From Aggregatibacter sp. 2125159857 (lineage in GTDB: Bacteria; Pseudomonadota; Gammaproteobacteria; Enterobacterales; Pasteurellaceae): DNA of 64,000 nucleotides. The translations under genes were made by a program, and so were the position numbers. Each line of letters begins with the position of its first letter. Within the stretch, counting starts at the first letter, position 1. Positions 1 to 64,000 of this stretch are shown piece by piece. The stretch spans positions 868,001 to 932,000 of the forward strand of contig NZ_CP072548.1 of assembly GCF_017798005.1 (NCBI RefSeq). The letters are read 5' to 3'. The notes beneath the pieces were generated by a model that had not been told where the DNA came from, made no database searches, and saw nothing but the letters and a program-made list of their open reading frames with translations.

Positions 1-9
1 GATAAATTC

Positions 10-35
10 AACGCCCCTTTTTTGGGGCGTTTTTA
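10..35 (+). terminator. Rho-independent terminator of an upstream gene
   Basis: An 8-bp stem (AACGCCCC pairing with GGGGCGTT) closes a loop of six T and is followed by a T run. The gene it serves lies outside the window to the left. Confidence 0.85.
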
Positions 36-70
36 TATAATCTTCCCCTATAAATACTAAGGTTATTATC

Positions 71-400
71 ATGCTTGAAGTCAATAATAAACACATTGAA
101 ACCGATGCTTCGGGTTATTTGCTCAATATTGATGATTGGAATATCGAAGTCGCGCAAGCCATTGCGAAATTAGAGAATTTGGAATTAACTGACGCCCACT
201 GGGAAATCATTCATTTTGTGCGGGCGTTTTATCAGGAATACAAAACCTCACCGGCTATTCGTATGTTGGTAAAAGCCACAGCACAAAAACTGGGGGAAGA
301 CAAAGGCAATAGCCGTTATTTACAACGTTTGTTTCCTGACGGTCCGGCAAAACAAGCAACCAAATTAGCTGGGTTGCCAAAACCGGCAAAATGTTTATAA
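71..400 (+). CDS. tusE: Sulfurtransferase TusE (DsrC family sulfur carrier)
   Basis: Cytoplasmic sulfur-relay protein that, in the family, accepts a persulfide from TusBCD and passes it to MnmA for 2-thiolation of the tRNA wobble uridine. The 109-residue product has the usual family length. It ends in the conserved penultimate cysteine (Cys108, in PAKCL), which carries the sulfur. The ATG has an AAGG about 8 bases upstream. In E. coli tusE sits beside the acylphosphatase gene yccX; here that partner lies about 5 kb downstream, beyond afeABCD and bcr. The partners TusBCD and MnmA are not in the window. The call rests on full-length similarity and the terminal cysteine. Confidence 0.93.
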
Positions 401-416
401 GTCATTTACGAATCAT

Positions 417-449
417 TTGCATTTAAAAAATAAAAGAATATAATCATCC
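417..449 (+). promoter_or_regulatory. afeA promoter with overlapping weak Fur-like site
   Basis: TTGCAT (417-422) and a perfect TATAAT (439-444), 16 bases apart, form a good sigma-70 promoter. The 15 bases at 435-449 (AGAATATAATCATCC) match the 7-1-7 Fur consensus TGATAATNATTATCA at 9 of 14 positions, mainly in the right half, and overlap the -10. Fur control of afe/yfe-type operons is known; the site itself is an inference and is weak. Confidence 0.5.
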
Positions 450-500
450 CCGCAACTTATGTTGTTATTTTATAACTAAAACTTTTCTAAGGAGAAAAAC

Positions 501-1382
501 ATGCGTTTATTCGCGACATTAATCAGTGTGCTTGCATTGAGTTTAGGCAGCAGCTTAGCTTATGCAAAATTTAAAGTAGTGACCACCTTCACCATCATTC
601 AAGACATGGCGCAAAATATCGCCGGTGATGCGGCTACCGTGGAATCAATCACCAAACCTGGTGCTGAAATTCATGATTATGAGCCGACCCCAAAAGATAT
701 TGTGAAAGCCCAATCTGCCGATTTAGTCTTATGGAACGGTCTAAATCTTGAACGTTGGTTTGAAAAATTCTTCCAAAACGTGAAAGACAAACCAGCGGCT
801 GTTGTGACTGAGGGTATCGAGCCAATGTCTATTAATGAAGGTCCTTATACCGGCAACCCAAATCCGCACGCCTGGATGTCCCCTTCCAATGCATTGATTT
901 ATATTGAGAACATTAAAAATGCGTTGGTAAAATACGATCCACAAAATAAAGAAACATACGAAAAAAACGCCGCACTTTATGCACAAAAAATCAAAGAGTT
1001 GGATAAACCGCTTCGCGAAAAATTAGCACAAGTGCCGGAAGCTCAACGTTGGTTGGTCACCAGTGAAGGCGCTTTCAGCTATCTCACTCGTGACTATGGT
1101 TTTAAAGAAGCCTATTTATGGCCGATTAACGCAGAACAACAAGGTACGCCACAACAGGTTCGCAAAGTGATTGAAACCGTTAAAGCCAACAACATTCCGG
1201 TTGTTTTCAGTGAAAGCACTATTTCACCTAAACCGGCAAAACAAGTCGCGAAAGAAACCGGCGCAAAATACGGTGGCGTACTTTATGTGGATTCCCTTTC
1301 CAATAAAAAAGGTCCGGTACCAACCTATATTGATTTATTGAACACGACCGTTTCCACTATCGCAAAAGGATTTGAAAAATAA
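501..1382 (+). CDS. afeA: Metal ABC transporter substrate-binding protein AfeA
   Basis: Periplasmic solute-binding protein of the cluster A-I (Mn/Fe/Zn) family, first gene of a four-gene ABC operon matching the AfeABCD (YfeABCD-like) siderophore-independent iron system of Aggregatibacter. The 293 residues begin with a signal peptide (about residues 1-22, ending AYA). Candidate metal ligands are visible at expected places: the His of AEIHDYEP near residue 58, the His of NPHAWMSP near 123, the Glu of VFSEST and the Asp of YVDSLS. The start follows a strong AAGGAG. The stop overlaps the afeB start (TAATG). Iron or manganese is more likely than zinc from the family, but the sequence alone does not decide. 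Confidence 0.9.
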
Positions 1383-2272
1383 TGTCATCGAATATTGCCT
1401 CGATCTGTGTTGAAGATGTCACGGTTCGCTATAACAACGGCCACACCGCTATCCACGATGTCACCTTTCGTTTAGAAGGTGGCACCACCTGCGCCCTTGT
1501 GGGTGTAAATGGAAGCGGCAAATCAACCTTGTTTAAAAGCCTAATGGGATTGATTCATCCACAACGAGGCAATATTACGTTGTGTCATCTACCAATTAAA
1601 CAGGCATTAAAGCAAAACCTGGTGTCTTATGTGCCTCAATCGGAAGAAGTGGACTGGCAATTCCCAGTGTCTGTTTATGATGTGGTGCTCATGGGACGCT
1701 ACGGCTACATGAATTTCTTGCGCCGCCCAAGTGAAACCGATAAGCAAAAAGTACAAGAAGCCATGCAACGGGTGAACATTGAGCACCTTGCCCATCGTCA
1801 AATTGGCGAGCTTTCCGGTGGGCAGAAAAAGCGCGTATTTCTCGCTCGCGCGCTTGCTCAACAAAGTAAGATTATTTTATTAGACGAACCTTTCACCGGC
1901 GTGGACGTGCAAACCGAAAATGCCATCGTTGATTTACTGGGGCAATTACGCAACGAAGGGCATCTTATTTTGGTCTCTACGCATAACCTTGGTTCCGTAC
2001 CGGATTTTTGCGATCAGGTGGTGATGATTAATCGTACGGTCATCGCCGCCGGTTCAACAGAAACCACGTTCAATCAACATAACTTAGAATTGGTCTTTGG
2101 TGGCGTATTGCGCCACATTAAGTTACTGGGTTCAGATTTGCACGATGATGAAGATCCACGTGCAGTGACCGTACTTACTGATGATGAACGGGCTGCGGTG
2201 TTCTATGGTAAAACCAAAGTCGATCCACCGGCACCGATTGTAAAACACTGTAAATCAGAGGAAAAACCCTAA
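1382..2272 (+). CDS. afeB: Metal ABC transporter ATP-binding protein AfeB
   Basis: Cytoplasmic ATPase that powers the Afe metal importer. In the 296-residue product one sees Walker A (GVNGSGKST, about residues 41-49), the Q-loop region near VPQSEEVDW, the signature LSGGQKKR (about 142), Walker B (IILLDEPF) and the switch His in STHN. The start overlaps the afeA stop, and the stop overlaps the afeC start, so translation is probably coupled. The C-terminal 60 residues past the core ABC fold are charged, as in YfeB relatives. Confidence 0.92.
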
Positions 2273-3129
2273 TGTTAGATCTATTACTGGAGCCTTTTTC
2301 CTATGATTATATGGTGAAAGCCATTTTGCTCAGTTCTGCCGTTGGTGGTGTCTGTGCTTTTTTGTCTGCTTATTTAATGCTGAAAGGTTGGTCACTCATT
2401 GGTGATGCCCTTTCCCATTCGGTTGTTCCTGGTGTCGCCATCGCTTATGCGCTTTCTCTGCCTTATGCATTAGGCGCTTTCTTTTCCGGTATCTTAGCTG
2501 CCGTGTCTATTTTATGGGTCAAATCCATTACCAAACTGCGGGAAGATGCAGTTATCGGTTTCATTTTTACCACCTTTTTTGCGCTCGGCTTGTTGATCAT
2601 TTCCCTTAATCCTACCTCCGTCAATGTGCAAGATATTGTGTTAGGTAACATCCTAGGTATTGCAGACGAAGATATTCTTCAAGTGGCAATCATCATCGGC
2701 ATTAGTCTGATTTTATTGCTTATTTTTTGGAAAGATCTGTTATTAATTTTCTTTGATGAAGTCCATGCGACCTCGGTAGGGCTCAGCCCAATTTATTACA
2801 AAGTGCTGTTTTTTACGTTACTCAGCGCTTGTGTCGTCGCCGCATTACAAACCGTCGGTGCGATTTTAGTTATCGCCATGGTGATCACACCGGGTGCCAC
2901 CGCTTATTTGCTTACTGATCGCTTTAAAACCCTTGCCATGATTGCCGTTATCCTAGGCATTCTTTCCAGCGCGATTGGCGTTTATATCAGCTATTTCTTG
3001 GATGGCGCAACAGGCGGCGTTATTGTTTGTATTCAGACCGCACTTTTCCTGCTGGCTTTTATTTTTTCGCCAAAATACGGCTTAATCCGCCAGCGTAAAC
3101 CAATCACGAAAGAAGAGGTGCAACAATGA
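2272..3129 (+). CDS. afeC: Metal ABC transporter permease AfeC
   Basis: Inner-membrane channel subunit of the Afe importer, ABC-3 permease family, 285 residues with about 8-9 hydrophobic segments. The family block LKGWSLIGDALSHSVVPGVA is visible at about residues 37-56. It is paired with a second, related permease (AfeD), so the complex is probably AfeA plus a C/D heterodimer plus an AfeB dimer. The stop overlaps the afeD start by the ATGA arrangement. Confidence 0.9.
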   Translation: MLDLLLEPFSYDYMVKAILLSSAVGGVCAFLSAYLMLKGWSLIGDALSHSVVPGVAIAYALSLPYALGAFFSGILAAVSILWVKSITKLREDAVIGFIFTTFFALGLLIISLNPTSVNVQDIVLGNILGIADEDILQVAIIIGISLILLLIFWKDLLLIFFDEVHATSVGLSPIYYKVLFFTLLSACVVAALQTVGAILVIAMVITPGATAYLLTDRFKTLAMIAVILGILSSAIGVYISYFLDGATGGVIVCIQTALFLLAFIFSPKYGLIRQRKPITKEEVQQ

Positions 3130-3974
3130 ATGCTATTTATCAATGGTTCACCGAGCCTTTCGCCTATCCATTTATGCAAAACGCATTAATCACGGCGTTA
3201 TTAGTCTCCATTATTTGCGCCATGCTATCTTGCTATTTAGTGTTGAAAGGCTGGTCGTTGATGGGAGATGCAATATCTCATGCTGTTCTGCCGGGCATTG
3301 TGGTGGCTTTCTGGTTGAGTTTGCCTTTAACCATCGGTGCCTTTGTCGCAGGATTGCTCTGTTCTGTCTGTGTGGGATATTTAAAAGAAAATAGCCGCAT
3401 CAAAGAAGATACCGCCATGGGGATTGTCTTTTCAGGAATGTTTGCGCTTGGGATTGTCCTGTTTAGCAAAATTGAAACGGATCAACATTTAACCCATATT
3501 TTATTTGGGAACTTGCTTGGTGTGAGCAATGCGGAAATGCTACAAACGCTTGTCATAAGTGCGGTCGTTTTTTTCGTCATTTTTTTGCGCCGGAAAGATT
3601 TTCTACTTTATTGTTTTGATGCTACGCAAGCCAAAATTGTGGGATTATCGCCTCGACTTTTGCATTACAGCTTGCTGATTCTCCTTGCCTTAACGATTGT
3701 CAGCGCCATGCAAGTGGTGGGCGTGATCTTAGTTGTTGCGATGCTTATTTCCCCGGGCATTACGGCATTTATTTTAAGCAAGCGCTTTGATCATATGATT
3801 GCCATTGCCTTGGTAACCTCGATCAGTACCAGTCTCTTTGGCACAATTATCAGCTATCATATTGACGGTGCTACAGGACCTTGCATTATTTTGTTACAAG
3901 CAGCGGTATTTTTAACCGCACTTATTTATAGCAAAATCAAACTGCGTTTCAGTGCCATGTCTGACATTCAATAA
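3126..3974 (+). CDS. afeD: Metal ABC transporter permease AfeD
   Basis: Second ABC-3 family permease, 282 residues, with the same LKGWSLMGDAISHAVLPGI block and a membrane pattern parallel to AfeC. Last gene of the operon. A DNA uptake sequence (AAAGTGCGGT, 3981-3990) lies just past the stop, and no clear terminator hairpin is visible before the convergent bcr gene. Confidence 0.9.
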   Translation: MNAIYQWFTEPFAYPFMQNALITALLVSIICAMLSCYLVLKGWSLMGDAISHAVLPGIVVAFWLSLPLTIGAFVAGLLCSVCVGYLKENSRIKEDTAMGIVFSGMFALGIVLFSKIETDQHLTHILFGNLLGVSNAEMLQTLVISAVVFFVIFLRRKDFLLYCFDATQAKIVGLSPRLLHYSLLILLALTIVSAMQVVGVILVVAMLISPGITAFILSKRFDHMIAIALVTSISTSLFGTIISYHIDGATGPCIILLQAAVFLTALIYSKIKLRFSAMSDIQ

Positions 3975-4043
3975 ACCATTAAAGTGCGGTCATAAAAAAC
4001 GTTTTTTAGACGTGGGATTGATGCATCACGCATGGCAAGCCAA

Positions 4044-5216
4044 TTATTGCGTATCCACAATTTGATTTTTAATCATCAGATAAATTCCCACGGCGAGCAA
4101 ACCACAAATGAAAATCACCACTGCCGTTGAATAAAAAATATTCCCCATTCCGACTAGCGGCGATACCACACCGCCTAAGAAAAATGGGGAAAAACCAAGT
4201 AATGCGGACGCACTGCCGGCATACTGACGTTCACTTTCCATGGCTAACGAAGAAATTGCCGGGAACGTTAATCCCATCATGAGCAACATTGAGAAGAAAC
4301 CGATTTCGACGAAGAACCAGTAAGGTTGAATCAGTAATAGAATAATGGTGTAAAGCGCGGCAACAAAAAAGCCAAGTACGCCAAGAGAAAGTGCGGTGCG
4401 ATTTGGCAATTTTCCACCGATATTTGAACCAATCACCAGTGCTGCCCCGTTGGCACCAAAACATAAACTGAAAGCAAAAGCGCTTAATCCATAAAAACTT
4501 TGCAGAATAAAAGGTGACGCAGCGATATAAGCAAACATGGCACCAAGTAAAAAGCTTTCAATGCCCACGTAGCTCATAAATAAGCGATTTTTGACAATGA
4601 TGCCAAAGGTGGAAAAAGTTGAAAGGATAGAACCTGATAAACGATTTTCCGGCATTAAACTTTCTTTTAAACGGAAGCAAAATACCAGCACCACCAGACC
4701 AATTAGCGCTAAGAAAACAAACACGCCTTTCCAGCTGACATACTCGAGTAATAAACTGCCTAAAATAGGGGAAATAATGGGCGCTATGCCATTGATTGTC
4801 ATTAATAGACCAAAGAAGCGTGTCATTTCACGACCACGATATAAATCTGTCGCCACCGCACGAGAAATCACCACACTTCCGGCAGAGGAAAGCCCTTGCA
4901 CGACACGCAATACAATCATGGTTTCAACATTTGGCGAAAAGATGATGCATACCGTGCTGATAATATAAATTACTAACGATAGAATCAGCGGCTTTTTACG
5001 ACCAAATTTGTCACTCATCGGCCCAAGCAGGAGTTGTCCTACGGCTAACCCAATCATTGCTGTGGTGAGCGTCAGTTGCGTCATCGAAGGCGTCGTCGCA
5101 AAAAATTGCGCTAATTGTGGCAAAGACGGCAAATAAAGATCCACGACAAAAGGTCCAAAGGCGGAAAGTACGCCAAGCAGAATGACTAAAAAAAGGTTTG
5201 AATTTGTGTTTCTCAT
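4044..5216 (-). CDS. bcr: Bcr/CflA family multidrug MFS transporter
   Basis: Proton-driven drug exporter of the major facilitator superfamily, DHA1 (Bcr/CflA) branch, in the inner membrane. The 390 residues contain about 12 hydrophobic segments. Motif A is clear as GPMSDKFGRKKPL (about residues 65-77), and the antiporter motif C region is the glycine/proline-rich stretch GIAPIISPILGS near 140. The family includes bicyclomycin and chloramphenicol exporters; the substrate cannot be read from sequence. It is transcribed towards afeD and away from yccX. The 241 bases beyond its start hold no gene that I can support. Confidence 0.88.
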   Translation of the reverse strand: MRNTNSNLFLVILLGVLSAFGPFVVDLYLPSLPQLAQFFATTPSMTQLTLTTAMIGLAVGQLLLGPMSDKFGRKKPLILSLVIYIISTVCIIFSPNVETMIVLRVVQGLSSAGSVVISRAVATDLYRGREMTRFFGLLMTINGIAPIISPILGSLLLEYVSWKGVFVFLALIGLVVLVFCFRLKESLMPENRLSGSILSTFSTFGIIVKNRLFMSYVGIESFLLGAMFAYIAASPFILQSFYGLSAFAFSLCFGANGAALVIGSNIGGKLPNRTALSLGVLGFFVAALYTIILLLIQPYWFFVEIGFFSMLLMMGLTFPAISSLAMESERQYAGSASALLGFSPFFLGGVVSPLVGMGNIFYSTAVVIFICGLLAVGIYLMIKNQIVDTQ

Positions 5217-5457
5217 CTTTTTCCTCGCTAAAAATAAAGGCGTGATTATACGTAGATAGAACCGCCTTGCAATGGTTTCATTATGTCGTGCATGATTTTA
5301 GGCGTGGTGTTGGGGAATGAGATAAGGCGATTTCATATCCTTTGCGAGTGCGGTAAAACCGCATCAACGCGTTTTCTTATCGAGAACCGCAAAAAAACAA
5401 AAGCGCCATGTTCTTGTCATCTCCGTGAGAGGTTGCCGTTTTACGCTATTGTATTAA

Positions 5458-5739
5458 TCAAATCGTGTCGTGTTGAACTTGAAAGGTTGTCCATGTGTTG
5501 TCACCAAGATAATCTTCGACAAGCACTTGATTTACACTAGCCGTACGAGGACCATGTTGTAACCAAGCATCTAATGCGTCAATTTGACTTTCTGAACCGG
5601 CGGCGATAACTTCCACAGAACCGTCGGCAAGATTACGCACAAATCCCGTTACGCCGATTTTCAGCGCATATTGCCAAGTAAAATAACGGAATCCAACGCC
5701 TTGTACATGACCGTAAATACGAAAGCGTTTTTTGATCAT
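5458..5739 (-). CDS. yccX: Acylphosphatase
   Basis: Small cytoplasmic enzyme that hydrolyses carboxyl-phosphate bonds, for example in 1,3-bisphosphoglycerate. The 93-residue product has the signature GHVQGVGFRYF (catalytic Arg near residue 19) and GFVRNLADGSVEV (catalytic Asn near 37). I start at the ATG at 5739, because AAGGAG lies 7 bases upstream and the family begins there; an in-frame start 42 bases upstream would add an unrelated tail. In E. coli this gene neighbours tusE and lies near the mgsA group, as here. Confidence 0.9.
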   Translation of the reverse strand: MIKKRFRIYGHVQGVGFRYFTWQYALKIGVTGFVRNLADGSVEVIAAGSESQIDALDAWLQHGPRTASVNQVLVEDYLGDNTWTTFQVQHDTI

Positions 5740-5898
5740 CAGCCTTCTCCTTAAAATGTGCGAAAAAATACAAAAACTCACGCCTAATGCGTATTTTTTA
5801 TTTTCATTTTTCGCTAATTTGGCATAGCATACAAACTACGCTTTATTTTATAGAGTGTCATCTAATTTTAATGAATGCCCTTCAAAACAGGAGTAAAT

Positions 5899-6564
5899 AT
5901 GAAATTTCGTTTCGCTGCATTAGCTGCAACATTTTTAGCCAGTACGGCGAGCTTTGCCGGCGTAGTTACCGGTTCATCGAATATTGATTTTTTAGCCATT
6001 GATGGTCAAAAACCGGCTAAATCCATGTTAAAAGAGAATCATGCATTTAACGTGAATGATACACAAAAACACCAAGTGGTCGTGCGAGTATCCGAAATTA
6101 TTCAAAGCGGCTCTGACCGTGTTTTGTTTGAGTCTGATCCGATCGTTGTGGCATTTCAGGGAACTCCTGATGATATCCTTATTTCTGCACCTCGTTTACA
6201 AAATGAACGTGATGTAAATGCATTTAAACAGGCACCGATCATCAGTGTAAAAACGCCATCCGGAAGAGACATTGCGAACCAGCAAGAATATTTAAAACAA
6301 GAAGGTTTCTTCCCTTCAGTGAGCTTAATCAAAGACTTAAGTGAATATAACGCCTCTGGCGCGCCTGCTGCGGTGGCGGCATTTGCCGGTACAGCACCAG
6401 CCGCAGTGGCTGTTGGTGGCACTGCTGCAGCCGGTAAAGTCAACAAAGGCAAGGTGACATTACAAGGTGAAAATGTGGCAGAACAAATGTTGCAATATTG
6501 GTATCAACAAGCCGATAAAGAAACCCAAGCACGTTTTATTGATTGGGCGAAAAAACAAAAATAA
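5899..6564 (+). CDS. yccT: YccT family (DUF2057, UPF0319) secreted protein
   Basis: Exported protein of the YccT/DUF2057 family, 221 residues, with a signal peptide (MKFRFAALAATFLASTASFA, then mature GVVTGSSNIDFLAIDG). The E. coli homologue has been linked to curli assembly control, but no curli genes are visible here, so the role is open. The start at 5899 is chosen for its AGGAG (5889-5893) and signal peptide; an earlier in-frame ATG at 5875 lacks both. An Ala/Gly-rich linker (about residues 155-178) precedes a basic, conserved C-terminus. A terminator follows, then mgsA. Confidence 0.85.
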   Translation: MKFRFAALAATFLASTASFAGVVTGSSNIDFLAIDGQKPAKSMLKENHAFNVNDTQKHQVVVRVSEIIQSGSDRVLFESDPIVVAFQGTPDDILISAPRLQNERDVNAFKQAPIISVKTPSGRDIANQQEYLKQEGFFPSVSLIKDLSEYNASGAPAAVAAFAGTAPAAVAVGGTAAAGKVNKGKVTLQGENVAEQMLQYWYQQADKETQARFIDWAKKQK

Positions 6565-6595
6565 TCGGTGATTTCTTCTCATTCATTGATGTCCG

Positions 6596-6625
6596 AAAAG
6601 TGAGCTTGTTCGCTCACTTTTTATT
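6596..6625 (+). terminator. Terminator after yccT
   Basis: A 10-bp stem (AAAAGTGAGC with GCTCACTTTT) and a loop of six bases, followed by a T-rich tract. It lies directly before the mgsA ribosome-binding site, so mgsA probably has its own promoter or relies on read-through. Confidence 0.8.
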
Positions 6626-6637
6626 TTAGGAGCACTT

Positions 6638-7096
6638 ATGCAAACGACTTATCGCACATTGTCGGCGAATAAACACATTGCCCTAGTGGCGCATGACCAC
6701 TGTAAAGCGGATTTGATAAACTGGTGTAAAATGCACCGCACTTTATTAGCGCATCATACCCTGTATGGTACAGGCACCACAGGGAGTCTCATTCATCGTG
6801 AAACCGGTTTAATTGTGAATAGCTTACTCAGTGGCCCAATGGGTGGCGATCAACAACTCGGCGGCTTAATCGCTGAAAATAAAATTGATTTAATGATTTT
6901 CTTTTGGGATCCGATGAATGCTGTGCCGCATGATCCGGATGTTAAAGCGTTAATGCGCATTGCCACCGTTTGGAATATTCCGGTTGCTATGAATATGGCA
7001 AGTGCCGATTTTCTGATTTCTTCGCCATTTTTTAATGATACCTGCGATATTCGTATTCCGGACTATCAAGGTTATTTAAACGAACGCTTAAAATAG
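6638..7096 (+). CDS. mgsA: Methylglyoxal synthase
   Basis: Converts dihydroxyacetone phosphate to methylglyoxal and phosphate, an overflow bypass of lower glycolysis when phosphate is short. The 152-residue product shows the phosphate-binding GTGTTGSL (about residues 46-53), the block [19 protein letters not shown] (about 67-85, containing the catalytic Asp region) and [18 protein letters not shown]. The start has AGGAGCACTT before the ATG. Gene order yccT-mgsA-yccF-yccS matches E. coli except that helD, which there lies between mgsA and yccF, is absent. Confidence 0.95.
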
Positions 7097-7104
7097 ACAT
7101 TGCT

Positions 7105-7560
7105 ATGAATTGGAGCCTGATTCTCAATATTCTCAATTTTGTCCTTGGCGGGTTTGCAACCACGTTAGGGTGGTTATTTGCCACCCTCATGAGCGCCGTC
7201 TTGATCGTTACATTGCCTTATACGCGTAGCTGTTGGGAAATTTGTAAAATGTCATTGGTTCCCTTCGGCAACGATTTAATTCATGTGAAGTATTTGGAAC
7301 CCAAAAGTGCGGTGGGAAATTCCCTCGGATCGTTGCTCAATGTTGTCTGGTTCATTCTTTTCGGTTGGTGGCTGTTTCTTGCCCATGTTTTTTGTGGCAT
7401 TTCTCAATGTCTAACTATCATCGGTATCCCAACCGGCTTGGCAAATTTTCATATCGCCAGAATTGCGTTATTTCCAGTGGGGCAACGGGTTGTTCCTAAA
7501 GCGATGGTGGATTTGATTCGTCAACAACACGCAACGCAATATGATCGTTTTTATAAGTAG
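7105..7560 (+). CDS. yccF: YccF family inner-membrane protein (DUF307)
   Basis: Small membrane protein of unknown function, 151 residues, with 3-4 hydrophobic segments. The internal duplication typical of DUF307 is visible: TLPYTRSCWEICKMSLVPFG (about residues 37-56) and IPTGLANFHIARIALFPVG (about 112-130) are two copies of the same motif. It starts 8 bases after mgsA and ends 15 bases before yccS, so the three are probably one transcript. No strong Shine-Dalgarno precedes the ATG, which suggests coupling to mgsA translation. Confidence 0.85.
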   Translation: MNWSLILNILNFVLGGFATTLGWLFATLMSAVLIVTLPYTRSCWEICKMSLVPFGNDLIHVKYLEPKSAVGNSLGSLLNVVWFILFGWWLFLAHVFCGISQCLTIIGIPTGLANFHIARIALFPVGQRVVPKAMVDLIRQQHATQYDRFYK

Positions 7561-7575
7561 TCTTAAGGATTTCGC

Positions 7576-9717
7576 ATGAATCACTGGTTTAATGCAAAAG
7601 TTATCGCCTCCATTCCGATTTTTATCGCCGTCAATTTGGCGGTGATTGCCATTTGGTATTTTGATATTTCCGAACAAAGTATGCCCTTGGTATTAGGCAT
7701 CATTGCCGGCGGTTTGGTAGATTTAGATAACCGATTAACCGGTCGAATCAAAAATGTACTTTATACGCTGCTCGCATTTTCAGTTTCTACCATCAGTGTG
7801 CAACTAAGCATCAACCATAATTTCCAATTTATGGTGTTGATGACGGCGATGACCTTTGTTTTCACCATGATTGGGGCAATCGGGCAACGTTATAGCACCA
7901 TCGCGTTCGGTACGTTGGTTGTGGCGCTATACACCACACTGACGTATTTGCCGGAAACCGTGTGGTATATGAATCCATTGATGATTTTGTGCGGAACATT
8001 GCTTTATAGCGTAACCACTCTTTGTGTGCATTTATTTTTTCCTAACCGTCCCGTACAGGAAAGCGTTGCAAAATCGTTTATTGCGCTAGCCAATTACCTT
8101 GATGCGAAAGCCACTTTTTTTGATCCTGACGATATTGAGCAAATTGAAAATAAGCATATCGCCATGGCAATGAAAAATAGTGAACTGATAAGTGCATTTA
8201 ATGAGACGAGAACGGCGCTGTTTTATCGTATTCGAGGACAACACCGCCACAGCCGTACGACCAAAATGATTCGCTACTATTTTTCTGCGCAAGATATTCA
8301 TGAGCGCATCAGCTCTAATCATTTTGACTACCAAACCCTTGCGGAACACCTGAAAAATACCGATTTAATTTTTCGTATTCAACGCTTACTGGAACTCCAA
8401 GCCCAAGCTTGCCGTGATATTGCGCTAAGTTTGCAACAAAATAAAACCTACCGTTATGACTTGCGTTTAGAAAAAGCCATTAACGGATTAAATCAATCGT
8501 TCGAGCTTTATAGTAATAGCCATATTGAAGAAACCGAAAATCTTATCAATCTCCAAACATTACTGGATAATTTAAAAAGCGTTGACTATCAATTACGTCA
8601 TATTGATCAAGAAGTGAACGAGTTGGAACAAACCGATACGGCTCAAATTTATACGGAGCAAATTACCGGCTTTAAAAATATCCTGCTTGCCCTGCGTAGC
8701 CACTTTAATTTCAATTCGCAACTGTTTCGTCATGCGGTACGTTTGTCGATTGTGGTGTTTATTTGCTGTACTATCGGCGAATTTTTGCCCTTAGATCGGG
8801 CGTATTGGGTGTTATTAACCGCTGTTTTTGTCTGCCAGCCTAACTACACGGCGACTAAACTGCGACTAAAACAGCGAATTGTCGGTACTATTCTTGGCGT
8901 CATTCTGGCATCGCTTCTGCCTTATGCGAATCCAACACTGGAGTTACAATTAGGTTTAATCGTGCTGACTAGCACGCTATTTTTCTTTTTCCGTACCAAT
9001 AATTACAGCTTTTCCACTTTCTTTATTACCTTACAGGTGATTTTCAGCTTTGATGTGATGGGCTTTAATGTGGAACAAGCGCTTTATTCTCGCGTCATTG
9101 ACACCCTGATCGGGGCGACCATTTCTTGGTTTGCCGTATCTTACTTATGGCCGGATTGGAAGTATTTACAGTTGGATAAAGTTAGCCGTCAGGCAATTAA
9201 AAGTGATGCGAAATATTTGTTGTATATCATCAGTCAATTACAGTTTGGCAAAGGCGATAACTTGAAATACCGCATTGCCCGCCGCTATGCCCATGAATAT
9301 GCTTCGGCATTAAGCGCCACCATTTCCAACATGAACCATGAGCCGAAAAAATATCAGGCGTATTTGCAGGCAGGATTTGAGCTTTTAAAAATTAACTATT
9401 CTCTGCTGAGTTACATTTCTACGCTAGGAGCTTACCGCAGTAAAATGAAACAAATGCAACAAAGCACTTTTTTCTTGGCGGAATTTTATCCGGCAGCGAA
9501 GAAAATTATTTACATTTTAGAGCATATTGAACAGCTTACACCGATGGTTTTCGAGAAATTACAAAATAACATTGAAGTGAGTTTGAAACAGGCACAAAGC
9601 CATTTAGAAAAAAATCATAAAGCGGCACAGCTGCAAGGACACATTCCAATGCAGCAACTTAGCATGATCAACCAAATTTTACCGCCGCTTTACCATGCCG
9701 TTCATAAATGTTGTTAA
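7576..9717 (+). CDS. yccS: YccS family (FUSC) transporter-like membrane protein
   Basis: Inner-membrane protein of the YccS/YhfK (FUSC) family, related to aromatic-acid exporters such as AaeB; substrate unknown. The 713 residues form two halves, each with a hydrophobic bundle (about residues 10-150 and 385-530) followed by a long soluble helical region. This is the usual FUSC layout, and the length is close to the E. coli protein (about 717). Its last 4 bases overlap the convergent smrB. The partner yccF is adjacent, as in E. coli. Confidence 0.85.
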   Translation: MNHWFNAKVIASIPIFIAVNLAVIAIWYFDISEQSMPLVLGIIAGGLVDLDNRLTGRIKNVLYTLLAFSVSTISVQLSINHNFQFMVLMTAMTFVFTMIGAIGQRYSTIAFGTLVVALYTTLTYLPETVWYMNPLMILCGTLLYSVTTLCVHLFFPNRPVQESVAKSFIALANYLDAKATFFDPDDIEQIENKHIAMAMKNSELISAFNETRTALFYRIRGQHRHSRTTKMIRYYFSAQDIHERISSNHFDYQTLAEHLKNTDLIFRIQRLLELQAQACRDIALSLQQNKTYRYDLRLEKAINGLNQSFELYSNSHIEETENLINLQTLLDNLKSVDYQLRHIDQEVNELEQTDTAQIYTEQITGFKNILLALRSHFNFNSQLFRHAVRLSIVVFICCTIGEFLPLDRAYWVLLTAVFVCQPNYTATKLRLKQRIVGTILGVILASLLPYANPTLELQLGLIVLTSTLFFFFRTNNYSFSTFFITLQVIFSFDVMGFNVEQALYSRVIDTLIGATISWFAVSYLWPDWKYLQLDKVSRQAIKSDAKYLLYIISQLQFGKGDNLKYRIARRYAHEYASALSATISNMNHEPKKYQAYLQAGFELLKINYSLLSYISTLGAYRSKMKQMQQSTFFLAEFYPAAKKIIYILEHIEQLTPMVFEKLQNNIEVSLKQAQSHLEKNHKAAQLQGHIPMQQLSMINQILPPLYHAVHKCC

Positions 9718-10220
9718 ACATCAATCAGGATCAAAATGGCTGCCTCACCGCCCCATTCCTTTGGGGCTTGGTGCAATGCTCGCACTTTCGGGTGTTGCAC
9801 TAGCCAACGGGGAATCTGGCGTTTTAACGTATAAGTGCCGTAACCTGTCATGATACAGGCGCAATAAAGATGCTCTTTCTCGCAGGTTTGAATTAATGCC
9901 GCCAGCTCTAATTTCGCCTGTTCACGCGTTAAGCCATGCAAATCCAAAAAAATCTCCGGTGAAAAATCACCACGCCGTAATTGTTTCAACAAATGGGAAT
10001 CTTCATTTTCACGCAAATATTTGACCGCACTTTCCTCATTTAACAACGGCTCATATTCATCAGAAAAATAAAATAACGTATCCTGTTGTTCACGCTGTTC
10101 TTTTATCGTTGCCAGTGCTTTCTTTTTATGGGGGCGTGCAGCCACAAAAGTATCCTGTTTTAACGGTTTCACGCCTTTCATTTCAGCCCGAAACAGGGAA
10201 ATTGCTTCCTCATCTAACAT
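9714..10220 (-). CDS. smrB: Endonuclease SmrB (ribosome rescue factor)
   Basis: Smr-domain endonuclease that, in E. coli, is recruited to collided ribosomes and cuts mRNA between them. The 168-residue product has the catalytic LDLHG (about residues 92-96) and an otherwise well-conserved C-terminus (VRALHQAPKEWGGEAAILIL). The second motif, usually HGxG (HGHG in E. coli), reads TGYG (about 124-127); TGxG occurs in other Smr proteins, so activity is not excluded. The start has AGGAAACGAA before the ATG. It is divergent from prmB, as in E. coli. Confidence 0.9.
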   Translation of the reverse strand: MLDEEAISLFRAEMKGVKPLKQDTFVAARPHKKKALATIKEQREQQDTLFYFSDEYEPLLNEESAVKYLRENEDSHLLKQLRRGDFSPEIFLDLHGLTREQAKLELAALIQTCEKEHLYCACIMTGYGTYTLKRQIPRWLVQHPKVRALHQAPKEWGGEAAILILIDV

Positions 10221-10282
10221 TTCGTTTCCTATCTCAAATATGGTATAACTACGCGCAATTTTAACATTGATACGAGCAAATC

Positions 10283-11233
10283 ATGAACCAAATTACCTTT
10301 AATCAGGAACTTATTGACGATATTTATTCCGCCAACGTGCAAGAAGAACTGCACACGATCAAAGATTTCCTGCGTTGGTGCTATAGCACCTTCAATCGTG
10401 CCGACATTTACTACGGACACGGCTACGACAATGCTTGGGATGAAGCACAACAATTGGTCTTAGCTACCTTGCACCTACCGCCAGATTTCCCAAGCGAATT
10501 GTATGACACCCGACTCACGACGGCAGAAAAGCTCGAAATCATCCGTTTGGTCATCATCCGCATTGAAAAGCGCATTCCTGTCGCTTACTTAATTCACCGT
10601 GCTTGGTTCTGCGGCTTAGAGTTTTATGTGGATGAACGCGTGATTGTGCCACGCTCTCCCATCAGTGCCTTGATTGAACAAGGATTCGCCGGCGTATTAA
10701 CACGTGAACCACAACGTATTTTAGATATGTGTACTGGCAGCGGCTGTATTGCGATCGCCTGTGCGGAGCGCTTCCCTGACGCAGATGTGGATGCCGTTGA
10801 TCTCTCTTTTGATGCGTTAAATGTTGCTGAAATCAACATTGAACGCTACAACTTAACGTACCGCGTCTTCCCGATTCAGTCGGATTTATTCTCCCGTTTA
10901 TTGGAAGAACAGTATGATCTTATTGTCACTAACCCACCTTATGTAGATCTAGAAGATCTCTCCGATATGCCGGAGGAATTTCACTACGAACCGGAAATGG
11001 CTCTCGGCTCCGGCAATGATGGGTTAACTATCACCAAAGAAATCCTACGCCTAGCACCGAATTACTTAGCGGACGATGGCGTATTAGTCTGCGAAGTGGG
11101 CAACAGCATGGTGCATTTAATTGAACAATTCCCACAAGTGCCGTTTAACTGGCTTGAACTTGCCAATGGCGGCGTGGGCGTATTCGCCTTAACCAAAGCG
11201 CAACTCATTGAACACCAAGCGGCATTTGCTTAA
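10283..11233 (+). CDS. prmB: Ribosomal protein uL3 glutamine N5-methyltransferase
   Basis: SAM-dependent methyltransferase that modifies a glutamine in ribosomal protein L3 during 50S assembly. The 316 residues contain the SAM-binding motif [16 protein letters not shown] (about residues 146-161) and the catalytic NPPY ([10 protein letters not shown], about 213-222) of the HemK/PrmB group. An N-terminal helical substrate-recognition domain spans about residues 1-120. The divergent smrB partner supports PrmB rather than PrmC. The convergent sacA ends 14 bases beyond its stop. Confidence 0.94.
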
Positions 11234-11247
11234 GGCGCCGATTTCCT

Positions 11248-12702
11248 TTAAATAAAATGAATGACTGGCAAATAGCCCACCATTAAATCCAATGGGCGAC
11301 TACCGGTCATAGTATTTTTTCTGTTTTCAATGAAAAATCTTGATGTCATGGCTTTTTCACCATGATTAAAGAAAATTTCCACAATCGAACGATCAAAGAA
11401 AATTTCCACCGTTTGTAGATTCTCAATTTCACAGAAACGTTTGCTACCGAATTTTTCCATGAGTTCGGTTTGCTCGTTTTGGCTGCGATCTAAGCAAACC
11501 AATCCGTTTTTATAAGAAAGGCGCAATGATTGTCCTTGTTTATTTTGGAAAAACGTCAAATCAAAGGCTTGATTATGGGCTTCAAATTTTACATAAGCCT
11601 GATCTAAATCGGCAATTTCAGCGTTTCTATCAAGATGAAGCGTCGAAAGTGCGGTCAGATTTTCATAGGTTTTTGCGATCGGGCGTTGATAGATTTTGGT
11701 GCCTTCTAAGCGTAATTCTCTCGGCAGGGTTAAGGCGGAATGCCATTTGAATTTGTCCGTTGGATAGGTTAAATCTGGCAAACCGACCCAACCGAAAAGT
11801 ACGGCTTGGGTCTTATTGTCTAAACCGGCGAAAGTTTGTGGGGCATAGAAGTCAAAGCCTTGATCTAATTCATCGATATAGTCTGCTTCAAAGGTTAACT
11901 CCGTTAATTTCCCCACGGCATAAGTTGCATGGTAATTATTTTGGAATTGATGCGCTTCACGATCTTTGCCCTGAGGCGACCAAATAAACACATCTTTATC
12001 GCCCAGTTTCAACAAATCAGGGCATTCCCACATAAACACATTGGTATTATCAAACGCGGGTAAGGAAAGCTCTCCCAGCAAACGCGGTGTATCTTCAAGG
12101 TTGTCCATTTCAAAAATAATCGCCGTGCCGGTGAGATTTTCCCGTTGTGCACCGCAGATAAAACGGATTTTACCGTTTTCGGTGAAATAAGGTTTCGGGT
12201 CGCGAACGTGTTCCGTATAACCTTCAGGCGCATTTTCAATTAACGGACGTTTACTGAGCAATTTTCCATCAAGATCGAAAATGGCTAAATTTTGGTAAGG
12301 GACACGTTGATTATCACTTGGACGACGGGTGTTGCCCGTGTAGAACATAGCTAATTTATCACCGACTTTTAACGCGCCACCGGAATAACAGCCGTGAGAT
12401 TCAAAAAGCTCACAAGGAATGAGATCGTCAGCGGATTGATAATGTTGGAAATCCTTGGTGATTAAATGCTTCCAATGTTTCATACCGTGTATGGCATCAA
12501 AAGGAAACCATTGATAAAAAAGGTGATATTTCTCACCATCAAAGATGAGACCGTTAGGATCGTTCATCAGTCCGGTTGGAGGCTCAATATGAAAGTGCGG
12601 TCGAAAATCCTTGTCTTTTTGCACGGTTTGAGCAATTTCCGCAAGCTCACCGGATTCTGCCGCAAGGAGGCTTTTGTATTTACCGTTGTTAAAAATCTGC
12701 AT
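11248..12702 (-). CDS. sacA: Sucrose-6-phosphate hydrolase (GH32)
   Basis: Cytoplasmic beta-fructofuranosidase cleaving sucrose-6-phosphate, delivered by a sucrose PTS, to glucose-6-phosphate and fructose. The 484-residue GH32 protein shows the nucleophile motif (GLMNDPNGL, about residues 43-51), the RDP transition-state motif (VRDPKPYF, about 166-173) and the acid/base motif (WECPDLLKLG, about 225-234), then a C-terminal beta-sandwich. The start follows GGAG. No scrA, scrR or fructokinase gene is adjacent, so the importer must be encoded elsewhere. Sucrose use would fit A. aphrophilus better than A. actinomycetemcomitans. Confidence 0.9.
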   Translation of the reverse strand: MQIFNNGKYKSLLAAESGELAEIAQTVQKDKDFRPHFHIEPPTGLMNDPNGLIFDGEKYHLFYQWFPFDAIHGMKHWKHLITKDFQHYQSADDLIPCELFESHGCYSGGALKVGDKLAMFYTGNTRRPSDNQRVPYQNLAIFDLDGKLLSKRPLIENAPEGYTEHVRDPKPYFTENGKIRFICGAQRENLTGTAIIFEMDNLEDTPRLLGELSLPAFDNTNVFMWECPDLLKLGDKDVFIWSPQGKDREAHQFQNNYHATYAVGKLTELTFEADYIDELDQGFDFYAPQTFAGLDNKTQAVLFGWVGLPDLTYPTDKFKWHSALTLPRELRLEGTKIYQRPIAKTYENLTALSTLHLDRNAEIADLDQAYVKFEAHNQAFDLTFFQNKQGQSLRLSYKNGLVCLDRSQNEQTELMEKFGSKRFCEIENLQTVEIFFDRSIVEIFFNHGEKAMTSRFFIENRKNTMTGSRPLDLMVGYLPVIHFI

Positions 12703-12823
12703 GGGGTTTCTCCGTTTGGATGGGGGAGGCTTATCGTGAGAAAGCTAAATATCACGCGACGCTGTTTGGTGAAAATAAATCATTTAAAAGCGTGAGTTAG
12801 TTCACAAATTTGTAAATAAGCGT

Positions 12824-12852
12824 TTGCGTTGTTAGGTGGCGTTGAGTATGCT
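12824..12852 (+). promoter_or_regulatory. Candidate promoter of an intergenic small RNA
   Basis: TTGCGT (12824-12829) and TATGCT (12847-12852), exactly 17 bases apart, on the strand opposite to both flanking genes. They would start a transcript near 12859 that ends in the terminator at 12910-12935. Confidence 0.45.
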
Positions 12853-12858
12853 TAACCC

Positions 12859-12935
12859 TATAAAAACAAGTGCTATAAAAATAGCCAAACATATTTTGCT
12901 TTCCGAGTAGTGCCTCTTATGAGGCACTTTTTTTT
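12859..12935 (+). ncRNA. Candidate small regulatory RNA (about 77 nt)
   Basis: This intergenic stretch, between two minus-strand genes, has the layout of a free-standing sRNA on the plus strand. It comprises a promoter with 17-base spacing, a 5-bp hairpin (GCTAT-AAAA-ATAGC, 12872-12885), a single-stranded linker of about 24 bases, and an intrinsic terminator (GTGCCTC-TTAT-GAGGCAC, 12910-12927) with eight T. No ORF is present. The terminator faces away from sacA and cannot serve it or the downstream-ending transporter gene. I do not recognise the sequence as a named sRNA, and expression is unproven. Confidence 0.5.
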
Positions 12936-12979
12936 ACTTAATAAACCGTGATCATCATGGGGATCTATTGCATTTATGC

Positions 12980-13016
12980 GCATAAAACAAAGCCTGCTCG
13001 GTGTTGAGCGGACTTT
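12980..13016 (-). terminator. Terminator after the Na+-dependent transporter gene
   Basis: An 11-bp stem with one mismatch (AAAGTCCGCTC with GAGCAGGCTTT, minus strand) followed by GTTTTAT. It lies 9 bases past the stop of the transporter gene at 13025. Confidence 0.6.
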
Positions 13017-13024
13017 GATCTCAC

Positions 13025-14398
13025 TTAAAGTAAATTGCTGATAAAAATGACCAAAATAATAAACGGTACGACAAATTTCACATAGTTAAACCAAAGTTTG
13101 GTAAAAGTAGAATCCGGCGTTGGAGACAGTTCTTTTTTCGCTTCGTCTTTTAACACGAAACCCACGAAAAGTGCGCAACCAAGCGCGGTAAGCATAAACA
13201 GAATATTGCCACTGACGAAATCAAAGGCATCGAAAATGCTTTTGCCGAAGAAGGTGACGTCTTTCCAAAGATTATCCCCTAAAATAGACGGCACGTTGCC
13301 CAAGAGAAAAATTCCGCTGAGCGTTAGAATAATGGCTTTGCTACGGCGCATTCTGAGTTTTTCTTGTAAGGCCGTGATGATCACTTCGTAAATGGTGATA
13401 GATGTCGTTAAAGCAGCGATAAGCAATAAGCCAAAGAAGATAATTGCAAAGAATTTACCTGCCCATAAATGGGAGAACACAATCGGCAAACTTTGGAATA
13501 CCAATGTTGGGCCGGCATTCGGTTCAATGCCAAAGGTAAACAAGGACGGGAAAATCATAAAGCCGGCTAACACGGCAATAATGGTGTTAGTGAAACCGGT
13601 GATTACCGCCGTCTGGATTAAATTTTCTTCTTTATTTAAGTAGCTGGAAAGGGTGATTAATACGCCAAAACCTAAGCTTAAAGCGAAGAAAACTTGTCCC
13701 AACACGAACACAAATAATTTGGGGGTAATTTTAGAAAAATCCGGTTTGAGATAAAAGGTGATGCCTTCCATTGCCCCCGGCAAGGTAATATTACGAATAA
13801 CCATGCCAATCAAGAAAATAAACAGTAATGGCATTAAGTATTTCACGGAGCGTTCAATGCCGCCGATAATGCCTTTTGCCAAAATAATGTAATTGACGAG
13901 TACAAAAAGTGCGGTGTAAATAATGATTTCAACCGGGCTGTTACTGATGTGTAAATCGTAGAAATCTTTTGCGACATCTTTGGTGATGGGCGCAGAAATA
14001 TCAAGCGTACCGCTGATGAGATTAATGATATAGGTAATCACCCAGCCGCCAAGTACCATGTAATACGCCATGATCCCGAACGCACCGAGAAGCCCCATAT
14101 AACCAAGCAGTTTCCAATATTTAGAAATTCCTTTGCCTTTATCTAAAATTTTATCGCCAAAGGCATCAATAGAGTTGACCCGTAAACGACGGCCAATCAC
14201 GTTTTCTACTAAAATCATTGGAATACCAATGACAATCATCGCAATGCAAAATAGCAAGACATAGGCACCGCCACCGTTTTCTCCCACTAAATAGGGAAAG
14301 CGCCATGTTGCGCCAAAACCGACAGTTGCGCCGGCAACGGTAAGCACATAAGTTAAACGACTGGACCAGGTTTGTCGCTCTGATTTTGGTGTTGTCAT
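13025..14398 (-). CDS. Neurotransmitter:sodium symporter (SNF) family transporter
   Basis: Sodium-coupled amino-acid or amine importer of the NSS family in the inner membrane. The 457 residues have about 11-12 hydrophobic segments. The family's first helix is visible as VGFGATWRFPYLVGENGGGA (about residues 27-46), including the unwound substrate-binding region. I start at 14398, where AGGAAAACTT precedes the ATG; the longer frame would run into nth. It lies 16 bases after nth, so they probably share a transcript. Substrate is unknown; bacterial relatives take up tryptophan, tyrosine or leucine. Confidence 0.88.
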   Translation of the reverse strand: MTTPKSERQTWSSRLTYVLTVAGATVGFGATWRFPYLVGENGGGAYVLLFCIAMIVIGIPMILVENVIGRRLRVNSIDAFGDKILDKGKGISKYWKLLGYMGLLGAFGIMAYYMVLGGWVITYIINLISGTLDISAPITKDVAKDFYDLHISNSPVEIIIYTALFVLVNYIILAKGIIGGIERSVKYLMPLLFIFLIGMVIRNITLPGAMEGITFYLKPDFSKITPKLFVFVLGQVFFALSLGFGVLITLSSYLNKEENLIQTAVITGFTNTIIAVLAGFMIFPSLFTFGIEPNAGPTLVFQSLPIVFSHLWAGKFFAIIFFGLLLIAALTTSITIYEVIITALQEKLRMRRSKAIILTLSGIFLLGNVPSILGDNLWKDVTFFGKSIFDAFDFVSGNILFMLTALGCALFVGFVLKDEAKKELSPTPDSTFTKLWFNYVKFVVPFIILVIFISNLL

Positions 14399-14414
14399 AA
14401 GTTTTCCTGTATTT

Positions 14415-15050
14415 TTAATATTCTGTTTTATTTTTATATTCGCACAGATCTTCAATGATGCACGCACCGCAGCGAGGTTTGCGCGCTACGCAAGTATATC
14501 GTCCATGCAAAATTAACCAGTGGTGTACATCTACCTTAAATTCGGCAGGAACCACTTTTATCAATTTTTCTTCGACTTTCACCACATCTTTGCCGGGCGC
14601 AAAGCCGGTACGGTTACAGACGCGAAAAATATGGGTATCCACGGCGATAGTCGGATGTCCAAATGCGGTATTTAATACCACATTAGCCGTTTTTCTTCCT
14701 ACGCCGGCAAGGGCTTCTAACGCTTCGCGATCTTCAGGTACTTCACCGTGGTGTTTTTCAATTAAATCACGGCAGGTTTTGATGATATTTTCTGCTTTGC
14801 TATTAAATAGGCCAATCGTTTTGATGTATTCCTTCAAACCATCCACGCCCAAAGCCAAAATCGCTTGCGGTGTATTGGCGACAGGAAAGAGTTTATCTGT
14901 CGCTTTATTTACCCCTTTGTCAGTGGCTTGTGCTGACAAAATCACGGCAATTAATAATTCAAAGGGCGAGCTAAAATTCAGTTCCGTGGTTGGGTGCGGA
15001 TTGGCAGCACGCAGACGTTTTAGAATTTCAATTCTTTTTTCTTTATTCAT
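14415..15050 (-). CDS. nth: Endonuclease III
   Basis: Bifunctional DNA glycosylase/AP lyase removing oxidised pyrimidines in base-excision repair. With the ATG at 15050 it is 211 residues, the same as E. coli Nth; the upstream extension of the open frame comes from the adjacent palindromic repeat. It has the helix-hairpin-helix with catalytic Lys (GVGRKTANVV), the catalytic Asp (AVDTHIFRV) and the [4Fe-4S] ligands spaced C-x6-C-x2-C-x5-C (CVARKPRCGACIIEDLCEY). In E. coli nth also follows the rnf (rsx) operon. Here a palindromic repeat of about 170 bp separates them. Confidence 0.95.
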   Translation of the reverse strand: MNKEKRIEILKRLRAANPHPTTELNFSSPFELLIAVILSAQATDKGVNKATDKLFPVANTPQAILALGVDGLKEYIKTIGLFNSKAENIIKTCRDLIEKHHGEVPEDREALEALAGVGRKTANVVLNTAFGHPTIAVDTHIFRVCNRTGFAPGKDVVKVEEKLIKVVPAEFKVDVHHWLILHGRYTCVARKPRCGACIIEDLCEYKNKTEY

Positions 15051-15060
15051 ACTTTTCCTT

Positions 15061-15231
15061 CTACTTTTTTGCTTGTGCAAAAAAGTAGCAAAAAACACAC
15101 CCCAAGCTAATTTGCTTGTCTGAGCTTGGTGAGAATTTTCTTTACGGAAAATTTAGAACTCGCAACTAGGTTGCTCAAACAAGCTAAATTTTCCTAAAAA
15201 TTCTCAGTCGCTCAGGCAAATTAGATGGGGA
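15061..15231. repeat. Nested palindromic element between rnfE and nth
   Basis: Left part: a perfect 12-bp hairpin (CTACTTTTTTGC, loop TTGT, GCAAAAAAGTAG; 15061-15088). Right part: nested inverted repeats. CCCCAAGCTAATTTGC...TGAGC (15100-15124) pairs imperfectly with GCTCAGGCAAATTAGATGGGG read backwards (15210-15230). GAGAATTTT pairs with AAAATTCTC, and GGAAAATTTAG with CTAAATTTTCC. The whole could fold into one long hairpin of about 130 bases. It has no coding capacity of its own and looks like a MITE or other non-autonomous element. Confidence 0.7.
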
Positions 15232-15261
15232 CGAATTATCTGAGCATTATTTATTTTTAAA

Positions 15262-15978
15262 CTACTTTTTTGTATCTATGATGTTTTTTAACGCTAATAG
15301 CAACGCTAAACCGATAAATGCACCGGGGGGCAAAATTGCCAGTAGCAGATTACTGTCGCTATGGAAAAATTCAATTCGCATAAATGCTGCCCAGTTGCCC
15401 AATAAGTTTTCGATGCCGTCAAATAACGTACCATTGCCAATAGCTTCACGTAGGGCACCTAATGCGACCAAGCCGCATAACATCCCTAATCCCATGGAAA
15501 AACCATCAAAGGCAGAATGGGCGATACTGTTCTTTGAGGCAAAGGCTTCCGCCCGCCCGATCACAATACAGTTGGTCACAATCAGCGGAATAAAAATACC
15601 GAGTGATTGGTAAAGCGGGTAAGTATAAGCATTCATCAGTAACTGCACCACAGTAACCGTCGTGGCAATGATCATGACGTAAATCGGAATCCGAATTTCG
15701 TTGGGAATATGTTGACGAAAAATCGATATGACCGTATTGGTACAGGTGAGTACCAGCATGGTGGCTAACCCTAAACCCAGGGCATTCGTTGCCGTATTGG
15801 ACACAGCAAGTAGCGGACACAATCCCAGCAATTGCACCACCGTGGAGTTATTCGTCCAAATACCTTGAACGAAAATGGTTTTCCAAATGCTTTTTTCATT
15901 TGAAATTGTCACCGCACTTTTATTTTCGACAGATTGGCTTTCTGCCGGCGTTTCAGTTATTTCATCTCGTTTATTCAT
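15262..15978 (-). CDS. rnfE: Electron transport complex subunit RnfE (RsxE)
   Basis: Integral membrane subunit of the Rnf/Rsx complex, which in relatives couples NADH-ferredoxin-level electron transfer to ion movement, or reduces SoxR. The 238 residues have about 6 transmembrane segments. The RnfA/RnfE family signature is visible as [19 protein letters not shown] (about residues 51-69), whose Cys belongs to the membrane iron-sulfur site of the family. The N-terminal 30 residues are charged and cytoplasmic. The start overlaps the rnfG stop (TAATG). It is the last gene of the six-gene operon. Confidence 0.93.
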
Positions 15979-16589
15979 TATTCTTTCTCTTTCGGCAAGT
16001 TATCCAACATGGCAAGTGCAGCCCGTTTTACTTGGTTGACCACAGCGCGTGGCGTGATTGTCGCTCCGGCGAATTGATCGAATTTACCGCCGTCTTTTTT
16101 GACTGCCCATTCTGCCGCTTTCTCTTGGCTGATGACTTGATGATCAAAGCTCAAAATCCAATTGGAAATACGCGTTTCGATTTTATCGCCCAAGCCTGGC
16201 GTTTCATGGTGTTCCGTAATGCGCACACCAAGCACTTCGCCGTCCGGCTTCATGCCGACTAAAATACGAATATCACCGGAGTAACCGTCATGCGCCACGC
16301 TTTCAAAAGCATAAGCGGTGATTTTGCCGTCTTTTTTTGCCATACAGATTTTCTGAATATCTACGTTTTGTAAAGCGTGGTTTTTCGGCATGTAGCAATC
16401 TTGCGTTAAATCATTCGTAAAATAGTCCTGTGGAATCACTTGTAATAATAACGCCCGTTGTTGCGCTTGCATTGCCTGATCGATTTTATCTTTCGTGAGA
16501 AAATAAACGCCGCTCGAAATTGCTGTGCAACAAAATGCCACAAAAGCCAATAACACGCCGTATTTGGAGGTAATTTTAATTGCTTGCAT
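15978..16589 (-). CDS. rnfG: Electron transport complex subunit RnfG (RsxG), FMN-carrying
   Basis: Periplasmic flavoprotein subunit anchored by one N-terminal helix (about residues 8-30), 203 residues. The covalent FMN site is the [10 protein letters not shown] motif (about residues 171-180), whose second Thr accepts the flavin in the family. The start at 16589 is supported by GGAGGACATC before the ATG; the open frame extends 18 codons further into rnfD but without family similarity. It lies between rnfD and rnfE, as in E. coli. Confidence 0.93.
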
Positions 16590-16599
16590 GATGTCCTCC

Positions 16600-17679
16600 T
16601 TATCCGCGATGACCGGCGACCCGTGGTCGGGTGTAATGATCAATTAACGGCACGCAAATGTTGCTGAGTAAGACGGCAAATGCCACGCCGTCAGGGTAGT
16701 TGCCATAAAACCGAATTAAATAAACGAATAATCCCACCAATGCACCAAATACCAATTTGCCTTTCGGCGTAATCGAAGCCGTAACCGGATCAGTGGCGAT
16801 AAAGAATGCGCCGAACATCATGGCACCGCTGAAGAGTTGGCTTGCCGTGCTTAAGTGACCACTCGTTGAGAAGAGTTCGGTTAACAGACTCAAAAGGGTA
16901 AAGCTGCTTAACATTGCCACGGGAATGTGCCAGTGAATGGCTTTTTTCAGGATTAAGAAAATTCCACCCAGTAAAAAGGCGAAATTGATTTGCCACCAAC
17001 CTTGCGAAAAATCCCAACCGTTTTGGGTAAATATCGGTAATTTCACTAAGTCGGCATAAACCGAACTGATATTGTGATCGGAAGCCTGTGTGGCGTAAAA
17101 CAATTTCGTGGTATCCAGCGGCGTGGCTTGTGTCATGCCGTCAATGGAGGCGGTTAATTGGTGTAAGCTAAAACCATCGGTGGTTAAACCATGAAAAATC
17201 AATTGTAAGGCATCGGCAAAGGTTGGCGGTTCCGGCAGAAGTTGAATCGCCGGCATCCAAGTCGTCATTTGCAATGGGAATGAGGTCAACAACACTACAT
17301 ACCCTACCATAGCCGGGTTAAAGGGATTTTGCCCTAATCCGCCATAAACGTGCTTGCCCAAAATCACCGCACAAAATGTGCCAATAAGAATAATCCAATA
17401 AGGCGCATAAGGCGGAATCGCCACCGCAAGAATCAGTGCGGTCAAAATTACACTCAAATCGGAAAGGTAACTCAAGGTCGGTTGTTTGCGTAAAAAAGTC
17501 ACCAACAATTCCAGCACCAAAGCAAAACTGATTGCCAAGGCGGCTTGAATCAGCACGCCAACGCCGAAGTAATGCACTTGTAATGCAATCGCCGGCAGCA
17601 TGGCTAACATCACCCAAAGCATAATTCGCATGGTGAGTTTTCCCGAATGAGTATGGGGTGAACTTATCATCTTAAACAT
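16600..17679 (-). CDS. rnfD: Electron transport complex subunit RnfD (RsxD)
   Basis: Membrane subunit of the NqrB/RnfD family, 359 residues with about 9-10 hydrophobic segments. The family block [18 protein letters not shown] lies near residue 280. The covalent-flavin region of the family lies upstream of it, around the [16 protein letters not shown] stretch (about residues 175-190), where Thr residues are present. I begin at 17679 because AAGGAATCACCC precedes this ATG and rnfC ends just before it; the open frame extends 46 codons into the rnfC repeat region without similarity. Confidence 0.92.
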
Positions 17680-17689
17680 GGGTGATTCC

Positions 17690-20227
17690 TTAATGCTGTT
17701 CATTTTGTTGGGCTTGCTGCGCCGCTTTTTTCGCTTTAGCACGTGCGATCGCGGCGGCAATGGCAGCTTTGCGCGGATCCGTGTCTGCCGGGTTTTCATC
17801 TGAAATTTGAACTGCACTTTGAGCTGTTGCCGGTTCGGTAGAGGCTACGGTTTCCCCTTGCTGAGCGGCTTTTTTCGCTTTGGCGCGTGCGATCGCGGCA
17901 GCAATGGCAGCTTTGCGCGGATCCGTGTCTGCCGGATTTTCATCTGAAATTTGAACCGCACTTTGGTCTGTTGCCGGTTCGGCAGAGGCTACGTTTTCCC
18001 CTTGCTGAGCGGCTTTTTTCGCTTTAGCACGTGCGATTGCAGCAGCAATGGCAGCTTTGCGCGGATCCGTGTCTGCCGGATTTTCATCTGAAATTTGAAC
18101 CGCACTTTGGGTTGTTTCAGGTTCGGCAGAGGCTACGTTTTCCCCTTGCTGCGCCGCTTTTTTCGCTTTAGCACGCGCGATCGCAGCCGCAATGGCAGCT
18201 TTGCGTGGATCTGTTTCCGCTGTATTTTCATCTGAAATTTGAACCGCACTTTGGACTGTTGCCGGTTCGGCAGATGCTACGTTTTCTCCTTGCTGCGCTA
18301 CTTTTTTCGCTTTAGCACGCGCGATCGCAGCCGCAATGGCAGCTTTACGTGGATCCGCTTCTGCCGGATTTTCATCTGAAATTTGAACCGCACTTTGGTC
18401 TGTAGCCGGTTCGGCAGAGGTTACGGTTTCCCCTTGCTGCGCCGCTTTTTTTGCTTTGGCGCGTGCGAGCGCGGCAGCAATCGCAGCTTTGCGCGGATCC
18501 GTGTCTGCCGGATTTTCATCTGAAATTTGAACCGCACTTTGGTCTGTTGCGGGTTCGGCAGAGGCTACGGCTTCCGCTTGACGGGCTAATCGGCGCGCCT
18601 TGCGTTGTGCCATGATGTCGCGATTGTCAGGCTGAATGTGACCTTTTTCATCAATAAGGGTTTTTTGCTCAATTTGCGTATTTTCTGCAGACTCGGCCTT
18701 TTTCGCTTTTAAGCGTTCTAAGGCAGCGGCGACCGGATCGACGCCTTTTTGCTGTGCTAATTCCTCACGGCGTGCTGCGGCAGCGCGTTGAGAACGCGCT
18801 TTGCGTTCTTGTTCTTCCCGTTCTAGGCGGGCTTGGCGTTGTTCAAAACGGATCTTCGCTTCTTCTGCTAATTTTGCTTTATGTTTAATTTCCCAAATTT
18901 TGGCTTTTTCTTGGCGGAAATATTGAATAAGCGGAATGTGGCTTGGGCAAACATAGGCACACACACCACATTCAATACAGTCTTTGAGAGAATATTCTTC
19001 CGATTTTTCGTGATTTTCACTGCGGGCAAACCAATAGAGTTGCTGCGGCATCAGTTTTACCGGGCAAGCATCGGAACAGGCAGAGCAGCGAATACAGCTT
19101 TTTTCCGGTTCCGGTGGCGCATATTCAAAATGATCCGGTGCCAATAAGCAGTTTGCCACTTTGGTCATCGGCGCATTTAAATCAGGTAGAATGACACCCA
19201 TCATTGGACCGCCCATGAAGACTGGGAAACGGTCGTCATATTGGTAGCCGGTTTCACGCAATAAATGAGAAATCGGTGTGCCAAAGCGAGCCCAATAATT
19301 GCCTTTATTAGGAATTTTATCGCCGGTGAGGGTAACAACGCGCTCGATTAAAGGCTCATCATCAAGTACGGCGCGTTTAATGGCAAAGGCGGTTCCTACA
19401 TTTTGCATGAGCACGCCAATGCTAGAAGAGCGTTGTCCGCTTGGCACTTCCATACCTGTTAGCACTTGAATGAGTTGTTTTGCCGCACCGGACGGATATT
19501 TTGTTGGAATAACACGGATTTCAATATCATTCGCGCCATGTAATGCATGTTCTAAGGCGGAGACTGCTTCTAATTTATTGTCTTCTATGGCGATAACGAC
19601 TTTTTCAGGGCGCAAAATATAACGCAGAATACGCACGCCCTCGATGATTTCATCGGCACGATCGCGCATTAAGCGATCGTCGCAGGTGATGTAGGGTTCA
19701 CATTCTGCCCCGTTAATAATCAGCAGTTTGACCTGTTTTTCAGCAGAGTGAATTTTGGCGGCTGTCGGGAATACCGCGCCACCCAAGCCAGCGATGCCTG
19801 CTTGATAAATTTTTTCAATGAGCTGTTCCCGCGTTTGGGTGAAAAAATCCTCGATTGGCATTTGTGGTCGCCATTGATCCAAGCCATCTGCTTGAATATG
19901 TACGCAGGTTTCTGTCAATCCGGATGGATGTGGCGCGACATAAGGCGCGATATCAATCACTGTACCGGAGGTGGGGGCATGAACAGGTAAACTTTGTAAG
20001 CCATCGCCTTGTGTCAGAGGTTGTCCTTTGAGAACCTGATCCCCAGGTTTTACCAACAGGTTTCCTGCACGACCGGCGTGTTGTTTTACCGGCACATAAA
20101 AATCATCGGGCAAGGGTAGCGTGCGAATGGGTGTGCCGTTGGATTGGGACTTCATATCCGGCGGGTGAATACCACCGTCAAATTCCCAAAGTTTGCCACT
20201 GTTAAAACGTGTTAATACATCCGCCAT
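17690..20227 (-). CDS. rnfC: Electron transport complex subunit RnfC (RsxC) with expanded C-terminal repeats
   Basis: Peripheral NADH-binding, iron-sulfur and flavin subunit of the Rnf complex. The N-terminal half has the NqrF/NuoF-like nucleotide-binding region ([12 protein letters not shown], about residues 147-158). Two [4Fe-4S] motifs follow: [13 protein letters not shown] (about 377-389) and [13 protein letters not shown] (about 416-428). After residue 450 a charged coiled-coil-like stretch leads into six tandem 48-residue repeats rich in Ala and Lys (about residues 555-842). This makes the protein 845 residues, longer than the roughly 740 of E. coli, whose RsxC also carries C-terminal repeats. 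The repeats probably act as a flexible tether. Confidence 0.93.
17700..18563 (-). repeat. Six in-frame 144-bp tandem repeats in rnfC, each bearing a USS position
   Basis: The unit encodes 48 residues (from [16 protein letters not shown] through [18 protein letters not shown] to NVAS). The uptake-sequence core ACCGCACTT recurs at 17955, 18099, 18243, 18387 and 18531, and the mutated form ACTGCACTT at 17811; all are exactly 144 bases apart. Copies differ by scattered synonymous and a few replacement changes, so the array is real rather than a collapsed assembly artefact, although the copy number may vary. Confidence 0.95.
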
Positions 20228-20820
20228 TTATTTCCCCACAATGATTTTCTTCTCTGCCGATGTGGTATCAACAATCGGAATCACTAGATTAGGATCGAAT
20301 TTCCAATCCCAAGTATCAATATTTTTTTCGACTTTAATCATGGAAATACAGCTGGTCGGGCAGGGCGCAACACAAAGCTCGCAACCGGTACATAAATCAG
20401 GAATAATCGTGTGCATGAGTTTATTGCTACCGATAATGGCATCTACCGGACAAGCCTGAATGCATTTGGTGCAGCCGATACACATATTTTCATCAATAAA
20501 GGCGACTTTCGGCGCAGGATCTTCGGCTAAATTATCGGTCTCCGGCGGTTCAACGCCAAGCAATTCGGCGATTTTAATGACAGTGGGTCTGCCGCCCGGA
20601 ATACATTTCGTAATTACGTCTCCGTTGGCAATGGCTTCTGCATAGGGTCTGCAACCGGGATAGCCACATTGTCCACATTGGCTTTGCGGTAAAATCGCAT
20701 CGATTTTTTCGACAATGGGATCTGCTTCGACTTTCAGTTTTACGGATGCAAAGCCCAAAATGGCGCCGAAAATCAGCGCCAATACAACAATGGCAATGAG
20801 AACATAATAGAAAGTCGCCA

Positions 20821-20821
<1 letters not shown>
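20228..20821 (-). CDS. rnfB: Electron transport complex subunit RnfB (RsxB)
   Basis: Iron-sulfur subunit with an N-terminal membrane helix (about residues 3-25), 197 residues. A four-Cys domain comes first ([16 protein letters not shown], about residues 48-63, plus Cys near 71). Two ferredoxin motifs follow: [13 protein letters not shown] (about 113-125) and [13 protein letters not shown] (about 143-155). The start overlaps the rnfA stop, and the stop abuts the rnfC start. Length and order match E. coli RsxB. Confidence 0.95.
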
Positions 20822-21432
<611 letters not shown>

Positions 21433-21503
21433 TTATCGCCATTTATGGGCTTAAGAACAATAAAAAAATAAGCAAGGTAGGTGAACGAATTTTAACAAAA
21501 CTG

Positions 21504-21548
21504 ACCGCACTTTTTGATACGCCGAAAAGTGTATTTTAAAAGTGCGGT
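21504..21548. promoter_or_regulatory. Inverted pair of DNA uptake sequences
   Basis: ACCGCACTTTTT (21504-21515) and AAAAGTGCGGT (about 21538-21548) face each other and could form an 11-bp hairpin. Such paired uptake sequences commonly serve as terminators in this family. Here it lies upstream of rnfA, beside the composite repeat. Confidence 0.6.
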
Positions 21549-21569
21549 GGATTTTTCAGCCGTTTTATT

Positions 21570-22030
21570 ATAGCCAGCCAAAGTCTGGCTGTAAAAGCCA
21601 TAGGCTATGCGTATGGCGCCAAATAGCTTAAGCGATGAACAGAAAAAAATCCTCGCTACATAATGAACAAGGCTGACAACCGAAACTCAACATATAGGAC
21701 GATTATTTAACCCCTCGTAGCGTGCAACTTGTTGCACGAATAATTAACTTCGGTACGTAATTTACGATTTCATGCGTATCGTGCATCTTGATGCACAACC
21801 AAATAACGCACGGAACGTTATTTAATTCTTTCAGGCATTCACGATTTCGTTCGTAGCGTGCATCTTGATGCACGACCAAATTACGCAAGGAACGTTATTT
21901 AACGCTTTCAGGCATTCGCGATTTCGTGCAACAAGTTGCACGCTACAATTCACTAAAATAGTGATATGAAAATAAACACGGTTACCGGTTTTCACACGCC
22001 CCTTGAAGGTTTGTGAAGTATAGACCCTTA
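21570..22030. repeat. Composite palindromic element, copy A (REP/REPIN core)
   Basis: This gene-free stretch has the same ends as 42672-43110. The left end holds two hairpins, TAGCCAGCC...GGCT and CCATAGGC-TAT-GCGTATGG, then CCAAATAG. The right end holds ACTAAAATAGTGATATGAAA, then ACCGGTTTTCACA and GTGAAGTATAG.CCCTTA. The core carries hairpins of the form GTAG plus CGTGCAAC-TT-GTTGCACG at 21717-21738 (+), 21853-21874 (+, GCATC-TT-GATGC version) and 21925-21946 (-). A decayed one starts GTAT at 21776-21797. GTAG plus hairpin is the hallmark of REP sequences moved by RAYT transposases. The right edge touches the hsdR stop codon. Confidence 0.75.
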
Positions 22031-25000
22031 CTGGGCTAATTCTTCTGCAATTTCTTCCGCTTGCTTAATCACATAGCTCACGGCTTCTTCTTGTTTATCC
22101 GGCGGATATTTGTAGCGTTGCAAGGCGCGTTTCACGAGAATACGCATTTTGGCACGAACGCCTTCTTTGTATTGCCAGTCAATCGTAACTGAGCGTTTTA
22201 ATGTATCAGTAATTTCTTTGGCTAGTTTGGAAAGCACTTCATCGCCCATCAGTTCCCGTGCGCTTTGGTTTTGTGCAAGTGCTTCATAGAATGCCAATTC
22301 TTCTTTTTTCAAGCCTAACTTTTCACCTAAAGCTAAGCGTTCTTGGAAGTCTTGGCTCATTTTGAAGAGCTCATCCAAAATTTCTACCACGCTTAAATTG
22401 TGGTTGTGATATTGGTTTAAGGCTTCTTTCAAACGTTGCTCAAAGTCTTTTTGCAAGGTGAGGTTTGCACCTGATTTGGCTTTGATTTCGCTTGCCAAAT
22501 ACCGCTCCATTGCGCTGACCCATAAATTCTTCGTCGGGCTGTTTTTGATGGTCTGTAAAAACTCTTCGGAAAGCAGGCTGATTTGTGGCTGCGGTTTTTC
22601 CAGCAGATCAAATAAATCAATGACGCCTTCGGAATAGACGGTTTGATTGACCAATTTTTTTAATAAAATCTGTCTTTCATTTGTGCCCGTGCCGTTTTGT
22701 TCGCGCTTAGTGAGAATGGCACGCACGGCATCATAAAAGGCAATCTCTTGGTTGTATGGCTCGACTTCCGCTAAGGCACCACATAGCATATAACCTTTTT
22801 TCACCAAGCCAGCCGCTTTCAAAAAGGCTTTTTTGCGAGGCTCGGCTTCTTTTTTATCAAACCAATGTTGCTCGTGCGCTTTGCCATCAAAAGGTAATTG
22901 ATCAAGACTTAAAATATGGTTGGCGGCAAAACGAATCGCCATTAGTAATTCATGTGGTTCGTCCTTCTCTAAGGCGGCTTGAACATCAAACGTTTTCCCT
23001 TCAACCGGCGTTGCAAACAGGCTACGCACAAATTCTAAATGCTCTTTCATTTTAAAGAACACATCAATCACGCTATCCGTCAGCTTGCCCTTGCCTTGCG
23101 AATTGGTGTATTGCCGGGTGGCTTTTTTGAGCTCGTCAGCAATGCCTACATAATCCACAATCAAGCCGCCATTTTCTCGGCTTTTATTACGGAATACACG
23201 GTTAACCCGAGCAATCGCCTGCATCAGGTTATGCCCCTGCATCGGCTTGTCGATATACATCGTATTACAACAAGGCGCATCAAAGCCCGTCAGCCACATA
23301 TCGCGCACAATCACCACTTTCAGCGGATCGTTTGGGTCTTTAAAGCGGCGTTCCAGCGTTTGTTTTTCCTGTTTACTGTAAACGTGTTTCTGCATTTCCG
23401 GCGCATCGGAAGCAGAACCTGTCATCACAATTTTAATCGCCCCTTCGTTAATATTGTCCGAATGCCATTCAGGACGCAGTTTGATGATTTCATTGTATAA
23501 GTCCACGCAAATCTGACGACTGGAAACCACTATCATTGCTTTGCTATCGACCACTTCATTGCGTTTGGCAAAATGCTGCACAAAATCTGCGGCTAAATCG
23601 GCAAGGCGGGCTTGCGAACCCAGCAATTTTTCCTGCAAACGCAGGGCAGGGGATTGCTCCTCTTCCAGCAAATCATCAATTTCTTTGAATAGTTCATCGT
23701 GTTCTTTTTCGTTTAAGCGGATTTGGCGCGCTTCATACACAATCGGCACCGTTGCGCCATCTTCCACCGCATCTTGCAAGTCATAAATCGACACATAACG
23801 CCCAAACACATCTTGCGTGTCCTTATCTTCTAGGCTAATCGGCGTACCGGTAAAACCGATAAACGAAGCATTAGGTAGCGCATCGCGCAAATGGCGGGCG
23901 TAGCCTGCCTGAAATTTGCCTTTATGCAATTTTTGCGTAAAGCCATATTGGCTGCGGTGTGCCTCATCGCTGATTACAATAATATTGCTGCGCTCATTTA
24001 AAACAGGGAAGCAGCTTTCTTCCTCATTTAGGGCGAATTTCTGAATCGTCGTAAAAAACACGCCGCCGACTTCATTTTGCGCGAGCAGTTGGCGCAGTTG
24101 ATCGCTGTCTTCCACTTGTTGCGGTGTTTGTTTGATTAAATCTTTGCCTGAAGAAAAGGTTTGGAAAAGCTGACCGTCCAAATCGTTGCGGTCGGTGACC
24201 ACCACAATGGTAGGATTTTTCAATTCAGGCTGCGCAAGCAGTTTGCCGGCATAAAACAACATGGAAATAGATTTACCCGAACCCTGCGTATGCCACATCA
24301 CGCCAATGCGGTGGTCGCCTTTTTCCGAAGTCGCAAAAAGAGTGGAATCGACCGCTTCATTTACGCCGTAATATTGATGGTATGCCGCGATTTTTTTAAT
24401 GGTTTTACCATTGGAATCCCGCTCAAATAAGACGAAATAGCGGATATAGTCCAATAAATCCTCAGGCTTCATCAAGCCATTGAGCAGGCTTTGCAATTCA
24501 TCGTCAAAATATAAGCGCGCGCTTTGATTTTTTTCATCCACCACTTTCCACGGTGTAAAGCGTTGGAAATCTGCCGAAAGCGAGCCCAAGCGTGCGGCAA
24601 TGCCGTCTGAAATAATCAGGGCTTGGTTGTAAACAAACAGCTCGGCAATCTCATCTTTATAGGTTTCAAACTGATTAAATGCCTGCAATAAATCTGCCGA
24701 TTCACGCAGCGGATTTTTGAGCTCAAATACCACCAAGGGCAGACTATTGACAAAGCCGATAATATCGGGAATCCGTTTGCCCCCTTTACGGCTGCGGATT
24801 TCCAGCTGATTGACGGCAACAAAGCGGTTGTTCTTCACCTGCTCAAAATCCACCAAGCGCGCCATTTCTATTTTTTGCTCACCGTTTGCCTGGTATTCCA
24901 CCCGCACGCCATCACGCAACAGTTTATAAAACGCCTGATTACGCACCACCAAGTCGCCGATATCGGTTTTCGTCGCGGATTTCACCACAGAATCAACCGC

Positions 25001-25189
25001 ACTTTCAGGCAGTTGCGGATTAAGTTTACGCACCGCCTCACGCAGTTGCTCAATAAAGACTACGCCGCTCAAATCGCCACGGGCAAACTCGCCTTCATGA
25101 ACAGGCAAGTCTTTACCATAGCGATATTCCCAACCGAGGGATTGTAGGCGTTGAATGGTGAGTTGTTCGATGTCGTTTTCGTTGAGCAT
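22028..25189 (-). CDS. hsdR: Type I restriction endonuclease subunit R (HsdR)
   Basis: Motor and nuclease subunit of a type I restriction-modification system. It translocates DNA and cuts at a distance from unmodified sites when complexed with HsdM and HsdS. The 1053 residues begin with a PD-(D/E)xK nuclease (PDIIGF...VVFELKN, about residues 141-159). SF2 helicase motifs follow: Walker [12 protein letters not shown] (about 295), DEAH box [11 protein letters not shown] (about 405), and motif VI region QAIARVNRV (about 661). Length is typical and the frame is intact. The start has AAGGAAC upstream. It is separated from hsdM-hsdS by the FRG and Fic genes. Confidence 0.95.
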
Positions 25190-25258
25190 AGGTGTTCCTT
25201 TTGTGTATTTGCTGTCTTTGGGGAGCTAATGGATTAATTTCTTCGTTTATTGATACTG

Positions 25259-25640
25259 CCAAATCTCCCCTACCCCTCTTTGCTAAAGAGGAGGATTTCT
25301 TGAGTAAATTGCCGGCAACTGGCTCATTGCTAATCTAAGAAAATTTCAATCTCTCATCGCATATTAAAGTAGTAAACCAAAATTCAAATTACCCTCGATT
25401 CAATCCCCCTCTTTAGCAAAGAGGGGTAGGGAAGATTTGGTGGAAGTGAAATTAGCTTTGTGGCTCATGAGTCCTTGTAAGGTGCACTTTAGCCCACCAA
25501 ATATTTATTCATCCGACCACATTTAACCAATCAACCTTCGCTCAAATCCCCCTCTTTAGCAAAGAGGGGTTAGGGGAGATTTGGCAGAAGTGAAATCAGC
25601 CTTATGGTTCATTAGCCCTTGTAAGGGGACTTTAACCCTC
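25259..25640. repeat. Cluster of CCTCTTT-hairpin repeats between hsdR and fic
   Basis: Three palindromes with the core CCTCTTTGCTAAAGAGG, or its reverse complement CCTCTTTAGCAAAGAGG, lie near 25275, 25405 and 25550. The last two head parallel copies of about 100 bases (25401-25500 and 25541-25640), sharing AGGG(G)A(G)ATTTGG, GAAGTGAAAT, CTTGTAAGG and CTTTA.CCC. The stretch 25190-25648 holds no gene. Confidence 0.75.
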
Positions 25641-25648
25641 CAAGTTTT

Positions 25649-26755
25649 CTACGGCACGATTTCGTAATACAGGCTTCGTCCGCCGCCACTTGCACGCAAA
25701 ATGTTTTTTGCAACTAAATCCGTGAGATCGCGCAGTGCCGTATCGCGCGAAACTTTCGTTAATGCGGCATATTTTTTATTGGTTAAATTGCCTTCAAAAT
25801 CATCCAATAAACGATTTAATACCTTGCGTTGTCGTTCGTTTAAATCGAATTTTCGCCATTTTTGCCAATAACGATGTTTGGCTAACACCTGATCTAAGGT
25901 CTCTTGGGTAGCATGCATTGCCTCAATCATATTTTGAATGAACCATGCAATCCACGTTGTTATATTTGTGAAGCCTTTTTGCGTATTTTCTAAAATCTCA
26001 TAATAATCCGACCGCACTTTTTGAATTTGTGCGGAAAGACTATAAAAACGCGGAGCGTTTTTTTCTGTTTTTGCCAGTAAAAAATCCGCAATCGCACGGG
26101 CAATACGTCCATTGCCATCTTCAAAAGGATGTAACGTCAAAAACCACAAATGGGCAATCGCCACTTTAATAAAGGGATCACCTTTTTCTTCGCGATTAAT
26201 CCAAGCTAAAAAACGTTGCATTTCAACGTCTAGTGTTTCTGCCGGTGGGGCTTCAAAATGGATTTTTTGCTTTCCAATGTTGCCGGAAATCACCTGCATT
26301 GCGCCCTGTTTGTCATCGCGCAATGCCGCAACGTTAATTTTCGACATTCCGCTATAACCGGTCGGAAAAAGCGCAGCGTGCCATGCAAATAAGCGTTCTA
26401 ATGTCAAGGGTGTATCTACATTGGTCGTAGCATCGAGGGTCATTTCGACGATGCCTTCAACGGCTCGATCCACTGGCAATAAACCGCCGATTTCAACGCC
26501 AAGACGACGCGCAAGGGAAGAACGCACTGATTGAGGATTCAGCCATTCCCCTTCAATTTCACTGCTTTTGACGATGCTATGCGTCAGCGATTGCAGACCC
26601 AGTTGTGCCAATTCCTCAAAGCCAATATCCCATAAACGACCAAATAGTCGTCCTTGCTGATAGTGCGCTTGATTGAGCAAAGGCAGTAATGCGGTTAAAT
26701 CATAATTCCATGTTGTCCAATTTTTCTGTTGCCAAATATATTTCTCATTCATCAT
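25649..26755 (-). CDS. Fic family protein (DUF4172/Fic, class II)
   Basis: Fic enzymes transfer AMP or other nucleotide moieties to protein hydroxyls; the target here is unknown. The 368 residues carry the core HPFEDGNGRIARAI (about residues 213-226), with the catalytic His and the anion-binding GNGR. Upstream is the inhibitory motif SSEIEG (about 67-72), fitting [S/T]xxxE[G/N], so AMPylation is probably held in check intramolecularly. A DUF4172-like N-terminus (about 8-85) and a C-terminal winged-helix-like segment (about 310-365) complete the common bacterial Fic layout. It sits inside a type I R-M operon and is bracketed by palindromic repeats on both sides. Confidence 0.9.
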   Translation of the reverse strand: MMNEKYIWQQKNWTTWNYDLTALLPLLNQAHYQQGRLFGRLWDIGFEELAQLGLQSLTHSIVKSSEIEGEWLNPQSVRSSLARRLGVEIGGLLPVDRAVEGIVEMTLDATTNVDTPLTLERLFAWHAALFPTGYSGMSKINVAALRDDKQGAMQVISGNIGKQKIHFEAPPAETLDVEMQRFLAWINREEKGDPFIKVAIAHLWFLTLHPFEDGNGRIARAIADFLLAKTEKNAPRFYSLSAQIQKVRSDYYEILENTQKGFTNITTWIAWFIQNMIEAMHATQETLDQVLAKHRYWQKWRKFDLNERQRKVLNRLLDDFEGNLTNKKYAALTKVSRDTALRDLTDLVAKNILRASGGGRSLYYEIVP

Positions 26756-26869
26756 ACAGCGATTCCCTCTTCTATTTGCCTTAAAATATAAGGCAAATAC
26801 TAAGGCGATTTGACGGATTTGTCTATGGTGATGTTTTTATTGAGCATCATAGATTCCTGAGCGTGTTTG

Positions 26870-27256
26870 GCTTTAAATCTCCCCTAACCCCTCTTTGCTA
26901 AAGAGGGGAATGGTATTGAGCGTAATTTTAGTTTAGGTGTTTTTTATGAGTAATTTCTCTGTTAATCTGACCGCTTGTAGCCAATAAACCTCCCCAATAG
27001 TCCCCCCTCTTTGCTAAAGAGGGGAATGGTATTGAGCGTAATTTTAGTTTAGGTGTTTTTTATGAGTAATTTCTCTGTTAATCCGACCGCTTGTAGCCAA
27101 TAAACCTCCCCAATAGTCCCCCCTCTTTGCTAAAGAGGGGAATGGTATTGAGCATAGTTTTAGTTTAGGTGTTTTTCATGAGTAATTTTGCTGTTAATTC
27201 GACCGCTTGAAGCTAATAAACCTTCCAAATAGTCCCCCTCTTTAGCAAAGAGGGGA
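26870..27256. repeat. Tandem array of 116-bp units with CCTCTTT hairpins
   Basis: Hairpins with core CCTCTTTGCTAAAGAGG begin at 26888, 27004 and 27120, exactly 116 bases apart. Each is followed by nearly identical sequence (GGAATGGTATTGAGC...TAGTTTAGGTGTTTTT...GAGTAATTT...GACCGCTTG). A fourth hairpin at 27235-27255 has the opposite core orientation (CTTTAGCAAAG). The palindromic family is the same as at 25259-25640 on the other side of fic. No ORF is convincing, so this fills the gap between fic and the FRG gene. Confidence 0.85.
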
Positions 27257-27281
27257 TAGGGGAGATTTGGCAGAAGTGAAA

Positions 27282-28191
27282 TCAACCTTGTGGATTATTT
27301 GGTAAAGAGGATATTATTATTTTTTCTAAATCATTATTAGCTTTATTAATTATTCCGTCTAAGTCAGGGTATATATATTCTTCAGTAACACCATAGAAAT
27401 TAAGTAGCTTTAAAATTTCATCTCTTAAATTCTCAGAAATATAATATTTTCTAATCATTATGCTGGTTATTGCATTTTTATCTTCTTCCGATTTTATTTG
27501 AGGTATATTAAATAACTTCTCTTTTAATGTTTTTAAATGAAAATCAATTCCCCAGTAAGTAAATAATCCTTGTTGAGCTGTGATTCTCCCATAGTAATCT
27601 ATCTTTGGTTCATAAATATATTTATGTTCTTTGTCTATATTTTGAAAGTTATAGGCTAATCTGTAAACAGCTCTATATGATGTATCATTTTTTTGTTTAT
27701 GAAATGCAAAGAATAGAGCATTGAAAAAATTTTGTCCAGTCCACTAAAGGTGTTTTTAAGTTATAGTGTTGACCAATCGCCCAAAGTTCTTCATCATTTT
27801 CAGGAGAATCATTAAGAAGAAGGAATTGAACGTTAGCCTTTCCTCTTATCAATTTTTTAACGTTAGCTAAATGTGCTTTTGCAATCTTATTATAATCTTC
27901 ACTTGTAGGTGTAAATACTGATGTAATTTCTCTTTCCAATGTGCTTGTTATTTTCCAGTTTGAATTTCGTTGCCCTCTGAAAATAAAGGGTATTTTTAGA
28001 GAGTCATTATATATGCTATTAATTAAAACTTTTAGTTGTTCCATTGTTTCTATTTTGATTGAATGAAATCCTTCTTGGTTGTTATCGTATTTTTCTAATA
28101 TATAATCTTCTATTGAATCTACATTTGATATATTAATGATATTAATTTTATCAATATTAGTTACTTTACACATGAGCACAAAAATCTCCAT
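27282..28191 (-). pseudogene. FRG-domain protein gene, split by a frameshift
   Basis: FRG-domain proteins are uncharacterised but often found with mobile or defence genes. The first part (28191-27697) has the naming motif FIFRGQRNSNWKI and GQHYNLKTPLVDWTK, then runs off frame at an A4T6 run (27724-27733, plus-strand A6T4) to a stop. Continuing in the other frame (27725 to stop 27282) gives NALFFAFHKQKND...YRAVYRLAY...RITAQQGLFTYW, exactly the missing second half of the family. Restored length is about 300 residues. Loss of one base or gain of two at the run would repair it. The gene is much more AT-rich than its neighbours. Its start overlaps the hsdS end by 26 bases, or begins at 28173. Its last codons run into a palindromic repeat. 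Confidence 0.85.
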
Positions 28192-29593
28192 TCAATAATC
28201 TAGGCAGTAATAACTCTCTTGTTTTACTTAAAAGCATATTTTCATTTGATGTCATTTTTTCAAAGATAACACCTACTTTTTCATAAAAGGTATTGAATAT
28301 ATTTTCATCAGGAATAACAATAAGTTCATTTTCAAGAAAATTTTTTGTTTGGAAATTGCTAATCCCTGTACTTTGTAATTGATATTCCCAAGTTTTTCCT
28401 TGTGTATAAATCATTTTTAAATGACAAGCCAGCAATACAGCAATTTTTTCATTGATTGGTGTAAATAATCTACAAAAGCTAGCAGGAATAACTGGAAGAT
28501 CAAAGTTACAAAGTAAATTTTTTGTAATTAACAATGACCGCCCTGTTGGTTGGTTTTTACTTCCTCCTGAGACTTCAATAATAATATCGCCATATTTTGC
28601 CTTACGGCTTTTCAATTTATTTTTTGTAATATATCGTTTAGGGATTGCGTCAAATTCATTTGTTTGAATATTAGGAAGATCTGTTCCTCTAAAGATAAAA
28701 ACATTTTCCGTATGTTTTTCGTCTTCTTCCTCTTTACCCCAATCCCCTCCGATTGTATTTTCTAAAAGAGAACCAAAAGGCTTAACCTCCCACCCCTTCG
28801 GCACCTCCACCCCATCAACTACCACCATCTCACACGGAAACGCTTTGGCGGTTTCGGCTAATTCGGCGTAGCGTTCAGGCTGTGTTTGTGAAAGTGTGGT
28901 CAATTCTTCGGATGTTTTTCCGCTGATTGTCTGCATGGCTGCCAGTTCTGCTTGTTCAAGGCTAAGGCCGTCTGAAAGCGCTTGGACTTTGGCACGCACA
29001 GGATCGAAATCGACAAACCAGCTTTTAAACAGGGCTTGGGCGATTTGTTCCAAGGTTTGGTTGATTTGAGTATTGAGTTCTATTTTTTTATCTAAATCAG
29101 ATAAAATTCTAGCAATTTCTTTTTGTTCTGAAAGTGGAGGTAACTTAAATTGGTATTTCGATAAATCACCAATTTTCATATTTAATTGAACAGATGTACC
29201 ACCAGATATTCCATCAATATAACCGCTAAAATGTTTTGACTTGAAAACATAATAAATAAATTGCGGATCAACTTTTTCTATTTTCAAACGTATTCTTGCT
29301 AAGCCATTATTAAAAACGGCAGGTAATTCTTCTTTTACTAGATAGCAAATACCTGTAGAACAAGTTCTTGCCATAATAATATCGTTAGGAACAAGCTGAA
29401 ATTTTTTGAAGTCTGTATCTTTAACCTCAGTATATCCCCATTTATCAAATGACTTATTTTGAGAAATATCTTGTATTCTCAAGCAACGTAAATTTGTTTT
29501 ATGTTCAACAATCGGAGCTCTACGAATAGCATCTAATCCTGTATTAATACTTTCTGTTACACCTTCTAATGTTACCATTTGCCAATCACTCAT
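28166..29593 (-). CDS. hsdS: Type I restriction-modification specificity subunit (HsdS)
   Basis: DNA-recognition subunit that fixes the bipartite target of the type I system. The 475 residues show the two-fold arrangement. The first target-recognition domain spans about residues 1-165. A conserved spacer helix follows (LPPLSEQKEIARILSDLDKK, about 155-174, then QINQTLEQIAQALFKSWFVD). The second target-recognition domain spans about 265-420, with a closing helix ending LLLPRLLNGDF. The start overlaps the hsdM stop by 8 bases, and the FRG gene overlaps its 3' end. The target sequence cannot be read from sequence. Confidence 0.93.
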   Translation of the reverse strand: MSDWQMVTLEGVTESINTGLDAIRRAPIVEHKTNLRCLRIQDISQNKSFDKWGYTEVKDTDFKKFQLVPNDIIMARTCSTGICYLVKEELPAVFNNGLARIRLKIEKVDPQFIYYVFKSKHFSGYIDGISGGTSVQLNMKIGDLSKYQFKLPPLSEQKEIARILSDLDKKIELNTQINQTLEQIAQALFKSWFVDFDPVRAKVQALSDGLSLEQAELAAMQTISGKTSEELTTLSQTQPERYAELAETAKAFPCEMVVVDGVEVPKGWEVKPFGSLLENTIGGDWGKEEEDEKHTENVFIFRGTDLPNIQTNEFDAIPKRYITKNKLKSRKAKYGDIIIEVSGGSKNQPTGRSLLITKNLLCNFDLPVIPASFCRLFTPINEKIAVLLACHLKMIYTQGKTWEYQLQSTGISNFQTKNFLENELIVIPDENIFNTFYEKVGVIFEKMTSNENMLLSKTRELLLPRLLNGDFCAHV

Positions 29594-31272
29594 ACCCCAA
29601 TCCCCCTAAATTTTTCTTAATCTCCGCTTCCAACTCTGCACTTTTCGCAAATTGTTCCTTCAAAAGCGCGGTCAGATGTTGCATTTTTTCTGCAAATGGC
29701 ACGCCGTCGTCTTCTTGTTCTGCGGTGCCGACATAGCGTCCCGGTGTGAGGACGAAGTCGTTGCCCGCAATCTCTTCTAAAGTCGCAGATTTGCAGAAAG
29801 CAGCTTGATCTTCATAGCCGTCTGATGTTTGCCAAGCATGGAGGGTGTCGGCAATTTTGGCGATGTCGTCAGCGGTGAAGTCACGCAATACGCGGTCTTT
29901 CATGTAGCCTATTTGGCGGGCATCGATAAATAACACTTCGCCTTTGCGCTTTTTGTTGCGGTTTAAAAACCAAATACAGGCGGGGATTTGGGTATTGGTG
30001 AAGAGCTGGCTGGGCAGGGCAACCATACATTCGACCAAGTCGGCATTGATGATGGCTTTGCGGATTTCGCCTTCATTGTTGGTTTGGCTGCTCATGGAGC
30101 CGTTGGCAAGCAATAATGCCATTTTGCCGTTGGGCGAGAGGTGGTAAATCATGTGTTGCAGCCAAGCGAAGTTTGCGTTGCCTTTGGGCGGCGTGCCGTA
30201 TGCCCAACGTGGGTCATCGGCCAGGGATTCGCTCCACCAATCGCTGATATTGAATGGCGGGTTTGCCATAATGAAATCCATCTTTTTGTCGATGTGTTGC
30301 GGTTGCGTGAAGCTGTCGGCGTTGTGTTTGCCGAAGTCGTAATCAATGCCGCGAATCGCCATATTCATCGCCGCCAGTTTCCAAGTGGTCGGGTTGAATT
30401 CTTGCCCGTAGATGGACACGTTGTTGATGTTGCCTTGATGGGCGGTGATAAAGCGTTCGGTTTGCACGAAGAAGCCGCCGCTGCCCATAGCCGGGTCATA
30501 CACGCGGCCGGAGTATGGCTTGAGCATTTCGACAATCAGGGAAACAATGGATTTGGGCGTGAAATATTGGCCGCCGCGTTTGCCTTCTGCTTGGGCAAAG
30601 CGACCGAGGAAGTATTCGTAAACATGGCCGAGAATGTCTTTTGCGCCTAAATGCACGGGCTCGCCGTTGTAAGTCGGGCGGGTAAAGTTGGTATCGGAAA
30701 AGAGGATAATCAGCCCGCGCAGGGTGTCCTCGTTTACGGCATAGCCGATGATGCGTTGGAGTACGCCTTTCAGTTTTTCGTTGTCTTTTTCAATGGCATC
30801 GAAGGCATCGTCAATCAGTTTTGCTACGCCGGAAAATTTCCCGCCCCAAGGTAATTCTGCACCGATGTTTAAGATGGAAACGGCTTTAATCTCGTCCCAA
30901 CGGGCTTGCTGCGGCACCCAAAACACATTGTCGGCGGTGTAGTAGTCGCGGTTTTCCAGTTCGGCGGTTAAGGTTTCTTGGTATTCTTCTTCGGTGTCGT
31001 AAAAAGTGCGGTCAAGATAAAGCGCGTTTTCAGGATCGGTTAGTTCCGTCTGAATTTTGGCTTGTTGATGGGTAAAACTGTCGGAAATGTATTTTAAGAA
31101 GATCAGACCAAGGACGATGTGTTTATAGTTAGCCGCATCAAGTTGTTGGCGGAGTTTATCGGCAGATGCCCAAAGTTTTTCATCTAATTCATTTAAAAAT
31201 GCTTGTTGTAATGCGTGATTTTCATCGACAATCTTGGTCGTCTCGTCTCGTCTCGTCTCGTCTCGCTTGCAT
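29586..31272 (-). CDS. hsdM: Type I DNA methyltransferase (HsdM), phase-variable and out of frame here
   Basis: N6-adenine methyltransferase subunit of the type I system. The intact domain part shows the N-terminal helical region (LWASADKLRQQLDAANYKHI, in frame upstream of 30926), the SAM motif (VYDPAMGSGGFF) and catalytic NPPF (ANPPFNISDWW). The natural ATG (31272, with AAAGGA upstream) is followed by five CGTCT units. From it the frame reads 16 codons to a stop, one base out of the HsdM frame. The HsdM frame itself is open back to about 31147-31150 past the repeat but lacks any ATG, GTG or TTG before GTG 30926. One more repeat unit, or two fewer, would restore a protein of about 560 residues. 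H. influenzae HindI hsdM uses the same GACGA unit. Confidence 0.9.
31239..31263 (-). repeat. Pentanucleotide repeat tract (five units) at the 5' end of hsdM
   Basis: CGTCT repeats five times on the plus strand (AGACG, a permutation of GACGA, on the coding strand), three codons after the hsdM ATG. Slippage by one unit shifts the frame, giving on/off switching. The present count leaves hsdM off. Confidence 0.93.
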
Positions 31273-31387
31273 AAATTATATCCTTTGTAAAGTGATTTTA
31301 AGAAAATGTGTGTAATTTTTGCGGTCGTTTGGCACGCTAAGCAAAGCTAGCTTAAAAAACGTTGTCTTTTTCGACCGCACTTTGTGA

Positions 31388-31996
31388 TTATTTCTGCGCC
31401 AAATAACGTTCCACCGTATCCACGATAGCTTGTGTTTGCGGATCGATTTCAATATTGACTTTTTCACCCACCGCTTTCTTGCCAATTAGCGTACGATGAA
31501 TGGTTTCCGGAATCAGGTTGACGCAGAAGCTTTGTTCACGGACTTCACCGATGGTTAAACTGATACCGTCCACAGCAATAAAACCTTTGGTTAACACATA
31601 TTTCATCATGTCTTGATTCGGCAGTTGGAACCAAATTTGCAGGTTGTTTTCGGAAGGAATGCGTTCAACGATGTCCGCGGTGCAATACACATGGCCGGAT
31701 AATATATGCCCGCCGATTTCTGTGCCCATTTGCATGGCGCGTTCGATATTGACAAAATCACCAGCCTTTAATGCGCCTAAATTAGTGATTTTCAAGGTTT
31801 CTTGCATTAAGTCGAAACTCACCAAATTGCCTTTGATTTCCGTGACGGTTAAACACACGCCATTGTGCGCAACGGACGCACCGATTTGTAATCCTTTCAG
31901 CATTTCTTGTGGCATTTCCACCACGTGTGTTCTAAAATTAGCCGCTTCTGTAATAGCCTTAATTTGTGCCGTACCTTGCACAATGCCTGTAAACAT
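31388..31996 (-). CDS. ribE: Riboflavin synthase alpha chain
   Basis: Final enzyme of riboflavin synthesis, dismutating two 6,7-dimethyl-8-ribityllumazine molecules. The 202 residues form two lumazine-binding barrels. The first starts MFTGIVQG. The second contains [20 protein letters not shown] (about residues 91-110) and ends near 190. Length is typical. The divergent neighbour mdtK matches E. coli order. Only 24 bases separate the two starts, leaving no room for an FMN riboswitch, and none is seen. Confidence 0.95.
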
Positions 31997-32020
31997 AATG
32001 ACCTCGAAATCTATTTATTT

Positions 32021-33418
32021 ATGAATGTAAACTTCGTCAAAGAATATCATATTGAAGCCAAAAAATTAATTGCTATCGCCATACCGATTTTGCTTGCACA
32101 AATTGTGCAAAATTCCATGGGGATGGTGGATACCATCATGGCAGGGCGCGTGAGCGCAGCAGACATGGCAGCCATTTCCGTGGGTGCCTCCATTTGGTTG
32201 CCGTTGGTGTTATTCGGACACGGGTTGTTACTCGCCTTGCCCCCGACCATTTCCTATTTGAATGGCTCCGGTCAGCGTAAGCGGATTGCTCATCAGGTAC
32301 GTCAAGGCATCTGGATTGTGTTCTTTAGCTGCATTCCCCTCGGTTTATTGATTTATCACAGTGATGTTGTTTTGCAAAACATGGATATGGAACCACGTTT
32401 GGCAGAGATCACAAGCGGTTATTTACACGCTATGATTTGGGGCTTGCCGGGTTATTTATTAATGATTAATTTTCGTTGTTTAAATGACGGTATTGCCAAA
32501 ACCAAGCCGGCCATGGTGATTGCTTTCCTTGGTTTAATGCTCAACATTCCCCTTAACTATATTTTCATTTACGGCAAACTCGGTATTCCGGCATTTGGGG
32601 CGGTGGGCTGTGGTATTGCGACAGCAATCGTGAACTGGACGATGTGTCTTCTCATGTTGACTTATTGCATGCGCGCGAGAAATCAACGTGATTTAAAGGT
32701 CTTCGACAAGATTATCGAACGTCCGAATGTGCGTACCTTGAGAAAATTGCTGAAACTTGGGTTTCCTATCGCCATGGCGCTTTGTTGTGAAGTGGCGTTA
32801 TTTGCGTTGACTTCATTATTTCTATCCCCCCTTGGTGCTGATGTGGTGGCGAGCCACCAAATTGCCTTAAACACCAGTTCGTTTATCTTTATGTTGCCGA
32901 TGTCGATTGGTATGGCAACCACGATCCTCGTAGGGCAACGGTTAGGCGAAAAATCACCGCATGGGGCAAAATTGGTGGCCTATTCCGCCTTGGCGGTGGG
33001 ATTATCGGTTGCGATCGTGACTGCCTTTTTAACGGTGGTTTTGCGCGAGCATATCGCGGCTATTTTTGTGAAAGACATTGATGTGATTGCCATGGCAGGC
33101 ACCTTATTATTAATTGCCGCCTTATACCAATTTTCTGACACGGTGCAAGTGATTATTGGAGGCGTGTTGCGTGGGTATAAAGACACGAAGGCCATTTTGT
33201 ACATCACGCTATTTTGCTACTGGGTGGTCGGCATGCCACTGGGTTACACTTTGGCGCGCACTGATGTGATCATTACCGGTGGCATTGCAGCAAAAGGGTT
33301 TTGGATTGCCTTTATTGTGAGTTTAACCTTAGCGGCTATTTTATTAATTTATCGTCTCCGAAAAATTCAGCGATTACCTGATGACGTGCTGCTAGCGCGC
33401 TTGGAAAAATTGAAATAA
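32021..33418 (+). CDS. mdtK: MATE family multidrug efflux pump MdtK/NorM
   Basis: Sodium- or proton-coupled exporter of cationic drugs and fluoroquinolones in the inner membrane. The 465 residues form two 6-helix halves. The family patterns are visible near [17 protein letters not shown] (about residues 24-40) and in the second half around [18 protein letters not shown] (about 285-302). I start at ATG 32021; the open frame extends 38 codons further from a TTG, inside ribE, without similarity. A terminator follows. Confidence 0.93.
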
Positions 33419-33423
33419 AGAGA

Positions 33424-33452
33424 AGCCTGTTACTTTTGTAGCAGGCTTTTTT
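33424..33452 (+). terminator. Terminator after mdtK
   Basis: A 10-bp stem with one wobble pair (AGCCTGTTAC with GTAGCAGGCT), a TTTT loop and a following T run. Confidence 0.85.
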
Positions 33453-33498
33453 CATCTAAAGTGCGGTTGTTTTTTTGAGATGTTTTTTAGTGCTTAAA

Positions 33499-33513
33499 AG
33501 AGAATAATTCTCT
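33499..33513 (+). promoter_or_regulatory. Fur box upstream of the TonB-dependent receptor
   Basis: AGAGAATAATTCTCT is a perfect 7-1-7 palindrome and matches TGATAATNATTATCA at 10-11 of 14 positions. It lies 61 bases before the receptor ATG, where an operator would act. Iron repression is inferred. Confidence 0.65.
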
Positions 33514-33573
33514 TTTTCGGCTGAAACTTTTCAGCTATACTGTCGCCGTTTTTTGACTTGAAAAGGTAATGTT

Positions 33574-35805
33574 ATGAAATTTAAATTAAGCGTGATTTCC
33601 ACCGCACTTTTAACGGCGGTATCCATGTCTGCTTATGCGGAAGAAAAAGCGGAAAATCTTGAACAAATCACTGTTGAAGATACCGGCATTAAGCAAAACG
33701 GTTATCAAACCACCGGGACCTCTGTGGTCTCAAAAGCCGAAGTGCCTGTGCTGGATACACCGAACACGGTCAATATTCTTTCCACCCAATTATTAAAAGA
33801 TCGCAAACCTGAATCCTTAATTGATGCGCTTTACAATGTGAGTGGCGTTAGTCAAGCCAATACCTTAGGCGGCATGTTTGATTCTATTCAAAAACGCGGT
33901 TTCGGCGGCAATCGTGATAACTCGATTATGCGTAACGGCTTGCAAGCCGGACCTGCCAAGAACTTTAGCGCCACCACGGAAACCGTCGAAGTCTTAAAAG
34001 GCCCTGCCTCTGTGCTTTATGGCATTCAAGATCCGGGCGGTGTCGTTAATATTGTGACGAAAAAACCACATCAAACACCGAAATATGTGGTTGGTGGCAC
34101 ATTGGGAAATCATAGTTTGTGGGGAACACAAGTGGATTTCACCGGTGGCTTAGGCAACGGCTTTGCTTATCGTTTTATTTATGACAAACAAGAAAAGAAT
34201 TATTGGCGTAACTTCGGCAAAGTTAAAAACACCACTTACGCGCCTTCTCTTTCTTGGGAAAATGACACCACCAAAGCCTTAGTGGCGTATGAACATAAAG
34301 ACATTCTTGAGCCATTTGATCGTGGGACGAATTTATTAACGGCGACAAATTCTCTGCCGAATATTCCGGTCTCTCGTCGTTTAGACGAACCGAATAATGA
34401 AACCTCGGCAAAAACCGATAACATTGATTTTAAAGTTGAGCATAAGCTTAACGATAACTGGAAGTTAAACGCCGGTTATAACTATGCCCGTTATGAATAT
34501 TTCTATAATCAAGCGCGTATTTCGAATATTAATGTTGCAGACACACCGATTCCTGCGGTTAAAAATAAAAAGGGCGTGATCACCTCTCCGGAATTAAAAG
34601 CACGTCATGTGCGCCGTGCTATTGAGCAACAACAAGGTGATCAACGTGTGCATAGCGGAACCGTTAATGTTGTGGGTGAATTCGGTATTGGTGAGATTGG
34701 TAACCGTTTTGTCGCCGGTGTGGATGTGATGCGTAATATTCGTGAGATTGGTCCAATTTATAACCAAGGCATCATGGATTCTGACCTCAGCATTGATCAT
34801 CCAAACTATACTAATCCGGTGGCGCAGAAGAAAAACGGCAACGGTAATGCCTATCAATATAACCATCTAAAAACCCTTGGCGTTTATGTTCAGGATACAG
34901 CCTATTTAACGGATAGCGTTATTGTTACCGGTGGTTTGCGTTATGAATATTTTGACCAATTTGCCGGTCGCCATTGCTTAAATGCGGCGAATTGTGATCT
35001 GTCAAAAGGGCAAAACTTAACGAAGACCGCTAATACAGATCAACATGATGGCAAATTGTTGTATCAACTAGGCGCAGTGTATAAATTCACGCCGAATATC
35101 GCGACCTTTGCCAACTATGCGGAATCCTTCCGCCCGCAAATGAGCGTTGCAACCCCTGTGAACGGCGATTTGAAACCTGAACAAGGCAAATCCGTTGAAA
35201 TTGGTGCGAAGTATGAAAATGCTGATTTTAACGCCATGGTGTCTTTATTTAATATTAATAAACGCAATGTGGCAGAAACGGTGGGTAGCGGCGCTAATGC
35301 TGAGTTAAACATTGTTGGTAAACAACGCTCTCGTGGTGTCGAATTTGATTTAAACGGTCAACTTACCGAACGCTTGAGTGCAGCCGCAAACTATACTTAC
35401 ACGAAAGTGAAATCCCTAGAAAATGCAAAATACCCTGAGGCGGTGAATCAACAGCTTTCCGGCGTACCGAAACATCAAGCCTCCTTATTCTTGGCTTATA
35501 ATGTGGGCGAATTTGATTTCGGTAATATCCGTATTGGCGGTGGTGCCCGTTATTTGGGATCTTGGTATGCCTATACAAATAACTACGCGAAATCGTATAA
35601 AATTCCACACGCCGTGGTGTATGACGCCTTCATTGCCTACGACACCAAAATCTCCGGCAAGAAAGTGTCATTCCAACTTAACGGTAAAAACTTAACGGAT
35701 AAAACCTACTTCCCATCCACTTCAGGCAATGCAACAAACACGCTGATTCCGGTGGCGTTGGGTTATGGGCGTGAGTTTATCTTTAATACCAAAGTGGAAT
35801 TCTAA
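33574..35805 (+). CDS. TonB-dependent siderophore-type outer-membrane receptor
   Basis: Outer-membrane gated barrel of 743 residues. The signal peptide covers about residues 1-22 (ending AYA). A TonB box-like EQITVED follows at about 30-36. The plug domain contains [19 protein letters not shown] (about 138-156), typical of ferric-siderophore receptors of the FhuA/FhuE group. A 22-strand barrel follows and ends in the aromatic F (KVEF). The ligand is not deducible. The next gene is a YddA/SbmA-like ABC transporter, the same pairing as E. coli yddB-yddA and as in H. influenzae. A Fur box lies upstream. Confidence 0.9.
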
Positions 35806-35823
35806 TTAAATACATTCATCCCT

Positions 35824-35850
35824 AAAGGGCGTTTAACGCCCTTTCTTTTT
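35824..35850 (+). terminator. Terminator or attenuator between receptor and ABC transporter genes
   Basis: An 8-bp stem (AAAGGGCG with CGCCCTTT), a TTTAA loop and CTTTTT. It lies 10 bases before the ABC transporter start, so that gene is either read through at reduced level or has another promoter. Confidence 0.75.
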
Positions 35851-35860
35851 GGATATTCAA

Positions 35861-37606
35861 ATGGATTGGCAAACAGAAGTTAATAATAGTTTATCTTGGA
35901 TTTTGACCGCACTTTTGGGCGTGTCGGCAGTGTTGGCAGTATTAGCATTGACGCTTAAACGAACAGGCTTCGGGCAACGCTTTTGGCTGATTACACAACC
36001 TTGTGTGCAAACCTCATCGGCATACAAAATTATCGGTTTGCTTTTATTGTTGCTGACCTTGATTTTGCTGGAAGTGCGAATCAGCGTGCTGAATTCTTTT
36101 TTCTATAACGGGCTTTATACCTCGTTACAAGAACAAAAAGCCGATGCCTTTTGGTTTTTTGCCGGGCTGAATGCCTTGTTGGTGATGTTCAAAATCGTGC
36201 ATTCCATTATCAATTATTTTGTACGCCAGCTGTTTGAAATTCGTTGGTTAGAAAAACTCAATAATGAAATGCTGGTGCGTTGGTTGCGCCATAAAAATTA
36301 TTATCGTCTGAAATACGAAAAAGAATTGCCGGATAACATCGATCAACGTATCGAACAAGATGCCCGCGAATTTATTAGCGGCACGGTTACCATGCTGCAA
36401 GGCTTAATTAATTCCGTGATGTCCACCATTGAATTTACGATTATTCTGTGGGGCTTGTCAGGGATATTGGTGTTGCTCGGCGTGCCGATTCCAAAAGGCG
36501 TGGTGTTCTTTATTTATATTTTTATCATCGTCGCCACCGCACTTTCCGTTTGGATTGGACACCCACTGATTAAATTGAATTTTGATAAAGAACGATTGAA
36601 CGGGGATTACCGTTATTCCTTAATTCGCGTGCGTGATAACGCAGAAAGTATTGCATTTTACGGTGGTGAAACAAAAGAGCGGTCAAATTTACAAGCGAAA
36701 TTTCACGCTATCATTCACAACCGCTGGGTAATTGTGCGCCGTATGTTGGGATTGGACGGGTTTAATACCGGCGTGACGCAAATCGCCATGATTCTACCGC
36801 TCATGTTGCAAGCGCCACGTTTCTTTGCCGGACAGGTGAAATTAGGCGATATGCACCAAACGGTGCAAGCCTTCAATCGCCTTATGCGGGCGTTATCTTT
36901 CTTCCGTTTGTTCTATGAGGAATTCACGTTGTATCAAGCGCGTCTTAATCGTTTGTATGGTTTTTTTACCAAATTAGACGAATTGGACGGCACGGACATT
37001 CATCAACCGGTGGAGTGTTCTCATCGGGTGTCATTGCATCATTTCGGGATTAAAGACGGCAACGGAAAAGTCTTGTTGAAGGATTTGAACGTGGATTTGC
37101 AAAATGGCGATGCTTTGCTCATTCAAGGCCCGTCAGGCGCAGGAAAAACCTCGTTACTCAAAGCCATTGCGGGGATTTATCCGTTTGATACGGAAGGTCG
37201 GGTAGAGCGCCCATGTAGCAACAGCCTGTTTCTGCCTCAACGCCCGTATATGCCGCAAGGTACATTGCGCGAAGCGATTTGCTATCCGAATATTGAACCT
37301 AAACGTGGCGAATTGGAGTTGGCTATGGAGCAGTGCCGTTTGAGCAAATACATTCCGTCTCTTAACGAATCCAATGATTGGCAAGCCATTCTTTCGCCGG
37401 GTGAGCTACAACGGGTGGCGTTTATTCGCATTCTTCTGATGCAACCCGATGTGATTTTTTTAGACGAAACCACATCGGCACTGGACGAACCGACGGAAGA
37501 ATTGCTGTATAAAATTATCCGCAGCCGCTTCCCAAACATGATTATTCTCAGTGTCGGCCATCGTTGCACGTTGCAACAGTTTCATAATAAGCAGCTAGTG
37601 CTGTAA
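35861..37606 (+). CDS. ABC transporter, fused permease and ATPase (YddA/SbmA-BacA-like)
   Basis: Half-transporter of 581 residues in the inner membrane. The N-terminal transmembrane domain (about 6 helices, residues 10-330) is of the ABC_membrane_2/SbmA type. The ATPase domain has Walker A (GPSGAGKTSLL, about residues 423-433), the signature as LSPGELQRV (about 506, with P in place of the usual G) and Walker B (VIFLDETTSAL). It would work as a homodimer. The substrate is unknown; relatives handle peptides, vitamins or siderophore-linked compounds. The ATG at 35861 is preferred to an in-frame TTG 12 bases upstream. Pairing with the TonB receptor suggests import of the same ligand. Confidence 0.85.
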   Translation: MDWQTEVNNSLSWILTALLGVSAVLAVLALTLKRTGFGQRFWLITQPCVQTSSAYKIIGLLLLLLTLILLEVRISVLNSFFYNGLYTSLQEQKADAFWFFAGLNALLVMFKIVHSIINYFVRQLFEIRWLEKLNNEMLVRWLRHKNYYRLKYEKELPDNIDQRIEQDAREFISGTVTMLQGLINSVMSTIEFTIILWGLSGILVLLGVPIPKGVVFFIYIFIIVATALSVWIGHPLIKLNFDKERLNGDYRYSLIRVRDNAESIAFYGGETKERSNLQAKFHAIIHNRWVIVRRMLGLDGFNTGVTQIAMILPLMLQAPRFFAGQVKLGDMHQTVQAFNRLMRALSFFRLFYEEFTLYQARLNRLYGFFTKLDELDGTDIHQPVECSHRVSLHHFGIKDGNGKVLLKDLNVDLQNGDALLIQGPSGAGKTSLLKAIAGIYPFDTEGRVERPCSNSLFLPQRPYMPQGTLREAICYPNIEPKRGELELAMEQCRLSKYIPSLNESNDWQAILSPGELQRVAFIRILLMQPDVIFLDETTSALDEPTEELLYKIIRSRFPNMIILSVGHRCTLQQFHNKQLVL

Positions 37607-37713
37607 AGGCGCTAAAAGTGCGGTGCTTTTTTAAGCCAAATGAATAAAACATAGAAGAAACAGGTTCCCTTTTTCGTCAGAGAAAGGGAAACAAACGAAG
37701 AAAAATTAAGCAT

Positions 37714-37742
37714 AAAAAAAATCCCCCGCAAACGCGAGGGAT
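37714..37742 (-). terminator. Terminator of the tRNA-Gly transcript
   Basis: On the minus strand, ATCCCTCGC and GCGGGGGAT form a 9-bp stem with one wobble, a four-base loop and seven T. It lies 9 bases past the second tRNA. Confidence 0.9.
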
Positions 37743-37750
37743 TGTGAATT

Positions 37751-37826
<76 letters not shown>

Positions 37827-37845
37827 AGAGATTTGATGTTGAGAA

Positions 37846-37921
<76 letters not shown>

Positions 37922-38019
37922 ATTCACATCAAATGAATGAGACGGCATTATACAAATATTTTTGGGTAGTGCAAGTATAAAATCATGAAAATGATGCGCT
38001 TGTTTATATATTCGTCGAT

Positions 38020-38568
38020 TTAGTCCATCTTTAAAAAATGTTCACGATAGTAAGCGAGCTCTTTGATGGATTCGCGAATGTCGTCTAAGGCCAAATGGGT
38101 GTTTTGTTTGCTAAAGCCGTTCAGAATTTCCGGTTTCCAGCGGGCGGCTAATTCTTTTAATGTACTGACATCAAGGTGGCGATAGTGGAAGTAATCTGCA
38201 AGCTCCGGCATATATTTAAAGAGAAAGCGTTTGTCTTGTGCCACACTGTTGCCACAAATCGGTGATACCCCTTTCGGCACGTATTTTTTGAGAAAATCTA
38301 AGGTTTGTAATTCGGCGGCGCGTTCGGTTAATTTGCTGTTTTTAACACGTTCAACCAGCCCATTGGCGGTGTGAGTTTTCACGCACCAGTCGCTCATTTT
38401 ATTGAGTAATTCATCCGATTGATGGATGGCGAGTACCGGCCCTTCGGCAAGAATATTTAAATTTTTATCGGTCACAATGGTTGCGATTTCAATAATGCGT
38501 TCTTTTTCCGGATCTAAGCCTGTCATTTCAAGATCAATCCAGATCAGATTTTGTTTATCTAATGTCAT
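38020..38568 (-). CDS. orn: Oligoribonuclease
   Basis: Essential 3'-5' exonuclease that degrades RNA dinucleotides, including pGpG, at the end of RNA turnover. The 182 residues have the DEDDh layout: Asp and Glu in [10 protein letters not shown] (about residues 11-20), Asp in [10 protein letters not shown] (about 106-115) and the final His/Asp in [10 protein letters not shown] (about 157-166). Divergent rsgA and downstream tRNA-Gly genes match E. coli. Confidence 0.96.
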
Positions 38569-38639
38569 TATATAAGGTATCCTATGCGAAAATTTTCCTT
38601 ATTCTAGCGAAAAACGCGAGAAAAAACGACCGCACTTAT

Positions 38640-39680
38640 ATGAGTAAACCTAAATTAACGCAAAATCAAAAACGCCGAATTCAATCCAATAATCATAAGG
38701 TATTACATCGCCACCAGAAGAAAGACATTGATTGGCAGGATGATATGCTGGGCGATTCGCAGGAGGGTTTGGTCGTCACGCGCTATGCCCGTCATGCGGA
38801 TGTGGAAAATGCGCAAGGCGAGATTTTTCGTTGTAACTTGCGTCGCACATTGGCGAGTGTCGTCGTGGGCGATCGTGTGATCTGGCGACAAGGTAATGAG
38901 CAGTTGCAAGGTGTAAATGGCGTGATTGAGGGGGTTCATCCGCGCAAAAATGAAATTTCTCGTCCGGATTATTACGACGGCATTAAAGTTATTGCTGCTA
39001 ACATTGATCGTATTATCATCATTTCTTCCGTATTGCCGAGTTTGTCGCTGAATATTATTGATCGTTATTTGGTGGTATGCGAAGAGGCCAACATTGAACC
39101 CATTATTGTTTTGAATAAAGCCGATATGTTGACGGAAGAACAATGGCAAGACGTGGATTCACAACTGAAAATTTATCGTGATATCGGCTATCAAACGCTG
39201 ATGGTTTCGGCGCAAAATAAAAAAAATCTGAAAAAACTGACCGCACTTTTATCGGATGGCGTGTCTATTTTTGTAGGGCAATCCGGTGTAGGAAAATCCA
39301 GTTTGATTAATGCTGTCTTGCCGGAGGTGGACGCGTTGGTCGGGGAAATTAGTTCAACCTCAGGCCTTGGGCAACACACGACCACTTCTTCTCGTTTATA
39401 TCATTTACCGCAGGGAGGCAGTTTAATTGATTCACCGGGCATCCGTGAATTTGGTTTGTGGCATTTGGAAGATGAGCAGATTACAAAAGGTTATCGAGAA
39501 TTCCAAACGGTGCTGGGGACTTGTAAGTTTCGTGATTGTAAGCATTTAAATGATCCCGGATGTGCCTTACGTCAGGCGGTAGAAGAAGGAAAAATCAGTG
39601 CCGTTCGCTATGAAAATTATCATCGTTTGTTAACCAGCAAAAAGGAAATGAAATCGCAGCGCCATTTTTCTGCTGAATAA
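38640..39680 (+). CDS. rsgA: Small ribosomal subunit biogenesis GTPase RsgA
   Basis: Late 30S maturation GTPase acting at the decoding centre. The 346 residues have an N-terminal OB fold (about 60-120). A circularly permuted GTPase domain follows, with G4 (NKAD, about 160) before G1 ([12 protein letters not shown], about 212-223) and G3 (DSPG). The C-terminal zinc site is [14 protein letters not shown] (about 297-310). I choose ATG 38640, whose [14 protein letters not shown] start matches the family; the open frame reaches 26 codons further. A DNA uptake sequence (ACCGCACTT, about 38630-38638) sits where the ribosome-binding site would be. Confidence 0.95.
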
Positions 39681-39756
39681 GTCAATGTCAGCCACTTCTT
39701 TTGCGCAAAACCTTGTTAAATTTGGGTTAATAAATTAAACTTTGACGTCGTTTTTT

Positions 39757-39772
39757 TGTGATCCAGTTCAAA
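39757..39772 (+). promoter_or_regulatory. CRP-like site upstream of ptsH
   Basis: TGTGATCCAGTTCAAA matches TGTGA-N6-TCACA with a perfect left arm and TCA in the right arm. It lies 139 bases before the ptsH start. CRP control of pts operons is known in enterobacteria; here it is inferred. Confidence 0.5.
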
Positions 39773-39910
39773 TTTTTATTGAAATCGCCTTGCGTAATGG
39801 AGCGATTATCAGGATACTACGGCGCATTTATTTTAGTCTTTTTAGACAAGATTCCATCAAAATGCTAAATGGACTTATCGGATTCAATTAATTTTTTAGA
39901 GGAAACTCAT

Positions 39911-40168
39911 ATGTATTCAAAAGATGTTGAAATCACTGCACCTAATGGTTTGCATACGCGTCCGGCAGCACAATTCGTTAAAGAAGCGAAAGCATTTGTT
40001 TCTGATATTACGGTTTCTTCAGCCGGTAAAAGTGCCAGTGCAAAAAGTTTGTTTAAATTACAAACGTTGATGCTCACGCAAGGTACCGTGATTACGATTT
40101 CTGCAGAAGGTGAGGATGCAGAAAAAGCTGTTGAACATCTTGTGGCATTAATTCCAACCTTAGAATAA
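39911..40168 (+). CDS. ptsH: Phosphocarrier protein HPr
   Basis: Central PTS phosphocarrier between Enzyme I and the sugar-specific IIA proteins. The 85 residues contain the phosphorylated His15 in GLHTRPAA and the Ser46 region ([11 protein letters not shown]). The start at 39911 follows AGAGGA; the upstream in-frame extension is not conserved. The operon order ptsH-ptsI-crr is intact. Confidence 0.97.
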
Positions 40169-40173
40169 TAACC

Positions 40174-40241
40174 AAGCCATGATTTGCGGCAATCTTTCTT
40201 TATGATTAAAGAGGCGATGTAGCAGGTCATGGCTTTTGCTT
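40174..40241 (+). terminator. Terminator-like hairpin between ptsH and ptsI
   Basis: AAGCCATGA (40174-40182) pairs with TCATGGCTT (40227-40235) around an inner CTTT/AAAG stem, followed by a T-rich tract. It would make ptsH more abundant than ptsI, as HPr usually is. Confidence 0.55.
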
Positions 40242-40307
40242 TATTTTAAGAATGATTGATTTTTAATCAATTTGAGTTTTAGGATAGATTTTTTATAGAA
40301 GGTAACT

Positions 40308-42035
40308 ATGATTTCAGGAATTCCGGCTTCACCAGGCATTGTTTTTGGTAAAGCACTTGTGCTTAAAGAAGAAAAAATTGTACTGGATATGCAAAAGATT
40401 AAAGACAGCCAAGTCGATGAAGAAATCGCGCGTTTTTACGCAGGGCGTGAGGCGGCTGTAGAGCAGTTAAACTCAATTAAAGCGCGTGCTTATCAATCTT
40501 TAGGTGAAGAAAAAGCGGCCATCTTCGAAGGACATTTAATGATTTTGGAAGATGAAGAGCTGGAAGAGGAAATCATTGATTATCTTCGTTCAAATCATGT
40601 GAATGCGGCAGTGGCGGCGAATGTGGTGATTGATCAGCAAGTCGCCATTTTGTCGGAAATCGACGATGAGTATTTAAAAGAGCGTGCCGGTGATATTCGT
40701 GATATTGGCAATCGCTTAATTAAAAATATCTTAGGCATGCACATCGTTGATTTAGGTGAAATTAATGAAGAGGTGATTTTAGTTGCCTATGATTTAACGC
40801 CTTCTGAAACAGCACAGCTAAATTTAGATAAGGTGTTAGGTTTTGTGACGGATATCGGTGGTCGCACATCACATACCTCCATTATGGCGCGTTCCCTTGA
40901 ATTACCGGCAATTGTTGGGACGAACAATGTTACCGAGTTGGTAAATACCGGTGATTTTTTAATTCTGGATGCGTTAAATAATGTGGTTTATGTTAATCCT
41001 TCTCAAGAAGACATTCAGCGTTTAAAAGCGTTGCAAGCGAAATTAGCCGATGAGAAAGCTGAGTTGGCGAAGTTAAAAGATTTGCCGGCATTAACGCTAG
41101 ATGGACACCGCGTGGATGTGGTTGCGAATATCGGTACCATTCGTGATATCGAAGGTGCGGAGCGTAACGGCGCAGAAGGGGTGGGGCTATACCGCACGGA
41201 ATTCTTGTTTATGGATCGTGATCAATTGCCGACAGAAGAAGAGCAATTTATCGCCTATAAAGACGTCGTGGAAGCCATGAATGGCAATTTGGTGATATTG
41301 CGTACCATGGATATTGGCGGTGATAAAGAATTGCCGTATTTGGATTTGCCGAAAGAAATGAATCCATTCCTCGGTTGGCGTGCTATTCGTATTGCGTTGG
41401 ATCGCCGCGAAATTTTAAATGCGCAATTAAGAGCAGTATTGCGTGCTTCGGCTTACGGTAAGTTAGCGGTAATGTTCCCGATGATCATTTCTGTGGAAGA
41501 AATTCGAGAGCTTAAATCTGTGATTGAAGAATTGAAAGTTGAATTGCGTAATGAAGGTAAGGCCTTTGACGAAAATATTCAAATTGGTGTCATGGTTGAA
41601 ACGCCATCAGCGGCAGTGAATGCCAAATTCTTAGCGAAAGAAGTGGACTTCTTTAGCATTGGTACAAATGATTTAACCCAATATACGTTAGCCGTAGATC
41701 GTGGCAATGAGCTCATTTCTCATTTATATAACCCAATGAGTCCGTCTGTACTGAGTTTAATTAAACAAGTGATTGATGCTTCTCATGCGGAAGGAAAATG
41801 GACGGGAATGTGCGGTGAATTAGCCGGCGATGAACGTGCTACTGTCTTGTTGTTAGGAATGGGGCTAGATGAATTTAGTATGAGTGCGATTTCTGTGCCG
41901 CGGATTAAGAAATTAATTCGTAATGTTAATTATCAAGACGCAAAATTACTGGCAGAAAAGGCGTTACAACAACCGACTGCGGCAGAAATCGAACGTTTAG
42001 TGATTGATTTTTTAGCAGAAAAAGCATTAAATTAA
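40308..42035 (+). CDS. ptsI: PTS Enzyme I (phosphoenolpyruvate-protein phosphotransferase)
   Basis: Transfers phosphate from PEP to HPr, starting all PTS sugar uptake. The 575 residues begin [14 protein letters not shown]. The active His lies in [20 protein letters not shown] (about residues 184-203). The PEP-binding barrel includes [12 protein letters not shown] (about 292-303), and the catalytic Cys is in TGMCGELAG (about 499-507). Length is as in E. coli. Confidence 0.97.
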
Positions 42036-42097
42036 ATACAAATTAGGCTTTTTAAGCTAAAATACGACTAAATTTCAAACTTCAGGAGATGATTAAA

Positions 42098-42598
42098 ATG
42101 GGTTTATTTGACAAACTATTTGGCTCAAAAGAGAAGAAAGCGGTTGAAGTGGAAATCTATGCCCCACTTTCCGGTGAGATCGTGAATATTGAAGATGTGC
42201 CGGATGTCGTTTTTTCTGAAAAGATTGTTGGTGATGGCATTGCTATTCGCCCAACCGGCAATAAATTAGTTGCGCCGGTAGATGGTGTGATTGGTAAAAT
42301 TTTTGAAACTAATCATGCGTTTTCCATGGAATCCAAAGAAGGCGTGGAGTTATTTGTTCACTTTGGTATTGATACCGTAGAATTAAAAGGTGAAGGCTTT
42401 ACCCGTGTGGCGCAAGAAGGTCAAACCGTTAAACGTGGCGACACGGTGATTGAATTAGATTTGCCATTATTGGAATCCAAAGCGAAGTCTGTGTTAACGC
42501 CGGTGGTGATTTCCAATATGGATGAGATTAATCATCTTGAGAAGAAAACCGGGGAAGTGGTTGCCGGTGACTCCGTGGTATTGGTTCTAAAAAAATAA
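42098..42598 (+). CDS. crr: PTS glucose-specific IIA component (EIIA-Glc)
   Basis: Soluble IIA protein that phosphorylates glucose-type IIB domains and regulates adenylate cyclase and non-PTS permeases. With ATG 42098 it is 166 residues; AGGAG stands at the correct distance, while the in-frame ATG three codons earlier abuts it. Active His90 is in VELFVHFGIDTVELKG, and the second His (HAFSMESKEG region) is also present. A strong terminator closes the pts operon. Confidence 0.96.
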   Translation: MGLFDKLFGSKEKKAVEVEIYAPLSGEIVNIEDVPDVVFSEKIVGDGIAIRPTGNKLVAPVDGVIGKIFETNHAFSMESKEGVELFVHFGIDTVELKGEGFTRVAQEGQTVKRGDTVIELDLPLLESKAKSVLTPVVISNMDEINHLEKKTGEVVAGDSVVLVLKK

Positions 42599-42635
42599 TA
42601 GAGACAGCAAGCTTGTAATAAGCATTTTGCTGATT

Positions 42636-42670
42636 GCCGATCTTAAGTTTTCTTAAGATCGGCTTTTTTA
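42636..42670 (+). terminator. Terminator of the pts operon
   Basis: A perfect 12-bp stem (GCCGATCTTAAG with CTTAAGATCGGC), a loop of four T and a following T run. The composite repeat starts immediately after it. Confidence 0.93.
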
Positions 42671-42671
42671 T

Positions 42672-43110
42672 TTATAGCCAGCCAAAGTCCGGCTATAAAA
42701 CCATACGCTATGCGTATGGATCCAAATAGTGCGTAGCGTGCATCTTGATACACGACAGAATCAATCACGGAACGAACTAAAGTTCGGTGATTTTTGGAGG
42801 TATTCTTTCAACCAACGTATTATCAACAGTCAAGCGCGTTATTCATTTCGTGCAACAAGTTGCACGCTACGATTTATGATTTCCTGCGTAGCGTGCATCT
42901 TGATACACGACAGAATCAATCACGGAACGAAATAAAGTGCGGTGATTTTTGGAGGTATTCTTTCAACCAACGTATTATCAACCGTCAAGCGCGTTATTCA
43001 TTTCGTGCAACAAGTTGCACGCTACGATTTACTAAAATAGTGATATGAAAATAAAACGGTGACCGGTTTTCACAAGCCCCTTGAGGGGCTTGTGAAGTAT
43101 AGGCCCTTAT
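42672..43110. repeat. Composite palindromic element, copy B (two REPIN units)
   Basis: Same left and right ends as 21570-22030, with less decayed hairpins: CCATACGC-TAT-GCGTATGG is perfect here, and CAAGCCCC-TTGA-GGGGCTTG sits at the right. The core is a 155-bp tandem duplication (42731 and 42886). Each unit is bounded by a plus-strand GTAG-CGTGCATC-TT-GATACACG (42733-42754, 42888-42909) and a minus-strand hairpin ending CTAC (42849-42870, 43004-43025). The stretch lies between convergent crr and argS and has no credible gene. Confidence 0.78.
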
Positions 43111-43157
43111 AGGGGAGCCTAAAAAACGCACGTTTTACGTGTGGATTGTTATTTTAA

Positions 43158-43208
43158 TAAAAAAGGGCGGTGTTGAATGGGAAAACTCCCATGAACACGC
43201 GCCCTTTG
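43158..43208 (-). terminator. Terminator after argS
   Basis: On the minus strand AAAGGGCG(C)GTGTTCATGGGA pairs with TCCCATTCAACACCGCCCTTT (one bulge, one mismatch) followed by TTTTTTATT. Confidence 0.85.
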
Positions 43209-43224
43209 AGGTTGTTGTGTGAGA

Positions 43225-44958
43225 TTACATTTTCTCAACGGTTTTAATGCCGAGTAAATCCAATCCTTGTTTTAGCGTTCTTTCTGTTAACAACGCCAGT
43301 TTTAAGCGACTGAGTTTCACTTGCTGATCGTCGTTATTCAGAATTGGACAATGCTCGTAGAAGGAAGAGAATACGCCAGCTAATTCGTATAAATAAGCGC
43401 AAAGTACATGTGGTGTACCTTCTTTTCCAACCACTTGAACGGCTTCTTCAAATTGCAATAATTTGATTGCCAAAGCACGTTCTTTTTCATCCGTAATGCT
43501 TAATTGGGCTTGTTCTACTTCGCTTAGGGCAATTTGGCTACGATTGAAAATCGAACGAATGCGGGTGTAGGCATATTGCATATAAGGCGCCGTGTTGCCT
43601 TCAAAGCTCAACATATTGTCCCAGTCGAATACATAATCCGTGGTGCGGTTTTTCGATAAGTCCGCATATTTCACCGAACCGATACCAACAGCTTCAATCA
43701 CATCCGCTTTTTCTTGCTCAGAAAGTGCGGTGGATTTTTGCGAAATTAATACGCCCGCACGTTCAATGGCTTCGTCTAATAAATCCGCCAGTTTTACGGT
43801 GTCACCACTACGGGTTTTGAACGGTTTGCCGTCTTTGCCTAACATCATGCCGAAATTTTTGTGTTCCAACTGGAAGCTATCCGGCACATAGCCTGCTTTA
43901 CGAGTAATCAGCCAAGCTTGTTGCATATGTTGGCTTTGGCGCGTATCGGAGAAGACTAATGCACGGTTGGCTTTTAAGGTTTCATAACGGTATTTAGCGG
44001 CAGCAATGTCAGTGGTGGTGTAAAGGAAACCGCCATCTTTTTTCTGTACAATAACGCCCATTGGATCGCCGTCTTTATTTTTAAATTCATCCAAATAAAC
44101 CACTAATGCGCCGTCATCTTCTACAGCCAAACCTTGTTTTTTCAGATCTTCAACAATGCCCGGCAACATTGGGTTATACAAGCTTTCACCCATCACATCT
44201 TTGTCTGTTAAAGTCACGTTGAGACGATCGTAGTTATGTTGGTTTTGTTGCATGGTGATCTTCACCAGTTTTTGCCACATGGTACGGCAATATTCATCAC
44301 CACTTTGTAATTTCACCACGTAATTACGGGCTTTTTCGGCAAAGACCGGATCTTCGTCATAATGTTTTTTTGCCGCGCGATAAAAAGCTTCTAAATCGCT
44401 CAATTCCATTTCGGTGGCGTGTTCGTTTTCCATTTTTTCCAAATAGGCAATCAGCATACCGAATTGGGTGCCCCAGTCACCTACATGGTTAGCGCGGATG
44501 ACGTTGTTGCCTAAAAATTCAAGTGTGCGTACGACGGCATCACCGATAATGGTTGAACGCAAATGTCCCACGTGCATTTCTTTGGCAACGTTTGGGGAGG
44601 AATAGTCCACCACGACAGTTTGTTTTTCCGGATTGTGTACACCTAATTTCGGATCTTGTACCGCGCGGTTGATGTTGTCTGCCAGCCAAGCGTCTTTTAG
44701 AAAAATGTTAATAAATCCCGGGCCGGCAATTTCCGTTTTTTCTGCAATATCTTGTAATTCGGCTTTGTCTAATACGCTTTGAGCAAATTCACGTGGGTTT
44801 AATCCCAATTTCTTGGCGGCCGGCATGATGCCGTTAGCTTGATAATCACCAAACTGCACTTTGCCCGATTGGCGAACGAGGGCTTCACATTGTGCGTCGG
44901 CACCGGCAGCGATCATCGCCTGTTTGATTTTTTCGGATAAAATAGATTGAATATTCAC
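43225..44958 (-). CDS. argS: Arginyl-tRNA synthetase
   Basis: Class I synthetase charging tRNA-Arg. The 577 residues have the N-terminal Add-1 domain (about 1-110), the HIGH-type motif as HVGHLRST (about 132-139), the Rossmann catalytic core and a C-terminal helical anticodon-binding domain ([17 protein letters not shown] near the end). As usual for many ArgS enzymes, the KMSKS element is degenerate (the [15 protein letters not shown] region). The start is GTG, preceded by AAGG, and gives [10 protein letters not shown], matching E. coli MNIQALLSEK. yecM is divergent next door. Confidence 0.96.
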
Positions 44959-45055
44959 GGCTGAACCTTAATTTTTTGAAATAAGTTTGGGCTGATAAAA
45001 ATAGCTCGATATAATACCGTTCTTTCACCTTTCAGAAAAGCCAAAAAGGAAAATT

Positions 45056-45643
45056 ATGTCGTTTCGCTTTCCCCATAAAATGTTTGAAAAACAGACCGCA
45101 CTTTTTGCCGACTTTCAGGATTTTGAGCAAAAAATTCAGGCATTGGCACAACAGATCAATTTAGATTTAAACCAATATGAAATTGATCATCTTTCGCTCC
45201 GGGTTAATTCGGCACAGAGAGCCTGTGCTTGGCTGGCATTGTTATTAAACTATGGCACCGTGTTAAGTGATAATCAAGTGAATGGGCGGGTGATTTATTT
45301 AATTGCTTTAGCGGAGCCTTTATACCTTGCAGGTCGTCCCATTGATATTGTGGAATTGCCGTTTCCTAAGGATAAAGCGTATCCGAAAGAAACATGGGAG
45401 CATATTGAAGTGGTTGTGCCATTTTTATCGGATGAAACCGCCACCGCATGGTTAGCGCGCATAAAAAATTTGTTTTTACGGAACCAATCGGCAGAATTGA
45501 AAGTCAAAACGAGCGAACCGAAAGCGGATGGTGAAAAACTGGCCAATTTATCGGTGGCGATCAGTTTTGCAGATAAGCACTGTAATCATGTTTGCATTAA
45601 GGTTCATCCATACAGTATTAAACAAATCGTGAGTGCGGTTTGA
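45056..45643 (+). CDS. yecM: YecM family protein (VOC-like fold)
   Basis: Protein of unknown function, 195 residues, of the YecM family, whose E. coli member has a fold like metal-dependent vicinal-oxygen-chelate enzymes. Family-like stretches include EIDHLSLRVNS (about residues 42-52), IDIVELPFPKDKAYP (about 97-111) and WEHIEVVVPF (about 114-123), with His and Glu residues placed as possible metal ligands. In E. coli it is also a neighbour of argS. An uptake sequence lies inside the 5' coding region (ACCGCACTT near 45095). The start has AAGGA. Confidence 0.85.
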   Translation: MSFRFPHKMFEKQTALFADFQDFEQKIQALAQQINLDLNQYEIDHLSLRVNSAQRACAWLALLLNYGTVLSDNQVNGRVIYLIALAEPLYLAGRPIDIVELPFPKDKAYPKETWEHIEVVVPFLSDETATAWLARIKNLFLRNQSAELKVKTSEPKADGEKLANLSVAISFADKHCNHVCIKVHPYSIKQIVSAV

Positions 45644-45729
45644 TTGTATGAAACGATTTTACTAAAATGAGTCGCCTCGCTTTATGAATAAGGCGACGTA
45701 ACAATTAATCCAGTATTTAAGGAGCATTT

Positions 45730-46185
45730 ATGAAAAAAATTGCATTCGCTGTGCTAATGAGCTTAACTCTTGTGGGTTGTGCCAATGAAGACATTTATGG
45801 CGGTAACGTCTATTCTGGCGATCAAGCAAAAGAAGCGCGTTCAATTAGCTACGGTACCATTGTTTCCACCCGTCCGGTGAAAATTCAAGCAGATAATCAA
45901 GGTGTGCTTGGTACCATTGGTGGCGGCGCTATCGGCGGTATCGCCGGTTCCGGTATCGGTGGCGGTACAGGTCAAGCCATTGCGACGGCGGTAGGCGCGG
46001 TTGCCGGTGCGGTCATTGGTAGCAAAGTCGAAGAAAAAGCCAGCCAAGTTAGTGCGCTTGAAATGGTGATTAAGAAAGATGACGGTAAAGAAATCGTTGT
46101 GGTGCAAAAAGCAGAAGCGAATCTTGTTCCTGGCGCACGTGTACGCATCGTAGGCGGTTCTCGTTTAAATGTGTCCGCACTTTAA
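45730..46185 (+). CDS. slyB: SlyB/Pcp family outer-membrane lipoprotein
   Basis: Lipoprotein with signal peptide and lipobox LVGC (cleavage before Cys17), 151 residues after processing signals are included. The middle is a glycine-zipper region (GTIGGGAIGGIAGSGIGGG and following, about residues 61-98), which is probably membrane-associated. The C-terminal domain ends RVRIVGGSRLNVSAL. H. influenzae Pcp is the close family relative. SlyB-type proteins stabilise outer-membrane protein domains under stress in enterobacteria; a similar role is inferred. It has a strong AAGGAG and its own terminator. Confidence 0.9.
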   Translation: MKKIAFAVLMSLTLVGCANEDIYGGNVYSGDQAKEARSISYGTIVSTRPVKIQADNQGVLGTIGGGAIGGIAGSGIGGGTGQAIATAVGAVAGAVIGSKVEEKASQVSALEMVIKKDDGKEIVVVQKAEANLVPGARVRIVGGSRLNVSAL

Positions 46186-46203
46186 TTGCAATCTCTAACC
46201 AAT

Positions 46204-46237
46204 CAGCCCTCTTATTTTTAAGGGGGCTGATTTTTTA
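46204..46237 (+). terminator. Terminator after slyB
   Basis: CAGCCCTCTTA pairs with TAAGGGGGCTG (one wobble) around TTTT, followed by ATTTTTTAT. Confidence 0.88.
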
Positions 46238-46261
46238 TGGCTTGTTTATTTTAAGGTTAAG

Positions 46262-46564
46262 TTATTTGCGTGGCAGTGAAATTTTATGTTCTTCACTAGG
46301 GCGATACAACACTAACACATGTCCTATCGTTTGCACCTCAGCCGCACCGGTTTCACGCACAATGGCATTGATGATCAGTTGTTTGGTTTCACGATCGGAC
46401 CCGCTAATTTTCACTTTAATTAACTCATGGTGGCTGAGGGATAAATCAATTTCCGCCAATACCCCTTCGGTTAATCCGTTACCGCCTAACATCACCACCG
46501 GGCTTAAATGATGGGCAAGACTTTTTAAATATTGTTTTTGTTTGGTTGATAATGTAATCGACAT
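46262..46564 (-). CDS. yhbY: Ribosome assembly RNA-binding protein YhbY
   Basis: CRS1-YhbY domain protein that associates with pre-50S particles, 100 residues. The family GxxG loop is visible as VVMLGGNGLTEGV (about residues 23-35), and KVKISGSDRETKQ and TIGHVLVLYRPSE follow in the expected places. Single-gene unit convergent with slyB. In E. coli it neighbours rlmE and ftsH; that context is not present here. Confidence 0.92.
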   Translation of the reverse strand: MSITLSTKQKQYLKSLAHHLSPVVMLGGNGLTEGVLAEIDLSLSHHELIKVKISGSDRETKQLIINAIVRETGAAEVQTIGHVLVLYRPSEEHKISLPRK

Positions 46565-46666
46565 AATAATCTCTTGAAAAAAGGGAGGCGGTGATTCTAA
46601 AGCAAAATGCCTATTTTAGCGAATGCATTCCGATGAAAAATAGCGCTAAAATTCACCGCACTTCCA

Positions 46667-46978
46667 TTATTGTTTGAGGGTCTGGATATAACTCGCAACA
46701 TCTTGCATATCTTGTTCGCTTAATCCTTCTTTCACGCGATTGCCGGGACCTTCAATTTTTCCGCTTTTACGATCTTGAAGTGAGCTAATAATTTTCTCTT
46801 GGGAGAACGTATTCACAATTTGAGATTGTCCCATCGCTGATTTTTCAGCTTGTTTTCCGTGGCAAAGTGCACATGAACGGTTAAAAATCTTTTGTCCGTG
46901 TTCAATATTGCCTTCCGCATGAACGCTTGAAATTGCACTTAATGCAATAAGAGAGAGTATAGTAGAGTAAATTTTCAT
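46667..46978 (-). CDS. Small periplasmic cytochrome c
   Basis: 103-residue monohaem c-type cytochrome with a signal peptide (about 1-21, ending VHA) and a CxxCH haem site (CALCHGKQAE, about residues 35-44). A downstream Met as axial ligand is plausible in the SAMGQS stretch (about 48-53). It starts 9 bases after the thioredoxin-like gene and is the last gene of the FTR1-P19 iron cluster. In that context it may shuttle electrons for iron oxidation or reduction at the uptake system; this is inference, as Campylobacter clusters end in thioredoxin-like genes instead. Confidence 0.85.
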   Translation of the reverse strand: MKIYSTILSLIALSAISSVHAEGNIEHGQKIFNRSCALCHGKQAEKSAMGQSQIVNTFSQEKIISSLQDRKSGKIEGPGNRVKEGLSEQDMQDVASYIQTLKQ

Positions 46979-46986
46979 GATTTTCC

Positions 46987-47481
46987 TTAATTGATTTTCG
47001 TTGGGGTAAAGAGACGTTGTAGTTCCTCTTCAGGGAGTAAACCCTCGAATTTATATATTACTTTGCCGCTTGGGTCAATCACGAAAGAGGTTGGTGTGCC
47101 GACAAGTTGGTAACGTTCTGCCGTAATTTTCATTTGATCTTTAAATATCGGCAAGGTGAGTTGTCGTTTGGTCACAATCGCTTGTGTATCGGCCTTTTCG
47201 CCGTCGATATTCATAGCGACCAGTTGCACTTGGTTCGGGTATTTTTCCGCCCATTGTTGCAAGGTTCTTAATTCCGCAATGCATGCGCCACAGGTTTCCG
47301 ACCAGAAGTTGATGAGCACGGTTTTGCCCTGCCAATCGCTTAATGAGGCTTTATTGCCTTGCAGATCGAAGGCGGCAATTTCCGGGGCAGGTTGGCCAAT
47401 TTGCACAGATTCCTCTTTGCAGGAAACACTAAAAAAAATAACCGCACTTATCCCCAGAAAACGAAGAAAATTAGCCAGCAT
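46987..47481 (-). CDS. TlpA-like periplasmic thioredoxin, lipoprotein
   Basis: Thiol-disulfide protein of 164 residues, anchored by a lipoprotein signal (MLANFLRFLGISAVIFFSVSC). The thioredoxin fold carries the active site SETCGACIAEL (about residues 66-76) and the cis-Pro region GTPTSFVIDPSG. I start at 47481 because GAGG lies upstream; this overlaps the preceding ATPase gene by 11 bases. Homologues end the P19 iron-uptake cluster of Campylobacter (Cj1664/Cj1665), where they are thought to support redox steps of iron import. Confidence 0.85.
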   Translation of the reverse strand: MLANFLRFLGISAVIFFSVSCKEESVQIGQPAPEIAAFDLQGNKASLSDWQGKTVLINFWSETCGACIAELRTLQQWAEKYPNQVQLVAMNIDGEKADTQAIVTKRQLTLPIFKDQMKITAERYQLVGTPTSFVIDPSGKVIYKFEGLLPEEELQRLFTPTKIN

Positions 47482-48142
47482 TTTTTTCCTCACGCAATAA
47501 TTTGCCGTGTTGCAAGTAAATAATGCGGTTGGTGAGTTTGCCTAAGTCCGGGTTATGGGTCACCATGACGATCGTACGCCCCTGCCGGTTTAATTCTGTG
47601 AGTAAATTCAACACTAAATGTTCATTTGTTTCATCAAGGTTGCCGGTCGGTTCGTCGGCAAAAATGACTGGCGGCTGATTCACTAAGGCGCGTGCAATAC
47701 ACACCCGTTGTTGTTCCCCGCCGGAAAGTTGGCTTGGGCGGTGATTCATGCGATGTGCTAAGCCCACTTGATCTAACACTGCTTTGGCGGCGGCTTCATC
47801 TACCACGCTGTGATAATGTTGCGCCAGCATCACGTTTTCAAGCGCGGTTAAATAGGGGATGAGGTGAAATTGTTGGAACACCAAGCCGATTTTTTCCGCG
47901 CGGAAACGTTGTCTGCCCGTTTCGTCCAGTTGTGCTGCGTCCACTCCGTCTAAAATCACTTTGCCTTCTGTCGCGGTATCCAAGCCGGTAAGAATATTCA
48001 TTAATGTGGTTTTACCGGAACCGGAGGCCCCCATGATAGAGACGAATTCACCTTCGGCAATTTGAATATTAATGTCTTCAAGTGCGGTCACTTGGCCGAA
48101 TCTTTTGTATAAATGCTGTGTTTCAATGACGATTTTAGCCAT
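47471..48142 (-). CDS. ABC transporter ATP-binding protein of the FTR1-P19 cluster
   Basis: 223-residue ATPase of the MacB/LolD group. Walker A is GASGSGKTTLMN (about residues 38-49), the signature LSGGEQQRVCIARA (about 142-155), Walker B VIFADEPTGNLDE and the switch His in VTHN. It pairs with the two FtsX-type permeases just upstream, with 1 and 14-base junctions. Such ATPases drive conformational work across the envelope rather than ordinary transport. It corresponds to Cj1663 of the Campylobacter p19 system. Confidence 0.9.
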   Translation of the reverse strand: MAKIVIETQHLYKRFGQVTALEDINIQIAEGEFVSIMGASGSGKTTLMNILTGLDTATEGKVILDGVDAAQLDETGRQRFRAEKIGLVFQQFHLIPYLTALENVMLAQHYHSVVDEAAAKAVLDQVGLAHRMNHRPSQLSGGEQQRVCIARALVNQPPVIFADEPTGNLDETNEHLVLNLLTELNRQGRTIVMVTHNPDLGKLTNRIIYLQHGKLLREEKNAG

Positions 48143-48143
48143 G

Positions 48144-49283
48144 TTATTCCCCTTTCAATACGTTGGCGGTTTGAATGTCTAAAGCGCGGCGGGTCGGTAC
48201 GATAACCGCGATAAACGCCACTAATAAGGATAAAGTGATGGTAATCGGAATCACCGGCAGGCGCATATCAATATAGGCTTTGAATACGGTTAAGCCGAGC
48301 ACCTGTGCTAATAGATAGCCGATGATTAAGCCGCATACAATGGCGCAAAGGGCGATAATCAAGGTTTCTGCGCCGATTTGTTTGATGATGTCGCGGCTTT
48401 TCGCACCGAGAGCTTTTTGCAACGCAAATTCTTTCGCCCGTTCACCCACAATAGCGATTAAGGTGGTGTTCACGCAAAGGGTAGCTAAAATCAAAATTAC
48501 CACAGAAATCAAGCCCATCAAGCCTTTGATTTTATCTAAAATTTGCCCTTCGGAGGCGGAGACTTTGCGGATCGGATGAATGTCTAAATCGGGATATTGT
48601 TGTTGCAACTGTTGGGCAAATTGATCTACTTGGCCTTGATCGTTTTTGACGTTTAATAATACGTTGGTCGCCAAGTTTTCTTTTTCCAACCAGTTTTGTG
48701 CAAAATCGAGGCTCACGATCAACATATTGTCAGTGGCATCGCCTGCTTCTACGATGGCTTTAATATTGAACTGGTGTTTATCCACGGAATTGAGGCTTAA
48801 CGTGAGTTTATCGCCTACGTTTAAATTGAGCCGCTCCGCGAGAGTTTTACCGATCATGGCGTTGCGCTCATCGAAGTTCACCCCGATAGGATTGCCTGTG
48901 ATTTGCCAATAAGGCGCAAGGGTTTTCATGTCTTCAAACCACACGCCCATCATCACGATTTTCTCCAAATCACTACGTGTCACACCGTATAAATAGGGGC
49001 TTGCCGCCGTGATTAAGCCTTTCGGTGCTTGGTCAAGGATCTGTTGCACTTGCTCCACTTTGATTAAATTGCCGTTGCTAGGGCCAATATAAAAATTGGC
49101 GCCGAAGGTACGCAGTTCTTGGCTCATTTTAGTGTTGATGTCGAAGTACACCGCCGCCATTGCCGTCACAATGCTTGCGCCTACCGTGAGTGCGGCAAAA
49201 ATGATGAATACCCGTTGCAAGCGCAGACGCAAGGCGCGTAATACCAAGCGCCAAAACATATTGATAGGTTTATTGTCTGCCAT
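48144..49283 (-). CDS. FtsX/MacB-type ABC permease (second) of the FTR1-P19 cluster
   Basis: 379-residue membrane protein with one N-terminal helix, a periplasmic domain of about 220 residues and three C-terminal helices (the FtsX/MacB layout; VGERAKEFALQKALGAKSRD is the typical coupling segment near residue 280). Start 49283 is supported by GAGGTGCTTT and overlaps the preceding gene by 14 bases; the open frame continues 10 codons upstream. It is partner of the permease at 49270-50595. Confidence 0.88.
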   Translation of the reverse strand: MADNKPINMFWRLVLRALRLRLQRVFIIFAALTVGASIVTAMAAVYFDINTKMSQELRTFGANFYIGPSNGNLIKVEQVQQILDQAPKGLITAASPYLYGVTRSDLEKIVMMGVWFEDMKTLAPYWQITGNPIGVNFDERNAMIGKTLAERLNLNVGDKLTLSLNSVDKHQFNIKAIVEAGDATDNMLIVSLDFAQNWLEKENLATNVLLNVKNDQGQVDQFAQQLQQQYPDLDIHPIRKVSASEGQILDKIKGLMGLISVVILILATLCVNTTLIAIVGERAKEFALQKALGAKSRDIIKQIGAETLIIALCAIVCGLIIGYLLAQVLGLTVFKAYIDMRLPVIPITITLSLLVAFIAVIVPTRRALDIQTANVLKGE

Positions 49284-50595
49284 AAAGCACCTCGATAGGA
49301 TAAAGACGGGCAATTCGGTGTGCCGGGAACCAAGCGCCGATCACGGCGATCAAGACGGAAAGTACCAATACGCAAGGGATCACGATCCAGGCGAAACTGA
49401 GCGGTGCGCCAAATAACGTGGCACCGATAAAACGAGCTAACCCCCAACCGGCAATGCAACCTAAGATGCCACCGATTAAACCGCTGATGATGGCTTCGCA
49501 ATAAAACAGTAAGACGATTTGCCATTGATAGGCGCCGAGAGCTTTCATTAAACCGATTTCTTTGCTGCGTTCAATAATGGTTGTGGTCATTAATGAAGCA
49601 ATGCCCATGGCGGCGGCAATCAGTGCGGCAAGGGTGACAACAGCGAGTAATAATTGAATTTTTTCAATGACGACGCCTTCGGAAGCCGCGACTTGCCAAA
49701 TAGGGCGAACAATCGCACCGGAAATCGCTTCTTCCAATTGATGGGAAATAGAGGAAACGTACGCCGTGCAATACCAACGGTCATATTCCTCTGCGGCTAA
49801 ACCGTCCACATTGGCGCGGGCTTTGCGGGATAAATCATTTTCCGGCACGGTGAGCGCGGAGACTTTAATTGCCTGTACCTTGCCTTCTAATCCAAGTAAA
49901 TTTTGCACCGCACTTAACGGCAAAATCAATTGTTGTTCTTCTGTGCCACCGGTTTTAACAATGCCTTTTACGATAGCGGTCATGTGTTGTTGCTGTGCGT
50001 GTTCTTCCGTCTGATAACTTAAGGTAATCACATCACCGATTTTCCATTGCTGTTGTTTGGCAAGCTGGGCACCGAGTAGGGCAGGAATTTGTTCACCGAA
50101 ATCATCAGTAGCATCATCCACCCACTCGCCTTCTACTTGCCAGTAAGGGCTGATGATTTTTTGCCCGGTGTGGTAATCCTCTTCATCCGGCACAGGAATA
50201 TTATGATCAAAAAACGTCCCGAGGATGCTCACATCGTTTTCTACGCCGTTAGCCACGCTGACTTTCACCTGCGTGCTGAGTAAGGGGGCAAACCCCACAA
50301 TGTTGTTGCGCCAGAAAATGTCTTTCACATTCGGCAGTTCTTTTTCATCTAAAAAATCTTGTGTGGCGAGGGAACTACGACCGCTGACATCATCCGGCAA
50401 AACGGCACTACTAGCCGGTTCCACCAAAATATTGGCACCGTAAGATTTCAACTCTTTTGCCATTTTGTCGCCAATGTCGATGGACACGGCGAGCAAGGCG
50501 GAAATCAAACCGGCAGCGAGGAAAATAGTGACAATGGCAAGAAGCTTGCGTTTTAGCCCATAACGCCAAGATTGAAATAACATACGCGCTAACAT
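49270..50595 (-). CDS. FtsX/MacB-type ABC permease (first) of the FTR1-P19 cluster
   Basis: 441 residues with the same architecture: an N-terminal helix (about 15-38), a large periplasmic domain and three C-terminal helices, with the coupling segment IIERSKEIGLMKALGAYQWQ (about residues 335-354). GGAGG precedes the start. With the second permease and the ATPase it would form an envelope-spanning ABC complex. Homologues are Cj1661/Cj1662 in the Campylobacter p19 cluster. Confidence 0.88.
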   Translation of the reverse strand: MLARMLFQSWRYGLKRKLLAIVTIFLAAGLISALLAVSIDIGDKMAKELKSYGANILVEPASSAVLPDDVSGRSSLATQDFLDEKELPNVKDIFWRNNIVGFAPLLSTQVKVSVANGVENDVSILGTFFDHNIPVPDEEDYHTGQKIISPYWQVEGEWVDDATDDFGEQIPALLGAQLAKQQQWKIGDVITLSYQTEEHAQQQHMTAIVKGIVKTGGTEEQQLILPLSAVQNLLGLEGKVQAIKVSALTVPENDLSRKARANVDGLAAEEYDRWYCTAYVSSISHQLEEAISGAIVRPIWQVAASEGVVIEKIQLLLAVVTLAALIAAAMGIASLMTTTIIERSKEIGLMKALGAYQWQIVLLFYCEAIISGLIGGILGCIAGWGLARFIGATLFGAPLSFAWIVIPCVLVLSVLIAVIGAWFPAHRIARLYPIEVLYGRQ

Positions 50596-50597
50596 GA

Positions 50598-52016
50598 TTA
50601 TTTTTCCTCCTTGGCGGTTGAGGCTTCATCGGCTTTATTTAAATAGGCTTCCGGATTATCGCGGAACAGATTTAAATTCTTTTCATCCGTGAAGAAATAG
50701 GTTCTGCCTTCATGGTTGTATTTGTATTCTGTTTTGGTGTTGGTCAATTTCTTACCATTGACGGGATCCACCACTTCAATTTCAATGATGGTCGTAAAGT
50801 AATTCAAGCCATCTTCCAAGTTTTTCTTATTGATAATGACTTCCGTCTCTGTTTGTTTCCAATTATCAATCGGCACCGGATTGCAACCGCCCGGTTTGCC
50901 GATGGAAGGGGTAAACATACGTACGCCGCAACCCACGCATACCACTTGGTTGCCTTCCATGACATAACCTTGGTCGCCACATAAAATGCAGGCATCGAAT
51001 ACGGCAGCAAGACTGAGTTTGTCGGGCAGACGATTAATAATGAAGAAACGTACCGCTTTGCCATCGTCGGCAACCCAAAGAAAACGGTGTAATTTCCCGT
51101 CTTTTACTTGTTCGATTGGGATGTGTACGTTGTTTTCCGCATCTAAGGTGACTCTTTGCGCTTCCGAAAGTTGTGGCGGCTGGGACGCGATTTTGTCCCA
51201 ATAAAGTTGCGTGGCGAGCATAATGAAAATTGCCGTTATACCATAGCCGATGATCTTGCCGGAAGTGCGTTTGGCGGCAAGGGCTTTGCGTTTTTCGATA
51301 GGTTGTTGTTCGTTATTGGCTGTGCGCACGCGTGGGCGATGAATATTTAACGCAAAAATAAGGACGATAATGGCAAGAATAGCCGCATTAATGTAGTTTA
51401 AATACGTGGTGATATTGCCGGATTTTGCCACAAAACTTAACCGCACTTTGGTCAGTTCGATGACTTGCAATTTCATCAAAATCAGTAATACATCGCCAAG
51501 GAGTGGCGTGACTAAAATGAGGGTGAGTACCGTGGTGAGCAGGAGACGAAGTGCGGTCGTTTTTTTCGATATTTTACTTTGCGCAAATAAAATCTCACAC
51601 CAGCCGGCAACGACTAAACAGAAAATAAAACCGAGTGCAATGGCGCTGATGTGTAATAAGAAATCCGTGTTGATGACATCGGTGCCGGTGATCGCGGCGA
51701 TGTTGGGATCTTTCGCCCAAAAACTGCCGGCTAATACGGCGAGCATAACATGCCAAAGCGTGGTTAAACGTTGCCAATGAATAAATTGAAAAACGTAAGC
51801 AAAGAGGAAGATACCGAGGCTAAAAATGGCGAGGGTGAGTTTAACACTTTGCGTATTGGGCAAACTTAATGTGATGACACTGCCGATGATAAACCCGAAG
51901 ATGGCAAGCCATACTAATTTTTTGCGATTAGCGTGAGGATACGGCACCCAGCTGCACGCCAGTAGTAAAGAAAACGGGAGCAGGGTTTGAATAAGAAAAA
52001 CAAAGAAATAGTTCAT
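50598..52016 (-). CDS. DUF2318 membrane protein with cysteine-rich domain
   Basis: 472-residue inner-membrane protein. About 8-9 hydrophobic helices (residues 1-270) are followed by a soluble domain with CILCGDQGYV (about 337-346), CVGCGVRMFTP (about 354-364) and GGCNPVPI (about 371-378). These Cys motifs suggest a metal or iron-sulfur site on the periplasmic side. Function is not established; the gene is a steady member of FTR1-P19 iron loci (Cj1660 position). A terminator-like hairpin separates it from the upstream P19 gene. Confidence 0.85.
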   Translation of the reverse strand: MNYFFVFLIQTLLPFSLLLACSWVPYPHANRKKLVWLAIFGFIIGSVITLSLPNTQSVKLTLAIFSLGIFLFAYVFQFIHWQRLTTLWHVMLAVLAGSFWAKDPNIAAITGTDVINTDFLLHISAIALGFIFCLVVAGWCEILFAQSKISKKTTALRLLLTTVLTLILVTPLLGDVLLILMKLQVIELTKVRLSFVAKSGNITTYLNYINAAILAIIVLIFALNIHRPRVRTANNEQQPIEKRKALAAKRTSGKIIGYGITAIFIMLATQLYWDKIASQPPQLSEAQRVTLDAENNVHIPIEQVKDGKLHRFLWVADDGKAVRFFIINRLPDKLSLAAVFDACILCGDQGYVMEGNQVVCVGCGVRMFTPSIGKPGGCNPVPIDNWKQTETEVIINKKNLEDGLNYFTTIIEIEVVDPVNGKKLTNTKTEYKYNHEGRTYFFTDEKNLNLFRDNPEAYLNKADEASTAKEEK

Positions 52017-52131
52017 AGCTTACTCTGAAAATTGAAAGAGAGGATGTCACCTATTTTTAGTCTTTGGCTTCCTCGGTATTTTGGAGGAAGACACGTTTTA
52101 AAAAGCCCTTTCATTATGCGTCAACATAAAC

Positions 52132-52162
52132 AAAAACACCTTGATATGCCTCAAGGTGTTTT
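52132..52162 (-). terminator. Bidirectional terminator within the iron cluster
   Basis: AAAACACCTTGA and TCAAGGTGTTTT form a perfect 12-bp stem around TATGCC, with T-rich flanks on both strands. It lies 31 bases past the P19 stop and before the DUF2318 gene, so FTR1 and P19 are probably expressed more than the downstream membrane components. Confidence 0.82.
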
Positions 52163-52192
52163 ATTTTTTGTTTTTGTTAACACCTGAAAGGC

Positions 52193-52714
52193 TTATTTCA
52201 AACCGGTGAATTTGAATTCATAGTTAACATCAAACGGTTTCCACCAGCGACCAACACCAGTTTCTTCATCGGTGTGACGGTGCATACCCGCTTTTGGTGG
52301 TGGGTCAATGTGATAGGTTAATTTATAGTTACCCACGCCCATCATTTTGATGTTTGCACCATAGTGAGGACCGTCGCTTGCCACCATTGGCATGAAGGTG
52401 CCTTCTTGTTTTTCACCGGTATCGGAGTTTACCAACGTGTATTGGATGGTGAGATAAGGCATCCATTCGCCTTCACCGAAACCATTTTTGTTGCCTTTGG
52501 TGGCATGAATATCCGCTTCTAAGTGAATATCGGATTTCGCTGCCGGCAAGCCCATACCACGTGGTTCCATGTCAACCGGTTGTAAATACACGGCGGCAAT
52601 TTCCATTTCGTTCATGGTGACCGGTTCACCCACAGGGAACTCTTTAAAGCCTAAGGCTGCCGGTGCGGTGATCATGCCGGCTAAAAGTGCGGTGGCGATT
52701 AATGTTTTTTTCAT
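52193..52714 (-). CDS. Periplasmic iron-binding protein P19 (FetP/FtrA/Tpd family)
   Basis: 173-residue secreted protein (signal peptide about 1-22) of the P19/Tpd family, homodimers that bind Cu2+ and iron and feed an FTR1 permease. Conserved blocks with ligand-type residues are visible: VDMEPRGMG (about residues 46-54), IHLEADIHA (about 62-70), MVASDGPHYGANIK (about 107-120), YHIDPP and HTDEETGVGRWW. AAGGAG precedes the start. It is immediately downstream of the FTR1 gene, the standard pairing (FetMP in E. coli, Cj1658-p19). Confidence 0.93.
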   Translation of the reverse strand: MKKTLIATALLAGMITAPAALGFKEFPVGEPVTMNEMEIAAVYLQPVDMEPRGMGLPAAKSDIHLEADIHATKGNKNGFGEGEWMPYLTIQYTLVNSDTGEKQEGTFMPMVASDGPHYGANIKMMGVGNYKLTYHIDPPPKAGMHRHTDEETGVGRWWKPFDVNYEFKFTGLK

Positions 52715-52756
52715 ACTTAGTTTCTCCTTAACTGAATAAGTATAACTTGTGCGACA

Positions 52757-54661
52757 TTAAGCAGATTTTCTGCTTTCGTACTTCATATAAATGAATGCAA
52801 AAACAGCAGCCACCAACAAGACAGCCTGCGGAACCAATGTTTCTACATAAGGATAGATCCCCAACCATGAAATTTCCGGTACACCGGAGATTAAGGTTGG
52901 TTCAAAGAGTTTGCCTTCAATCAGCTCAAGTACACTCTTACCGGCAAACACGAATGCCATTAAATACATGAACGAACCGGTGAACATAAAGAACGGTTTA
53001 AGCGGCAATTTCACCACGGTGTAGCGCATAATAAAATAGCAAATGGCCAAAATCACAACACCTACGGCAAAGCCGGCAAAAAGATAAGCGTAACTGACCG
53101 CACTTTTGGCATCGCCAACGAGCGCGTAATAAAACAACACGGTTTCTGCGCCTTCACGATATACTGCTAAGAAACTGGTGAGCCATAAGCCAATAAGCGA
53201 GCCGGCGGTTAATGCGGTGGAGAGTTTGCCTTCCAAATAACGTTTCCAGTTCTGTGCTTCGACTTTTGAAAGCAACCAATAGCTCATCATGAACAACATT
53301 ACCACCGCAATCATCATAGTGAAACCTTCCAATAATTCACGGCTGGCACCGGAATTTGAGAAAATGAGTTGGAAGATCACGGCAGTAATGACGCTACCAA
53401 GCAATGCCACATAGACGGATTGGCGAATAACCGGCAGTTTGTCTTGATGATTATTTTTCACTAAATACGCCACGATAGCCGCCACGATGAGTAGTGCTTC
53501 TAAGCCCTCACGCACGATGATTAATAAGCTGTAGAGGAACATACTCCAGTCGGTTTGTTCTCCACCTTGTAACATGGCGACAGCTTGGCTTAAACCTTGG
53601 CTTAATCCTTGTGCTTGTTCTTGTAACTTTTCTTTCTCCGCGCCGGCTTTCATTAAGCTCACTAAACGGGTGAAATAGCCTTCTAATTGGGTTTTGAAAT
53701 TGCTGTCACGAGAACCGATTTTATTCTCCATGCCGGTGCTTTCAAAAATGTCAAAGTAAGTATCTTGCACCGTTACCATGGCTTTTGTGGTATCACCTTG
53801 TTCATATAAACGGATGGCTTGTTGAATGCCGGCGTTCACTTGTGTGCTGATTTGTGCCCAATCTTTATCCGGCGTTGTGTCGGCAACCTTATCGGTTGTT
53901 TGTTCTATTTGGTTTTCTCGGGTCGTTGGTAAATTAGGAAGCTGTTCTTCAATATCTTGTAACAGCGTTGTGATTTGATAACCAAAGTCGCTGATTTGAT
54001 CCGGTTGTTCGCTAAGCTTGATCAAATCATAAAATTGTTGATTAAGATTGCCGGAAATGGCAGCGGAACGATTTTGACGAATGGACATTTCCATTTCGGA
54101 GTTTTTATAGCCATCGTATTGCGCTTGTTGCACCAGTTTTTTGGCGGTGGCGTAATCTTTCGCTTCATACGCTGTCATGGCTTGGGCTAACAAATCGTCA
54201 ATGGTTTTAAAGCTTTTTTGCCAGTGTGCAACAATCGTTGCGTTTTCATATACGCCGTGCTGACCGGAGGCATTAAGTTGGTGTCCTGCGGTTAGGGAAG
54301 GAAGCACTTCTTGTAACGCCGCTTTAAGACCATCGATTTTCGCTTTGACTTGTTCTTGCGACTGATTTTCACCAATCATTTTACGAATTTCACCAAAGGT
54401 GGCTTCCATTTGATAGCTTTTTTGGGCAGAAAAGTTAATGCGAATCGGCCCTTCAAGATTTTCAAACACTTCAAAATAAGCCATTTGGACTTGGGTACGG
54501 GCATCATCGACTTTATTTTCAGCATAAAGTGCGGCGGTTTTATCCAACCGATTTTCAATATCCTGTACCCATTGTTGATAGTTATCTTCGGCGTGCGTTA
54601 AGGTGGAAAATAACAAAAAGATGCTAAAAATAGCGTAGTGATACCAACGAGAAATGCGCAT
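52757..54661 (-). CDS. FTR1 family iron permease with N-terminal periplasmic domain
   Basis: High-affinity iron permease, 634 residues. A signal peptide (about 1-24) precedes a helical periplasmic domain of about 330 residues with two similar halves (GPIRINFSAQKSYQMEATFG and the later FESTGMENKIGSRDSNFKTQ). The seven-helix FTR1 domain carries both REXXE iron motifs, REGLE (about residue 392) and REGAE (about 500). Layout matches FetM/Cj1658. It is the first gene of the cluster, with GAGGG before the ATG and a strong Fur box 40 bases upstream. Confidence 0.93.
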   Translation of the reverse strand: MRISRWYHYAIFSIFLLFSTLTHAEDNYQQWVQDIENRLDKTAALYAENKVDDARTQVQMAYFEVFENLEGPIRINFSAQKSYQMEATFGEIRKMIGENQSQEQVKAKIDGLKAALQEVLPSLTAGHQLNASGQHGVYENATIVAHWQKSFKTIDDLLAQAMTAYEAKDYATAKKLVQQAQYDGYKNSEMEMSIRQNRSAAISGNLNQQFYDLIKLSEQPDQISDFGYQITTLLQDIEEQLPNLPTTRENQIEQTTDKVADTTPDKDWAQISTQVNAGIQQAIRLYEQGDTTKAMVTVQDTYFDIFESTGMENKIGSRDSNFKTQLEGYFTRLVSLMKAGAEKEKLQEQAQGLSQGLSQAVAMLQGGEQTDWSMFLYSLLIIVREGLEALLIVAAIVAYLVKNNHQDKLPVIRQSVYVALLGSVITAVIFQLIFSNSGASRELLEGFTMMIAVVMLFMMSYWLLSKVEAQNWKRYLEGKLSTALTAGSLIGLWLTSFLAVYREGAETVLFYYALVGDAKSAVSYAYLFAGFAVGVVILAICYFIMRYTVVKLPLKPFFMFTGSFMYLMAFVFAGKSVLELIEGKLFEPTLISGVPEISWLGIYPYVETLVPQAVLLVAAVFAFIYMKYESRKSA

Positions 54662-54700
54662 AATCCCTCTTTTTACGTCTATCCATTTTAGGTTTGCAAT

Positions 54701-54715
54701 TGAGAATAATTATCC
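54701..54715 (-). promoter_or_regulatory. Fur box upstream of the FTR1-P19 cluster
   Basis: TGAGAATAATTATCC (plus-strand reading) matches TGATAATNATTATCA at 12 of 14 positions, the best Fur match in the window, 40 bases before the FTR1 start. Iron repression of the whole cluster is inferred. Confidence 0.75.
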
Positions 54716-54800
54716 TCTAATGGATTTTTAATGCAAGGGAAATTCGTGTAAAAAAATAGAGCTAGATCATAAAGTCATTGAATTTTGTGTCTTGATGGTG

Positions 54801-54835
54801 AAAAAAATAGGAAAAGTGCGGTGACTTTTCCTATT
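54801..54835 (-). terminator. Terminator of the lut operon, with a DNA uptake sequence at its apex
   Basis: On the minus strand AATAGGAAAAGT and ACTTTTCCTATT form a perfect 12-bp stem, followed by a T run. The loop and adjoining stem contain a single complete uptake sequence (AAAAGTGCGGT in plus reading), unlike the usual paired arrangement. Confidence 0.9.
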
Positions 54836-54860
54836 GTTTTAGCGTGAGGAGAAAGAATGA

Positions 54861-55568
54861 TTAATTCGTTGGCAAGTCATCAATGACAAGATAGATTTTC
54901 GCCACCGGGCCATGTACCCCAACCACTTTGATTAATTCAATATCTGCCGTGGAACTTGGACCGGAAATGATATTAATACAAGAAGGCATACGTTCGCCTT
55001 GTTGGGCTTTTTCATGTAGGATTTTTGCCAGTTGTGCCACACGAGGGAGTATCTTGCTTTTGCGCACGACAACAATGGATTTTTCCGGCAGTAAGCTCAC
55101 AGAACGACCGCGTTCAGCTTGGGAAAATAGCACGATACCGCCAGATTCGGTTAAACCATATTCGGCGTAAACGATCCCAATATTGGCTTGTTCTGATTTG
55201 GTAATGTTCGCTTCTGCGTGTTCCGGCGACCAAATATGACAAGTGTATTTTTCTTGAACCGCTTCGGTGATGCCCAGTTCTTCTAAACGCGGGTCATCGT
55301 TTAACACGATATCGCCGCCACCATATTTTTCGCAAAGCTCAAGTACGGTCTGTTTTGCTAGCGTTTCTGACGTCACAACCACATCCACCATCATCACTTT
55401 GGCGAAGTTTACGAATTCTTCGCAAAGTTCTGCTTGGGTGAGATGGGTCAGGCGTTCTGTTGGGTAAGTATTCACCGGTGTCGCCATCGTTTCCGGCACA
55501 TTGGCGCGTGGTTTGCCCATTTTTGCCGCCAGTTTATTGAGGAAGTTTTCTCTATTTTGTAAATCCAT
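54861..55568 (-). CDS. lutC: Lactate utilization protein C (LUD domain)
   Basis: 235-residue subunit of the LutABC L-lactate oxidation system. A single LUD domain includes DVVVTSETLAKQTVLELCEK, GIVYAEYGLTESGGIVLFS (about residues 138-156) and IISGPSSTADIE (about 200-211). The start overlaps the lutB stop (TAATG). LutC is needed with LutA and LutB for lactate-to-pyruvate conversion in Bacillus; E. coli YkgG is a relative. Confidence 0.92.
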   Translation of the reverse strand: MDLQNRENFLNKLAAKMGKPRANVPETMATPVNTYPTERLTHLTQAELCEEFVNFAKVMMVDVVVTSETLAKQTVLELCEKYGGGDIVLNDDPRLEELGITEAVQEKYTCHIWSPEHAEANITKSEQANIGIVYAEYGLTESGGIVLFSQAERGRSVSLLPEKSIVVVRKSKILPRVAQLAKILHEKAQQGERMPSCINIISGPSSTADIELIKVVGVHGPVAKIYLVIDDLPTN

Positions 55569-56980
55569 TAGTTTGATCCTCTGTTGTTGAACCATTGACG
55601 GAAGCTTTCGCCTTCAGCTTTTGGTAAATCACGGGCTTTTGTCCATTCTGCCAAGGCCCCCATTTTAATTGGTGCTTTGCCGTTCTTAATGAGTTTACCC
55701 GCTAATTTAGCGCCGGTGTTTACACCGATTTTCCATAGGGTTGGATGGGCGTTGGCAAAGCCAAAACCGAAAATGGATAAGCGTTCCAATGCCGGCGTTT
55801 TACCTTGTTCCACCATTTTTTCACGGTGTTTTAAAATCAGTTGGGCTAACGGAATGCGTACCGGACAAACTGAGTTACAGGCATTACATAAGGAACAGGC
55901 ATACGGCAATTCTTTGAATTCGTCATAGCCGCCAAGTAACGGAGAAATCACCGCGCCAATTGGGCCCGGATAAATAGAACCATAACCATGGCCACCGATT
56001 TGACGGTACGCCGGGCAAGTATTTAAGCAGGCACCACAACGGATACAACGTAAAACTTCTTGGAATTCGGAGGCCAAAATATCGGAACGACCGTTATCGA
56101 CAATGACTAAATGGAATTCTTCCGGACCATCGGTTTCGCCGGCAAGGCGAGGGCCGGTAAGCCATGTGTTGTAACCGGTTAATCTGGCACCCACTGCACT
56201 ACGTGCCAGCATGGTAATTAACACGTCCACTTCTTGGAACGTTGGCGCTAGGCGTTCCATCCCCATCACGGCAACGTGGGTTTTCGGGAGGGTGGTGGCT
56301 AAACGCAAGTTACCTTCGTTAGTCACCAAACAAACAGAGCCGGTTTCTGCTACGGCAAAGTTACAGCCGCTGATGCCGATGTCTGCTTCTAAGAAATCCT
56401 GACGAATTTTTTCACGCACGAAACGGGTCATGTCTTCCGGGGTTTCAGCACCTTCATAGCCCAGTTTTTCATGTAAATCTTTACGAATTTGGTGACGATC
56501 TTTATGGATCGCCGGTACCACAATATGCGATGGTTTGTCGCCGGAAATTTGCAGTAAATATTCCCCTAAATCCGTTTCAATGACTTGCATGCCTTCTTTT
56601 TCCAAAACATCATTTAACCCGATTTCTTCGGTTACCATGGATTTGGATTTCACGATTTTCTTGGCATTTTTTTTCAGAGCGACTTGACGAATGTATTCGG
56701 TGGCTTCTTCGGCGGTTTCGGCAAAATAAACTTTGCCGCCGTTTTCCATGACTTTTTCGCTAAGTTGGTATAAATAGGCATCAAGGTTTGCTAAAACGTG
56801 GTTACGGATTTGTTTCGACAAATCACGCCATTCTTCCCAGTGGCCTAACTCATCCACCATTTTTTGACGGTTTGTGCCGATAGTTTCTTGAGCTTTTACC
56901 ACCGCTTTGCGCATGATTTCATTATGGACTTCGCGATCAACGCGTGCTTTAAATGCAAGATTACTGGTTTTTAATGACAT
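55568..56980 (-). CDS. lutB: Lactate utilization iron-sulfur protein B
   Basis: 470-residue protein. An N-terminal LUD-like domain (SGCNFAVAETGSVCLVTNEG, about residues 201-220) is followed by two [4Fe-4S] motifs, CIRCGACLNTCPAY (about 311-324) and CSLCNACNSVCPV (about 361-373), and a C-terminal tail. It passes electrons from lactate towards the quinone pool with LutA and LutC. The start is 6 bases after lutA. Confidence 0.94.
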   Translation of the reverse strand: MSLKTSNLAFKARVDREVHNEIMRKAVVKAQETIGTNRQKMVDELGHWEEWRDLSKQIRNHVLANLDAYLYQLSEKVMENGGKVYFAETAEEATEYIRQVALKKNAKKIVKSKSMVTEEIGLNDVLEKEGMQVIETDLGEYLLQISGDKPSHIVVPAIHKDRHQIRKDLHEKLGYEGAETPEDMTRFVREKIRQDFLEADIGISGCNFAVAETGSVCLVTNEGNLRLATTLPKTHVAVMGMERLAPTFQEVDVLITMLARSAVGARLTGYNTWLTGPRLAGETDGPEEFHLVIVDNGRSDILASEFQEVLRCIRCGACLNTCPAYRQIGGHGYGSIYPGPIGAVISPLLGGYDEFKELPYACSLCNACNSVCPVRIPLAQLILKHREKMVEQGKTPALERLSIFGFGFANAHPTLWKIGVNTGAKLAGKLIKNGKAPIKMGALAEWTKARDLPKAEGESFRQWFNNRGSN

Positions 56981-56986
56981 AGTTTA

Positions 56987-57712
56987 TTACTCCTGCATTA
57001 ACACTTCTGCGATGTGCATCACTTTGATTTTGCTGCCTTCACGTTGTAGGCGACCACCAATATTGAGTAAGCAGCTCACGTCCGCCCCAATTAAATATTC
57101 CGGTTCGACTTCCTCAACGTGTTCCACTTTTTCTTTGACCATTTCACCGGAAATTTCTGCCATTTTGACCGAGAACGTGCCACCAAATCCGCAACAGGTT
57201 TGTTGATTATGAATAGGCAACAGTTCTAAGCCTTTAACATGTTTGAGCAACTCAATCGGCTCGTTCACAATACCGAGTTTACGGAAAAGACTGCAGGAGG
57301 GGTGATAAACGGCGCGGCCGGGCAGGTGTGCACCGATGTCGGTCACGCCGAGTTTATTGACGATAAAATCCGTTAAGTCATAGAAACGAGCGGCGACTTT
57401 TTTGGCACGTTCCGCCCATTCCGGCTCATTGGCGCGAGTGAAGTAATCCGGGTAATTTTTAACGGCATAAACGCAAGATCCGGCAGGGGCTACGATTGGG
57501 TAATCATTAGCTTCAAAGGTTTCGACCAAGTTTTTCATGCCGGGAAGGGCTTGTTTGGTATAACCGCTATTTAATGCCGGTTGCCCACAACAACCTTGTT
57601 TTTCTAAAAAGGTCACCTGACAGCCCAACTTTTCCAGTAGCAGAACGGTGTTTTTTGCCACACCGCTTTTGACTACATCGGCAATACAGGTCACGTAGAA
57701 ATTCACATTCAT
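56987..57712 (-). CDS. lutA: Lactate utilization protein A (CCG domains)
   Basis: 241-residue protein with two cysteine-rich CCG domains, GCCGQPALNSGY (about residues 41-52) and TCCGFGGTFSVK (about 171-182), each probably holding an iron-sulfur cofactor as in GlcF and HdrB. It is the first gene of lutABC, just downstream of the lactate permease gene on the same strand. Confidence 0.94.
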   Translation of the reverse strand: MNVNFYVTCIADVVKSGVAKNTVLLLEKLGCQVTFLEKQGCCGQPALNSGYTKQALPGMKNLVETFEANDYPIVAPAGSCVYAVKNYPDYFTRANEPEWAERAKKVAARFYDLTDFIVNKLGVTDIGAHLPGRAVYHPSCSLFRKLGIVNEPIELLKHVKGLELLPIHNQQTCCGFGGTFSVKMAEISGEMVKEKVEHVEEVEPEYLIGADVSCLLNIGGRLQREGSKIKVMHIAEVLMQE

Positions 57713-57760
57713 CGTAATACTCCAATATTAAAAAAGAAAAATCAGTTAAAAAATTAAATG

Positions 57761-57788
57761 ACGACCGCAAAAGTGCGGTCGTTTTTTG
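57761..57788 (+). terminator. USS-containing hairpin between lldP and lutA
   Basis: ACGACCGCA and TGCGGTCGT form a 9-bp stem with loop AAAG. A T6 run follows on the plus strand, and a weaker T-rich tract on the minus strand. As both flanking genes read on the minus strand, it would act as partial terminator between permease and lutABC, or against antisense transcription. Confidence 0.6.
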
Positions 57789-57809
57789 AGTTAATTTTAT
57801 ATGTTGCCG

Positions 57810-59405
57810 CTACAACGTGTATAACAACGGAATTAACAGGGTGGCACAAAGCGCAGCAATAATACCGTAAATCACCATTGGAATGATCGTGGTTTTGATA
57901 ATGGTGCCTTCTTGATTTTGAATGTTTAATACAGAGGACACGGCAACGATATTATTAATACATACCATGTTACCCATCGCACCGCCGACTGATTGTAGTG
58001 CCAAAATTAATGCCACGGATAAACCGGTCGTTTCTGCAGTGGATAATTGTACGCTACCGAAGGTTAAGTTGGATACGGTGTTAGAACCGGAGAAGAACGC
58101 ACCAACTGCACCAAGGTAAGAGGAGAAAATCGTCCAGTCATCACCGGTGACTTCTGCAAAGGTGCGGCCAATGATTTTCACCATAGAATGTTCGCCACCC
58201 ACTAACATTAAGTTCACCATCACTAAGGCACCCATTAAGGCGATGAATGGATTTTTGGATTGTTTCAAGCTGGTGGCAAAAATATCTTTGACTTTTGCAC
58301 CGGAAACGCCGAATACCGGAATGGCAATTAATACCGTAATAACAAATGGAATTAATGCCGGCACATAAAGTAATTTATAGCTTGAGGAAACATCTGAACC
58401 GAAGATATTTTTTAGGCTGAAGATAAGGCCTTTACTGATTTCGAATGTCCCTAATGAACCTAGCGCGGTAGTAAACCAAACGGTGGTGTCGTTCATCATC
58501 GCTTTAAACGGCAGTTGGTGAATACGTGTTACGACTAAAAACGCAATTAACAAACCGGTCGGGAAGAGGGCTTTAACCACTTGACCGGTGGTTACCGCAT
58601 TGCTATCTAATGTGTTTTCGACTTTTGCTAACCCGATATTGCGATTTGCCGCCCAGACGGAAACAAACAACCCGATTGCGCCGCCAACTAAAGACGGGAA
58701 TTCATAGTTAAATTGTGCAATCAGTAAATAAGGCACGACGCAAGCAAAGACACTGATATAAATAAAGACCAAGTTTTGGCGAATATCTTTCCAGCTGACG
58801 AGTACACGCAATGCCAACAATGGGATAAGCAGGGCTGCCACAGAGTGAATCAGTGCTGTGATGGAGCCGACTTCTAGTACCATGTCTTCAGATAATTTAA
58901 GTGGACCGAAACCGAACCATGTTGGTGTACCGACCGCGCCGAAAGACACCGGAACGGAGTTCATAATTAAGGCAAGCATCGCGACTTTTAACGGATTAAA
59001 ACCTAAGCCCATCAGAATTGGCGCGGCAATGGCGGCTGGCGTACCGAAACCACTGGCGCCTTCAATCATAAAGGCAAACGCCCAACCGATAATCATCAGT
59101 TGCGCCACCGGATTTGGGTTAATGTTACCCAACCATTTACGCATGATGTCGGTTGCACCGGAGACTTCACTGAAACGGTTAAATAAAATCGCACCGAAAA
59201 TAACGGTGATCGGGGTTTGTACGGCAACGATCGCAGAAGCGATGTTTGCACTGATCGTGACAATATCCGTATGGAAGTGCAATAAATGCACGACCATCAC
59301 CAGCACTGCCACCCAAGGTAAAGCAACATAAGACGGTAAAGCATTACGCTTAACCATGAGATAAATGAGTAAAACAATGGGGAATACGCTTAGGAAAAAA
59401 GACAT
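57810..59405 (-). CDS. lctP: L-lactate permease
   Basis: Proton-lactate symporter of the LctP family in the inner membrane, 531 residues with about 12-13 helices. Family stretches include PTPxWFGFGPL-like VGTPTWFGFGPLKL and GASGFGTPAAIAAPILMGLG (about residues 115-134). Start 59405 is chosen for AGGAGCCAAT upstream and the hydrophobic start MSFFLSVFP; an in-frame ATG 27 bases earlier lacks a site. It supplies substrate for lutABC and the divergent D-lactate dehydrogenase. It is known in A. actinomycetemcomitans as its lactate importer. Confidence 0.94.
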   Translation of the reverse strand: MSFFLSVFPIVLLIYLMVKRNALPSYVALPWVAVLVMVVHLLHFHTDIVTISANIASAIVAVQTPITVIFGAILFNRFSEVSGATDIMRKWLGNINPNPVAQLMIIGWAFAFMIEGASGFGTPAAIAAPILMGLGFNPLKVAMLALIMNSVPVSFGAVGTPTWFGFGPLKLSEDMVLEVGSITALIHSVAALLIPLLALRVLVSWKDIRQNLVFIYISVFACVVPYLLIAQFNYEFPSLVGGAIGLFVSVWAANRNIGLAKVENTLDSNAVTTGQVVKALFPTGLLIAFLVVTRIHQLPFKAMMNDTTVWFTTALGSLGTFEISKGLIFSLKNIFGSDVSSSYKLLYVPALIPFVITVLIAIPVFGVSGAKVKDIFATSLKQSKNPFIALMGALVMVNLMLVGGEHSMVKIIGRTFAEVTGDDWTIFSSYLGAVGAFFSGSNTVSNLTFGSVQLSTAETTGLSVALILALQSVGGAMGNMVCINNIVAVSSVLNIQNQEGTIIKTTIIPMVIYGIIAALCATLLIPLLYTL

Positions 59406-59492
59406 ATTGGCTCCTATATCATAATGGGACATTAAAACATTTGTCGCATTTTATGGAGTAGTCCTAAAAAAAATATACCTATTTTGGGAAAA

Positions 59493-59551
59493 TGTGATCT
59501 AGTTATCAAAAAAAAGTTAACATTTTTTTAAAATTTGTGATCTCGTTAACT
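59493..59551. promoter_or_regulatory. Two CRP-like sites in the lctP-dld intergenic region
   Basis: TGTGATCTAGTTATCA (59493-59508) and TGTGATCTCGTTAACT (59536-59551) each have a perfect TGTGA left arm and a partly matching right arm, 43 bases apart, about four helical turns. They could coordinate both divergent genes. The rest of the 292-base interval is AT-rich and holds one uptake sequence near 59593. Confidence 0.5.
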
Positions 59552-59697
59552 TAATTGTTTCAGCCATGCTTAAAATCTTGCTTTCTCGGCTCAAGTGCGG
59601 TCAAAAAAAGCGTGTTTTTCACTGTCTTGTGGCGTATATTCTGTTATGCTTTTTGCGTTTCTTGGCAACATAGTTTTTAACATAGGAGTAACAATCG

Positions 59698-61389
59698 ATG
59701 ACCAGTGCTGCATTAATTAGCCAACTTCGTCAAATTGTCGGCGACAAATATTTGATTACCGACCCAAGCCAATCGGAAGCCTATCGTAGCGGTTATCGTT
59801 TTGGGAATGGAAACGCGTTGGCGGTGGTTCGACCGGGAAATTTAACGGAATTTTGGGCGATTCTTAAAGCGTGTGTGGCAGCCGATGTCATTGTTATCGC
59901 CCAAGCCGCCAATACCGGTTTGACCGGTGGTTCTACGCCTGATGGCAATGACTATGATCGCGACATTGTGATTGTCAACGCCATGCGCATTTCAGGTATT
60001 CAATTAATTAATGATGCACAACAAGTAGTTTGTTTGCCGGGTTCGACCTTAAATGAGCTGGAAATCGCGTTAAAGCCGCACGGACGTGAACCGCACTCTG
60101 TCATCGGTTCTTCCTGTATTGGTGCATCGGTGATTGGCGGTATTTGTAATAACTCCGGTGGAGCATTGGTGCAACGTGGTCCGGCTTACACAGAAATGGC
60201 GCTTTATGCGCAATTAACAGAGCAGGGCGAATTACAACTGGTGAATCACTTAGGTATTGATTTAGGTGAAACGCCAGAGGAAATATTAGCGAATTTAGAG
60301 AATCAACGTTATCAACGCAAAGACATCCAATTAGATTGTGGCAAAGGTCACGACCATGCTTACTGCAACCATGTGCGTCAAGTGGATGAAGACAGCCCGG
60401 CACGTTTTAATGCGGATCCGGCGCGTCATTATGAGGCGTCCGGTTGTGCAGGGAAATTAGTGATTTTTGCGGTGCGGCTAGATACCTTTGTTGCAGAGAA
60501 CAAGACCGCAGTATTTTATATTGGCACCAATCAAACTGAGGCATTAAATGATCTTCGTCGTCATATGTTGGCGAATTTTAAACAGCTACCGATTTCCGGC
60601 GAATATATTCACCGCGATGCGTTTGATGTGGCGGCTAAGTACGGCAAAGATACGTTTTGGGTGATTAAAAAATTTGGTACGCATTGGTTACCGAAATTGT
60701 TTGCTTTGAAAGCTAAAGTCGATCGATGGGCGAAAAAAATAGATTTCTTGCCAAACCATCTCAGTGATAAGATGATGCAAGCCATTTCAACGGTCTTGCC
60801 GGAACATTTGCCGAAAAAATTGTGGCAATATCGTGATCAATACGAACATCACTTGATTGTTAAAATGGGCGGTGATGGCGTGCAAGAAGCACGAGATTAT
60901 TTAACCTCTTACTTTAAAGAGGGCAGCAAAGGCGCTTTCTTTGAATGTGATGCCGTAGAAACGCAAGCGGCAATGTTACACCGCTTTGCTGTGGCTTCAG
61001 CTGCGATTCGTTATCGTGCGATTCATGAAAAAGAAGTGGAAGACATTGTGGCGCTGGATATTGCATTACGTCGCAATGATCGTGACTGGTTTGAAACCCT
61101 GCCGCTGGAGATCGACCAAAAAATCAGCCATAAATTGTATTACGGGCATTTTATGTGTCATGTTTTCCATCAGGACTACATTGTCAAAAAAGGCTATGAT
61201 TGTATGGAATTAGAGCATCAAATGCTAGAATTGCTTGATAAACGCGGCGCACAATACCCGGCAGAACACAACGTGGGGCATTTGTATGAAGCCAAGCCGG
61301 AGTTGCGTAAATTCTATAAATCTCTTGATCCGACAAATAGTTTCAATCCGGGGCTGGGGCATACCTCGAAGAAAAAATACTGGGAATAA
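59698..61389 (+). CDS. dld: Quinone-dependent D-lactate dehydrogenase
   Basis: Membrane-associated respiratory flavoenzyme oxidising D-lactate to pyruvate, 563 residues (E. coli 571). The FAD-binding PCMH domain includes VVRPGNLTEFWAIL, AQAANTGLTGGSTPDGNDYD (about residues 73-92) and IGGICNNSGGALVQRGPAY (about 145-163). The C-terminal membrane-binding D-LDH domain follows, ending in the flavoenzyme closing motif SFNPGLGH. A basic stretch around 330-370 fits membrane contact. It is divergent from the lactate permease, and a terminator follows. Confidence 0.95.
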   Translation: MTSAALISQLRQIVGDKYLITDPSQSEAYRSGYRFGNGNALAVVRPGNLTEFWAILKACVAADVIVIAQAANTGLTGGSTPDGNDYDRDIVIVNAMRISGIQLINDAQQVVCLPGSTLNELEIALKPHGREPHSVIGSSCIGASVIGGICNNSGGALVQRGPAYTEMALYAQLTEQGELQLVNHLGIDLGETPEEILANLENQRYQRKDIQLDCGKGHDHAYCNHVRQVDEDSPARFNADPARHYEASGCAGKLVIFAVRLDTFVAENKTAVFYIGTNQTEALNDLRRHMLANFKQLPISGEYIHRDAFDVAAKYGKDTFWVIKKFGTHWLPKLFALKAKVDRWAKKIDFLPNHLSDKMMQAISTVLPEHLPKKLWQYRDQYEHHLIVKMGGDGVQEARDYLTSYFKEGSKGAFFECDAVETQAAMLHRFAVASAAIRYRAIHEKEVEDIVALDIALRRNDRDWFETLPLEIDQKISHKLYYGHFMCHVFHQDYIVKKGYDCMELEHQMLELLDKRGAQYPAEHNVGHLYEAKPELRKFYKSLDPTNSFNPGLGHTSKKKYWE

Positions 61390-61407
61390 CCCATTGACTA
61401 ATAAGGG

Positions 61408-61440
61408 AAAGGCGTATGGTCATTGCCATGCGCCTTTTGA
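61408..61440 (+). terminator. Terminator after dld
   Basis: AAAGGCGTATGG and CCATGCGCCTTT form a 12-bp stem with one wobble, followed by a short T tract. Confidence 0.75.
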
Positions 61441-61504
61441 ATGTAATATTGCTTGACGGAATTTCCGTCACATAAGGAGAACGAAGTCCTTTTGTTCATC
61501 AACC

Positions 61505-62515
61505 ATGTCTATGAAATTACGGCTAGTTTATTTTACTTTTCTTCTTTTTTTAATTTTCTTTCTTGCTTACGCCTTTCCTTGGTTGTTTACTCAGATAGCC
61601 GATTGGCAGCGACTGTTCAATCAGTTGATCAGCGATAATTTACACCACATTCAACAACATTCAGCGGCGGCCGGCGTAACGCTCATTACAGCGAGTTTTT
61701 TATACGGTGTTATCCATGCGTTGGGACCGGGGCACGGCAAATTCATCATCGCAAGTTATTTATCGACACATGAGAGTCGGTTAAAGCAAAGCATTAAACT
61801 GAGTGTCTTTTCCTCCCTTACACAGGGCATTGTGGCGGTGGTGGCGACCTCTGTCGTATTGATCGTGTTGAATCTCTCCTCCCGTTATTTTAAATTAAGC
61901 CAGTTGTGGCTGGAGCGAGGCGCATTTTTATTGCTTGCCGGGTTAGGGCTCTATTGGATCTATCAAGGTAGCCGCTTGCGGAAAAAACCATCGACAACCC
62001 TTTTTCAAATTAACAAACTTACGCCACTTTCTTCTTCGCAAACTTCTTCGCAAAGTGCGGTCAAAAATCACCGCACTTTTTCCACGGAACACGCCCACGC
62101 TCATGTCTGCGCCTGTGGTCATCAGCATTTACCCAATGCCCAACAATTAAAAAAAGCCGAAGATTGGAAATCGCAGTTACTGGTGATTTTAAGCATTGGT
62201 ATGCGCCCTTGTAGCGGGGCTATCTTTGTGCTCTTTTTATCTTATATGCTGGATATTTACTTATGGGGTGTGGTGGCGACTTTGGCAATGTCATTAGGAA
62301 CAGGGTTGATGTTGGCGCTTTTTGCGGCGCTTGTAAAATACACGAGACATCTAGCGATCACGCTTGGGAATTGGTACGGCAAAGGTTTTACACGTTATCA
62401 CAGTGAGGCTCTGATGAAACTGGTAGCAGGTGGCATTATGCTGTTCTTTGCGCTGGCTTTGCTTTATGGCACAACATTGCCGATGAGTGGAGGCGCGGTG
62501 TTATTTGCGAGATGA
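61505..62515 (+). CDS. NicO family nickel/cobalt transporter-like membrane protein
   Basis: 336-residue inner-membrane protein of the NicO/RcnA family. The two hallmark motifs are HALGPGHGK (about residues 74-82, end of an early helix) and GMRPCSGAI (about 237-245). Between them is a cytoplasmic or periplasmic loop rich in His (HAHAHVCACGHQH, about 197-209), a likely Ni/Co binding tract. Both export (RcnA) and import relatives exist, so direction is open. The loop region also encodes an inverted pair of uptake sequences (62052-62080) able to form a terminator-like hairpin inside the gene. No strong ribosome-binding site is seen; an ATG two codons later is an alternative. Confidence 0.85.
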   Translation: MSMKLRLVYFTFLLFLIFFLAYAFPWLFTQIADWQRLFNQLISDNLHHIQQHSAAAGVTLITASFLYGVIHALGPGHGKFIIASYLSTHESRLKQSIKLSVFSSLTQGIVAVVATSVVLIVLNLSSRYFKLSQLWLERGAFLLLAGLGLYWIYQGSRLRKKPSTTLFQINKLTPLSSSQTSSQSAVKNHRTFSTEHAHAHVCACGHQHLPNAQQLKKAEDWKSQLLVILSIGMRPCSGAIFVLFLSYMLDIYLWGVVATLAMSLGTGLMLALFAALVKYTRHLAITLGNWYGKGFTRYHSEALMKLVAGGIMLFFALALLYGTTLPMSGGAVLFAR

Positions 62516-62540
62516 TAGAAAAACAAAAAGGATTCAGCAG

Positions 62541-62572
62541 AAAAAAATAAGCCCATAAGGAGGCTATGGGCT
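62541..62572 (-). terminator. Terminator after tRNA-Asn
   Basis: On the minus strand AGCCCATAG and CTTATGGGCT pair around a short loop, followed by TATTTTTTTC. It also faces the end of the convergent nicO gene. Confidence 0.8.
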
Positions 62573-62644
62573 CAAAATCTTTTGGAAATTACTGTTTTTA
62601 TAAAAGGAGACAAATAAAAACGATTGAACCAAAAGACAAAAAAT

Positions 62645-62720
62645 TGGCTCCTCCTGCTGGACTTGAACCAGCGACATATGGATTAACAGTCCACCGTTCT
62701 ACCGACTGAACTAAGGAGGA
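62645..62720 (-). tRNA. tRNA-Asn (GTT)
   Basis: A 76-base cloverleaf beginning TCCTCCTTAG, with anticodon GTT (in ACTGTTAATC), T-loop GTTCAAGTC and encoded CCA. It stands alone. Confidence 0.97.
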
Positions 62721-63117
62721 ATAATTCAGTATCATTTGGTATCAAAAGATAGGTGGCGTATGTTACTTATCCGAACATATCTTGTCAACACCCTAAAGAA
62801 AAATTTTTTACTTTTTCAGCGTCAATTTTCTATCCACAAAGTCTGTGGATAAGTTTGTGGGTTATTATTTTAAAAATCCTGCCATCCCCGATAAAATCAG
62901 GCTTTATTGAAATCCAAGATAAAATTGATTGTAAAATGACATTTTCTTATTTTTCAGATAGTTAACAAAAATCTAGAGAAATTTTTAAAAATTTTTTATA
63001 AATTTGTGATTTCGGCCACTTGACAAATATAACTCTGTGTAAAACTTCATTTTTTATCACTCAATTTGGAGTGAGAAATATGTTAAAATATGCGGCATTT
63101 AGAATATACCGTAAAAA
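62721..63117. promoter_or_regulatory. uvrB upstream region with inverted DnaA boxes and a palindrome
   Basis: The stretch of about 400 bases between tRNA-Asn and uvrB holds no convincing gene. It contains CTATCCACA (62830-62838) and, inverted five bases on, TGTGGATAA (62844-62852), the latter a perfect DnaA box. A very AT-rich tract covers about 62940-63010, and TTGACA lies near 63020. A perfect inverted repeat TCACTC-N6-GAGTGA (63057-63074) looks like an operator, and TTAAAATATG near 63083 could be a -10. A DnaA box is known before E. coli uvrB. No clear LexA box (CTGT-N8-ACAG) is visible. Confidence 0.6.
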
Positions 63118-63147
63118 ATGACCGCACTTTATGTCAGAGAAAATTAA
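63118..63147 (+). other. Possible upstream ORF overlapping the uvrB start
   Basis: ATG at 63118 opens a nine-codon frame (MTALYVREN) that contains the uptake sequence and ends inside uvrB, one frame away from it. No ribosome-binding site precedes it. It could be chance created by the uptake sequence. Confidence 0.25.
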
Positions 63148-64000
63148 CACCAAACCTTTCATTCTTCATTCCGATTTCAAACCTTCCGGCGATCAGCCAC
63201 AGGCGATTGCCAAACTCGCCGAAAATTTAGAAGACGGGTTAGCGCACCAAACCTTACTGGGCGTTACCGGTTCCGGAAAAACCTTTACCATTGCCAATGT
63301 GATAGCAAAGTTAAACCGACCGGCTATGTTGCTTGCCCCAAACAAAACCCTCGCGGCGCAGCTTTATGCTGAAATGAAAGCCTTTTTTCCGGAAAATGCG
63401 GTGGAATATTTCGTTTCTTACTATGATTATTACCAGCCGGAAGCCTATGTGCCGAGCAGTGACACCTTCATTGAAAAAGATGCGTCCATTAACGATCAAA
63501 TCGAGCAGATGCGTTTGTCTGCCACCAAATCTTTTTTAGAACGTCGGGATACCATTGTGGTTGCCTCGGTTTCCGCTATTTATGGTTTGGGCGATCCGGA
63601 TTCTTATTTGCAAATGATGTTGCACTTGCAGCAAGGGGCAATAATCAATCAGCGTCAGATTTTGGCGAAGTTGGCAGAATTGCAATATACACGTAACGAT
63701 CAGGCATTTCAGCGCGGTACATTTCGTGTGCGCGGGGAAATTATCGATATTTTCCCGGCAGAATCCGATGAGCGCGCCGTACGCATTGAATTATTTGATG
63801 ATGAGATTGAGCATTTAAGCTTATTCGATCCGCTTACGGGCAGCAGCTTTGGTGCCGTGCCACGTTTCACCGTGTATCCGAAAACGCATTATGTGACGCC
63901 ACGCGAGCGCATTTTAGATGCCATTGAAAAAATCAAAGTGGAACTGGCGCAACGACGGGAATATTTCATTAAAGAGAATAAATTGTTAGAAGAACAACGC
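63131..64000 (+). CDS. uvrB: UvrABC system protein B, 5' part
   Basis: Helicase-like damage-verification subunit of nucleotide excision repair. The first 290 codons are in the window and the gene runs off the right edge. Visible are the Walker A motif ([14 protein letters not shown], about residues 43-56), the damage-wedging beta-hairpin region with [20 protein letters not shown] (about 96-115) and the [16 protein letters not shown] block (about 197-212). The start follows directly on an uptake sequence (ACCGCACTT at 63121-63129), leaving no Shine-Dalgarno. No internal stop is present. Confidence 0.96.

Follow-up and report, generated by a model that had tools for sequence, protein, structure and literature searches.

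Introduction

Type I restriction-modification complexes require the M subunit, HsdM. The hsdM gene of Haemophilus influenzae (HI1287) carries a pentanucleotide repeat, and the available part of one report cites switching rates for it, scored by phage HP1c1 lysis, that are high even for four units (PMC2651432). Phase variation of hsdM3 in the same species via a CGAGA tract, with OFF products of 13, 16 or 24 amino acids, is described in the available part of a second study (PMC6646836). This part also reports that the hsdM3 alleles of isolate pairs from two patients differ by 5-bp units (deletions), that deletions of 5 bp and 10 bp coexisted at the tract in one lung isolate and that hsdM3 and hsdS3 transcripts were increased rather than reduced in two OFF isolates (PMC6646836). 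Likewise, hsdM is treated as phase-variable in the accessible sections of PMC10073500, PMC6156194 and PMC3938747. Simple repeats occur in about 10% of type I systems, and the species whose type III or type I systems can vary in this way include M. haemolytica and G. parasuis; for these two, the available part of the source gives no hsdM units (PMC7394358). The type III mod genes (modA) of phasevarions likewise encode methylases switched by a repeat in the coding sequence; the system described here is type I, not type III.

The window, i.e. the whole stretch of 64,000 nucleotides analysed here, carries an hsdM gene with the same repeat unit at the same position after the start as hsdM3 of H. 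influenzae (HI1287, NTHI1838), (GACGA)n being the same as (CGAGA)n. An OFF product of 16 amino acids is also common to both, as far as the available part of the hsdM3 study goes (PMC6646836). The HsdM protein of the window is 94-97% identical to that of four named Haemophilus loci (L035, L036, L037 and L044), whereas its HsdS is only 37-38% identical to the HsdS encoded beside hsdM in L036, L037 and L044. In contrast to the Haemophilus systems, the host is Aggregatibacter-like and the locus lies beside ribE. In addition, some Haemophilus-type gene models start at an upstream ATG, and the window has no such ATG. The hsdM genes of A. kilianii and A. actinomycetemcomitans (loci L038 and L102, genomes G006 and G008) encode orthologous HsdM proteins, 87-90% identical, and also have an array directly after the start, but their unit is the 7-nt AAGCCAG and their HsdM bodies fall outside the window's set in our tree.

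Because phase variation of hsdM has been published for H. influenzae, the finding is ordinary in kind: the repeat-switched hsdM is of a known kind, and type I repeats in other Pasteurellaceae are at least partly known as well. What merits attention is the family pattern rather than the single tract. Atack et al. 2020 (FASEB J) reportedly surveyed type I repeats in REBASE, and this survey may list some of the tracts; in the literature searched, mostly by title, we found no description of the pattern. As for phase variation of hsdM in Aggregatibacter, the available part of PMC3339403 has no description of this locus.

Results and discussion

The pentanucleotide tract places hsdM out of register with its start

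The features at the start of hsdM are as follows.

31270..31272, minus strand: start codon ATG of hsdM (sequence and frames; the start context is similar in the upstream strings of relatives)
31281..31286, minus strand: AAAGGA, probable ribosome-binding site of hsdM (sequence, and its position at a fitting distance)
31238..31265, minus strand: (AGACG)5 pentanucleotide tract, proposed switch (sequence, Tandem Repeats Finder, pattern search, Markov test)
31222..31224, minus strand: TGA that, with the tract in its present register, closes the reading frame of the ATG after 16 codons (frame translation)
29586..31346, minus strand: open HsdM frame with HsdM_N and N6_Mtase domains and no ATG, GTG or TTG before 30926 (frames, domain search)
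30924..30926, minus strand: first in-frame GTG of the HsdM frame, which would give a form of 446 amino acids (frames, domain search)

Read on the minus strand from 31272, the sequence runs ATG CAA GCG, five AGACG units and then ACC AAG ATT. Tandem Repeats Finder describes positions 31238-31265 as 28 nt of period 5 with 5.6 copies and 100% match. Translation from the ATG at 31272 yields MQARRDETRRDDQDCR and then a stop (16 codons). The HsdM frame is +1 relative to this frame and is open from 31346 to its TGA stop at 29586. ATG is absent from its stretch upstream, and the GTG at 30926, 115 codons after 31271, is preceded by no ATG, GTG or TTG in this frame, only by the less usual start codons ATT, ATC and CTG. 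In the domain search, the HsdM query of 551 amino acids has HsdM_N at residues 20-163 and N6_Mtase at residues 200-512, so that a start at GTG 30926 would cost most of HsdM_N. HsdM is predicted to be OFF in this sequence, because the frame of ATG 31272 stops early and the HsdM frame has no usual start before GTG 30926.

The longest period-5 run of 28 nt compares with a maximum of 17 nt and a mean of 13.4 nt in 60 first-order Markov sequences of window length. A pattern search for three perfect GACGA units found no second match anywhere in the 1,999,512-base genome. A promoter scan of 31100-31700 found none, with 0.8 expected by chance. The tract has the characteristics of a simple-sequence contingency locus, namely a repeat beyond chance, a unit length that is not a multiple of three and a location in the 5′ coding region. 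It is a GACGA-type pentanucleotide tract directly after the hsdM start, and loci L005 and L037 have the same leader and unit.

The first-pass annotation had proposed five AGACG units after ATG 31272, a stop after 16 codons and an HsdM frame that is open across the tract without a start of its own, all of which agrees with the sequence, the Tandem Repeats Finder result and the translation above. Its frame arithmetic, in which one unit more or two units fewer restore the HsdM register, is right. It had also stated that the same pentanucleotide varies hsdM in H. influenzae, as the available parts of PMC2651432 and PMC6646836, the latter with isolate pairs, confirm. The interpretation of hsdM as phase-variable is supported.

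hsdM belongs to a type I locus with hsdS and hsdR

Reading along the minus strand, hsdM is followed by hsdS, an FRG-domain gene, a Fic gene and hsdR, in this order.

28166..29593, minus strand: hsdS, specificity subunit, its ATG overlapping the hsdM stop (ORFs, domain search)
27697..28191, minus strand: FRG-domain protein, PADLOC candidate PDC-S15, frame interrupted (domain search, PADLOC, protein comparison)
25649..26755, minus strand: Fic/SoFic-like protein between hsdS and hsdR (domain search)
22028..25189, minus strand: hsdR, type I restriction subunit with a HindI-like C-terminal domain (domain search)

The earlier assignment of the gene as a type I hsdM stands, given its HsdM_N and N6_Mtase domains and a locus that holds both hsdS and hsdR. 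HsdM scored 189 bits against NCBIfam TIGR00497 (hsdM), which is under the cut-off of 243, while the Pfam and PADLOC matches are strong. Apart from the tract register of HsdM, each of HsdM, HsdS and HsdR is encoded by a long open frame and matches its family strongly. When the window's five proteins were compared with 24 named loci, some of which end before hsdR, FRG was matched in 6 and Fic in 2. In the FRG gene (window 27300-28191, minus strand), similarity to the first half of the family extends over the first 164 codons, after which the remainder continues as an open stretch in a different frame. A tandem repeat of about 116 bp in 3.2 copies with hairpin-like ends lies at window 26888-27256, between the FRG gene and the Fic gene; it has 16 matches in its own genome, itself included, the others being short.

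Leaders of otherwise identical HsdM homologues differ

Among the best 120 of 8000 scored homologues, several proteins are identical except for their leaders. P0031, P0032 and P0033 agree over 541 residues after the leader and begin with MQARRDETTKIV..., MQARRDETRRDETTKIV... and the upstream-start form, respectively. Among the same matches, P0046, P0047, P0048 and P0049 are identical over 540 residues, and P0064 and P0065 over 539 residues, again with different leaders. Since some of these identical bodies (P0031-P0033 and P0046-P0049) have leaders that differ by repeat blocks, the length of the tract varies among alleles of the family; the leaders are predictions from public assemblies, and assembly may have affected the repeat number. 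Gene models of P0002, P0007, P0011, P0033 and others start from an upstream ATG (MNIQTSDK...) and cross the tract in another register. If these models are real, the strains concerned could be ON in two registers out of three.

Position of the proposed switch is conserved but its repeat unit varies

A search of 140 Pasteurellaceae genomes, sampled at the species level, gave 69 with an HsdM match at E 1e-100 or better. One locus was considered per genome; within the 330 nt upstream of the conserved HsdM body, the best array with a period of 1-12 and two or more copies was selected. An array was found at the gene start in 51 of the 69 loci, the window included, and no array in 14. Four loci were set aside, their repeats being short and not located at the start (G116, period 6; G146, period 1; G007, period 4; G011, period 5). 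The 51 arrays represent 16 motifs, with 5-nt units in 28 genomes, 7-nt units in 17 and 4-nt units in 6; the unit length is never a multiple of three. Across the 69 loci, arrays of at least three copies and at least 15 nt numbered 45 in 21,700 nt of start region versus 1 (period 6) in 230,686 nt elsewhere, where one locus may contribute more than one array. No register of any of the 16 motifs contains a stop, as would be the case for 69-81% of random units, and T is absent from 12 of them.

A quick tree of 66 HsdM bodies, which omits the short rows G161, G162 and G139, shows at least 30 changes of the unit label if absence is treated as a state; for the 49 array-bearing rows, the minimum is 19. 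These changes count replacement in place and transfer of the 5′ end together. Units of equal length were closer to each other than shuffled units only for the 7-nt class (P 0.0015). Unit change by single substitutions as a general route was not borne out, as the 5-nt (P 0.20) and 4-nt (P 0.37) units were no closer than shuffled ones.

The switch keeps its place in the gene but not its repeat unit (51 of 69 loci, 16 units). It seems likely that the 5′ end of hsdM is a family-wide contingency site at which repeat words have repeatedly been replaced, with selection for switchability itself and with whole switches moving between genera together with the system. These loci and repeat words constitute a natural experiment on the origin of simple-sequence switches, on changes of their unit and on their persistence.

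The OFF register is common in the family

An ATG could be read within 45 nt upstream of the array in 46 of the 51 genomes; the other five have no ATG in those 45 nt, and in four of these the stretch begins at the array. Judged by the start register alone, irrespective of later damage, 10 of the 46 are ON and 36, including the window, are OFF. G112, which the script scored as in frame (11 in total), meets a stop after 11 codons from its own start and was counted as OFF. Under free slippage one third would be expected to be ON (P=0.06), and we do not claim a bias towards OFF. With 36 of 46 readable array loci OFF, the OFF state of the window is unremarkable. For the same reason, gene models in the family may often miss full-length HsdM. 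Of 18 genomes without a start array, 10 have an ATG with a ribosome-binding-like site in frame (G116, G111, G118, G135, G142, G146, G088, G016, G011 and G024), 6 have this ATG off register (G163, G125, G110, G160, G157 and G007) and 2 are unreadable (G139 and G021).

Proposed mechanism and alternative explanations

The tract is very probably a slipped-strand contingency switch of a HindI/hsdM3-type type I restriction-modification system. Replication slippage would add or remove 5-bp units in this strain, and the number of units would set whether the HsdM body shares its frame with ATG 31272. With five units, translation would stop after 16 codons, and full-length HsdM would be expected to be absent. 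Since type I complexes need HsdM, neither M2S nor R2M2S would form, and methylation and, presumably, restriction would be off together; at another unit count both would be on. The benefit may be bet-hedging, with phage defence balanced against openness to DNA.

The rate of slippage may be low, because five units are short; this contrasts with the high rates given for four units in the available part of PMC2651432. Some leak could occur through the less usual starts (ATT, ATC, CTG) or through frameshifting. A polar effect of the OFF state on hsdS is plausible from the overlap of hsdM and hsdS. We considered such a shut-down but do not assume it; in H. influenzae it is unsupported, because hsdM3 and hsdS3 transcripts were higher in two OFF isolates, according to the available part of PMC6646836.

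Alternatively, hsdM could be decayed and permanently off, the tract being a relic in an eroding island. The interrupted neighbouring FRG frame would fit such erosion, as would 6 of the 18 array-less family genomes that are off register from an ATG preceded by a ribosome-binding-like site (G163, G157, G160, G110, G007, G125). We nevertheless consider decay improbable: the frames of HsdM (register aside), HsdS and HsdR are long and open and match their families strongly, and the tract keeps five perfect units. Still less probable is that HsdM is made despite the register, from a less usual upstream start, from GTG 30926 or by frameshifting, so that the repeat tunes its level, an explanation that is compatible with the other readings. 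The frame is open up to 31346 and contains ATT codons, and the upstream starts of some Haemophilus-type gene models (MNIQTSDK...) would open a second register there; however, the upstream stretch of the window is without ATG, and the GTG form would be without most of HsdM_N (query residues 20-163). Finally, 28 nt are short for any common read length, which counts against a unit having been lost or miscalled in sequencing or assembly in a culture that is really ON. Such an error is the least probable explanation, with a genome in one contig and OFF as the commoner start register of the family (36 of 46 readable, window included), even though an allele mixture was read at the hsdM3 tract of an H. 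influenzae isolate (PMC6646836, available part) and 5 of the 51 array genomes have no ATG in the 45 nt upstream, the stretch beginning at the array in 4 of them.

If the tract is a slipped-strand switch, it is predicted to turn restriction and methylation of the whole system on and off, with the OFF state in this sequence; the methylome and the openness to foreign DNA should therefore depend on the clone grown.

Origin of the hsd island

The island was delimited by comparison with eight congeners.

31371..31374, no strand assigned: right edge of the hsd island (the match covering ribE starts at 31371 or 31374, just past the ribE stop, in 8 of 8 congeners)
21548..21560, no strand assigned: left edge of the hsd island (where the main match on the rnf side stops in each of the 8 congeners, followed further on by a dispersed repeat and then by hsdR)

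The ribE-side and rnf-side flanks are on different contigs in four of the eight congeners and on the same contig but at least 143 kb apart in the other four; in G002, one of the latter, they could be nearer if the contig is circular. At E 1e-100, HsdM had no match in five of the eight congeners. Because the flanks are separate in the congeners and five of them lack such a match, we place the hsd island at a rearranged junction and regard it as probably acquired.

The surrounding ribE-norM DNA is Aggregatibacter-like. It is 80-93% identical in the eight congeners. Among eight genomes tried in all, it is 82% identical to the genome with the A. kilianii locus L038, 80% to the genome with the A. 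actinomycetemcomitans locus L102 and 69-71% to five others, with no match in the H. sputorum genome. The best named riboflavin synthases among the at least 120 matches listed are from Aggregatibacter.

The HsdM of the window, on the other hand, falls into a set of nine rows in the quick tree of 66 HsdM bodies (SH-aLRT 99). This set includes H. parainfluenzae (G123, the same as L036) and H. sputorum (G116, the same as L035), both matched by coordinates, as well as G163 (locus L034) and G164, which have another genus code. A clade of the window with three Aggregatibacter HsdM rows, chosen by genus after inspection of the tree, was rejected (lnL difference 66.6, AU p 0.0004). Both the SH-aLRT value and the AU test against the Aggregatibacter clade indicate that the HsdM body shares descent with Haemophilus alleles. 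This grouping outside the Aggregatibacter rows, with H. parainfluenzae and H. sputorum among others, suggests that the system was probably acquired together with its switch from outside Aggregatibacter. The donor was most likely Haemophilus-like, with G163 and G164 of another genus sharing the nine-row set.

A pattern of the hsdM 5′ end (two units plus flank) had 0 exact matches in viral contigs. In a comparison of the hsdM 5′ region with plasmids, 13 records matched, none covering 80% of the query.

Further repeats and rearrangements were observed near the island. In all eight congeners, the stretch beside ribE matches part of window 46243-46663. This match directly abuts the ribE-side match in five of them (G001, G002, G004, G005 and G006), and the gene order around ribE (window 31374) is therefore rearranged in this genome. 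A dispersed repeat lies at window 21560-22027, downstream of the rnf genes; the query holding it gave 161 matches in its own genome, itself included, and 6-19 per congener. At window 17713-18580, an in-frame repeat of 144 bp in six copies forms the end of a protein of 845 amino acids, which we take to be encoded by rnfC; the gene names rnfA, rnfC and norM are our own presumed assignments.
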